From: a virus
IMG/VR virus record: IMGVR_UViG_3300022746_000184
Location: 1 to 34,832 of that record
Length of the DNA stretch: 34,832 bases
Reading direction: 5' to 3' (one strand)
The translations under genes and the position numbers were made by a program. The notes beneath the pieces are model-generated. The model saw only the letters and a list, made by a program, of their open reading frames with translations, made no database searches and was not told where the DNA came from. Positions within the stretch are counted from its first letter, which is position 1, and each line of letters begins with the position of its first letter. Of this stretch, positions 1-34,832 are shown in pieces.

Positions 1-2
1 AA

Positions 3-3000
3 TATAGGAATTTTCAATATATTCAGGGTATTAGAATTATTGCAAATACAATGAATAAAGCAGATGCAACATTAGACATTATAGAAATATCTCCAAGATT
101 AACGGCAAATATAACAGATAAAGTTTCTAGTTTCTCTATTAAGAAGAGTGCATCAGATTTGGGTAATAGCGGTATGCCAGTAGGACAACTCTTGGCATCA
201 ACTGGAAACATATCTATTTTTGACTATGATCTTGCATTTAGTTTGCAGAACCCAAATAGTATTTTAAATCTTAAAAATGCATATGGTACAGTTGTTAATA
301 GTTTTTCATCAAAAAATTTACAATTAAAATTCTATGAAACTATTTTTAATAATGGCGAGATGTACTACGTACCAATGAAAACATTGTATGCTGAAGGTTT
401 TCCGCAAATTGATAATAAGTCTAGATCTGTATCTCTATCATTGAGAGATATGTACTTCTACCTAGAGTCAACAATTGCTCCACAGTTAATGATTTCTAAT
501 GTATCACTAAGTTATGCAATAGCATTAATTCTAGACTCTATTGGTTTTAGTAATTATAAGTATTGCAGAACTGCAAATGAAACAGACCTAATAATTCCAT
601 ATTTCTATATTGCTCCAGATACTACTGTTGCCCAGGTACTAAATAGTTTGGCGGTATCCGCCCAAGCAGCAATGTTCTTTGATGAATATAATAACTTTAT
701 TGTAATGAGTAAAAACTATCTGATGCCAAGTGCTGGAGATAGATCTACCGACACAGAATTAAATGGGTCAAAGTATCACCCAACTAATGGTGCAAAACTT
801 GCAAACATCATTGAGATTCAATCTCAAGAACGTAATATCTATAATGATGGAAAAATAAACTATTCTACTAGATATATACAAAGATCCAATCCATCAATCT
901 CACAGGCTAGTTATATTGACCAAAATAAGGTCTGGACATATAAGCCAGCATTATTGTGGGAGGTATCTCCACCAGAGAATACCAAATCAGTAAATGATGA
1001 ATTATCACAACAATCTGCATATTCTTTATCTGCTATGCCACTTAATACAGATCTAAGTTCAACACTACCAACAGTAAATGCCGATGGATCCATATCCAAT
1101 AACTTTATTGACTTTGGAGAAAGTATTTATTGGCTTCCAAGATATAATGGATATTTCTTTGCTAATGGAGAAATTATCAAATACGATGCTGTTGAGTATA
1201 GCGTTACATCAAAGGCAAAAACTGGATTAGTAACTACTCTAGATTTAAATAGCCCATATACAGTTACTCTAACAACTGGAAATACATCTGGAATGTATGT
1301 TGGTCAAACAATATTTGCCACAACTTCTATTGGTAGTTTTGGCTCAGGTGCTAAGATTGCCTCTATAGTATCATCAACACAATTTACAGTAAATGTTGCA
1401 CATCTAATTTCTGGATCTGTAACATTCTCTGTAACATTCCCATCAAATGTTTGGATTTCAAGTGTTCAAGAATACCAGAGATATTTCTCAATGCTTCCAT
1501 TTAATGGAAAAATATTCCCAACAGGAAGAGTTAGAATATATTCTGAGCCGTATTATGATCCATCTACTTCGACTGGACTAAAAGTAGGAGCCGTTGCGAA
1601 GCATGGTCGTGGTCAATTTGGAACAGGAATAGTTTCACATCCGTCTGGAATCAATCAATCATGGATATCAAATGTCAAGGCATTACAGATGGATTCTACA
1701 TATCTTTTTGGTGTAAATACAGCGACTACTATAACTGAAGGACTTTCTGGGTCTATATCTGGAACTTCAAAGAATGCAAATATTACTGGAATTATTAAAG
1801 ATTTTTGGAATTCAGATTCTACATCAATTACAGAAACTGCATTAAATGCAAATACAGTAATCCCTGGAACCTTACAATCCTCAGCATTAGTAATGTCTGG
1901 TACAAATTTTGCTACAACTGAGTCACCGCTAAACTATATCTCTTATACATATAAAGAATTTTCAGATAATGCATATAATCACTTTGGAACACGAGTTAGA
2001 ATTATTGGATCAACTGTAAATGATTCAATCACTAAAATTCAAAATCCTACAGGAAGTTATCCATATTTTACCAATGTTGGTGGTGCATCTGGAGGACTTG
2101 GAATTTGGACTCACCCTACAAATAATACTGGATATTATTTTGAAATAATCGCATTGACAGATTCAATGACTTCAGCATCATTCGACAAAAATAAGTTCTT
2201 CAATGTTGTATTTTATAAATTAGGTCAGGGTAGTACATCGATGGCAATTCCAGTAGTTCTTTGGAAGGGTCTATCATCAATATTAGTTGATAATGGTAAT
2301 TTCACTGGACAGTCCAGGGTAACTGCAGAAGCAAATCCATCAGTATATGACCTAGCAGTTGAATATGAAAAAACTGCTGCTGGATATAAGTTCTACCTAT
2401 TTATAAATCAACAATTGGTTACAACTGTAGAAGATACTTCTCCACTAACACAAAGAAATTCAATGTCAATGTTTATTCGTGGTTCTGCAAAACTAATGTT
2501 TGAAAACGTATATGCTATTTCAAAAAACTATGCAAAGGATAGCCAGGCAGTAGTCGCACCAATAATGAATTCAGTATTCACAGACTCTGATGTAATTAGA
2601 TTAAATGATTCATTTACCAAATATGCATTAAGCGGAATGGTACAGCAAACATATCTTTCTGGAATTTCATCAAAAGAGCAGCCAGATTACAATATGTTCT
2701 ATGATGAATTTGGAACAATCATGCGTGAGGCTGCATACTTTAATATTAAGTATGATAAGGCATTCCCAGCACTTTATGCAAAACTATCACCAACCTTTAC
2801 ATCTACAAAGGGGTATACCGTTTCTGGTTTTAGAGCAGATGCCTATGGTGCAGAATTCTTAATATTTAATAATACAGATACAGTTCTTAACTTAGATAAT
2901 ACATCTGGAAATTATTTAAGAATTCAGGGAATAACCTTTACACAACAATCAAGTAATACTCTAACTGTAGATGATTATTTCTCAAAGAAGAGCGATCTAT

Positions 3001-3374
3001 CTAACCCATTATTTGATAATGGCAAAACGGTAAATCAGCAAAACCTTTTAACATACAATAATTTAAAAACAAATAGAATTGTTAATGGTAAAAAAGAATT
3101 TACTCTAGATGCACAATATATCCAAAACCAAGATGCAGCAAATGAATTAATGGGATGGATTATCTCTAAGATTATGACACCTAGATATGCCATTGGTCTT
3201 AGTCTTTTTGCAACACCAACATTACAACTTGGAGATATTGTTACAATTAATTATAAGGATGAAAATCAGAACGATATCATTCCAAGCACATCAAGATTTG
3301 TGGTATATCAGATTGACTATGCAAAGTCAAATGCTGGTCCACAAATGAATGTCTATGTAAGCGAGGTACTATAA
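3..3374 (+). CDS. Large minor tail / baseplate-type protein (5' end outside window)
   Basis: The reading frame is open without a stop from base 3, so the gene very likely begins left of the window; the first internal ATG is at 51. About 1120 residues are visible (numbers below count from that ATG). The product looks like an actinophage minor tail protein. It has a beta-rich N-terminal part, a small beta insert around residues 385-475, a jelly-roll/ConA-like stretch around 630-835, and a C-terminal part (about 1010-1107) with TLQLGDIVTINY, of the kind seen at the end of tail hub or baseplate proteins. TAA is followed one base later by the next ATG, which fits a tail operon. The ConA-like call rests on pattern only. 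The function could be tail hub, tip or host-glycan binding. Confidence 0.75.
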   Translation, partial: YRNFQYIQGIRIIANTMNKADATLDIIEISPRLTANITDKVSSFSIKKSASDLGNSGMPVGQLLASTGNISIFDYDLAFSLQNPNSILNLKNAYGTVVNSFSSKNLQLKFYETIFNNGEMYYVPMKTLYAEGFPQIDNKSRSVSLSLRDMYFYLESTIAPQLMISNVSLSYAIALILDSIGFSNYKYCRTANETDLIIPYFYIAPDTTVAQVLNSLAVSAQAAMFFDEYNNFIVMSKNYLMPSAGDRSTDTELNGSKYHPTNGAKLANIIEIQSQERNIYNDGKINYSTRYIQRSNPSISQASYIDQNKVWTYKPALLWEVSPPENTKSVNDELSQQSAYSLSAMPLNTDLSSTLPTVNADGSISNNFIDFGESIYWLPRYNGYFFANGEIIKYDAVEYSVTSKAKTGLVTTLDLNSPYTVTLTTGNTSGMYVGQTIFATTSIGSFGSGAKIASIVSSTQFTVNVAHLISGSVTFSVTFPSNVWISSVQEYQRYFSMLPFNGKIFPTGRVRIYSEPYYDPSTSTGLKVGAVAKHGRGQFGTGIVSHPSGINQSWISNVKALQMDSTYLFGVNTATTITEGLSGSISGTSKNANITGIIKDFWNSDSTSITETALNANTVIPGTLQSSALVMSGTNFATTESPLNYISYTYKEFSDNAYNHFGTRVRIIGSTVNDSITKIQNPTGSYPYFTNVGGASGGLGIWTHPTNNTGYYFEIIALTDSMTSASFDKNKFFNVVFYKLGQGSTSMAIPVVLWKGLSSILVDNGNFTGQSRVTAEANPSVYDLAVEYEKTAAGYKFYLFINQQLVTTVEDTSPLTQRNSMSMFIRGSAKLMFENVYAISKNYAKDSQAVVAPIMNSVFTDSDVIRLNDSFTKYALSGMVQQTYLSGISSKEQPDYNMFYDEFGTIMREAAYFNIKYDKAFPALYAKLSPTFTSTKGYTVSGFRADAYGAEFLIFNNTDTVLNLDNTSGNYLRIQGITFTQQSSNTLTVDDYFSKKSDLSNPLFDNGKTVNQQNLLTYNNLKTNRIVNGKKEFTLDAQYIQNQDAANELMGWIISKIMTPRYAIGLSLFATPTLQLGDIVTINYKDENQNDIIPSTSRFVVYQIDYAKSNAGPQMNVYVSEVL

Positions 3375-3375
3375 T

Positions 3376-4206
3376 ATGCCAACAGCAGATAGTTGGGACA
3401 GAATATTTGCAGGGGTAATGTCTCAAAATCCAGCACCAACCCCATATAAGCCAACTCAACAAGATATTATAAATCAAAATATGAGTTTATTCTCACAGGC
3501 TGCTAGTTCCCTCACAAGAACTCCCGATGGAAATATAAATTATTCTGCTGCAGATGCCATATTAACTGCACTTGTTCCACTGCAACCTACACCACCATTA
3601 GGTGGTAGCACTGGCGGTGGAGGTGGAAGTGCTGGTGGTGGCGGTACTGGTGGAAGTGGAGGAACCTCTGGTGGTGGAAGTATACCAAATAGTTCTAACA
3701 GCAGTCCATCAAATCCAGTTAAGGTTGCTACCCCAGATTTAATAAATGTATTCACATTACAAAAATATAACGATGTACCAATTGACTCAATGGCTGATCT
3801 GCTATTTGAAGATCTGGGTGGTCAGGAAATTCTTTCGGTATCAAGAACAGACCTAATTAATGGACAGAATATTGACTATCAATTAATAGCAAATCTTGGT
3901 CAAATATCTATTGACAATAGTCCAATGAATATTATTAAGTTACAAAGTTCTATCAAAACACATTTCGACTCCTTTCCAATAGTTTTAGAAGATTACCTTG
4001 CAACTACTGGTACTGGTAGAAATGGTGAAACAACATATATAGATCCATATTATACCGATAGCACTAAAACAGCACTAGCATATAATGAATCCAATATCAA
4101 TGGAGAAAATATCATAATTAACACGGTCAATATGACCTCTGACAAAATGGTGCAGGTAGAATTCATATCCTATGGAAATATGATTAATGATATAATATAT
4201 CCATAA
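3376..4206 (+). CDS. Tail-associated structural protein with glycine-rich linker
   Basis: A 276-residue protein in three parts. The N-terminal segment (1-72) is hydrophilic and Pro/Gln-rich. A glycine/serine linker (about 75-102) contains runs such as GGGGGSAGGGG. The C-terminal domain (about 115-276) begins VATPDLINVFTLQKYNDVP. The long flexible linker suggests two folded parts held apart, as in tail-tip connectors. It sits one base after the large tail gene and overlaps the next gene by one base (TAATG), so it is very likely co-translated with tail genes. I do not recognise a named family; the structural role is inferred from position. Confidence 0.7.
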   Translation: MPTADSWDRIFAGVMSQNPAPTPYKPTQQDIINQNMSLFSQAASSLTRTPDGNINYSAADAILTALVPLQPTPPLGGSTGGGGGSAGGGGTGGSGGTSGGGSIPNSSNSSPSNPVKVATPDLINVFTLQKYNDVPIDSMADLLFEDLGGQEILSVSRTDLINGQNIDYQLIANLGQISIDNSPMNIIKLQSSIKTHFDSFPIVLEDYLATTGTGRNGETTYIDPYYTDSTKTALAYNESNINGENIIINTVNMTSDKMVQVEFISYGNMINDIIYP

Positions 4207-5639
4207 TGATTACAAATACTGGAAAATCAATTGTAACGAAATATCTTCTTGGACAAACTCCTGCATATGCTTCATATATTGCTGTAGGGTGTGGACCAAA
4301 ACCGTATACAAGCATTTCTTATAACGTTGCTGGAAAAGTCGTAGCATCAAATGTTGCCACGCTATACCTAGTTAGTTCAACATCACCATCCTCAGCACAT
4401 GATATCCTGGTAAATGATTATGTGTCTATTGCTGGAGTAGGGTACGGTCTTGACGGAACATTCAAGGTAACAGCAATAGCAACTACTGGAATTACTGCCA
4501 TTGGAGCATATACAGTATCATCAATATCTTTTGCAACAATTGGTATTCCAGATTTTACGGATTATACTGCTGGAAGTTTTGGAGATGAAACCCCTTGGAA
4601 CTCATATGCGACTAAAAACTATTCTACAAAAACATCACTAGACTTTGAGATGTTTAGAGTGCCAATTACATCTCGTGGATATGTTACAGAAACAGACTCT
4701 TCTGGAAATGCTATATCAAAGATAGTTCTTACAGCACAACTACCAACAGAAGAAAGATATGAGATTACAGAGTTTGGGTTATATCCATCAAATTCTAACC
4801 CCTCGGCTGGAAACTATGATAGTAAAACAATTTTTGGTTTTACTCAATCTGAAGCATGGACAAACTCTGCTGGTTCAACAGTAACTGTTCAAATATCTGC
4901 TTTAGACCAGGGTACAACCGCTGGAACAATAAATAACTCAACCCTACCAACAATATTCCAGACAAACTCTGATAACTCTATTTTTAATAATGAGACAAGG
5001 TTAAATAGACAAGAACGACCAAGGTTCTATAACAATACATATATGGTTCGTGGAGATACTGCCACTCTTTCATTACCAGCAGGTTCTACATCTGCATATG
5101 ACATGACAGTTCTAGCATCAACCAACTACCTAAAACTTCCAAGTTTTTCATCATCATTCGCAAATAATTCAACTAGTGATGAATTAAGAATTGCGTTTTC
5201 TGTTATAAATACTGTATTCACCGATCCAGATCCAACCACAGTAAAAATATTAGTAAAATTTAAAACATCTACATCAGATTATGCTAGTTTTTGGATAAGT
5301 CAGGGAATTGGATCATCTCTAGTAAATGGTGTACAGAATAGATATTTTGCTATATCTAAGAAACTACAAGATATCTACAAGACACCGACATTCTCTTGGA
5401 ATGCCGTCACTAGTGTTGAAGTATATTCATCTGTAGAATTATCAGGAACTCCAAGTTCTGCATACTATGTATCTTTAGATGCTATGAGAATTGAGAATTT
5501 GGCATCATCAAATCCACTATATGGTTTGGTAGGATATACCCCAATTATCAATACTGTAAACAATAAGGCTAGACCAGTTATAAAAAATTCAAATACATCA
5601 AACTTTGTTGAGTTTAGATTTATTGCGGATGTGGTATAA
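4206..5639 (+). CDS. Minor tail protein (tail-tip / fibre-like)
   Basis: A 477-residue protein starting MITNTGKSIVTKYLLGQ, a beginning I associate with actinophage minor tail proteins. A small beta module lies near residues 38-115 (SAHDILVNDYVSI, GLDGTFKVTAI). It is followed by a segment containing FRVPITSRGYVTE and LPTEERYEITEFGLYPS, which resembles tail-collar/baseplate-wedge proteins, and then by a beta-rich C-terminal half, possibly a carbohydrate-binding or fibre domain. The start overlaps the upstream stop (TAATG) and its own stop overlaps the next start in the same way, so the tail genes are translationally coupled. A tail role is well supported by context. Receptor binding is a guess. 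Confidence 0.72.
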   Translation: MITNTGKSIVTKYLLGQTPAYASYIAVGCGPKPYTSISYNVAGKVVASNVATLYLVSSTSPSSAHDILVNDYVSIAGVGYGLDGTFKVTAIATTGITAIGAYTVSSISFATIGIPDFTDYTAGSFGDETPWNSYATKNYSTKTSLDFEMFRVPITSRGYVTETDSSGNAISKIVLTAQLPTEERYEITEFGLYPSNSNPSAGNYDSKTIFGFTQSEAWTNSAGSTVTVQISALDQGTTAGTINNSTLPTIFQTNSDNSIFNNETRLNRQERPRFYNNTYMVRGDTATLSLPAGSTSAYDMTVLASTNYLKLPSFSSSFANNSTSDELRIAFSVINTVFTDPDPTTVKILVKFKTSTSDYASFWISQGIGSSLVNGVQNRYFAISKKLQDIYKTPTFSWNAVTSVEVYSSVELSGTPSSAYYVSLDAMRIENLASSNPLYGLVGYTPIINTVNNKARPVIKNSNTSNFVEFRFIADVV

Positions 5640-6526
5640 TGGCTGATAGTGGAATTAGAAAAGTCACTATTCCAATTTCAAGTGCTGTTGCAGTATCTGA
5701 AAAAAATGATAATGATCCATCGAATAATTTCGCATCAAGACTTCTATATCTTTTTAGATATAGGATAACTTCTGATGATGGAGTAAAATATTCTGCATGG
5801 TCTCCAAAATACACTTTAGAGAGTCCAAAAATTATAGATATCTATAATAATAAAAATGAACTAACTAATAAGGTTATTTCAACTGGAATTGATATGACAG
5901 CAACCTGGAATATTCCATCTGGACTAATTAACAATACATTCGATATCTATACTAGATGGGGTACGACAATTGGTCAAACAGAATACTCTATTACTGGTGC
6001 CACACTATCTTCAGGAACTATAACATTTACAACATCTGTAGCACATAACCTAACAGCAAATGCAATAACGCCAGATAAGAATGATAGGGTAGCAATTTAT
6101 TCAATGGATAATGCTGTCAATGGGTCATACATAATTACTGGTACTCCATCTAGTACAACGTTTACAGTAAAGACCTCAGTAGCCTCAATAGTTACAACTA
6201 CTGGAAAAATAAAAAGAATAACTTTTGATTCAACACAGCAAACTGGAGCCTGGACATACTCTGCAACGACAACTTCAAATAATTTTCATATTGCAATACC
6301 TTCTGGATTTATTCCTGCTGCACTAGGAACATCTTTGTCTGGAACAACCCCTGCACAATACATATACTTTTTAGATATCTATGCCCAACTACAGGCTAAT
6401 CCAAAACAAATATCATACAGTACATTGACTACAATACCAACTGCAATTTTAAATCCAATTGGTAAAATCTTTTCCAAGGTAGTTAGCACATATACTACAA
6501 CAGTAGATAGTGGTAAATTGGCTTAG
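5639..6526 (+). CDS. Minor tail protein, beta-rich
   Basis: A 295-residue protein, translationally coupled to the upstream tail gene by TAATG. The N-terminal half resembles a fibronectin/Ig-type tail domain (FRYRITSDDGVKYSAWSPKY, then a MTATWNIPSG strand pair). Residues about 115-200 form an inserted beta module (TSVAHNLTA, VNGSYIITGTPSSTTFTV) that recurs in neighbouring tail proteins. The C-terminus returns to the Ig-like pattern with YIYFLDIYAQLQANPKQISYS. It is likely a peripheral tail or adhesion component. I cannot name the family. It ends 17 bases before the next gene, which has its own promoter. Confidence 0.7.
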   Translation: MADSGIRKVTIPISSAVAVSEKNDNDPSNNFASRLLYLFRYRITSDDGVKYSAWSPKYTLESPKIIDIYNNKNELTNKVISTGIDMTATWNIPSGLINNTFDIYTRWGTTIGQTEYSITGATLSSGTITFTTSVAHNLTANAITPDKNDRVAIYSMDNAVNGSYIITGTPSSTTFTVKTSVASIVTTTGKIKRITFDSTQQTGAWTYSATTTSNNFHIAIPSGFIPAALGTSLSGTTPAQYIYFLDIYAQLQANPKQISYSTLTTIPTAILNPIGKIFSKVVSTYTTTVDSGKLA

Positions 6527-6528
6527 TA

Positions 6529-6537
6529 TGGTATAAT
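6529..6537 (+). promoter_or_regulatory. Extended -10 promoter, leaderless start
   Basis: TGGTATAAT: the -10 hexamer at 6532-6537 is preceded by TG one base upstream (extended -10). Six bases separate the hexamer from the ATG at 6544, so transcription should begin at the A of the start codon. No -35 match is seen at normal spacing and no ribosome-binding site is present. It gives the tail-tip lectin-like gene its own transcript. Confidence 0.7.
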
Positions 6538-6543
6538 TTTAAT

Positions 6544-6993
6544 ATGAGTATAGAAGTCCCATCAAGAGGTCAACCAATAGACTATAACTATATGTATAAG
6601 ATAGTTGATCAAATTAATACACTTACTGCAGCAATTGCACCTAGATCAGTAGATTCAAAATTTAATGACGGTACAAACACAGTAACCCTAAGAACTGGTA
6701 ATCTAGTAATTATTGCAGGATACTATGATGTCACCAAGGTTTCAAAGTCTGAAACACTAGACTCAGAAGAAACCTTTACATATGACTTTGGAGTAACATT
6801 TAAATATCCTCCTATCGTAGTTGCTACTGTGGTTGCTAAAGATGTATCTGCAGCAAGTAAGAGTGCTGAAGTGGTTATAACAGGAACAACTACTTCTCAA
6901 ACACTTGGTGCCGTAAGATTTAGAACTAAGGGAGATGCTAACGTTGGAGTTAATATTATCGCTATTGGTGTCCCAGGAATTATAACTTCGTAG
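6544..6993 (+). CDS. Small tail protein, H-type-lectin-like C-terminus
   Basis: A 149-residue protein. Residues 1-55 are helical (MYKIVDQINTLTAAIAPR) and could trimerise. Residues about 58-149 are beta-rich, with YDFGVTFKYPPIVVATV, then VRFRTKGD and VNIIAIG. This order resembles the H-type lectin fold, where an F..pP.V strand is followed by a closing iAiG strand. It is likely a small tail-tip knob or receptor-binding protein; the lectin call is from pattern only. The ATG lies 7 bases after a TATAAT, so the gene appears leaderless and may be expressed separately from the upstream tail operon. Confidence 0.65.
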   Translation: MSIEVPSRGQPIDYNYMYKIVDQINTLTAAIAPRSVDSKFNDGTNTVTLRTGNLVIIAGYYDVTKVSKSETLDSEETFTYDFGVTFKYPPIVVATVVAKDVSAASKSAEVVITGTTTSQTLGAVRFRTKGDANVGVNIIAIGVPGIITS

Positions 6994-6999
6994 GAACTC

Positions 7000-7530
7000 A
7001 TGGCTCTGTTAACAAGACAAGAGTATAACGATGCCCCTTTTATAAAAGCAGTAGCAAAAATCTGGTTTTTAAACGGGCATCTAATACGAGTTCATCACCT
7101 GAATAGGTCAAACGGCATTATGTCCGTTTACAATATAACTCTTGATAGACTTGAAAGTTGCCTGATTTCTGATTTTAAGAAAAATAGACTTAGGGCTTAT
7201 ACTGTAAAGGCTACGTCTCAGTTAGTAAATAGACACCAAAAGTATATGCCATATCTAATGAAGAATGGAATTATTCCATATCCAACTGGTGCCCAAAAGG
7301 GTGGTAAGACAGAATGGAAAATTAGATCTTATTACTCAGAAGAGCAAGTTAGAGAAATTCGTGATATACTTGCTTCCTACCATCATGGTAGACCAAGAAA
7401 TGATAAATTAATAACCAACGATGTTACTCCTACAAAACAGGAGTTGACAAGGCGTATGGGCGATGGTATACTAACATATACAAGGACTGAAGATGGGCGT
7501 TTTATCCCCATCTGGTCCGAATCAATATAG
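7000..7530 (+). CDS. Hypothetical protein, possible MerR/Xis-like HTH
   Basis: A 176-residue basic protein; ATG is preceded by TAGGA a few bases upstream. Residues about 65-95 (TSQLVNRHQKYMPYLMKNG followed by IIPYP) look like a helix-turn-helix plus wing, and YYSEEQVREIRDIL (about 111-124) follows as in winged-helix MerR/excisionase-like proteins. The C-terminus RTEDGRFIPIW is strand-like. It stands at the junction between tail and replication modules, so a transcription or replication accessory role would fit. No firm family assignment; DNA binding is an inference. Confidence 0.55.
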   Translation: MALLTRQEYNDAPFIKAVAKIWFLNGHLIRVHHLNRSNGIMSVYNITLDRLESCLISDFKKNRLRAYTVKATSQLVNRHQKYMPYLMKNGIIPYPTGAQKGGKTEWKIRSYYSEEQVREIRDILASYHHGRPRNDKLITNDVTPTKQELTRRMGDGILTYTRTEDGRFIPIWSESI

Positions 7531-7550
7531 TTCTTGAAAGGAACGTGGGT

Positions 7551-7760
7551 ATGAATAATGAACAAACTAAGGTAACTGTAGGACTTGGTTACACTGTAAA
7601 TCTGGGTAATTTCCAGTCACTACGAATTGATCTATCTGTATCAGATAGCAAGCGTGATGGCGAAAATACAAATGAAGCCTTTGAGCGTGTCTACTCTTTT
7701 GTAGAGGCAAAGTTGCAAGAAAAGGTTGTTGAGGCACAGAGCGAGATTGACAGCAAGTAA
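7551..7760 (+). CDS. Conserved-type small phage protein, unknown
   Basis: A 69-residue protein. A GTG at 7545 is in frame, but AAGGA at 7538-7542 is only two bases from it and eight from the ATG at 7551, so I choose the ATG. The sequence begins with a beta hairpin (TVGLGYTVNLGNFQSLRIDLSVSDS), followed by an acidic/charged helix (EAFERVYSFVEAKLQEKV). That is a small alpha-beta fold. It is coupled to the next gene by TAATG, upstream of the replicative helicase. I recall similar small genes in actinophage replication regions, but the function is unknown. Confidence 0.6.
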   Translation: MNNEQTKVTVGLGYTVNLGNFQSLRIDLSVSDSKRDGENTNEAFERVYSFVEAKLQEKVVEAQSEIDSK

Positions 7761-8068
7761 TGGCAGAACGCAAAGACCGCATGGCTTTGCTATCCCGTTA
7801 CAGCAAGTTGCATACTTTTCGGTATGAGCAAAAGCCAGTACTAAATCTAAATGTTGAGCAATGGGCTGCAGATGCACTCATTGAATCATATACTTTACAA
7901 ACATGCTATGATTTGCTACAATATTATTTTGATGTAGCACAATCACCTAATTGGAAATATTTTGCCAATTACGCTCAAGACATAATTGATGGTCGTGAGC
8001 AAATTAATAGAGACCTAGAGGAGAGAGCCGAACGCAGAAAACTTGCTAAGGCGTGGTTAAATGAGTAA
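7760..8068 (+). CDS. Hypothetical protein upstream of DnaB-type helicase
   Basis: A 102-residue, mostly helical protein (WAADALIESYTLQTCYDLL, YYFDVAQSPNWKYFANYAQD) with a highly charged C-terminal helix (REQINRDLEERAERRKLAKAW). It overlaps the DnaB-type helicase start by 8 bases, so the two are translationally coupled. Its size, helical nature and position would suit a helicase loader or helicase partner, as several phages place a loader next to the helicase. No motif proves this, so treat it as a hypothesis. Confidence 0.58.
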   Translation: MAERKDRMALLSRYSKLHTFRYEQKPVLNLNVEQWAADALIESYTLQTCYDLLQYYFDVAQSPNWKYFANYAQDIIDGREQINRDLEERAERRKLAKAWLNE

Positions 8069-9281
8069 TACAGAGTCCAAACTAATTTCAGCGGTACTGC
8101 AGGATAAGCAGATGCACGTTTTGCTACAGGCAAATGTGGACAATCTTCTGCGTACCCACAATGACATTTGGAAGTTTATTCGTAACTATTTTGAGGTAAA
8201 TTCTACAACTCCACCAGCAGCATTATTGCTAGAGAAGTTTCGAGATTTCTCACCAGTAGACGGGGTAGGAGCAACAAAGTATCACCTAGAAGAACTACAG
8301 GCAGAATATCTAAATGATAGTCTAAAGGATATTCTAAGGTCTACTGCAAGCGATGTTCAGTCAGGGCATGGCGTAGAGGCTTTAGAGAAGTTGATTACAA
8401 AAACTTCTGAACTTAAGAAGAACACTGCAGTAATTCGTGATATTGATGCAACAGATATTGATTCTGCTGTAGCATACTATGAAGAAATGCAACGCCAAGC
8501 AGAACTTGGTGTAAATGGTATTAAGACTGGCTTGCCAGGATTTGATAACTATCTACCTGCTGGCATCCAGCCAGGACAGTTAGGAGTGTTCCTAGCATAT
8601 CCAGGTATTGGTAAGTCATGGTTTGCTTTATATATGGCTGTTCAGGCTTGGAAGCAGGGTAAGTCTCCACTAATTATCTCTCTTGAAATGAGTGAGGCAG
8701 AAGTTCGTAACCGTGTATTTGCAATCATGGGCGAAGGGCTTTGGTCACATCGAAAACTGTCTGCTGGACTTGTTGAGATTGATGATCTAAAGCGTTGGCA
8801 TAAAAAGGAACTTGCTGGTAAGCCAGAGTTCCATATTATTTCAAATGACGGTAGTGGAGAAGTAACGCCAAGCGTTATTAGAGGTAAGATTGATCAGTAT
8901 AAGCCAGACCTTGTGATTGTAGACTACCTGCAACTCATGTCTCCAAACCAAAAGGCAGACAATGAGACTGTAAAGATGAAGAATCTTTCTCGTGAACTAA
9001 AGCAACTTTCTTTAGGCGAAGAAGTTCCAGTCATTGCCATTTCATCTGCAACTCCAGATGATGTAACTAAGATGGACACTGTACCTACTCTTGGACAGAC
9101 TGCATGGTCTCGTCAGATTGCATACGATGCTGACTGGATTCTGGCTTTAGGACGTGCAACTAATTCTGATATTCTTGAATGTGTATTCCGTAAGAACCGT
9201 AATGGATTTATGGGTGAATTTATGGTCCAGGTAGACTTTGACAAGGGCTGGTATAAGTACAAAGACTTTGAGGAAAATTAG
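8061..9281 (+). CDS. dnaB: Replicative DNA helicase, DnaB family
   Basis: A 406-residue DnaB-type hexameric helicase that should unwind DNA at the fork and interact with the primase at 9541. Residues 1-120 form a helical N-terminal domain (SNTESKLISAVLQDKQM). The RecA-like motor follows: Walker A is AYPGIGKS (179-186), with Ala in the usual first Gly position. VIVDYLQLM (Walker B, Asp288) and SRQIAYDADWILAL follow. It lacks a long linker-heavy bacterial N-terminus and is slightly shorter than bacterial DnaB (about 450-470). It starts inside the preceding gene. A TATAAT for the next gene follows directly after its stop. Confidence 0.93.
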   Translation: MSNTESKLISAVLQDKQMHVLLQANVDNLLRTHNDIWKFIRNYFEVNSTTPPAALLLEKFRDFSPVDGVGATKYHLEELQAEYLNDSLKDILRSTASDVQSGHGVEALEKLITKTSELKKNTAVIRDIDATDIDSAVAYYEEMQRQAELGVNGIKTGLPGFDNYLPAGIQPGQLGVFLAYPGIGKSWFALYMAVQAWKQGKSPLIISLEMSEAEVRNRVFAIMGEGLWSHRKLSAGLVEIDDLKRWHKKELAGKPEFHIISNDGSGEVTPSVIRGKIDQYKPDLVIVDYLQLMSPNQKADNETVKMKNLSRELKQLSLGEEVPVIAISSATPDDVTKMDTVPTLGQTAWSRQIAYDADWILALGRATNSDILECVFRKNRNGFMGEFMVQVDFDKGWYKYKDFEEN

Positions 9282-9282
9282 G

Positions 9283-9288
9283 TATAAT
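9283..9288 (+). promoter_or_regulatory. -10 element before probable leaderless gene
   Basis: AGGTATAAT just after the helicase stop. The ATG at 9296 lies eight bases after the hexamer (seven between). Another ATG at 9292, out of frame, would encode only a seven-residue peptide. No -35 match at 16-18 bases. It probably starts a transcript for the 9296 gene and the primase. Confidence 0.55.
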
Positions 9289-9295
9289 AGTATGG

Positions 9296-9640
9296 ATGGA
9301 AACCTTGCATCATAAAGTCATTCGAAAATTCAATATGGATGGTAATATCCATGACGAATCAGCCATTGCAAGGTTAAAAGAACAGTATATCCATCTCATT
9401 AAGGTTGAAATGCGAGCATTGGGATATGTTCCAAGACTTGACATTAACCCAGATTTTACTATAGAATATAATGCAATAAAAGAATATTTTACGTTTGTAT
9501 TGTCCATGTATGGGGCTTACGTAGGGAAGAAGAAGAGTGAATGGATAAATGGAATAGACGGAACGACCGTCATTTATATACAAAAGAGCAAATCAAGCGA
9601 GTCCTTGACGGATCAGGAATCCGTATCGAATCAGAAGTAG
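9296..9640 (+). CDS. Conserved-type replication-region protein, unknown
   Basis: A 114-residue protein ending SSESLTDQESVSNQK. Residues about 27-80 (LKEQYIHLIKVEMRALGYVPRLD, then IEYNAIKEYFTF) form helix plus strands, and WINGIDGTTVIY follows. I recall similar proteins beside actinophage primases, but not a function. The C-terminal 33 codons overlap the primase reading frame by 100 bases, an unusually long overlap that I take as real because both frames look coding. A later in-frame ATG at 9332 is possible. The -10 position favours 9296. Confidence 0.6.
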   Translation: METLHHKVIRKFNMDGNIHDESAIARLKEQYIHLIKVEMRALGYVPRLDINPDFTIEYNAIKEYFTFVLSMYGAYVGKKKSEWINGIDGTTVIYIQKSKSSESLTDQESVSNQK

Positions 9641-10485
9641 ACTCTGACTATATTATCTTTTGTCCATACCACAATAACTATCGTTCCCCTGCTGGCGAAA
9701 TTGATAAGAATACTGGATTTTTCTTTTGCTTCTCTTGCCAACAAACTGCAGACCTAACTGATTTTGTTAGACATGTTTCTGGTCGTACATATTTTGAGGC
9801 GGTACGCTTTATTAAGTCTAAAGAAACTGAATCAAATATTGAAAATATTGTCAATCAACAGTTAATTGAAAAGCCAGACTATATTCAGTATGACCAAGTA
9901 ATTATTAAACGTTTAAATAATCAAGCATTAGAGTCACCAAGGGCTATGCGTTATTTCAATGGAAGATTGATTACTGAAGCAAGCGTTTCTTTATTTCAGT
10001 TGGGATATTCAGAGAAACAAGATATGGTAACTATTCCAGTCCATTCACCAGATGGCATAGAGGTTGGCTTTGTAGGTCGTTCTGTTGAGGGCAAAGAATT
10101 CAAGAATACTCCAGGACTACCAAAATCTAAGGTTCTATTTAACCTACACAGAATTAAAACTGCTGGGAAAGTCTATGTAGTCGAATCATCATTTGATGCT
10201 ATTAGACTTAGCCAATGTGGATTTCCAGCAGTAGCAACATTGGGTGCAAATGTATCCAATTTTCAAACAGACCTACTTCAAAAATATTTCAATGAGATAT
10301 ATGTCATTGCAGATAATGATGAGGCTGGCGGTAACATGAAAGACAAGATCGTAGAACGTCTTGGCTCCCGTGTAATCGTTATTAATATAGATAAAAAATA
10401 TAAAGATATTGGGGATATGCCAGATGAAGCAATAAAAAATATTGAAGATTCATTTGACAAAACCATAGCCTCAATGCTAAACTAA
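9541..10485 (+). CDS. dnaG: DNA primase (zinc finger + TOPRIM)
   Basis: A 314-residue DnaG-type primase that makes RNA primers for replication. The zinc-binding domain has CPYH (Cys41, His44) and CFSC (Cys63, Cys66). The TOPRIM core has VVESSFDA (Glu215) and IADNDEAG (Asp258, Asp260), the metal-binding acidic residues. It is shorter than bacterial DnaG (about 580-600) because the helicase-binding C-terminal domain is missing or reduced, as is usual in phage primases. The start at 9541 lies within the upstream gene and follows a purine-rich GGAAGAAGAAGAG. A start slightly further in cannot be excluded. Confidence 0.9.
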   Translation: MDKWNRRNDRHLYTKEQIKRVLDGSGIRIESEVDSDYIIFCPYHNNYRSPAGEIDKNTGFFFCFSCQQTADLTDFVRHVSGRTYFEAVRFIKSKETESNIENIVNQQLIEKPDYIQYDQVIIKRLNNQALESPRAMRYFNGRLITEASVSLFQLGYSEKQDMVTIPVHSPDGIEVGFVGRSVEGKEFKNTPGLPKSKVLFNLHRIKTAGKVYVVESSFDAIRLSQCGFPAVATLGANVSNFQTDLLQKYFNEIYVIADNDEAGGNMKDKIVERLGSRVIVINIDKKYKDIGDMPDEAIKNIEDSFDKTIASMLN

Positions 10486-10519
10486 TATACCAAAAGAAAA
10501 TATATAAGGAGAATACATT

Positions 10520-11176
10520 ATGAGTATTATTAAGGGACTAAAAGACATTAGTGCACTGCTTGACAAGCCAAAGTTTGAGAGCACTGGACAGAAAGTTCGT
10601 TGGGTAAAGTTGGCTGACGGACAGGCAGCAAAGATTCGTTTCATTGAGGAACTTGACCCAGATTCGGCAAATTACTCTGATGCTCGTGGTCTATCGATCG
10701 TAGTAGCAGAGCATACTAACCCAAAGGACTACAAGCGTAAGGCTGTATGTAGCCAGGATACCGAGGGTCGTTGCTTCGGTTGTGAGATGCACCGAAAGGA
10801 TCCAAAGGCTGGCTGGAAGGCTCGTAACCGTTTTTACTGCAACGTTCTTATCAACGATGGCACTGAAGACCCATATGTAGCAGTATGGTCACAGGGCGTT
10901 AGTAACCAGTCCGCCTTTAACACTATTCGTGAGTACGCTCTTGAAACTGGAAGCATTTCCAACCTTGAGTGGAAGATTAAGCGTAATGGTCAGGGTACAG
11001 AGACTAACTATACCCTGCTTCCAACTAAGCCAGATTCCGAGCCATTTAACTGGGGAAGTCTGGATGCATTCGATCTTGAAAAGGTTGTTCGTGAGGTTCC
11101 GTATGCAGAGCAGGAGAACTTCTACCTTGGGTTTGATACCCCATCATCAATTACATCTGCCAATCTAGATTGGTAA
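10520..11176 (+). CDS. ssb: Single-stranded DNA-binding protein, gp32-like with Zn site
   Basis: A 218-residue protein with OB-fold-like strands (VRWVKLADGQAAKIRFIEE). It has a His/Cys set His65, Cys77, Cys85, Cys88 whose order and spacing closely parallel the Zn site of T4 gp32 (His64, Cys77, Cys87, Cys90). It probably coats and protects single-stranded DNA and feeds RecA and the polymerase. The C-terminus is acidic and ends TSANLDW, like protein-interaction tails of SSBs. AAGGAG stands a suitable distance before the ATG. A strong hairpin follows the stop. The gp32-like assignment rests on the Cys/His pattern and context. Confidence 0.82.
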   Translation: MSIIKGLKDISALLDKPKFESTGQKVRWVKLADGQAAKIRFIEELDPDSANYSDARGLSIVVAEHTNPKDYKRKAVCSQDTEGRCFGCEMHRKDPKAGWKARNRFYCNVLINDGTEDPYVAVWSQGVSNQSAFNTIREYALETGSISNLEWKIKRNGQGTETNYTLLPTKPDSEPFNWGSLDAFDLEKVVREVPYAEQENFYLGFDTPSSITSANLDW

Positions 11177-11213
11177 AAGTGTGGGGAGGGCTTCGGCTCT
11201 CCCCATTACACTT
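11177..11213 (+). terminator. Hairpin terminator with TTCG tetraloop
   Basis: GGGGAGGGC (11183-11191) pairs with GCTCTCCCC (11196-11204) across a TTCG loop: nine pairs including one G-T, with the stable cTTCGg closing context. Flanking AAGTGT/ACACTT can add six pairs beyond a three-base bulge. There is no clean T-tract afterwards, so it may be factor-assisted or leaky. It separates the ssb gene from the polymerase promoter, whose -35 begins inside the base of the stem. Confidence 0.72.
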
Positions 11214-11240
11214 GACAACCCCTATTTTCTATGTCATAAT
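11212..11240 (+). promoter_or_regulatory. Strong sigma70-type promoter for polymerase operon
   Basis: TTGACA (11212-11217), a 17-base spacer, then CATAAT (11235-11240) preceded by TG in extended -10 position. Transcription is expected near 11247, giving a short leader with AAAAGGA before the ATG at 11268. Confidence 0.82.
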
Positions 11241-11267
11241 ATTAATCCAACAATAAAAAGGAATTAA

Positions 11268-14200
11268 ATGAGTTACGCTGGGCTTCATGTTCACACACAC
11301 TACAGTCTATTCGATGGAATTGCTACCCCACAAGAATATGTGGACAGGGCTGTAGAAATTGGTATGCCAGCCATCGCTATCACCGACCATGGTTCATTGT
11401 CAGGACACCGTGAGATGTATCGTGCTGCCAAGGAGGCAGGTATCAAGCCAATTCTGGGTATTGAGGGATATATCACTAAAGACCGCTTCGACCACGAAGA
11501 TAAGAAAGACAAGAACGACCCTCTAGATCTTAACTACAATCATCTCATTATTCTTGCAAAAAATGCAAAGGGTCTAGAGAATCTTAATAAGTTAAATGAA
11601 CTTGCCTGGACTGAGGGATTCTTTAAGAAGCCTCGTATGGACTGGGAAATCCTTGCAAAGTACCGTGAGGGTCTTGTAATTACCTCTGGCTGTCTATCTG
11701 GATATCTAGCCAAGGCTATTGAGGCAGACAACCTGGCAGCAGCCAAAATGCACCTCCAGTGGGCTAAGGATACCTTTGGTGACGATTACTATATTGAGGT
11801 AATGCCTCACAACCCTGCAGAAGTAAACAAGACTACTCTAGCCCTTGCAGATGAATTTAACCTAAAGCCTATCGTAACTCCAGACTGCCACCATGCAGAT
11901 ACTTCTCAGCGAGAAATCCAGGAACTTAAATTAATCCTAAATTCTTATGCAAATAAGACTGAAAAGGATGTTACTTATGAAAAGTCTCTAAAGCACGACA
12001 ATCTAATGGATCGTCTAGACTATCTCTATGGTGCAGACCGCCAAATGACTTTCCGTGACTTCCAGATTCACCTACTGTCAGATGCAGAGATGCACGAGGC
12101 TATGGAAGCCCAGGGTATTGATCGACAGGACATGTATGACAACACTATTGAGATTATCAATAAGGTAGAAGACTATAATATTAAGGATCATGCAGACCTG
12201 CTTCCAGTTCAGTATCAGAATCCAAATCAGGAACTATACGACCTAGCAATCGCTGGCCTTAAGGAAAAGGGGTTGGATGCTAATCCAGAATACCTAGCAC
12301 GTCTTGATGAAGAACTTGATGTAATCAAGGCTAAGAACTTTGGTCCATACTTCCTTGTTGTGCGTTCTATGATTTCGTGGGCTAAAAAGGAAGACATCAT
12401 GGTGGGACCAGGACGAGGTTCGGCTGCTGGTTCGCTACTATGCTATGCCCTTGGTATTACCGACATTGACCCAATTGTGCATGGTCTCCTATTCTTCCGT
12501 TTTATTAATCCAGAACGTAATGACTTTCCAGATATCGATACAGATATTCAGGACTCACGCCGTGAAGAAGTAAAGGACTATCTGGTTCGCCAGTACCGCC
12601 ACGTTGCCTCTATTGCAACATTCCTTGAGTTCAAGGGTAAGGGCATGGTTCGTGATATTTCTCGTGTTCTGAATATTCCACTAACAGATGTTAATAAGGT
12701 TCTTAAACTTGTTGATGACTGGGATGATTACTGTAACTCCAAGCAGACTGTCTGGTTCCGTGAGAAGTATCCAGAGGTTGAGGTCTATGGAGAAAAACTT
12801 CGTGGACGTATTCGTGGTACTGGTATTCACGCTGCAGGTGTTGTAACATCTAAGGAGCCTATCTTTAAGTTTGCACCACTAGAAACTCGTAAAGCAACTG
12901 GTAGCGATGAACGCATTCCTGTAGTAGCCGTAGACATGGCAGAAGCAGAGCGTATTGGTCTAATTAAGATTGACGCACTTGGTCTTAAGACTTTATCTGT
13001 TATTCAGGATACCCTAAAGATTATCAAAGATCGTACTGGTAAGGTAATTGATCTACATGACATTGACATGGAAGACAAGAGTGTCTACGCAATGCTTTCA
13101 GACGGATATACCAAGGGTGTATTCCAGTGTGAAGCAACTCCATATACAAATCTTCTTGTGAAGATGGGAGTAAAGAACTTTGCAGAACTTGCTGCCTCTA
13201 ATGCTCTAGTGCGTCCAGGTGCTATGAATACCATTGGTAAAGATTACATTGCTCGTAAGCATGGTAAGCAGAATATTGCCTATCACCACCAAGTAATGAA
13301 GTCGTTTACTTCGGATACCTATGGCTGTATTCTATATCAGGAACAGGTAATGCTTGCCTGTACTGAACTTGGCGGTATGACAATGGCTGAGGCTGACAAG
13401 GTTCGTAAAATTATCGGTAAGAAAAAGGATGCTAAGGAATTCGATCAGTTTAAGGATCAGTTTGTATCTGGAGCAACTCGCTATGTATCACAACCAGTAG
13501 CAGAAGAACTATGGCATGACTTTGAGGCACACGCTGGATACTCATTCAATAAGTCTCACGCTGTGGCATACTCTACTTTGTCTTATTGGACTGCTTGGCT
13601 AAAGAACTATTACCCAATTGAATTCATGTTTGCTCTTCTTAAGAATGAGAAAGACAAGGATGCTCGTACTGAGTATTTAATTGAGGCAAAGCGTATGGGC
13701 ATTCCTGTACGTCTACCACACATTAATGATTCAGACATTGACTTTAAGATTGAGGGTAAGGGTATTCGATTTGGACTATCTGCCATCAAGTACATTAGTG
13801 ACAATATTGCATCTAAGTACATTGCTGCTCGTCCATTTGCATCATATAAGGAGTTGGAAGAGTTCACTTTCGGTAAGGGTAATGGAGTAAATAGTCGTGC
13901 CCTACAGGCTCTCCGTGTAGTTGGTGCTGCAACCTTTGAGGATAATCCACGAAATGATGATGAGGTTCGTGAAAACCTATATGAGTACCTAAACCTACCA
14001 GAGTTTAACTTCTCTATCCCACAGCACTACTACGCCTTTATTAATGACGTAGAAGAGTTTGAGGAAAAGGGATCATTTATTCTACTGGGTATGGTTAAGG
14101 CAATTAAGCGTGGTACTGGTTGGAGTCGTGTAGAGATTCTAGATAAGACTGGTAGTATCGGTATCTTTGATGAAGAGCAGACTACTATTGAGGCTGGAAA

Positions 14201-14546
14201 AACCTACCTGCTACTTGCAAGCGATAACCGTATTGTAACTGCTATCCCTGCTGATGATATCAAGGGTAGCGATGCAGCATTAATTAAACTACTTAACTAT
14301 CGTATGCTTCCTTTTAAGGATGAAGAAATGATGGTTGTATCTTTCAAGTCCAGGGTAACTAAGGCTGGAAAGAAGATGGCATCACTAGTACTAGTAGATG
14401 CAAACCGAGAACTAAAGAGTGTTACAGTATTCCCTACAGCGTATGCTAAGGCATACATGAAGATTGACGAGGGTAATATTTACAAGTTTTCATTTGGAAA
14501 GACAAAAGACGGAACAATAATAATGGAGGATGTAGAAAATGTCTAA
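11268..14546 (+). CDS. dnaE: DNA polymerase III alpha subunit (DnaE type)
   Basis: A 1092-residue family C replicative polymerase, near the usual DnaE length. The N-terminal PHP domain keeps HVHTHYS (His7, His9, His11), AITDHG and TPDCHHAD, so its metal site looks intact and could proofread. The palm has GPGRGSAAGS, then PDIDTD (Asp422, Asp424, Asp426) and GLIKIDALGL with the third acidic residue at Asp569. Fingers motifs GVFQCEAT and LYQEQVM follow, and a C-terminal OB-like region starts FILLGMVKAIKR. It has its own promoter and AAAAGGA, and overlaps the MazG-like gene by 8 bases. Confidence 0.95.
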   Translation: MSYAGLHVHTHYSLFDGIATPQEYVDRAVEIGMPAIAITDHGSLSGHREMYRAAKEAGIKPILGIEGYITKDRFDHEDKKDKNDPLDLNYNHLIILAKNAKGLENLNKLNELAWTEGFFKKPRMDWEILAKYREGLVITSGCLSGYLAKAIEADNLAAAKMHLQWAKDTFGDDYYIEVMPHNPAEVNKTTLALADEFNLKPIVTPDCHHADTSQREIQELKLILNSYANKTEKDVTYEKSLKHDNLMDRLDYLYGADRQMTFRDFQIHLLSDAEMHEAMEAQGIDRQDMYDNTIEIINKVEDYNIKDHADLLPVQYQNPNQELYDLAIAGLKEKGLDANPEYLARLDEELDVIKAKNFGPYFLVVRSMISWAKKEDIMVGPGRGSAAGSLLCYALGITDIDPIVHGLLFFRFINPERNDFPDIDTDIQDSRREEVKDYLVRQYRHVASIATFLEFKGKGMVRDISRVLNIPLTDVNKVLKLVDDWDDYCNSKQTVWFREKYPEVEVYGEKLRGRIRGTGIHAAGVVTSKEPIFKFAPLETRKATGSDERIPVVAVDMAEAERIGLIKIDALGLKTLSVIQDTLKIIKDRTGKVIDLHDIDMEDKSVYAMLSDGYTKGVFQCEATPYTNLLVKMGVKNFAELAASNALVRPGAMNTIGKDYIARKHGKQNIAYHHQVMKSFTSDTYGCILYQEQVMLACTELGGMTMAEADKVRKIIGKKKDAKEFDQFKDQFVSGATRYVSQPVAEELWHDFEAHAGYSFNKSHAVAYSTLSYWTAWLKNYYPIEFMFALLKNEKDKDARTEYLIEAKRMGIPVRLPHINDSDIDFKIEGKGIRFGLSAIKYISDNIASKYIAARPFASYKELEEFTFGKGNGVNSRALQALRVVGAATFEDNPRNDDEVRENLYEYLNLPEFNFSIPQHYYAFINDVEEFEEKGSFILLGMVKAIKRGTGWSRVEILDKTGSIGIFDEEQTTIEAGKTYLLLASDNRIVTAIPADDIKGSDAALIKLLNYRMLPFKDEEMMVVSFKSRVTKAGKKMASLVLVDANRELKSVTVFPTAYAKAYMKIDEGNIYKFSFGKTKDGTIIMEDVENV

Positions 14547-14886
14547 TTTATCATTTGATGATATTGCAATTGAATTGCATGAACTAGCAGTAGAAAAGGG
14601 CTTCTGGAGCGTCTTAGAGGACGCTACGCAGGAGCAAACAGATATCTTTATGACCAAGCAGTTGATGATGATTGTATCAGAGGCTGTAGAGGTTATGGAG
14701 GCAATCCGCAAGGATCGTGGTCCAGAGGACATTGCAGATGAAATGGCAGACATTCTCATTCGCACCTTTGACCTATACGCAGGTCTTGTAGAGCATGGCT
14801 ATACCCAGGTCTCTCTAGACTATGCATTTGAAAACAAGACAAGTGTCAATAAACTGAGGGCACAGAAGCACGGAGTAAGATTCTAA
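14539..14886 (+). CDS. mazG: MazG-like nucleotide pyrophosphohydrolase
   Basis: A 115-residue all-alpha NTP pyrophosphatase of the MazG/dUTPase-alpha superfamily, expected to hydrolyse a nucleoside triphosphate to monophosphate. The acidic metal-binding pattern is visible: MIVSEAVEVMEAI (two Glu one turn apart) and later DIADEMADILIR (Glu and Asp). The length matches single-domain phage MazG proteins. It is translationally coupled to polymerase (8-base overlap) and to the redoxin (TAATG-type join). Substrate could be dUTP, an aberrant nucleotide, or (p)ppGpp; sequence alone does not decide. Confidence 0.85.
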   Translation: MSNLSFDDIAIELHELAVEKGFWSVLEDATQEQTDIFMTKQLMMIVSEAVEVMEAIRKDRGPEDIADEMADILIRTFDLYAGLVEHGYTQVSLDYAFENKTSVNKLRAQKHGVRF

Positions 14887-15110
14887 TGACAATTACAGTA
14901 TATACAAAGCCAGCATGTGTCCAATGTGATGCAACTAAAAGACGCTTAAATGCACTTGGTTTAGAATATGACACCATTGATATTACTCAGGACCAGGCAG
15001 CATTCGATAAGATTGTAGCAATGGGGTTTCAGTCAGCACCAGTAGTAATTACCGATGATGATGCCTGGGCTGGGTTTAATCTAGATAAGATTAATGGATT
15101 GGCAAATTAA
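14886..15110 (+). CDS. nrdH: Glutaredoxin-like NrdH redoxin
   Basis: A 74-residue thioredoxin-fold protein with the CVQC active site (Cys11-Cys14) and a cis-proline strand SAPVV near residue 56. CVQC is typical of NrdH, which reduces class Ib ribonucleotide reductase. This fits the nrdI-nrdE-nrdF genes in the same window, although they lie about 8 kb away. It is joined to MazG-like and RecA genes by one-base stop/start overlaps. The substrate is inferred from the CxxC identity and genome context. Confidence 0.9.
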   Translation: MTITVYTKPACVQCDATKRRLNALGLEYDTIDITQDQAAFDKIVAMGFQSAPVVITDDDAWAGFNLDKINGLAN

Positions 15111-16114
15111 TGACTACAGTTGAAGAAGCACTTGCACAATTAGATCCAAAGATTCGCAAGCGTTTAACTACTGGTGTTGGATTTAAAACTGAATTCCAGG
15201 GAACTCCTAGTTTTGGTCTTAACCGTGCTCTTAATGGTGGGCTACCATATGGTCGTCAAGTATTGATTTGGGGCAGTAAGTCATCCGCTAAGTCATCTAT
15301 GTGTCTCCAGATGATTGCACTCGCTCAAAAAGAGGGTAAACTTTGTGCATGGATTGATGCCGAGATGTCCTATTCTGAGGAATGGGCTAAGGCTCTTGGG
15401 GTAGATACAGACAAACTAATCGTGTCACAAGCACGTACTATCAATGAAATGGTAGATGTAGGTATTGCATTGATGAACGCTGGAGTAGATCTTATTGTAG
15501 TTGACTCCATTACTTCATTGCTTCCTGCCATCTACTTTGAAAAGGGAACTGATGAACTTAAGGAACTTGAAAATACGAAGCAGATTGGTGCAGAGTCAAG
15601 AGACTTTAGTAACGCTTGGAAGATGCTTAACTATGCTAACAATAAGGTTAAGCCAACTCTTCTGGTTCTTATTAGTCAAAGTCGAAACAATATTAGTGCC
15701 ATGTATACAAGCCAGCAACCGTCTGGTGGACAGGCAACTAAGTTCTATTCATCAACGGTTATTAAACTTTTCTCGTCAGAATCCGATAATCAGGCTATTA
15801 AGGGAAAGATTCCAGTTGGAGACAAACTCATTGAAGAAAAGGTTGGACGCAAAGTTCGCTGGGAAGTTCAGTTCAGCAAAACATCGCCAGCCTTCCAGTC
15901 TGGAGAATATGATTTCTACTTTAGGGGCGATGTTGGGATCGATTCCATCGGTGATTTGGTCGATACTGCGGAAATGATGGGCATTGTGGAACGTACAGGA
16001 GCCTGGTATCTACTATCTGACGGTAGTAAGATTCAGGGTAGAGATAAGTTTGTAGCAAGGGTACGAGAAGATCTAGACCTACAAGATGAAATTAAGGCTA
16101 AGGTAAATGGCTAA
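15110..16114 (+). CDS. recA: RecA-type recombinase
   Basis: A 334-residue strand-exchange ATPase. Walker A is GSKSSAKS (55-62), with Ala where bacterial RecA has Gly. DAEMSYSEEWAK carries the catalytic Glu (Glu85), DLIVVDSIT (127-135) is Walker B, and LVLISQSRNNI (about 184-194) is the conserved Gln region. The C-terminal domain of bacterial RecA is short here. It probably drives recombination-dependent replication and repair with the ssDNA-binding protein and nearby nucleases. Coupled to NrdH upstream (TAATG) and overlapping the zinc-ribbon gene downstream. Confidence 0.92.
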   Translation: MTTVEEALAQLDPKIRKRLTTGVGFKTEFQGTPSFGLNRALNGGLPYGRQVLIWGSKSSAKSSMCLQMIALAQKEGKLCAWIDAEMSYSEEWAKALGVDTDKLIVSQARTINEMVDVGIALMNAGVDLIVVDSITSLLPAIYFEKGTDELKELENTKQIGAESRDFSNAWKMLNYANNKVKPTLLVLISQSRNNISAMYTSQQPSGGQATKFYSSTVIKLFSSESDNQAIKGKIPVGDKLIEEKVGRKVRWEVQFSKTSPAFQSGEYDFYFRGDVGIDSIGDLVDTAEMMGIVERTGAWYLLSDGSKIQGRDKFVARVREDLDLQDEIKAKVNG

Positions 16115-16292
16115 GTACACAGTATATCCAGGTGAATTTGTTTGTCATGTATGTAAAGCCAAGGTTAAATCGCTTAGGCATTACCCTACATTAAAAAAGT
16201 TAACATGGATGTGTCCAGATAAGCATGTATCAGAAGTAAATCTGAATACTAAAAAGACAAAGGAAGACTATGAGCGAGAAGAGCGAGAGTAA
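16107..16292 (+). CDS. Small zinc-ribbon protein
   Basis: A 61-residue protein with CHVC (Cys13, Cys16) and a later MCPDKH (Cys and His), enough for one zinc ribbon, followed by a charged tail (TKKTKEDYEREERE). It overlaps RecA by 8 bases and the nuclease gene by 23 bases, so it belongs to the same operon. No partner is visible; a DNA- or protein-binding accessory role in recombination is a guess. Confidence 0.62.
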   Translation: MAKYTVYPGEFVCHVCKAKVKSLRHYPTLKKLTWMCPDKHVSEVNLNTKKTKEDYEREERE

Positions 16293-16557
16293 GCGTATTG
16301 GTGCTAAACAGCATAAGAACTCTGGTCGTGGAACTCATAAGGGCGATGCTACCTGGGAAAACTTTACAGTAGACTTTAAAGAAGTTGGAAGAAGTTTTAC
16401 ATTAAATAAAGAAGTATGGGCTAAAGCAACTACAGATGCTATCAGAAATAAAAATGATCCAGCAATTGTAGTTGTCCTTGGCGACAGCGGTATCAAGACG
16501 AGGCTGGCAATAATAGAATTATCGCTACTTGACCAGATCCTGTCTGATGGTGTATAA
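16270..16557 (+). CDS. Putative PD-(D/E)XK nuclease (Holliday-resolvase-like)
   Basis: A 95-residue basic protein with the pattern NSGRGTHKGDATW...VDFK. KGDA (Asp26) followed nine residues later by DxK (Asp35, Lys37) matches the core of small PD-(D/E)XK nucleases, and a GxxxxKNSGxG lead-in is common in archaeal/phage Holliday junction resolvase-like proteins. SFTLNKEVWAKATTDA then resembles the helix after the active site. It lies directly behind RecA and the zinc ribbon, which supports a recombination role. An alternative is a restriction-like or mismatch nuclease. Its 3' end carries the promoter of the next gene. Confidence 0.62.
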   Translation: MSEKSESKRIGAKQHKNSGRGTHKGDATWENFTVDFKEVGRSFTLNKEVWAKATTDAIRNKNDPAIVVVLGDSGIKTRLAIIELSLLDQILSDGV

Positions 16558-16558
16558 T
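16529..16558 (+). promoter_or_regulatory. Sigma70-type promoter inside nuclease gene end
   Basis: TTGACC (16529-16534), an 18-base spacer and TATAAT (16553-16558), with the upstream gene's stop inside the -10. Transcription is expected near 16565, 18 bases before the ATG at 16583, with TAGGA between. It gives a second transcript for the Cas4-like/RuvC end of the module. Confidence 0.78.
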
Positions 16559-16582
16559 TGTAATAACAACACTTAGGAAAAA

Positions 16583-16888
16583 ATGGAACAGCAAAAGACA
16601 ACAATTGAAATGGTTAATGGTCTATCAGAGATCGCTGACTATATGAATGATGAAGAACTAACGGAAGCATTAACTTTTATTGCTAAGTTGATTATCAAAC
16701 CAGATATTCCACTAAATGTTGCTACTGTAGAAATCGTTAGACTACAAGCAATCGCTGCCAAGATGGCATTCAAAGCGACTTGGATGGTTAACGTAGACAA
16801 AGGAAATCGGGAGAAGAAGAACATTTACTTTACCGCACATGAGGCTATTACTGACCTTGTGTCTGCACTAAAGTATATTGTTCGATAA
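16583..16888 (+). CDS. Hypothetical helical protein with own promoter
   Basis: A 101-residue, mostly alpha-helical protein (GLSEIADYMNDEELTEALTFIAKL, then VEIVRLQAIAAKMAFKATWM, then HEAITDLVSALKYIV). No catalytic motif is seen. It is the first gene after a near-consensus promoter and stands before a Cas4-like nuclease, so it is probably expressed strongly and early or with recombination genes. I recall similar proteins in actinophages but no function. TAGGA lies 4-8 bases before the ATG. Confidence 0.6.
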   Translation: MEQQKTTIEMVNGLSEIADYMNDEELTEALTFIAKLIIKPDIPLNVATVEIVRLQAIAAKMAFKATWMVNVDKGNREKKNIYFTAHEAITDLVSALKYIVR

Positions 16889-16892
16889 TATC

Positions 16893-17702
16893 ATGGCAAA
16901 GAATCTATTACAACAGGTAATGCTCAAGGGAGAGCCAAAGGCTAAAGCCAAACCATCATTTATTGATGTAGATGCATTAATTGAAACCATTAGGTCTGGT
17001 TACACAATTAATCGTCAACCTAAATTTACACAGAAGAAGACATTCGCACCAAGTACCATTGCATATGGTCATGGAGAATGTCCTAGATATTGGTACATTG
17101 CATTTGAGGGTGCTATCTTTACTGATAGTGCAGATGCTTATGGTGCTGCTAATATGACTGCTGGAACTAAATCTCACGAACGTATTCAGGAAGCGATGGG
17201 CAATGTCCCAGGATTCCTTGTAGACAGTGAGTTTAAAGTAACTTATGAAAATCCACCTATCTTTGGGTATGGTGACGTTATGCTTAGTTTTGCAGAGTTC
17301 CCAGAACTTCTAGGTGAAATTAAGACAATGCCTCACGATGCATTTGAATATCGTAAGATTTCAAAAAAGCCAAAGTTGGGGCACCTTGTTCAGTTGCTTA
17401 TCTATATGAAGATTAAAAACAAAAACAAGGCTATACTTATTTATGAGAACAAGAACAATCACGACTTGCTGATTTTTCCTGTCGAATTAAATGAATATTC
17501 TTACAAGTGGGTAGAGAGCACATTTGATTGGATGCGTACAGTTCGAAAGGCTTGGGAAGATAAGACCATGCCTGAGAAAAACTACCGTTCAAATTCAAAG
17601 ATTTGTAAGACATGTCCTGTAAAGGATATCTGTTTTGCTGGTGATTCTGGAGTAGTAAAGATTAAATCTCTGGAGCCACTAGATGAAAATCAAACATTGT
17701 GA
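16893..17702 (+). CDS. Cas4/RecB-family exonuclease with Fe-S cysteines
   Basis: 269 residues from the ATG at 16893; an upstream in-frame TTG at 16878 overlaps the previous gene and is less likely. Cas4/RecB-type PD-(D/E)XK nuclease: His95 in GTKSHERIQ, Asp128 in GYGD, Glu142/Lys144 in GEIK, Gln167 and Tyr171 in HLVQLLIYM. Four cysteines, Cys63 plus Cys238, Cys241 and Cys247 (CKTCPVKDIC), match the 1+3 arrangement that holds a 4Fe-4S cluster in Cas4 and AddB. It probably resects DNA ends for RecA. No CRISPR array or other cas genes are in the window, so it is not an adaptation protein here. Confidence 0.88.
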   Translation: MAKNLLQQVMLKGEPKAKAKPSFIDVDALIETIRSGYTINRQPKFTQKKTFAPSTIAYGHGECPRYWYIAFEGAIFTDSADAYGAANMTAGTKSHERIQEAMGNVPGFLVDSEFKVTYENPPIFGYGDVMLSFAEFPELLGEIKTMPHDAFEYRKISKKPKLGHLVQLLIYMKIKNKNKAILIYENKNNHDLLIFPVELNEYSYKWVESTFDWMRTVRKAWEDKTMPEKNYRSNSKICKTCPVKDICFAGDSGVVKIKSLEPLDENQTL

Positions 17703-17967
17703 ATGGTGTGACAACTCATTCAAAACTAAAATAGATTATCAAATCTATTGTTCTGCAATCTGTCGTGAACTAGCGACTAAGCAAAAACTTGCAGAGCGTT
17801 ACCTAAAAGTAAAAAGAGAAAAAAGAGCCAAAAAGCCAAGGCATTGCAAAACATGCAGCAAGACCCTATCATTCTATAATGATGAAGAGATATGTCTAAG
17901 TTGTAATGTAAATCCATCTGATGTTAAAGATGCCTTAAAAGACATAAAGGAAATGCTTGATGAATAA
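17683..17967 (+). CDS. Double zinc-finger small protein
   Basis: A 94-residue basic protein with two Cys4-like sites. The first is CEWC...YCSAIC (residues 6-27), of the type found in phage proteins that mimic MYM/TRASH or ribosomal zinc fingers. The second is CKTC...CLSC (55-74). A lysine/arginine-rich helix (LAERYLKVKREKRAKKPR) joins them, and the C-terminus is acidic. It overlaps the Cas4-like gene by 20 bases and the resolvase start by a few. Nucleic-acid binding is likely; the exact role is unknown. Confidence 0.62.
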   Translation: MKIKHCEWCDNSFKTKIDYQIYCSAICRELATKQKLAERYLKVKREKRAKKPRHCKTCSKTLSFYNDEEICLSCNVNPSDVKDALKDIKEMLDE

Positions 17968-18508
17968 AACAGTATGTTCTATTGATGCCAGTACAAATAG
18001 TTTGGCTTTTGCTATCTTTGAGAATGACGATTTAAAGTCGTATGGAAAAATCCTTTTTGAGGGAGATACCATATACCAAAAGGTTGGGGATGCAGCACGA
18101 AAGACATTAGGTCTTTTTCATAATTTTCAGGTAGACTCAATAGTCATTGAGCATACAGTATTTATGAATAGTCCTAAGACTGCTGCAGACCTAGCCCTGG
18201 TTCAGGGAGCACTTCTTGGATCTGCTCAGGTATACGGAATAGAGGTTTCTGGATCTGTTAGTCCAATTACTTGGCAAAATTATATTGGGAATAAGAAATT
18301 AACCAGTGGAGAAATCTATGAAATTAAAAAGAATAATCCCAAAAAGTCTGATTCCTGGATAAAAGCGTATGCAAGAGAGTTCAGGAAGCAAAGGACAATT
18401 AAGTTTGTTAATACTTTTTATAATAAGAATGTGGCAGATAATGATGTTGCCGATGCTATTGCCATCGGACATTGGGCTGTAAATAATTGGGGTAAATTGA
18501 CAAAATGA
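17960..18508 (+). CDS. RuvC-like Holliday junction resolvase
   Basis: 182 residues from the ATG at 17960 (an in-frame TTG one codon earlier is less likely). RNase H-fold nuclease: Asp9 in CSIDAST, Glu64 in SIVIEH, and Asp162/Asp165 in DNDVADAIAIG give the acidic active site. LVQGALLGSAQ between them matches RuvC-type topology. It should cut four-way junctions and so clear recombination and replication intermediates before packaging. It ends the recombination group, and its TGA overlaps the next small ORF's ATG (ATGA). Confidence 0.85.
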   Translation: MNKTVCSIDASTNSLAFAIFENDDLKSYGKILFEGDTIYQKVGDAARKTLGLFHNFQVDSIVIEHTVFMNSPKTAADLALVQGALLGSAQVYGIEVSGSVSPITWQNYIGNKKLTSGEIYEIKKNNPKKSDSWIKAYAREFRKQRTIKFVNTFYNKNVADNDVADAIAIGHWAVNNWGKLTK

Positions 18509-18660
18509 GTTTAAAACTGTATACTAATGAAGCATGGCTAAAAAAGAGATACCACTTTGATAAGAAGTCTCCAGAAGACATTGCAAAAGAGTGTGAAACA
18601 AGCGTAGAGACTATCTATGTTTATCTAGCCAAATTTGGATTAAGAAAGAGTAGACGATGA
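18505..18660 (+). CDS. 51-aa helix-turn-helix protein
   Basis: A small ORF starting at the ATGA overlap with the resolvase stop. The protein has a compact HTH: KKYHF-like helix, then SPEDIAKECETSVETIYVYL followed by KFGL. The pattern SxEDIAKEC-xTSVxTIYxYLxKFGL is typical of resolvase/transposase-type or sigma-like HTHs that pack with 'ia...gvs..tv...l'. It could be a phage DNA-binding regulator. Its TGA again overlaps the next ATG, so three small genes run without gaps. Confidence 0.6.
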   Translation: MSLKLYTNEAWLKKRYHFDKKSPEDIAKECETSVETIYVYLAKFGLRKSRR

Positions 18661-18830
18661 AAAGAATTATAAAGCACTTTGTTCGTGTAGCAAAGTCTTA
18701 TGCAGTTCGTATTAACTGCAAGCACCAGGCAACCCATAAAGCATCCTGTCCTTTTACGGGATATACATATGAAACCTGTGATCACTGTATGAAGTATGTA
18801 TCAATAGTGGAGACTAAGAATGGCAAATAA
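18657..18830 (+). CDS. 57-aa Cys/His-rich protein
   Basis: A small basic ORF in the ATGA-coupled series. Cysteines at 21, 31, 41 and 44 and histidines at 23, 27 and 43 (ETCDHC near the C-terminus) could hold one zinc. The N-terminus MKRIIKHFVRVAKS is a basic helix. It overlaps the DUF3310 gene by 11 bases. The Cys pattern resembles small zinc proteins common in phages; the function is unknown. Confidence 0.52.
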   Translation: MKRIIKHFVRVAKSYAVRINCKHQATHKASCPFTGYTYETCDHCMKYVSIVETKNGK

Positions 18831-19044
18831 GTTAGACAACGTAAATCACCCACAACACTACACCTCTGACCCATCTGGAGTAGAATGTATTCAGATTACA
18901 AGACACAGGAATTTCAATATTGGTAATGCAATTAAGTATTTATGGAGAGCAGGACTAAAAGATGAAGGAAAGCACATCGAAGATCTCAAGAAGGCGGTAT
19001 TTTATATTAATGACGAGATTAAACGCCTTGGTGGAGATAATTAA
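18820..19044 (+). CDS. DUF3310 family protein
   Basis: A 74-residue protein with the DUF3310 signature: VNHPQHYTS, GVECIQI, FNIGNAIKYLWRAGLKD, and DLKKAVFYINDEI. Proteins of this family are widespread in phages, often near nucleotide or recombination genes, and their biochemical role is not firmly known. It overlaps the upstream small gene and is joined to the next by a one-base overlap. Confidence 0.85.
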   Translation: MANKLDNVNHPQHYTSDPSGVECIQITRHRNFNIGNAIKYLWRAGLKDEGKHIEDLKKAVFYINDEIKRLGGDN

Positions 19045-19349
19045 TGCTAAGTAAACTATCCAAGCAAGATACCATGATGGTTGATGGCTTTGAGGTTGTC
19101 CGTGGTGATATAATTAAAGTAAAAGGTGAACACGGATTAAAGTTTAAGTTTGATTATTTTGTAACAAATGATGATACTGGAAGCCAATGGGTAGATTGTT
19201 TTGAAATCTATCGTGGAATTTCTGGGGTATATAGATCATTCAGACTAGACGTTATTAAAAGAGTACCTAAAAAGCGTAGAAAGGCTAAGAGTGTCAACAG
19301 CAGAAACACAACTGGTAGAACACCTAGACGAAGTAAACAAGGTAGTTGA
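19044..19349 (+). CDS. Hypothetical protein with basic tail
   Basis: A 101-residue protein. The first 75 residues look like a small beta barrel (VDGFEVVRGDIIKVKGEHG, then FKFDYFVTNDDTGSQWVDCFEI), reminiscent of SH3/Tudor-like folds. The tail (VPKKRRKAKSVNSRNTTGRTPRRSKQ) is very basic and could bind nucleic acid. It overlaps the small-terminase candidate by 59 bases. I recall similar proteins just before actinophage terminases. A packaging or DNA-binding role is plausible but unproven. Confidence 0.6.
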   Translation: MLSKLSKQDTMMVDGFEVVRGDIIKVKGEHGLKFKFDYFVTNDDTGSQWVDCFEIYRGISGVYRSFRLDVIKRVPKKRRKAKSVNSRNTTGRTPRRSKQGS

Positions 19350-19827
19350 AAAGTATCTAGCAGGTAATGAACCTACCCAGATATCTAAAGAACTTGCAAT
19401 GCCTCGTCAAAAGGTAGTTGCATATATCAATGAGTGGCGTAGTATGGCTGCAGATAATGCAGCAATCCGTGCACGTGCAAAAGAAGCACTCGTTGGTGCC
19501 GATACTCACTATACCAAACTAATCCAGAAAGCATATGAGGTTATTGATGATGCGACAACAATTGCAAACCTGGCTGCAAAGACTGCTGGTATTAAACTGG
19601 TTATGGATCTTGAGTCTAAGCGTATTGATATGCTTCAAAAAGCAGGACTACTTGAAAACAAAGAACTTGCGGAGGAAATGATTGAGATTGAAAGAAAGCA
19701 GGACATTCTTGTTGGCATCCTTAGAGATATTGCTTCTGAGTATCCACAAATTCGTGATGAAATTATGCGAAGACTATCCGCAGTTTCTAAAGAAAAAGAA
19801 GTAATTACAGTGGTAAATAATGTTTGA
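19291..19827 (+). CDS. Terminase small subunit (putative)
   Basis: A 178-residue, largely helical protein starting at GTG. The N-terminal part has an HTH (KYLAGNEPTQISKELAMPRQKVVAYINEW, residues 22-50). Residues 95-178 are long helices (LAAKTAGIKLVMDLESKRIDML, EIERKQDILVGILRDIA) suited to ring oligomerisation. It lies directly before and overlaps the large terminase by 8 bases. It should recognise the phage DNA and recruit the packaging motor. Assignment rests on HTH plus context. Confidence 0.72.
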   Translation: MSTAETQLVEHLDEVNKVVEKYLAGNEPTQISKELAMPRQKVVAYINEWRSMAADNAAIRARAKEALVGADTHYTKLIQKAYEVIDDATTIANLAAKTAGIKLVMDLESKRIDMLQKAGLLENKELAEEMIEIERKQDILVGILRDIASEYPQIRDEIMRRLSAVSKEKEVITVVNNV

Positions 19828-21604
19828 TGATTTCTTAGATGCCCTTAAATCCGATGTATTTGCAGAACGTCCTGTGGATGCAAAAACGTTTGTTGAGGGT
19901 GAAGCCTATCTAAACCAGCCACCATTATCACAGATTCAATATGATATTGTAGAGGCTATGAGTCAAATCTACAGACTTGAAGATGTCATTGAACTAATGG
20001 GAGATACGGAAGGTAGACGCTATTTTAAGAAATATACCAAGAATGAAGTTATTCTACAACTTGGCAAGGGAAGCGGTAAGGACTTTACCTCTACTGTTGC
20101 TTGTGCTTATATTGTATACAAACTACTTTGTCTTAAAGACCCTGCTAGGTATTTTGGCAAGCCCAGTGGAGATGCAATCGATATTATCAACGTGGCTATT
20201 AACGCACAACAGGCAAAGAACGTTTTCTTTAAAGGTTTTAAAACTAAGATTGAACGTTCTCCGTGGTTTGCTGGAAGATTTAATCCAAAGGCTGAAAGTA
20301 TAGAGTTTGACCATTCTATTACAGTTTATTCTGGTCACTCTGAGCGTGAGTCTCATGAGGGTCTTAACCTTATTCTAGCGGTACTTGATGAGATTTCGGG
20401 TTTCGCTCAGGAGATTGGTAGTGGAAATGATCAGGGTAAGACAGCAGACAACATATATAAAGCCTTCCGTGCTTCTGTAGACTCTCGTTTCCCAGATTTG
20501 GGAAAGGTGGCACTTCTATCATTCCCTCGTTATCCAGGAGATTTCATTTCATCTAGATATGATGCAGTTATTGCCGATAAGGAAGTTGTCACTAAGAAGC
20601 ATAAGTTTATTATGAATCCAGATCTACCAGATGATGCTGATGGAAATTCTCTAGAGATTGAATGGGACGAAGATACAATTGTTTCATATAAGTATCCAGG
20701 AATGTTTGCACTAAAGCGACCTACTTGGGTAGTAAACCCTACTCGTAAAATTGATGATTTTAAACTAGCATTCTTTACAGACATGGGAGATGCTATGCAA
20801 CGTTTTGCCTGTGTACCAACCTTCTCCTCAGATAGATTCTTTAGACAAGAAGATAAGATTCGTTCTGCTATGAGTATTAGAAATCCTTTAGACTCATGGA
20901 AGAGATTTGATGCATCATTTGAACCAGATCCAGACAAGATCTACTTTGTCCATGCTGACCTTGCCCAGAAGCATGACAAGTGTGCTGTAGCAATAGCCCA
21001 CGTAGATAAGTGGGTAAATATTCAGGTAGTTAAGGATTACTCACAGGTAGTTCCAATTGTTGTAGTAGATGCTGTAGCCTGGTGGGAACCAAAGGTAGAG
21101 GGTCCAGTAAACCTGTCTGAAGTAAAGCAATGGATTCAAAATCTACGCAGACAGGGAATGAATCTTGGGATGGTTTCATTTGACCGTTGGAACTCATTTG
21201 ACATCCAGAATGAATTAAGGCAGGTTGGTATTAAGACTGACACTGTTTCTGTTGCTAAAAAGCACTACGAAGATATGGCAATGCTTGTATACGAAGATCG
21301 TCTTGTAATGCCATCTATTGAACTATTGTTTGAAGAATTAACAGAACTTAAAATTGTAAAGCAGAATAGGGTAGATCACCCTAGAAAACTTTCTAAAGAC
21401 TTGGCAGACGCAGTTTGCGGTGCTATCTTTGGTGCTATTTCTCATACACCTAAAAATCTAAATCAGGTTGTAGAGATTCATACATTCAAGGATAGACCAA
21501 AAACTACCCAAGAACTGTTCAGTGAACAGGAACAATCTAAGACTATAATCCATGCACCTGCAAAGGAAGTAAAGGATTATTTGTCTAGATTTAATTTAAT
21601 CTAA
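19820..21604 (+). CDS. terL: Terminase large subunit
   Basis: A 594-residue packaging motor with ATPase and nuclease domains. Walker A-like LGKGSGKD (81-88), Walker B/catalytic Glu in AVLDEIS (187-193), then the RNase H-like nuclease: FVHADLAQKHDK (Asp380), VSFDRWNS (Asp454) and KLSKDLADAVCGA with the third acidic residue near 540. TerL cleaves concatemeric DNA and pumps it into the capsid. It lies away from the visible tail genes, so head genes are probably to the left of the window. The stop is followed by a strong promoter. Confidence 0.93.
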   Translation: MFDDFLDALKSDVFAERPVDAKTFVEGEAYLNQPPLSQIQYDIVEAMSQIYRLEDVIELMGDTEGRRYFKKYTKNEVILQLGKGSGKDFTSTVACAYIVYKLLCLKDPARYFGKPSGDAIDIINVAINAQQAKNVFFKGFKTKIERSPWFAGRFNPKAESIEFDHSITVYSGHSERESHEGLNLILAVLDEISGFAQEIGSGNDQGKTADNIYKAFRASVDSRFPDLGKVALLSFPRYPGDFISSRYDAVIADKEVVTKKHKFIMNPDLPDDADGNSLEIEWDEDTIVSYKYPGMFALKRPTWVVNPTRKIDDFKLAFFTDMGDAMQRFACVPTFSSDRFFRQEDKIRSAMSIRNPLDSWKRFDASFEPDPDKIYFVHADLAQKHDKCAVAIAHVDKWVNIQVVKDYSQVVPIVVVDAVAWWEPKVEGPVNLSEVKQWIQNLRRQGMNLGMVSFDRWNSFDIQNELRQVGIKTDTVSVAKKHYEDMAMLVYEDRLVMPSIELLFEELTELKIVKQNRVDHPRKLSKDLADAVCGAIFGAISHTPKNLNQVVEIHTFKDRPKTTQELFSEQEQSKTIIHAPAKEVKDYLSRFNLI

Positions 21605-21607
21605 TAG

Positions 21608-21625
21608 TTGACACCATGTTGTCAA
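21608..21625. promoter_or_regulatory. Inverted repeat over the -35
   Basis: TTGACA-CCATGT-TGTCAA is a perfect inverted repeat (six-base arms, six-base centre) with the left arm identical to the -35 hexamer. It could be an operator for a dimeric repressor. Part of the palindrome is forced by the TTGACA itself, but the matching right arm is not. Confidence 0.5.
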
Positions 21626-21636
21626 TCTGTTATACT
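21608..21636 (+). promoter_or_regulatory. Near-consensus promoter for secreted protein
   Basis: TTGACA (21608-21613), a 17-base spacer and TATACT (21631-21636) with TG in the extended -10 position. Transcription is expected near 21643, with a 45-base leader containing AAGGAG at 21672-21677. It is among the best promoters in the window, matching the high-expression look of the gene that follows. Confidence 0.85.
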
Positions 21637-21644
21637 AGTAAAAC

Positions 21645-21657
21645 GTGTAAATTACAC
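21645..21657. promoter_or_regulatory. Palindrome just after the transcription start
   Basis: GTGTAA-A-TTACAC is a perfect odd-centred palindrome two bases after the expected start site. It is too tight to form a good RNA hairpin, so a protein-binding DNA site is more likely. Together with the repeat over the -35 it brackets the promoter. Confidence 0.45.
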
Positions 21658-21687
21658 AACCACCTAACCATAAGGAGAAATATAAAT

Positions 21688-22674
21688 ATGACTTCATTTA
21701 AGAAGCCACTTATCGCTATTGCTGTTGCACTAGCACTAACCACTACTGCTTTTGCTTCAGCACCTGCAAACGCTGCAGTAGCCACCACAACTACCATCAA
21801 CAACGTAGCAACTGCTACTGATGGTCTTACTACTGCCAATGCTGTAGTTCTTCCAGTACCTGCTGACAATAGCGTAGACGTTACTGACGTTGTACGAATT
21901 GCTGTAACTGGTGTTGACAACAATGTCGCCGTAACTGCAGTTGCATCTGGTGCACTGCTTACTAGCAAGGTAACCTCTGGAGATGCACGTGTTTATGCAA
22001 CTTCGGGTACTGCTAGTGCAACTGTAAATACTGGTACTGGCACCACTGCTACTTTCTATGCATACACTACCTCAACTACTGTAGGTACTGTAACTGTAAC
22101 CGTAGGTACTGCTATTCCAGTAGTTTACTATGTAAAGGGTACTGCAGGAGCACTCAATGCTGTTGCTGTAACTGCACCAACTGCTGCTCTTGGAACTACT
22201 GCTAAGGTAACTGCTACTGGTACTGACGTATTTGGTAATCCTGTTGCTGGTGCTGTTGTAGCCATTCAGGTAATTAGTGCTAACGACACCAATACCTATT
22301 CAGTAACTACTGATGTTAAGGGTCTCGCTGTAAAGGATCTCTCTGGTCTTGCTGTAGGTACTTATGATGTTGTTGCTACCGCTACTGTTGCTACTGCTAT
22401 TGATGGTCTGACAAAGCCAGTTGGTTTTGTTAAGGCTCAGTTCAAGGTAACTGACCTTGTTGCTCAGATCGCTGACCTACAGGCACAGTTGGCTGCAAGC
22501 CAGGCACAGACTGCTAAGGCTATTGCTGATGCCAAGGTAGCATTTGATGCTGTAACTACTAAGGCTGCTGCTGACCTTGCTGCACAGATTGCTGCAGATA
22601 ATGCTGCTTACAATGCTCTCGCCACCAAGTGGAACAAGAAGCACCCTAAGTCTAAGGTTGCTCTTCGCAAGTAA
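21688..22674 (+). CDS. Secreted Ig-like / coiled-coil surface protein
   Basis: 328 residues from the ATG at 21688, which has AAGGAG upstream; an upstream in-frame ATG at 21616 lies inside the promoter and is rejected. The N-terminus is a classic signal peptide (KK, hydrophobic core, PANA-AVA cleavage near residue 29). Then come Thr/Ala/Val-rich beta repeats, an Ig-like domain around 170-260 (FGNPVAGAVVAIQV, LAVGTYDVVATATV), a coiled coil (DLVAQIADLQAQLAASQ and on) and a basic end KWNKKHPKSKVALRK. This looks like a host cell-surface or S-layer-like protein rather than a virion part. Possible roles are masking the cell surface or secretion as a decoy. The function is unproven. Confidence 0.72.
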   Translation: MTSFKKPLIAIAVALALTTTAFASAPANAAVATTTTINNVATATDGLTTANAVVLPVPADNSVDVTDVVRIAVTGVDNNVAVTAVASGALLTSKVTSGDARVYATSGTASATVNTGTGTTATFYAYTTSTTVGTVTVTVGTAIPVVYYVKGTAGALNAVAVTAPTAALGTTAKVTATGTDVFGNPVAGAVVAIQVISANDTNTYSVTTDVKGLAVKDLSGLAVGTYDVVATATVATAIDGLTKPVGFVKAQFKVTDLVAQIADLQAQLAASQAQTAKAIADAKVAFDAVTTKAAADLAAQIAADNAAYNALATKWNKKHPKSKVALRK

Positions 22675-22677
22675 ATC

Positions 22678-22686
22678 GGGTATAAT
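22678..22686 (+). promoter_or_regulatory. Possible -10 box before hairpin
   Basis: GGGTATAAT directly after the surface-protein stop; the hexamer is 22681-22686. Only TTG of a -35 is found 17 bases upstream. Transcription would start at the base of the following hairpin, so a short attenuated RNA or nrd promoter is possible, or the match is chance. Confidence 0.4.
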
Positions 22687-22689
22687 AGA

Positions 22690-22720
22690 GAGGGGAAGGG
22701 ATTAAATTCCTTCCCTTTTC
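22690..22720 (+). terminator. Intrinsic terminator
   Basis: GGGAAGGGA (22693-22701) pairs with TTCCTTCCC (22707-22715) around a TTAAA loop, nine pairs with one G-T, followed by TTTTCTTG. It ends the strongly promoted surface-protein transcript before nrdI. Confidence 0.8.
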
Positions 22721-22753
22721 TTGTCCCTAAATCATAAAAAGGAGTTAAAATAG

Positions 22754-23164
22754 ATGTCTATCGATATTGTATATTTCTCCAATTATTCTGGTAATACAAA
22801 ACGATTCGTAGAAAAGGTAACCAATATAAATGCAATCCGCATTCCCATCAGTTTTGATGATACTAATCCCCTTATTGTTACCAATCGGTATGTACTGTTT
22901 GTTCCAACTTATGGTGGGGGCAGTGAGAAAAGTGCAATACCACGACAGGTACGATCATTTCTAAACGTACCACAAAATAGAGAATTACTCCAAGGCGTAG
23001 TTGGTCTTGGAAACACAAACTTTGGAGAACACTACTGCAAAGCAGCAGATATGATTTCTCAAAAGACTGGAGTACCAGTTTTAGGCAGGGTAGAAATATT
23101 CGGCACACAAGAAGATGTAGATAAAATACAAGAAAGGCTGGGGTTATTATATGACACCGAATAA
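22754..23164 (+). CDS. nrdI: NrdI flavodoxin
   Basis: A 136-residue flavodoxin-like protein that activates the class Ib reductase Mn2 cofactor by supplying oxidant to Nrd[17 protein letters not shown] (7-22) is the phosphate-binding loop for [20 protein letters not shown] (50-66) the second FMN loop, and [10 protein letters not shown] the third. AAAGGAG lies about ten bases before the ATG. It overlaps nrdE by 14 bases. A complete nrdI-nrdE-nrdF order is standard for class Ib operons. Confidence 0.92.
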
Positions 23165-25274
23165 TGGTTATAGTTACCATGAATTAAATGCCATGCTCAA
23201 CTTATATGGAGCAGATGGCAAGATCCAATTTGACAAGGACAAGGAGGCAGCCAGGGCTTACTTCCTAAACCATGTTAATCTAAATACTGTGTTCTTCCAC
23301 AGCCTTGAGGAGAAGTTGCACTATCTAGTTGAAAACGATTATTACGAGAATGAAATTCTAGACCAATATACATTTGATTTTATCAAGACAATGTTCAAGA
23401 GAGCATATGGATATAGGTTTAGATTCCCAACCTTTGTTGGAGCGTATAAGTTCTATAGCCAGTATGCACTAAAGACTTTTGATGGTGAGCGTTACCTAGA
23501 GCGTTTTGAAGACCGTGTGGTTATGAATGCCCTGATGCTTGCTCGTGGAGATAAGAAAGTAGTTGCTGAATTAATTGATGAAATTATTTCTGGTAGATTC
23601 CAGCCAGCCACACCAACATTCCTAAATGCAGGTCGCAAGCAACGTGGAGAATATGTATCCTGTTTCTTATTGCGTATTGAAGACAATATGGAATCAATTG
23701 CTCGTGCAGTTAATTCATCCTTACAATTATCAAAACGTGGCGGTGGAGTAGCACTTAATCTCACCAACATCCGTGAATTAGGTGCACCAATCAAGAAGAT
23801 TGAAAACCAATCATCTGGAATTATTCCAGTAATGAAAATGTTAGAAGATGCATTCTCATATGCAAATCAGTTGGGTTCACGCCAGGGTGCTGGTGCCGTT
23901 TATCTAAACGCTCACCACCCAGATATTATGCGTTTCCTAGATACTAAGCGAGAGAATGCAGATGAAAAGATGCGTATTAAGACTCTTAGTATTGGTGTGG
24001 TAATTCCAAATGTAACTCTGGAACTTGCTCGTAATAATGAAGATATGTATCTTTTTTCACCATATGATGTTCAGCGTGTCTACGGCAAGGCTATGAGTGA
24101 TATCTCTATTACAGAGATGTATGATGAACTCGTAGATAACCCAGAGATTCGCAAATCAAAGATCAAAGCCCGTGTCCTATTTGAACGAATTGCAGAACTA
24201 CAGTTTGAGTCTGGATATCCATATGTAATGTATGAAGATACTGTTAATGATGCTAACCCTATCGATGGTCGTATCAACATGTCTAACCTATGTTCTGAAA
24301 TTCTTCAGGTAAATACTGAAAGTACATACCGAGCAGACCTTGGATATGACGTGATGGGTAAGGATATTTCGTGCAATCTAGGCTCTATGAACGTTGCTAA
24401 GGCTATGGAGTCACCAGACTTTGGAAAGTCCGTAGAGACGGCTGTGAGGGCTCTTACGGCGGTATCTGATCTAAGCAATATTGAGTCTGTACCATCTATT
24501 GCTTATGGAAACCACAAGAGCCACGCAATTGGTCTAGGCCAGATGAATCTGCATGGATACTTTGGTAAGGAAGAGATTTTCTATGGAGATGAAGATTCTG
24601 TAGATTTTACCAACATCTATTTCTATACTGTTTTGTATCACGCTATCCGTGCATCTAATAAGATTGCCAAGGAACGTAAGCAGACATTTGATGGATTTGA
24701 AAAGTCTAAGTATGCTACTGGAGAGTTCTTTACTAAGTACATTGAGCAGGAATGGAAACCACTAAGCAAAAAGGTAGCCAAGATTTTTGTTGATGCTAAC
24801 ATTGAAATTCCTACACAAAATGATTGGGCAGAGTTAAAGACTGCTGTTCAGAAACATGGTATCTATAATCAGAACCTACAGGCTGTACCACCTACTGGAT
24901 CAATTAGTTATATCAACAATTCAACCAGTTCGATTCACCCAATTGCATCACAGATTGAGATTCGTAAGGAGGGAAAGATGGGTCGTGTTTATTACCCAGC
25001 ACCATTCCTAACTAACGATAATCGTCAGTATTTTCAGGATGCCTATGAGATTGGTCCTGAGAAGATCATTGATGTTTATGCCGCTGCAACCCAGCACGTA
25101 GACCAGGGTCTGTCTCTGACGCTATTCTTTAAGGATACTGCCACTACCCGTGATGTAAACAAAGCCCAGATTTATGCGTGGAAAAAGGGCATTAAGACTA
25201 TTTATTATATTCGTATTCGACAGATGGCTCTAGAGGGCACAGATGTTTCAGAGTGCGTAAGTTGCATGTTGTAA
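23151..25274 (+). CDS. nrdE: Ribonucleotide reductase class Ib, alpha subunit
   Basis: A 707-residue large subunit that reduces ribonucleotides to deoxyribonucleotides. Active-site residues are in place: Cys171 in EYVSCFLL and Cys408 in ISCNLGS (redox pair), Asn379/Cys381/Glu383 in NLCSE (radical chemistry), and a C-terminal CVSC for re-reduction by NrdH. No ATP-cone is visible at the N-terminus, as expected for NrdE. Length is usual. It follows nrdI with overlap and precedes nrdF by nine bases, with AAGGAG in the gap. Confidence 0.95.
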
Positions 25275-26237
<963 letters not shown>

Positions 26238-26240
26238 GTA

Positions 26241-26261
26241 AAGGGGGCGAAAGCCCCTTTT
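26241..26261 (+). terminator. Intrinsic terminator after nrdF
   Basis: GGGGC (26244-26248), GAAA loop, GCCCC (26253-26257), then TTTTA. A GNRA loop, GC stem, flanking A/T pairs and T-tract make this a textbook terminator. The next promoter begins 14 bases downstream. Confidence 0.88.
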
Positions 26262-26270
26262 ATATTGGTA

Positions 26271-26276
26271 TATAAT
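26271..26276 (+). promoter_or_regulatory. -10 element, leaderless holin start
   Basis: TATAAT with exactly six bases before the ATG at 26283. No -35 at normal spacing, and no ribosome-binding site before the ATG. Confidence 0.65.
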
Positions 26277-26282
26277 TGTAGT

Positions 26283-26531
26283 ATGAAATCAGCATGGAAT
26301 TTTGTATTGAGGGTAGTTGCAGTATTTTTTATGTCTGCACTATCAACCATAGGTGCTGGGGCTATTCTACAAATAAACATTTTTAAGACTGCTTTACTTG
26401 CTGGTTTGGTTGGTTTGGCAAGAGTTGTTGAGGATATTGCTAGAGAATTTATTAATGATGGTGTTGTTAGTAAAAGAGATCTAGATAAAGTTCTTAAAAA
26501 TATTGCAGAAAATTATGACCAAAACCATTGA
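26283..26531 (+). CDS. Holin-like membrane protein
   Basis: 82 residues from the ATG at 26283. An in-frame start upstream at 26265 lies before the -10 box and cannot be used from this promoter. Two hydrophobic segments (about 8-29 and 33-48, GAILQINIFKTALLAGLVGLA) are followed by a charged C-terminal helix (SKRDLDKVLKNIAENYDQ), the arrangement of r1t-type actinophage holins. It should form membrane lesions that release an endolysin; the M23 peptidase at 29255 is the likely partner. Its TGA overlaps the next promoter's -35. Confidence 0.72.
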   Translation: MKSAWNFVLRVVAVFFMSALSTIGAGAILQINIFKTALLAGLVGLARVVEDIAREFINDGVVSKRDLDKVLKNIAENYDQNH

Positions 26532-26556
26532 CATTTCACCACTCCCCATATATAAT
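26528..26556 (+). promoter_or_regulatory. Perfect consensus sigma70 promoter
   Basis: TTGACA (26528-26533), 17 bases, TATAAT (26551-26556): full consensus at both hexamers and ideal spacing. Start expected near 26563, with GAAAGG before the ATG at 26584. It drives a very small protein and probably runs on to the tRNAs. Confidence 0.88.
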
Positions 26557-26583
26557 TGATATATAACGTAGAAAGGCTTTCAC

Positions 26584-26763
26584 ATGAGTGAAGTTGATTA
26601 TGATGCAATAAATGCTTGGCTCCACATCGGAGTTGAGAATGGTTGGGTCTCAGATGTATTTTGTTATACACATGATGGTGACCCATACATGACAGAAGAA
26701 GAAGAAAAAGACTGGGAAGATGGCGGAGACCCATGTTGCCCTGTAATAAAGATTCTGGTATAA
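26584..26763 (+). CDS. 59-aa acidic protein, THDG/EEEE motif
   Basis: A very acidic small protein: start MSEVDYDAINAWLHIG, then WVSDVFCYTHDGDPYMTEEE, then EDGGDPCCPVIKI. Cys27, His30 and Cys53/Cys54 could hold a metal. I recall similar CxTHDG...EEE...DGxDPC proteins in actinophages and actinobacteria, function unknown. It is under the best promoter in the window, with GAAAGG upstream, so high and perhaps early expression is expected. Host takeover, anti-defence or DNA mimicry are guesses. Its stop overlaps the -10 of the tRNA-Asn promoter. Confidence 0.72.
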   Translation: MSEVDYDAINAWLHIGVENGWVSDVFCYTHDGDPYMTEEEEKDWEDGGDPCCPVIKILV

Positions 26764-26764
26764 T
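26736..26764 (+). promoter_or_regulatory. tRNA-cluster promoter
   Basis: TTGCCC (26736-26741), 17 bases, TGGTATAAT with the hexamer at 26759-26764. The start is expected about four bases before tRNA-Asn, which fits a stable-RNA promoter reading into the structured region and following tRNAs. Confidence 0.72.
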
Positions 26765-26774
26765 TTAATAACCT

Positions 26775-26845
26775 TGCCCTATAGTTAAAAGGCATAACGA
26801 GCGACTGTTAATCGCTGATTCTTGGTTCGAGTCCAGGTGGGGCAG
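26775..26845 (+). tRNA. tRNA-Asn (GTT)
   Basis: Acceptor TGCCCTA/TGGGGCA, anticodon stem AGCGA/TCGCT with loop CTGTTAA (anticodon GTT), T arm CTTGG TTCGAGT CCAGG, discriminator G. No encoded CCA. Confidence 0.9.
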
Positions 26846-27292
26846 CAATAGGGTGACTCCTATAGGTGTCGCTACAAACCATATTGTGGCTAGTTGTTAG
26901 TACTAACGAAAAACTAACAAGGCGTACCAAAGCCTGACCCCTTGTGTGGGGATTGGTGCTGTTACTCGCAGGTAGTTAGGTAAAGAGTCAGTGATGGATT
27001 ATCTAGTCAATAATCGCATCACACATTGGAAATAAGTGTTACGGTAGCACGGTGGTCTCCAAAACCATTAGCCTGGGTTCGACTCCCAGATTTCCTGCAA
27101 ACAGATCGGTGACGGCTGGTCTGGAGAATGGCTGAACGAAGTTCCTTGTCTAGATGGGACGAGAAAGGCACATGGCTGGGATTAGCGTCCCTGCTCTTAG
27201 CGGAGCAAGGTTATGGTAGGACTAAGGCGGTACTCTAATGGTGTATCTAGACTTCTCCTTGGTGGTAATAGACAATCCACCTTCTCATATTT
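26846..27292 (+). ncRNA. Candidate structured noncoding RNA around tRNA-Trp
   Basis: No ORF fits these two stretches (26846-27026 and 27098-27292), which flank tRNA-Trp. They are visibly more GC-rich than the phage average. Hairpins by eye in the first part: ATAGG/CCTAT (26848/26859), GCTACAA/TTGTGGC (26871/26884), TTGTTAGT/ACTAACAA (26894/26913), CCCC/GGGG (26938/26948), and a 12-bp stem with one bulge and seven-base loop CTAGTCA (26991-27022). The second part nests GGAGAA(27123)/TTCTCC(27253) outside GTCTAGAT(27148)/ATCTAGAC(27245), enclosing GGGACG/CGTCCC and TGCTC/GAGCA stems. Phage RNAs placed among tRNAs (GOLLD, ROOL) are a loose analogy in setting, not a sequence match. Could instead be two RNAs or processed tRNA leaders. 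Confidence 0.5.
27027..27097 (+). tRNA. tRNA-Trp (CCA), slightly degenerate
   Basis: D stem GTGT/GCAC, anticodon stem GTGGT/ACCAT with loop CTCCAAA (anticodon CCA), perfect T arm CTGGG TTCGACT CCCAG, discriminator G. The acceptor has six good pairs (GGAAAT/ATTTCC) but the first pair would be T-T, and position 8 is A rather than T. It may still function; the ends are uncertain by one base. Confidence 0.8.
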
Positions 27293-27363
27293 GCGAATAT
27301 AGTTTAGTGGTAAAACTTCTGCCTTCCAAGCAGATAATGGGAGTTCGATTCTCCCTATTCGCT
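27293..27363 (+). tRNA. tRNA-Gly (TCC)
   Basis: Acceptor GCGAATA/TATTCGC, anticodon stem TCTGC/GCAGA with loop CTTCCAA (TCC), T arm GGGAG TTCGATT CTCCC, discriminator T. A longer ORF from 27238 runs through this gene and its upstream part is not coding. Confidence 0.92.
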
Positions 27364-27381
27364 CAAATAGAAAAGGTAGTC

Positions 27382-28119
27382 ATGAAAGAACAAATAACTG
27401 TTAATTATATTAATGGAATAGAGAACAAAATGTTTGAAATAGTTCCATTAACTATGCAAAGAGAGTGGATGCATAAAAGTTTAAATAAGTTTGCTTATAA
27501 ATGTCTACCACTAGGAATTGCAAATCAGTATGGCTGGGTAGTCCTATCACCAGTTGATTTTTCTGTATCTTGGTATGGAGGAACTAAGCCAATAGATGTT
27601 GAAGTATTTTCAGAAGATGAACGTTTTAGAAAAGATATTTTTGGAGGTCACTTTGGAGAGTCTACCTTTACGGTTATTCCAGATTTTATCTTGCAAACAC
27701 CAGAGGGATATTCTACGTACATTCGTGGCATTCCAAATTATGAAAATAAATTCTTAAAACCACTAGATGCCATTGTAGAAACAGATTGGTTACCATTTAC
27801 TTTTACCTATAATTTTAAGTTTGTTGAGCCTGGAACTGTTGATTTCAAAAAAGGAGATCCTCTATTTTGCTTCTTTCCAATTGAAAGAAATACTGTAGAA
27901 AACTTTTCAATATTTGAACAAAATTTGGTAGACAATAAAATATTGTTTAATGATTTTAATGAATATGCAAAATCAAGACATGACTTTAACAAAAAGCGTC
28001 CAGTTGCAGGAGAAGTTCAAAAATTCTATATTAATGGACGTGGACCAAATAAAATATATTCTATAAAAAATCACATAAAACGCTTGTTTTTTAAAGAAGT
28101 AACTGATAGAATAGAATAA
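27382..28119 (+). CDS. DUF6065-like protein between tRNAs
   Basis: 245 residues from the ATG at 27382, with AAAAGG upstream; the frame extends to 27238 but that part is tRNA-Gly. The segment FAYKCLPLGIANQYGW (37-52), then VDFSVSWYGG, resembles the DUF6065 family as I recall it. A later part has IRGIPNYENKFLKPLDAIVETDW, and PFTFTYNFKFVEPG followed by KKGDPLFCFFPIERNTVE. The beta-rich pattern could be a cupin-like or jelly-roll fold. The function is unknown. It sits alone between tRNA-Gly and tRNA-Asp, so it may have arrived together with tRNAs. Confidence 0.7.
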   Translation: MKEQITVNYINGIENKMFEIVPLTMQREWMHKSLNKFAYKCLPLGIANQYGWVVLSPVDFSVSWYGGTKPIDVEVFSEDERFRKDIFGGHFGESTFTVIPDFILQTPEGYSTYIRGIPNYENKFLKPLDAIVETDWLPFTFTYNFKFVEPGTVDFKKGDPLFCFFPIERNTVENFSIFEQNLVDNKILFNDFNEYAKSRHDFNKKRPVAGEVQKFYINGRGPNKIYSIKNHIKRLFFKEVTDRIE

Positions 28120-28126
28120 TCAATAA

Positions 28127-28200
28127 GGTCTCATAGTTCAGTTGGTTAGAACGCCACCCTGTCACGGTGGAGGTCAGGGGTTCAAGTCCCCTTGGGATCG
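28127..28200 (+). tRNA. tRNA-Asp (GTC)
   Basis: Acceptor GGTCTCA/TGGGATC (two G-T pairs), anticodon stem CCACC/GGTGG with loop CTGTCAC (GTC), T arm GGGG TTCAAGT CCCC, discriminator G. Confidence 0.92.
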
Positions 28201-28204
28201 CTCA

Positions 28205-28278
28205 GGGAAATTAGTTCAGCGGATTAGAACGTTTGTCTACGGAACAAAAGGTCACAGGTTCGAATCCTGTATTTCCCA
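28205..28278 (+). tRNA. tRNA-Arg (ACG)
   Basis: Acceptor GGGAAAT/ATTTCCC, anticodon stem TTTGT/ACAAA with loop CTACGGA (ACG), T arm ACAGG TTCGAAT CCTGT, discriminator A. The A34 would need host TadA to become inosine and read CGN codons. Confidence 0.92.
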
Positions 28279-28296
28279 CAATAATTAAATAAACTT

Positions 28297-28384
28297 GGAA
28301 GATTGCCAGAGTGGACTAATGGAATAGTCTTGAAAACTATCAGGTGTAACAGCCTCAAGGGTTCGAATCCCTTATCTTCCTCCA
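28297..28384 (+). tRNA. tRNA-Ser (TGA)
   Basis: Acceptor GGAAGAT/ATCTTCC, anticodon stem ATAGT/ACTAT with loop CTTGAAA (TGA), long variable arm, T arm AAGGG TTCGAAT CCCTT. TCCA follows the acceptor, so CCA appears encoded; the discriminator T is unusual for Ser (usually G). Confidence 0.88.
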
Positions 28385-28385
28385 T

Positions 28386-28467
28386 TGGGGTACGCCGAAG
28401 TTGGAGATTCGGGGCGGTCTGTAAAACCGTTGCTAATGCTTAGTCAGTTCGAATCTGACTACCCCAA
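28386..28467 (+). tRNA. tRNA-Tyr (GTA)
   Basis: Acceptor TGGGGTA/TACCCCA, anticodon stem GCGGT/ACCGT with loop CTGTAAA (GTA), long variable arm, T arm GTCAG TTCGAAT CTGAC, discriminator A. Confidence 0.9.
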
Positions 28468-28472
28468 CAGTT

Positions 28473-28560
28473 GGAAATATGGCTGAGAGGCTTAAGGCAA
28501 GGGTTTGCTAAACCCTCGTAGGTAAAACTACCACAGGTTCGAATCCTGTTATTTCCGCCA
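28473..28560 (+). tRNA. tRNA-Ser (GCT)
   Basis: Acceptor GGAAATA/TATTTCC, anticodon stem AGGGT/ACCCT with loop TTGCTAA (GCT), long variable arm (GTAGG/CTACC), T arm ACAGG TTCGAAT CCTGT, discriminator G, CCA encoded. Confidence 0.92.
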
Positions 28561-28561
28561 T

Positions 28562-28633
28562 TTCCCTTTAGTGTAATTGGCAACACTTCAGTTTTTGGCA
28601 CTGACATTCTAGGTTCGAATCCTGGAGGGGAAG
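28562..28633 (+). tRNA. tRNA-Gln (TTG)
   Basis: Acceptor TTCCCTT/AGGGGAA, anticodon stem TCAGT/ACTGA with loop TTTTGGC (TTG), T arm CTAGG TTCGAAT CCTGG, discriminator G. Confidence 0.9.
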
Positions 28634-28643
28634 CAAGAGATAA

Positions 28644-28651
28644 GGTATAAT
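28644..28651 (+). promoter_or_regulatory. -10 element, leaderless HNH gene
   Basis: GGTATAAT with the hexamer at 28646-28651 and exactly six bases before the ATG at 28658. No ribosome-binding site. Confidence 0.65.
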
Positions 28652-28657
28652 AAATAT

Positions 28658-29092
28658 ATGTCACAAGTAGCGGTATATAATCAAGGCGGTACTGAACTGT
28701 TAATGACAGTATCAGTAAAGAAGGCGTTGACTATGCTCCATCGGGGTGTTGCTAGTGTATTAACGCCTACAGAGAAATCTGTGGGCTCTTTTATTATCCC
28801 AAAGGCTGTTCAATTAGTCAAATACATTTATGCAAGATGGAAATATGAAAATCGCAAAAACCAGTATTCAAAGAATGCTGTTTTAAGAAGAGATAATCAT
28901 ATATGTGCATATTGCAAAAAGAAGGCTATGACTATTGATCATATTATTCCAAGATGCCAGGATGGTCCATCCACATGGCTAAATACTGTTGCTTCTTGTA
29001 GAGAATGTAATCTTAAAAAGGGCGGTAGAACACCAGAACAAGCCCATATGAAACTTTTAATTAAACCATATAAACCACTTGACGGTAGATAG
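28658..29092 (+). CDS. HNH endonuclease
   Basis: A 144-residue protein. The C-terminal HNH nuclease has CAYC (Cys88, Cys91), MTIDHIIPRCQDGP (Asp-His of the first HNH His), WLNTVASC and CRECNLKKGG (second Cys pair and final Asn/Lys). A zinc-stabilised McrA-like HNH is clear. The N-terminal 55 residues (VAVYNQGGTELLMTVSVKKAL and on) probably bind DNA or form a beta domain. Possible roles are homing-type enzyme within the tRNA region or a packaging-associated nick enzyme. It sits between tRNA-Gln and tRNA-Thr with its own leaderless start, typical of a mobile or free-standing endonuclease. Confidence 0.88.
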   Translation: MSQVAVYNQGGTELLMTVSVKKALTMLHRGVASVLTPTEKSVGSFIIPKAVQLVKYIYARWKYENRKNQYSKNAVLRRDNHICAYCKKKAMTIDHIIPRCQDGPSTWLNTVASCRECNLKKGGRTPEQAHMKLLIKPYKPLDGR

Positions 29093-29107
29093 TGGTAATG
29101 CTATAAT
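29079..29107 (+). promoter_or_regulatory. Promoter for tRNA-Thr
   Basis: TTGACG (29079-29084), 17-base spacer, TATAAT (29102-29107). Start near 29114, three bases before tRNA-Thr. The -35 lies in the last codons of the HNH gene. Confidence 0.82.
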
Positions 29108-29116
29108 TAAATATAT

Positions 29117-29188
29117 GCCTCTATAGCACAGTGGTTAGTGCACCTGTCTTGTAAACAGGAAACCCCAGTTCGATTCTGGGTAGGGGCT
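29117..29188 (+). tRNA. tRNA-Thr (TGT)
   Basis: Acceptor GCCTCTA/TAGGGGC, anticodon stem CCTGT/ACAGG with loop CTTGTAA (TGT), T arm CCCAG TTCGATT CTGGG, discriminator T. It stands apart from the others, with its own promoter. Confidence 0.92.
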
Positions 29189-29226
29189 CTTAAGGTCATT
29201 CACAGAGTACGGATGATAATATTAAT

Positions 29227-29243
29227 TGTAGATTAAATCTACA
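29227..29243 (+). promoter_or_regulatory. 5' leader hairpin before M23 gene
   Basis: TGTAGAT-TAA-ATCTACA is a perfect seven-base inverted repeat that ends one base before AGGAGG. A GATAAT box at 29215-29220 would start transcription at its first base. It may stabilise the mRNA 5' end or tune access to the ribosome site. Confidence 0.5.
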
Positions 29244-29254
29244 TAGGAGGAAAA

Positions 29255-29698
29255 ATGTCAGTATCATATAAAGAGCCATTTGACAAAAAGTTGCGTGGCG
29301 ATGAATTTGGAAATCTAGCACCATACCGTAATGGCAATCCACACCGTGGTCAGGATTGGCACCCAGCCGAAAATACAATCATCCCATCGATGGCTGATGG
29401 AATCATCTCCCAGATATTCTGGTCTGATGTATTGGGTAATATTGTTGAAATTAAGCATGAGGATGGGATATATCTTCAGTATGCTCACCTTGCAAAGAAA
29501 CCAGGAAGCATTAAGGCAGGAGACGCTGTGAAGCAGGGTCAACCTATTGGTCGCACTGGTGGTGGACCAAACACGCCTAGCGGATCCGCAAGTACGGGAA
29601 GTCACCTTCATGTCAGTGCTTCTAAGAAGAAGAATGCACATGTTGCACCATATAAGGATCTAATTAATCCACTTACACTACTACCGAAGGCTGCATAA
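29255..29698 (+). CDS. M23 endopeptidase, endolysin candidate
   Basis: A 147-residue LytM/M23 zinc peptidase. Zn ligands are visible: His30 and Asp34 in HRGQDWH, and His119 in GSHLHV, with the catalytic His117; LQYAHLA (His78) is the other conserved segment. It would cleave peptide cross-links in host peptidoglycan. No signal peptide or cell-wall binding domain is present, so it would rely on the holin at 26283 for release. It is short for an endolysin but enough for the fold. AGGAGGA precedes the ATG, and the stop overlaps the next start (TAATG). Confidence 0.85.
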   Translation: MSVSYKEPFDKKLRGDEFGNLAPYRNGNPHRGQDWHPAENTIIPSMADGIISQIFWSDVLGNIVEIKHEDGIYLQYAHLAKKPGSIKAGDAVKQGQPIGRTGGGPNTPSGSASTGSHLHVSASKKKNAHVAPYKDLINPLTLLPKAA

Positions 29699-29874
29699 TG
29701 CCAACATACCAATATACTTGTCGTGAATGCGAAACCAACATATCAGAAGTAAGATCAATCACAGAGCCAGAACCGACACACATGTGTGAAAAATGTGGCA
29801 ACAGAATGACCAAAATATATTCAGTTGGGGCAATAACTTTTAATGGCAGCGGATTTTATAGCAAGGATAAGTAG
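29698..29874 (+). CDS. FmdB-type zinc-ribbon protein
   Basis: A 58-residue protein starting MPTYQYTCRECE, with a second CEKC (Cys30, Cys33). The layout CxxC at the N-terminus, CxxC at about 30, then a short basic tail is the FmdB/zinc-ribbon-8 pattern. ITFNGSGFYSKD at the C-terminus is also typical. Such proteins are frequent in actinobacterial and phage genomes; function is poorly known. It overlaps the endopeptidase stop by one base. Confidence 0.82.
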   Translation: MPTYQYTCRECETNISEVRSITEPEPTHMCEKCGNRMTKIYSVGAITFNGSGFYSKDK

Positions 29875-30111
29875 TTGGTAGAAGAGGCAGTAGTTCAATG
29901 GACCCTGACCGCAGCGGATCGTTGTGACTCAGGGTCTTGTGGTGCACAGGCATATGTTCTTGTTAAAGGAGTATCTGGAGAACTTATGTTCTGTGCCCAC
30001 CATTATAATAAGATTATGGACTCATCATCAGGGTATGAAAAGATGATGGCATTTGCATATGAAGTAACAGACGAACGTGAACGTCTAGAAGAGAATAGGA
30101 CTAAAGAATAG
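29875..30111 (+). CDS. DUF7455-like small zinc protein
   Basis: A 78-residue protein starting at TTG directly after the previous stop, with AAGGATAAG as ribosome site. LTAADRCDSGSCGAQAYVLV, then LMFCAHHYNKIM (Cys17, Cys22, Cys40, His42 and His43) is the pattern of an actinobacterial small protein that I recall as DUF7455 (DRCDxCGAQAYV...LLFCAHH). Two residues are inserted between the first cysteines compared with that pattern. It probably binds one zinc; the role is unknown. It is a useful host marker for Actinobacteria. Confidence 0.72.
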   Translation: MVEEAVVQWTLTAADRCDSGSCGAQAYVLVKGVSGELMFCAHHYNKIMDSSSGYEKMMAFAYEVTDERERLEENRTKE

Positions 30112-31220
30112 TGTCTATTTTTAATAAAAAGAATATAGATAAATATAATCTTAGATTTACTAAAGATCAACGCAACATCTCTTTTGTACTAGAAAGTCAA
30201 CTTGGCTTAGGATCTCCAGATTTTATGCCATATTATAAAGGCACTTACACATTAAGAAAAACACAAGACGCACTTGATGAAACTAAAAGTAATTTTTTGT
30301 TCACTAAAGAGAATATCCTTGAAGGATTTTTTGAAACAAAAGACCTAAAGGTATTAGACCTAATGTCACCATCTCATAAGGTATATAAAAAGTTTACCTC
30401 AAGTATATATCATATGTTTGCAGATGATATATCAGAAGTAATATCGGCAATTGAGATATATCCAAAATCACAATATATTTTAGATGTTACAGATATCAGA
30501 CCAAGCCTAGATTTACCAGAATGGGATTTCTTTAAAGAGTTTTTAACTACACTTGGAGATAAGAATATAGACTATATGTTAGTAGATTTATTTCACATGG
30601 ATCTTGTATATATAAATAATGTATCATTGTGTATTTTTCCATTTCAATCTGGGATAAAAGCAGACAATCTTTTTAATTTTTTCAATTACTGTGTAACTGA
30701 TACTGATGTAAAACCATACAGAAAAGTATATTTAAGCAGAAAAAAGGTAATAAAAGAGAGCACGATATATGAAAAATTGGTATATAAGTCGGATACAAGG
30801 ATAGACTCACACGAAGAAATAGAAGATCTGTTTTTAAGTCATGGATTTGAAGTTGTTTATCCAGAAGATTTTGGAAATTTTAGGGAACAGGTAAATTTTT
30901 TTTATTCTGTAAAGACTTTGGCATCCATTACAAGTTCTGGCTTAGTCAATGCTTGTTTTATGCAGGATAATGGAAATGTTATTGAGATAGTCACTCCATT
31001 AGTTGCAGCACATCCGTTAATGACTAAAAAATACTTGGAAGAAAATGATTATGGATCTAATATGAATATTGTAACTGAAATGCATTCCTTCTACCATGAT
31101 CTGGCTACATTAAAAAATCATTTGTTTATAGGTATTCCAAATCTATTGAGAAAAACGAGTGAAATAAAAAAATATATTTCAAATAATAAAATACTAGAAA
31201 GTATCCTTAATAATGAATAA
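30111..31220 (+). CDS. GT61-like glycosyltransferase (first copy)
   Basis: 369 residues from a GTG that overlaps the previous TAG. The C-terminal half carries KVYLSRKKV (about 202), GFEVVYPEDF (about 244), REQVNFFYSVKTLASITSSGL (about 258-278) and VIEIVTP, the order seen in GT61/DUF563 glycosyltransferases. It probably transfers a sugar onto a glycan, lipid or protein acceptor, but donor and acceptor are unknown. It begins a five-gene cassette with tight overlaps and no promoter of its own that I can see. The genes in it look more AT-rich than the replication genes, which suggests a separate origin. Confidence 0.7.
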   Translation: MSIFNKKNIDKYNLRFTKDQRNISFVLESQLGLGSPDFMPYYKGTYTLRKTQDALDETKSNFLFTKENILEGFFETKDLKVLDLMSPSHKVYKKFTSSIYHMFADDISEVISAIEIYPKSQYILDVTDIRPSLDLPEWDFFKEFLTTLGDKNIDYMLVDLFHMDLVYINNVSLCIFPFQSGIKADNLFNFFNYCVTDTDVKPYRKVYLSRKKVIKESTIYEKLVYKSDTRIDSHEEIEDLFLSHGFEVVYPEDFGNFREQVNFFYSVKTLASITSSGLVNACFMQDNGNVIEIVTPLVAAHPLMTKKYLEENDYGSNMNIVTEMHSFYHDLATLKNHLFIGIPNLLRKTSEIKKYISNNKILESILNNE

Positions 31221-31836
31221 AGCAATAATTTTTGATTTAGATGGTGTATTAGTAGATAGTAAAGATATTCATTTTAATTCTTTAAATCTTGCCCTTGCAA
31301 ATATTAATGAAAAGTATGTAATATCTAGTGAAGAACAAGAATCTATTTATGAAGGAATGACAACAAAGTCTAAGTTAGATTTGCTTACACACTTAAAAGG
31401 TTTGCCAAAAGAGTTACATAAGTATGTTTGGCAACTAAAGCAAGAATATTCATCCGTAATGTTTGAAAATATTGAATCAGATTCAGAATTGATTGACATT
31501 TTTAAATATTTTCATAATGATGGATACAAGATTGGTGTTGCAAGCAACAGTATTAGACAGACTCTAACTAACTGCCTACATTCCCTGGGAATTTGGCGGT
31601 ACATAGATGTTTCTTTAAGTAATGAAGATGTTAATAATCCAAAACCAAATCCTGAGATATATAATAAATGCATGGCTATGCTAGATGTGGTTCCAAATAA
31701 TGCTATAATATTTGAAGATAGTAATATCGGAAAACAGGCTGCTAAAGATAGCGGTGCCCATCTCATTGAGGTTGAAAATAGAGATACTTTAACTATGAGA
31801 TTTGTTAACAATAAGGTTGTGAGTTATTTTGAATAA
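31213..31836 (+). CDS. HAD-family phosphatase / phosphomutase-like
   Basis: A 207-residue haloacid-dehalogenase fold enzyme. Motif I is FDLDGVLVDS with nucleophile Asp8 and acid/base Asp10. Motif II is VASNS, motif III the Lys in NPKPNPEIY, and motif IV is IFEDSNIGKQAA. The helical cap between motif I and II places it near beta-phosphoglucomutase and sugar-phosphate phosphatases. In this context it probably prepares or dephosphorylates a sugar phosphate for the nucleotidyltransferase that follows. It overlaps both neighbours by 8 bases. Confidence 0.85.
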   Translation: MNKAIIFDLDGVLVDSKDIHFNSLNLALANINEKYVISSEEQESIYEGMTTKSKLDLLTHLKGLPKELHKYVWQLKQEYSSVMFENIESDSELIDIFKYFHNDGYKIGVASNSIRQTLTNCLHSLGIWRYIDVSLSNEDVNNPKPNPEIYNKCMAMLDVVPNNAIIFEDSNIGKQAAKDSGAHLIEVENRDTLTMRFVNNKVVSYFE

Positions 31837-32554
31837 GAGGAATATAGTAATACCTATGGCTGGAATGGGTCAAAGGTTTGTAGATGCTGGATATACTGAC
31901 CCAAAGCCAATGATAGATGTTCTTGGTAAACCGATGGTATTTCAAGCAATAGATAGCATGGGGATTGATGGAGAATATACTTTTATAGGTCAAGATCCAC
32001 TATTTAATAATATGGATATCATAAATAAATTTGTTAGATTTAGAGAAAAGTCTGGTTTTATTGGTCTAAACTTTATCACAAGGGGTGCAACTGACACCGT
32101 TTTAAAGGCTATAGATCTTATTGATAATGATATACCATTAATAATTGTTAACTGTGACCAAATTGTAAAATGGAATCCAGACACTTTTATCAATCTTTTA
32201 AATGGTTCAGCAGATGGAGTTATTGCACTTTTTAAAAATTCAGACCCTAAGTGGTCATTTGCAGAACTTGATGCCAATGGTAATGTTATCAGGGTAGCAG
32301 AAAAAGATCCAATTAGCGATAATGCCAGTGTTGGTATTTACGGATGGAAAAGGGGATCTGATTTTGTAAAATACGCAAAGCAAATGATAGAAAAAGATAT
32401 TCGTGTAAATGGAGAATTTTATATTTGTCCAGTATACAATGAGGCAATTCAGGATGGAAAAACAATAGTCTCTATGTTTGTTGAAGAAATGCATGGCTTG
32501 GGAACACCAGAGGACTTAAGGACATACCTTGATCAAAATAGCACACAGGGGTAA
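31829..32554 (+). CDS. Sugar-nucleotidyltransferase-like
   Basis: A 241-residue nucleotidyltransferase starting at a TTG that overlaps the HAD gene. VIPMAGMGQRF (8-17) is the NTP-binding loop, DPKPMIDVLGKPM holds the key Lys26, and IVNCDQIV (Asp110) the metal-binding Asp. A second metal Asp is expected near the end. It would activate a sugar phosphate, or a related alcohol phosphate, with a nucleotide. It is shorter than most sugar-nucleotide pyrophosphorylases and lacks a C-terminal acyltransferase domain. Exact donor is unknown. Confidence 0.82.
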   Translation: MNKRNIVIPMAGMGQRFVDAGYTDPKPMIDVLGKPMVFQAIDSMGIDGEYTFIGQDPLFNNMDIINKFVRFREKSGFIGLNFITRGATDTVLKAIDLIDNDIPLIIVNCDQIVKWNPDTFINLLNGSADGVIALFKNSDPKWSFAELDANGNVIRVAEKDPISDNASVGIYGWKRGSDFVKYAKQMIEKDIRVNGEFYICPVYNEAIQDGKTIVSMFVEEMHGLGTPEDLRTYLDQNSTQG

Positions 32555-32951
32555 TACTAATGGTCCCAGTATTCATGAGAACCAATTATGGTATATTCAA
32601 AAAGCAATAGATAATGGTTATCATGCAGAGATTGATCTATGGCTAATTAATAATAAACTCTGGGCTGGACATGACTCTGCACAATATTTAGTAAATGTAG
32701 ATTTTTTGAGAGAAAACAAAATGCATCTATGGATTCATTGTAAGAATCTAGAGGCTCTAGAGTGGTGTACTGCTCACGGCAACGAATTTAATTTTTTCTG
32801 GCATGAAACAGATAAATATGCAATGACTAGTTATGGATTTATATGGACATATCCAGGAGAAAACGTTAGTCCATTTTCAGTAATTGTAGATTTACAAAAT
32901 TCTGGAAACAATAATTGTCATGGAATTTGTTCAGACTATTTTGGAGGATAA
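32529..32951 (+). CDS. GDPD-like phosphodiesterase domain, short
   Basis: A 140-residue protein from a TTG within the previous gene. AHRG (His5/Arg7 region), HENQ (Glu17), AEIDLW (Glu34, Asp36) and AGHD (His48) match the glycerophosphodiester phosphodiesterase active site order. At 140 residues it is much shorter than a complete GDPD (about 230-250), so either a minimal version or a shortened domain. In the cassette it may act on a phosphodiester-linked glycan or polyol phosphate. It ends one base before the next ATG, with GGAGG between. Confidence 0.68.
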   Translation: MIKIAHRGNTNGPSIHENQLWYIQKAIDNGYHAEIDLWLINNKLWAGHDSAQYLVNVDFLRENKMHLWIHCKNLEALEWCTAHGNEFNFFWHETDKYAMTSYGFIWTYPGENVSPFSVIVDLQNSGNNNCHGICSDYFGG

Positions 32952-32952
32952 T

Positions 32953-33933
32953 ATGATATTTCATACATTAAATTTTTTGAATAGGGATATGCTACCACCA
33001 ATAGAAGATTTTATACATAAACAAGACACTCTTCTCAGATTTGTAAATGAAGAACATTTTCTTGATACACAGAAAACAAAATATCCTGATTATTTAGAAA
33101 AACCTTCATCAACCCTAAATCTTGTCTCAGATAGCCTAAAGGTATTAACATCAATACATTATGGACCATATCATTTTTATATTGATTGTTTAGTTAGACT
33201 ATTTAGGATGGTAGAAAGTGGATTAGATTTCGAACTTATAATAGATGTATACCATAATAATTATCATTATGATTCATCTAATAGAACCTTTTCGGACTTT
33301 TTAGAATCTTTGTGTATTTTAAAAGATATTAAGTATAAAATTATAAATACCAGTTCACATGATAGTGTATTGGTTAATAATTTTATTTTTTTAAAGGAAC
33401 TTCCAATATGTAAGGATGATGTTTATGACACATCTTTATTTTTAAATAAAGCCAAGAATCCCTATAAAAAGGTATATCTTAGAAGAGAGAGAATGTTAAA
33501 CGGAGAGTTAGTTAATCCACATCTACCAGCACATTTTCGTAGGATGTTTAATGAAATCATTTTAGAAAATTTTTTAAAGTCTAAAGGATTTGAAATATGT
33601 GCACCAGAAGACTTTAAAACTTTTCAGGAACAGATAGAGTATTTCGCAAATGTTAAAACATTAGTATCTGTAACATCATCTGGATTGGGTAATCTAGTGT
33701 TTTTAAATCCAGGAAGCACTGTAGTAGAATTGGGAACAAGAATGTTTCGTGACATAGCACAGGATAAAGATGGTAATATGCTATTGGAAGAATCGCTGCA
33801 CTTACTATATTTCCCATTATCCTATATATTTAATCATAATCATGTATATGTCCCAAATTATGATAGACAAGCAGAAACAATTGTAGACAGAATAATAAAT
33901 ACAAAATTTTTATACGAACTTGTTTCTGAATAA
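32953..33933 (+). CDS. GT61-like glycosyltransferase (second copy)
   Basis: 326 residues from the ATG at 32953, which has GGAGG five bases upstream; an in-frame ATG at 32920 lies within the previous gene and is less likely. YGPYHFYIDCLVRLFRM near the N-terminus is the GT61 pattern, and the C-terminal half has KKVYLRRERM, GFEICAPEDFKTFQEQI, NVKTLVSVTSSGLGN and TVVELGT. These are clearly paralogous to the gene at 30111 (same PEDF..F.EQ...F..VKTL.S.TSSGL.N series). It probably adds a second or different sugar in the same pathway. It closes the cassette. Confidence 0.75.
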   Translation: MIFHTLNFLNRDMLPPIEDFIHKQDTLLRFVNEEHFLDTQKTKYPDYLEKPSSTLNLVSDSLKVLTSIHYGPYHFYIDCLVRLFRMVESGLDFELIIDVYHNNYHYDSSNRTFSDFLESLCILKDIKYKIINTSSHDSVLVNNFIFLKELPICKDDVYDTSLFLNKAKNPYKKVYLRRERMLNGELVNPHLPAHFRRMFNEIILENFLKSKGFEICAPEDFKTFQEQIEYFANVKTLVSVTSSGLGNLVFLNPGSTVVELGTRMFRDIAQDKDGNMLLEESLHLLYFPLSYIFNHNHVYVPNYDRQAETIVDRIINTKFLYELVSE

Positions 33934-33948
33934 AATTTAGGATATAAT
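33920..33948 (+). promoter_or_regulatory. Promoter for nuclease gene
   Basis: TTGTTT (33920-33925), 17-base spacer, TATAAT (33943-33948), followed by AGAGGAGGT before the ATG at 33965. Unlike nearby TATAAT starts, this transcript has a leader and a strong ribosome-binding site. Confidence 0.68.
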
Positions 33949-33964
33949 ACTAGAGGAGGTTTAT

Positions 33965-34345
33965 ATGTACGAATATAATACAAAAATTGAACGTGTAGTT
34001 GACGGGGATACCGTTGATGTTTTTATTGATCTTGGATTTGAGGTCTGGCACCACCAGCGTCTACGCCTGGCTGGTATTGATGCTGCAGAACACAATACAC
34101 CATTTGGTGCAGCAACAAAGGATTATATAACTAAACTACTTGAAGGTAAGTCTGTTAAAATCCAGGTTAGTAAGCCAGATAAGTATGGTAGATACTTAGC
34201 CACAATTTTCCTTGGATCTGCTGTAAGTATTAACGACCAGATGGTTTCTAACCACATTGCCAAGGCATATAGTGGAGACTCTAAGAGTGGTCTCTGGACA
34301 CCAGAAGAACTTGCAGTTACCACGATTACAGCACAAATAGTATAA
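33965..34345 (+). CDS. Staphylococcal-type (SNase) nuclease
   Basis: A 126-residue OB-fold nuclease. VVDGDTVDV holds Asp15, RLRLAGIDAAE holds Arg34, Asp39 and Glu42, and KYGRYLAT holds Arg76, matching the micrococcal nuclease active site (Asp21, Arg35, Asp40, Glu43, Arg87). No signal peptide, so it acts inside the cell, perhaps degrading host DNA or RNA. The ATG is preceded by AGGAGGT, the strongest ribosome site in the window. The stop is within two bases of the next promoter. Confidence 0.9.
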   Translation: MYEYNTKIERVVDGDTVDVFIDLGFEVWHHQRLRLAGIDAAEHNTPFGAATKDYITKLLEGKSVKIQVSKPDKYGRYLATIFLGSAVSINDQMVSNHIAKAYSGDSKSGLWTPEELAVTTITAQIV

Positions 34346-34346
34346 T
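34341..34346 (+). promoter_or_regulatory. -10 element, leaderless start
   Basis: TATAAT with exactly six bases before the ATG at 34353. It overlaps the stop of the SNase gene. No -35 at normal spacing. Confidence 0.65.
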
Positions 34347-34352
34347 ATTGCT

Positions 34353-34748
34353 ATGGATTTTATTATTGGATCTTTTATAACAATTTTGATATTGTTAGCA
34401 TCTACATTCGTTTTTAAAAATAAAATAGATCATGATCCAGTTAGAATGGATATTGATTATTCCCAAAGCAGACTATTTGAATTGGTTAAGCCTATGTTGC
34501 CATATGTTCCTATTCAAAAAAAACCACTGGTAACTCAGGCTACTAAGCATTTCGATAAAATTCATTATCGAATCCTATTTCTTGATTCCAAAGCATATTG
34601 GATTAAAGAAAACGCAATCCATATGGCTGATGTAATTGATGGAAATATAAATAAAGAATCCACAAAAACACTTGACATTATCAATATGGACGATGTACAA
34701 TTGAAAAGAATACAATTTATTGTAGACAAACTAACGGAAGGATTATAA
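34353..34748 (+). CDS. Membrane-anchored hypothetical protein
   Basis: A 131-residue protein with a single N-terminal hydrophobic segment (about 2-21, IIGSFITILILLASTFVF) and then a charged soluble part of about 105 residues, suggesting a one-pass membrane protein with a cytoplasmic C-terminus. The soluble part has SQSRLFELVKPMLPYVP and ends DVQLKRIQFIVDKLTEG. I recall similar short anchored proteins near nuclease genes in actinophages but not a function. It appears leaderless. Confidence 0.6.
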   Translation: MDFIIGSFITILILLASTFVFKNKIDHDPVRMDIDYSQSRLFELVKPMLPYVPIQKKPLVTQATKHFDKIHYRILFLDSKAYWIKENAIHMADVIDGNINKESTKTLDIINMDDVQLKRIQFIVDKLTEGL

Positions 34749-34749
34749 G

Positions 34750-34832
34750 ATGATTGTAGGAATACAAGGTAGTCGTAATTTTGAAGACTACTCGATTTTC
34801 TTGCGAGGCATCGGAGTAGCACTTCAAAGCCT
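34750..34832 (+). CDS. SLOG/DUF2493-like protein, cut by window end
   Basis: Only 27 codons are visible. MIVGIQGSRNFEDYSIFLRG matches the start of YspA/DUF2493-type SLOG proteins, where a first strand is followed by GSRxFxDY, a nucleotide-binding loop. In phages and bacteria such proteins are thought to sense or bind nucleotide-derived ligands. The remainder is outside the window. The ATG directly follows the previous stop. Confidence 0.7.
   Translation, partial: MIVGIQGSRNFEDYSIFLRGIGVALQS

Follow-up and report, generated by a model that had tools for sequence, protein, structure and literature searches.

The tRNA array of a viral contig raises the question of what fills the long gaps between its genes for tRNA-Asn, tRNA-Trp and tRNA-Gly. 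The window, that is, the whole stretch of DNA analysed, is this contig (34.8 kb). The original prediction placed here one structured non-coding RNA enclosing tRNA-Trp. Conservation and covariation bear out a structured non-coding RNA among the tRNAs. The region nevertheless holds two separate RNAs rather than one: the second (27104-27291) is manA, and the first (26847-27026), termed class F here, is a member of a previously uncatalogued RNA family, whose structure and context are well supported.

The host of the phage is likely actinobacterial, because the small subunit of its ribonucleotide reductase shares 76-78% identity with the counterparts from Mycobacterium, Gordonia and Arthrobacter phages. 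ARAGORN detects ten tRNA genes in the window, spanning positions 26775-29189. Three of them, located on the plus strand as are the promoter-like site and the two RNAs, delimit the region: tRNA-Asn(GTT) at 26775-26846 (56.7 bits with the Rfam tRNA model), tRNA-Trp(CCA) at 27027-27098, which separates the two RNAs, and tRNA-Gly(TCC) at 27293-27364. The acceptor pair 1:72 of tRNA-Trp is U-U, marked as a mismatch by the Rfam alignment. Outside tRNA-Trp, the Asn-Trp gap measures 180 nt and the Trp-Gly gap 194 nt, in agreement with the approximately 380 noncoding nucleotides initially counted, and, as was also noted, both are richer in G+C (43.3% and 48.5%, respectively) than the window (37.4%). Neither gap contains a sizeable ORF, the longest stop-free run of the first being 23 codons, and no ORF is conserved in class F. 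Upstream of the array, the anticipated tRNA promoter corresponds to a sigma-70-type promoter-like site, TTGACA-17-TATAAT, at 26528-26556, assigned purely from its consensus match (12/12). Two protein-coding genes lie within the array: a DUF6065 gene following tRNA-Gly (27382-28119, E 1.6e-56), which adjoins tRNA genes also in the related contigs recovered with it, and an HNH endonuclease gene (28658-29092).

manA RNA in the Trp-Gly gap

The Trp-Gly gap contains a full-length manA RNA (RF01745) at 27104-27291, which scores 63.7 bits against the Rfam gathering cut-off of 55.2 bits and covers model positions 1-192 of 192. The same covariance search matched no Rfam family at 26847-27026, so that the expectation of a different, unlisted class holds for the first half of the region and fails for the second. 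As expected, the Rfam covariance models of GOLLD and ROOL have no match in either gap.

Two nested stems had been proposed in this half. The pairing GTCTAGAT/ATCTAGAC is real and represents a tertiary interaction of a hairpin loop with the 3' strand of manA. In relatives this loop pseudoknot is rewritten as GCCAGCAA/TTGTTGGC, AGTCAA/TTGACT, GGTC/GACC or GGTTA/TGACC, with only one of 500 shuffles as good. A 'pseudoknot?' drawn in manA in a 2010 paper (PMC2864571) may be the same pairing. The pairing of GGAGAA with a nearby TTCTCC was not retained: the manA model pairs GGAGA with UUCUC at the 3' end, and relatives keep only that pairing.

The manA RNA is present in 13 of 50 related contigs, as well as in L222, and in those 13 it lies inside a tRNA array every time. 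Its 3' end is 0-1 nt from the next tRNA in ten of the 13 contigs and farther away in two, the remaining contig ending there; its start is 4-6 nt past the previous detected tRNA in nine. The longer gap upstream of manA in L132 is occupied by another structured element and a tRNA-like gene missed by ARAGORN. Similar placement is observed in two cyanophages. In S-CREM1 (OP535465, 9745-10643), tRNA-Leu, manA and tRNA-Asn follow each other without a spacer; wcaG and abiF RNAs are found in the same tRNA cluster. In ACG-2014f (KJ019037, ~129914-130272), unannotated tRNA-Arg and tRNA-Asn genes each lie one base from manA, and one of these tRNAs overlaps an annotated CDS start.

The 2010 paper put manA forward as a cis-regulator on the basis of potential 5' UTRs, mainly in marine metagenome fragments (PMC2864571). 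The window copy does not have a 5'-UTR placement, since tRNA-Gly begins 1 nt downstream; this mismatch bears on the functional label of manA and not on its membership in the sequence family. The flush position of manA between tRNAs in S-CREM1 and ACG-2014f argues against the 'cis-regulatory' label in phages.

Class F RNA in the Asn-Trp gap

Class F RNA fills the Asn-Trp gap (26847-27026). It is not matched by the manA model even at E up to 5; blastn and nhmmer found no homologue of this half in 155 loci or 50,697 phage records, and an exact-pattern scan on the palindrome of helix P3 had no match. Homologues were obtained by reading the long gaps of related tRNA arrays and by pattern scans for the 3' hairpin. 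There are four, in other phage contigs, each filling the gap between two tRNAs: L277:6039-6219 (Trp-Gly slot), L222:2119-2303 (Asn-Met slot, followed by manA), L030:8772-8963 (Gly-Asp slot) and L071:8617-8801 (Asn-Asp slot). The copies in L277 and L222 adjoin other tRNAs, hence tRNA-Trp is not an enclosed part of the RNA.

A model of the 3' half of class F (R1), searched against ~1.2 Mb of loci and 50 whole records, recovers five class F members, the rest scoring at most 24 bits. The window copy, which is within the seed, scores 103.2 bits (E 3.8e-19) and lies flush between tRNA-Asn and tRNA-Trp. Class F is thus defined by five strict members, the window included. Several pattern matches were rejected: L227 is not reported by R1 at E up to 5; L296 and L298 are not reported at E up to 1 and lack tRNAs; L299, the sole bacterial match, scores 15 bits, lacks tRNAs and was taken as chance; and a match in ACG-2014g is inside a coding gene and was likewise attributed to chance. 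No description of these array elements was found in the open-access papers searched.

The 5'-terminal hairpin P1 (26848-26863) has the stem ATAGG/CCTAT and the loop GTGACT (26853-26858). It is followed by P2 (26871-26890, GCTACAA/TTGTGGC) and P3 (26894-26920), whose stem TTGTTAGT/ACTAACAA is the predicted 8-bp helix of 26894-26901 with 26913-26920. Three short hairpins come next: P4 (26921-26934, GGC/GCC with the loop GTACCAAA), P5 (26938-26951, CCCC/GGGG) and P6 (26959-26971, CTG/CAG). The 3'-terminal hairpin P8 (26991-27022) is present as predicted, with a seven-base loop, CTAGTCA (27003-27009), and a 12-bp stem in which the G at 27016 is bulged out.

A whole-length MAFFT alignment misaligned the 5' half of class F, and the 5' helices were therefore inspected one sequence at a time. 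The P1 stem is re-spelt among members as ATAGG/CCTAT, ATAGAC/GTTTAT, ATAAGG/CCTTGT, TGAGA/TCTCA and TGGAAT/ATTCCA. In the four sequences checked, P2, P3 and P5 are re-paired with different letters (for P5, TTGCA/TGCGA and GTGGGT/ACTCAC). Competition between P3 and P4 makes P3 uncertain in L071. Three of four pairs of P4 and two of three pairs of P6 are changed on both sides. In the 3' half, which includes P8, the covariation looked for in homologues was found as both-sided compensatory changes at eight of 19 pairs, with none of 500 shuffles as good. Paired letter cells there reach 100%, compared to 86.8% in shuffles, and the signal disappears once the partners are slid. Folding energy alone (z -1.87 and -1.19; overall range -0.1 to -3.7), which is unexceptional for the class F copy in the window, is weak evidence of structure; conservation and covariation carry the case, and chance folding is rejected on the covariation.

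The terminal loops of class F are complementary to each other: loop 1 reads TGACT (26854-26858) and loop 8 reads AGTCA (27005-27009). A pseudoknot of loop 1 had been suggested with another AGTCA, at 26986. That partner is wrong, because relatives rewrite the kissing pair of 26854-26858 with 27005-27009 in a compensatory manner: TGACT/AGTCA in the window, L277 and L222, TAACT/GGTTA in L030, and TGAC/GTCA in L071. At the site of 26986, L030 retains GAGTC despite its loop TAACT, and L071 reads GGGC. In two further classes of array elements, C and E, the same two loop positions hold TAATC and GATTA, GATTG or GATTT. Over 15 elements of classes F, C and E, 73 of 75 loop 1/loop 8 positions pair, compared to 64.7 after re-dealing the 3' loops (p ~5e-5), although kinship among sequences inflates such a statistic and the seven-base loops were read by hand, because automatic picking failed for most 3' hairpins of classes C and E. 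Both-sided change is seen at three of five positions, the loops switch from one complementary set to another, and cross-class loop combinations form 3.9 and 3.4 of five pairs versus 4.9. These comparisons support well a co-evolution of the first and last hairpin loops of class F as pairing partners.

Other RNA classes in the tRNA slots

The slot after tRNA-Asn is occupied by class F in the window, L222 and L071, by manA in L030, L131, L135, L140 and L148, by class C in L126 and L125, by class D in L277 and L132, and by class E in L128. At least five RNA classes occupy the same tRNA slots in this phage group, and they look like exchangeable cassettes. Of 25 representative array elements other than tRNAs, 16 have a hairpin starting no more than 3 nt from the 5' end (6.4% in shuffles), and 15 have one that closes near the 3' end (12.7% in shuffles). 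In loci with classes B, C and D, the only Rfam matches were to tRNA and manA.

Class C (for example, L131:6868-7040; not in Rfam) resembles class F in occupying the same slots and in having end-to-end kissing hairpins and a similar stretch ahead of the last hairpin. It differs in an unalignable middle and in the loops, TAATCA/TGATTA in place of TGACT/AGTCA. Model R1 matches class C in L002 with E 0.03, and the class C model (R2) matches class F in L277 (E 0.3) and in the window (E 0.88), both exactly at the 3' end; E falls to 9e-4 when 701 bases are searched. Classes F and C look distantly related, the class C model matches in the full search being just under significance.

Two further classes are also absent from Rfam. 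Class B (~170 nt) is found in the Asp-Thr slots of many arrays (L118:7007-7175, L117:2344-2510, L131:7116-7284 and others), and the loop of its 5' hairpin (CTGAACA) and that of an internal hairpin (GTTCAG) are complementary. Class D (~190-217 nt; L121:15135-15351, L156:11390-11582, L277:5775-5966 and L137:5153 onward) has GTCGC in both terminal hairpin loops, which are not mutually complementary. A tRNA-like gene with an odd anticodon arm (ACTGCAAGGAACGGCAAGT), missed by ARAGORN, was found in L132:5452-5718 and L137:5153-5545, where it separates class D from the element that follows, which in L132 is manA. The Glu-Trp slots have A+T-rich gaps of ~210 nt (L121:14852-15061, L131:7436-7649, L148:1119-1332 and L156:11038-11237); these look like a promoter with a small ORF, and not a structured RNA, and could provide a second transcription start in the arrays.

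Proposed role and comparison with known systems

We propose, with a probability of roughly two thirds, that class F is a stand-alone RNA of ~180 nt with kissed ends, which is co-transcribed with the tRNAs, released by tRNA-processing enzymes and active in trans, and that manA is a second such cassette. Co-transcription, processing, stability and trans action of class F are what we infer from the sequence. A single transcript, starting at the promoter-like site at 26528, would carry both the tRNAs and the cassettes. RNase P cleavage at the 5' end of each tRNA would then generate the 3' ends of the cassettes, and trimming of the preceding tRNA would generate their 5' ends. The U-U first acceptor pair of tRNA-Trp might weaken the cleavage by RNase P. 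Because loop 1 kisses loop 8, the ends of class F would be capped and brought together, and the joined terminal hairpins could guard both ends of the RNA. The stable RNA thus released may act in trans during infection, and manA at 27104-27291 would be produced in the same way. Since the cassettes are placed flush with tRNAs, their release by tRNA-processing enzymes is directly testable.

It is unlikely that class F is instead a cis-acting leader or spacer controlling how the downstream tRNAs and the DUF6065 gene are transcribed or processed. The published proposal of manA as a cis-regulator and the presence of the DUF6065 gene after tRNA-Gly are consistent with such a role, but the tRNA directly downstream of class F varies among relatives (Trp, Gly, Met or Asp), manA is likewise flanked by tRNAs in actinophage-like contigs and the two cyanophages, and the 3' end shows no conserved terminator or start-site switch.

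The kiss could also be intermolecular, because GOLLD and ROOL, structured non-coding RNAs that are rich in kissing loops and often located near phage tRNA islands, build cages via kissing loops between molecules (PMC12286853). Loops 1 and 8 would then form head-to-tail homo-oligomers, such as rings or cages. Complementary end loops can pair within one molecule or between molecules, and the two are indistinguishable by sequence; with class F being only 1/4-1/3 of the size of GOLLD and ROOL and unrelated to them in sequence, we consider oligomers improbable. It is highly improbable that the gaps are debris, that is, tRNA genes that have decayed or scars left by recombination, their stems being due to chance, as might be suggested by the HNH endonuclease gene within the array and by odd tRNA-like sequences in some gaps of relatives, since this is contradicted by compensatory changes in the helices tested, and debris would not maintain the complementarity of both terminal loops.

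Under the preferred reading of class F and manA as released cassettes, phage tRNA arrays, usually seen as codon-usage aids, also carry several families of structured RNA, most of them absent from Rfam, and manA, long a riboswitch candidate, gains a different reading in phages. We speculate, as an improbable extension, that phage tRNA arrays serve in general to carry interchangeable RNA cassettes released by tRNA processing, of at least five structured families that are unrelated or barely related, manA included, and that classes F and C form head-to-tail rings or cages via their covarying kissing loops.

Among known RNAs, manA and class F are alike in their flush placement between tRNAs, similar length, 5'-terminal hairpin and loop pseudoknot; class F differs in its set of helices and conserved letters, and manA is filed as cis-regulatory. 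The stable RNAs C and D of phage T4 (species 1 and 2) are non-tRNA species made from the T4 tRNA transcript by tRNA-processing enzymes. The proposed class F RNA would resemble them, by description only, as a stable non-tRNA RNA derived from a tRNA transcript. GOLLD and ROOL share with class F a structured non-coding RNA near phage tRNAs with kissing loops. Class F differs from them in matching no Rfam model and in its length (~180 nt, compared to more than 800 nt in many GOLLD members); its covarying end-to-end kiss offers a small system in which to ask whether self-pairing RNAs beyond GOLLD and ROOL assemble.
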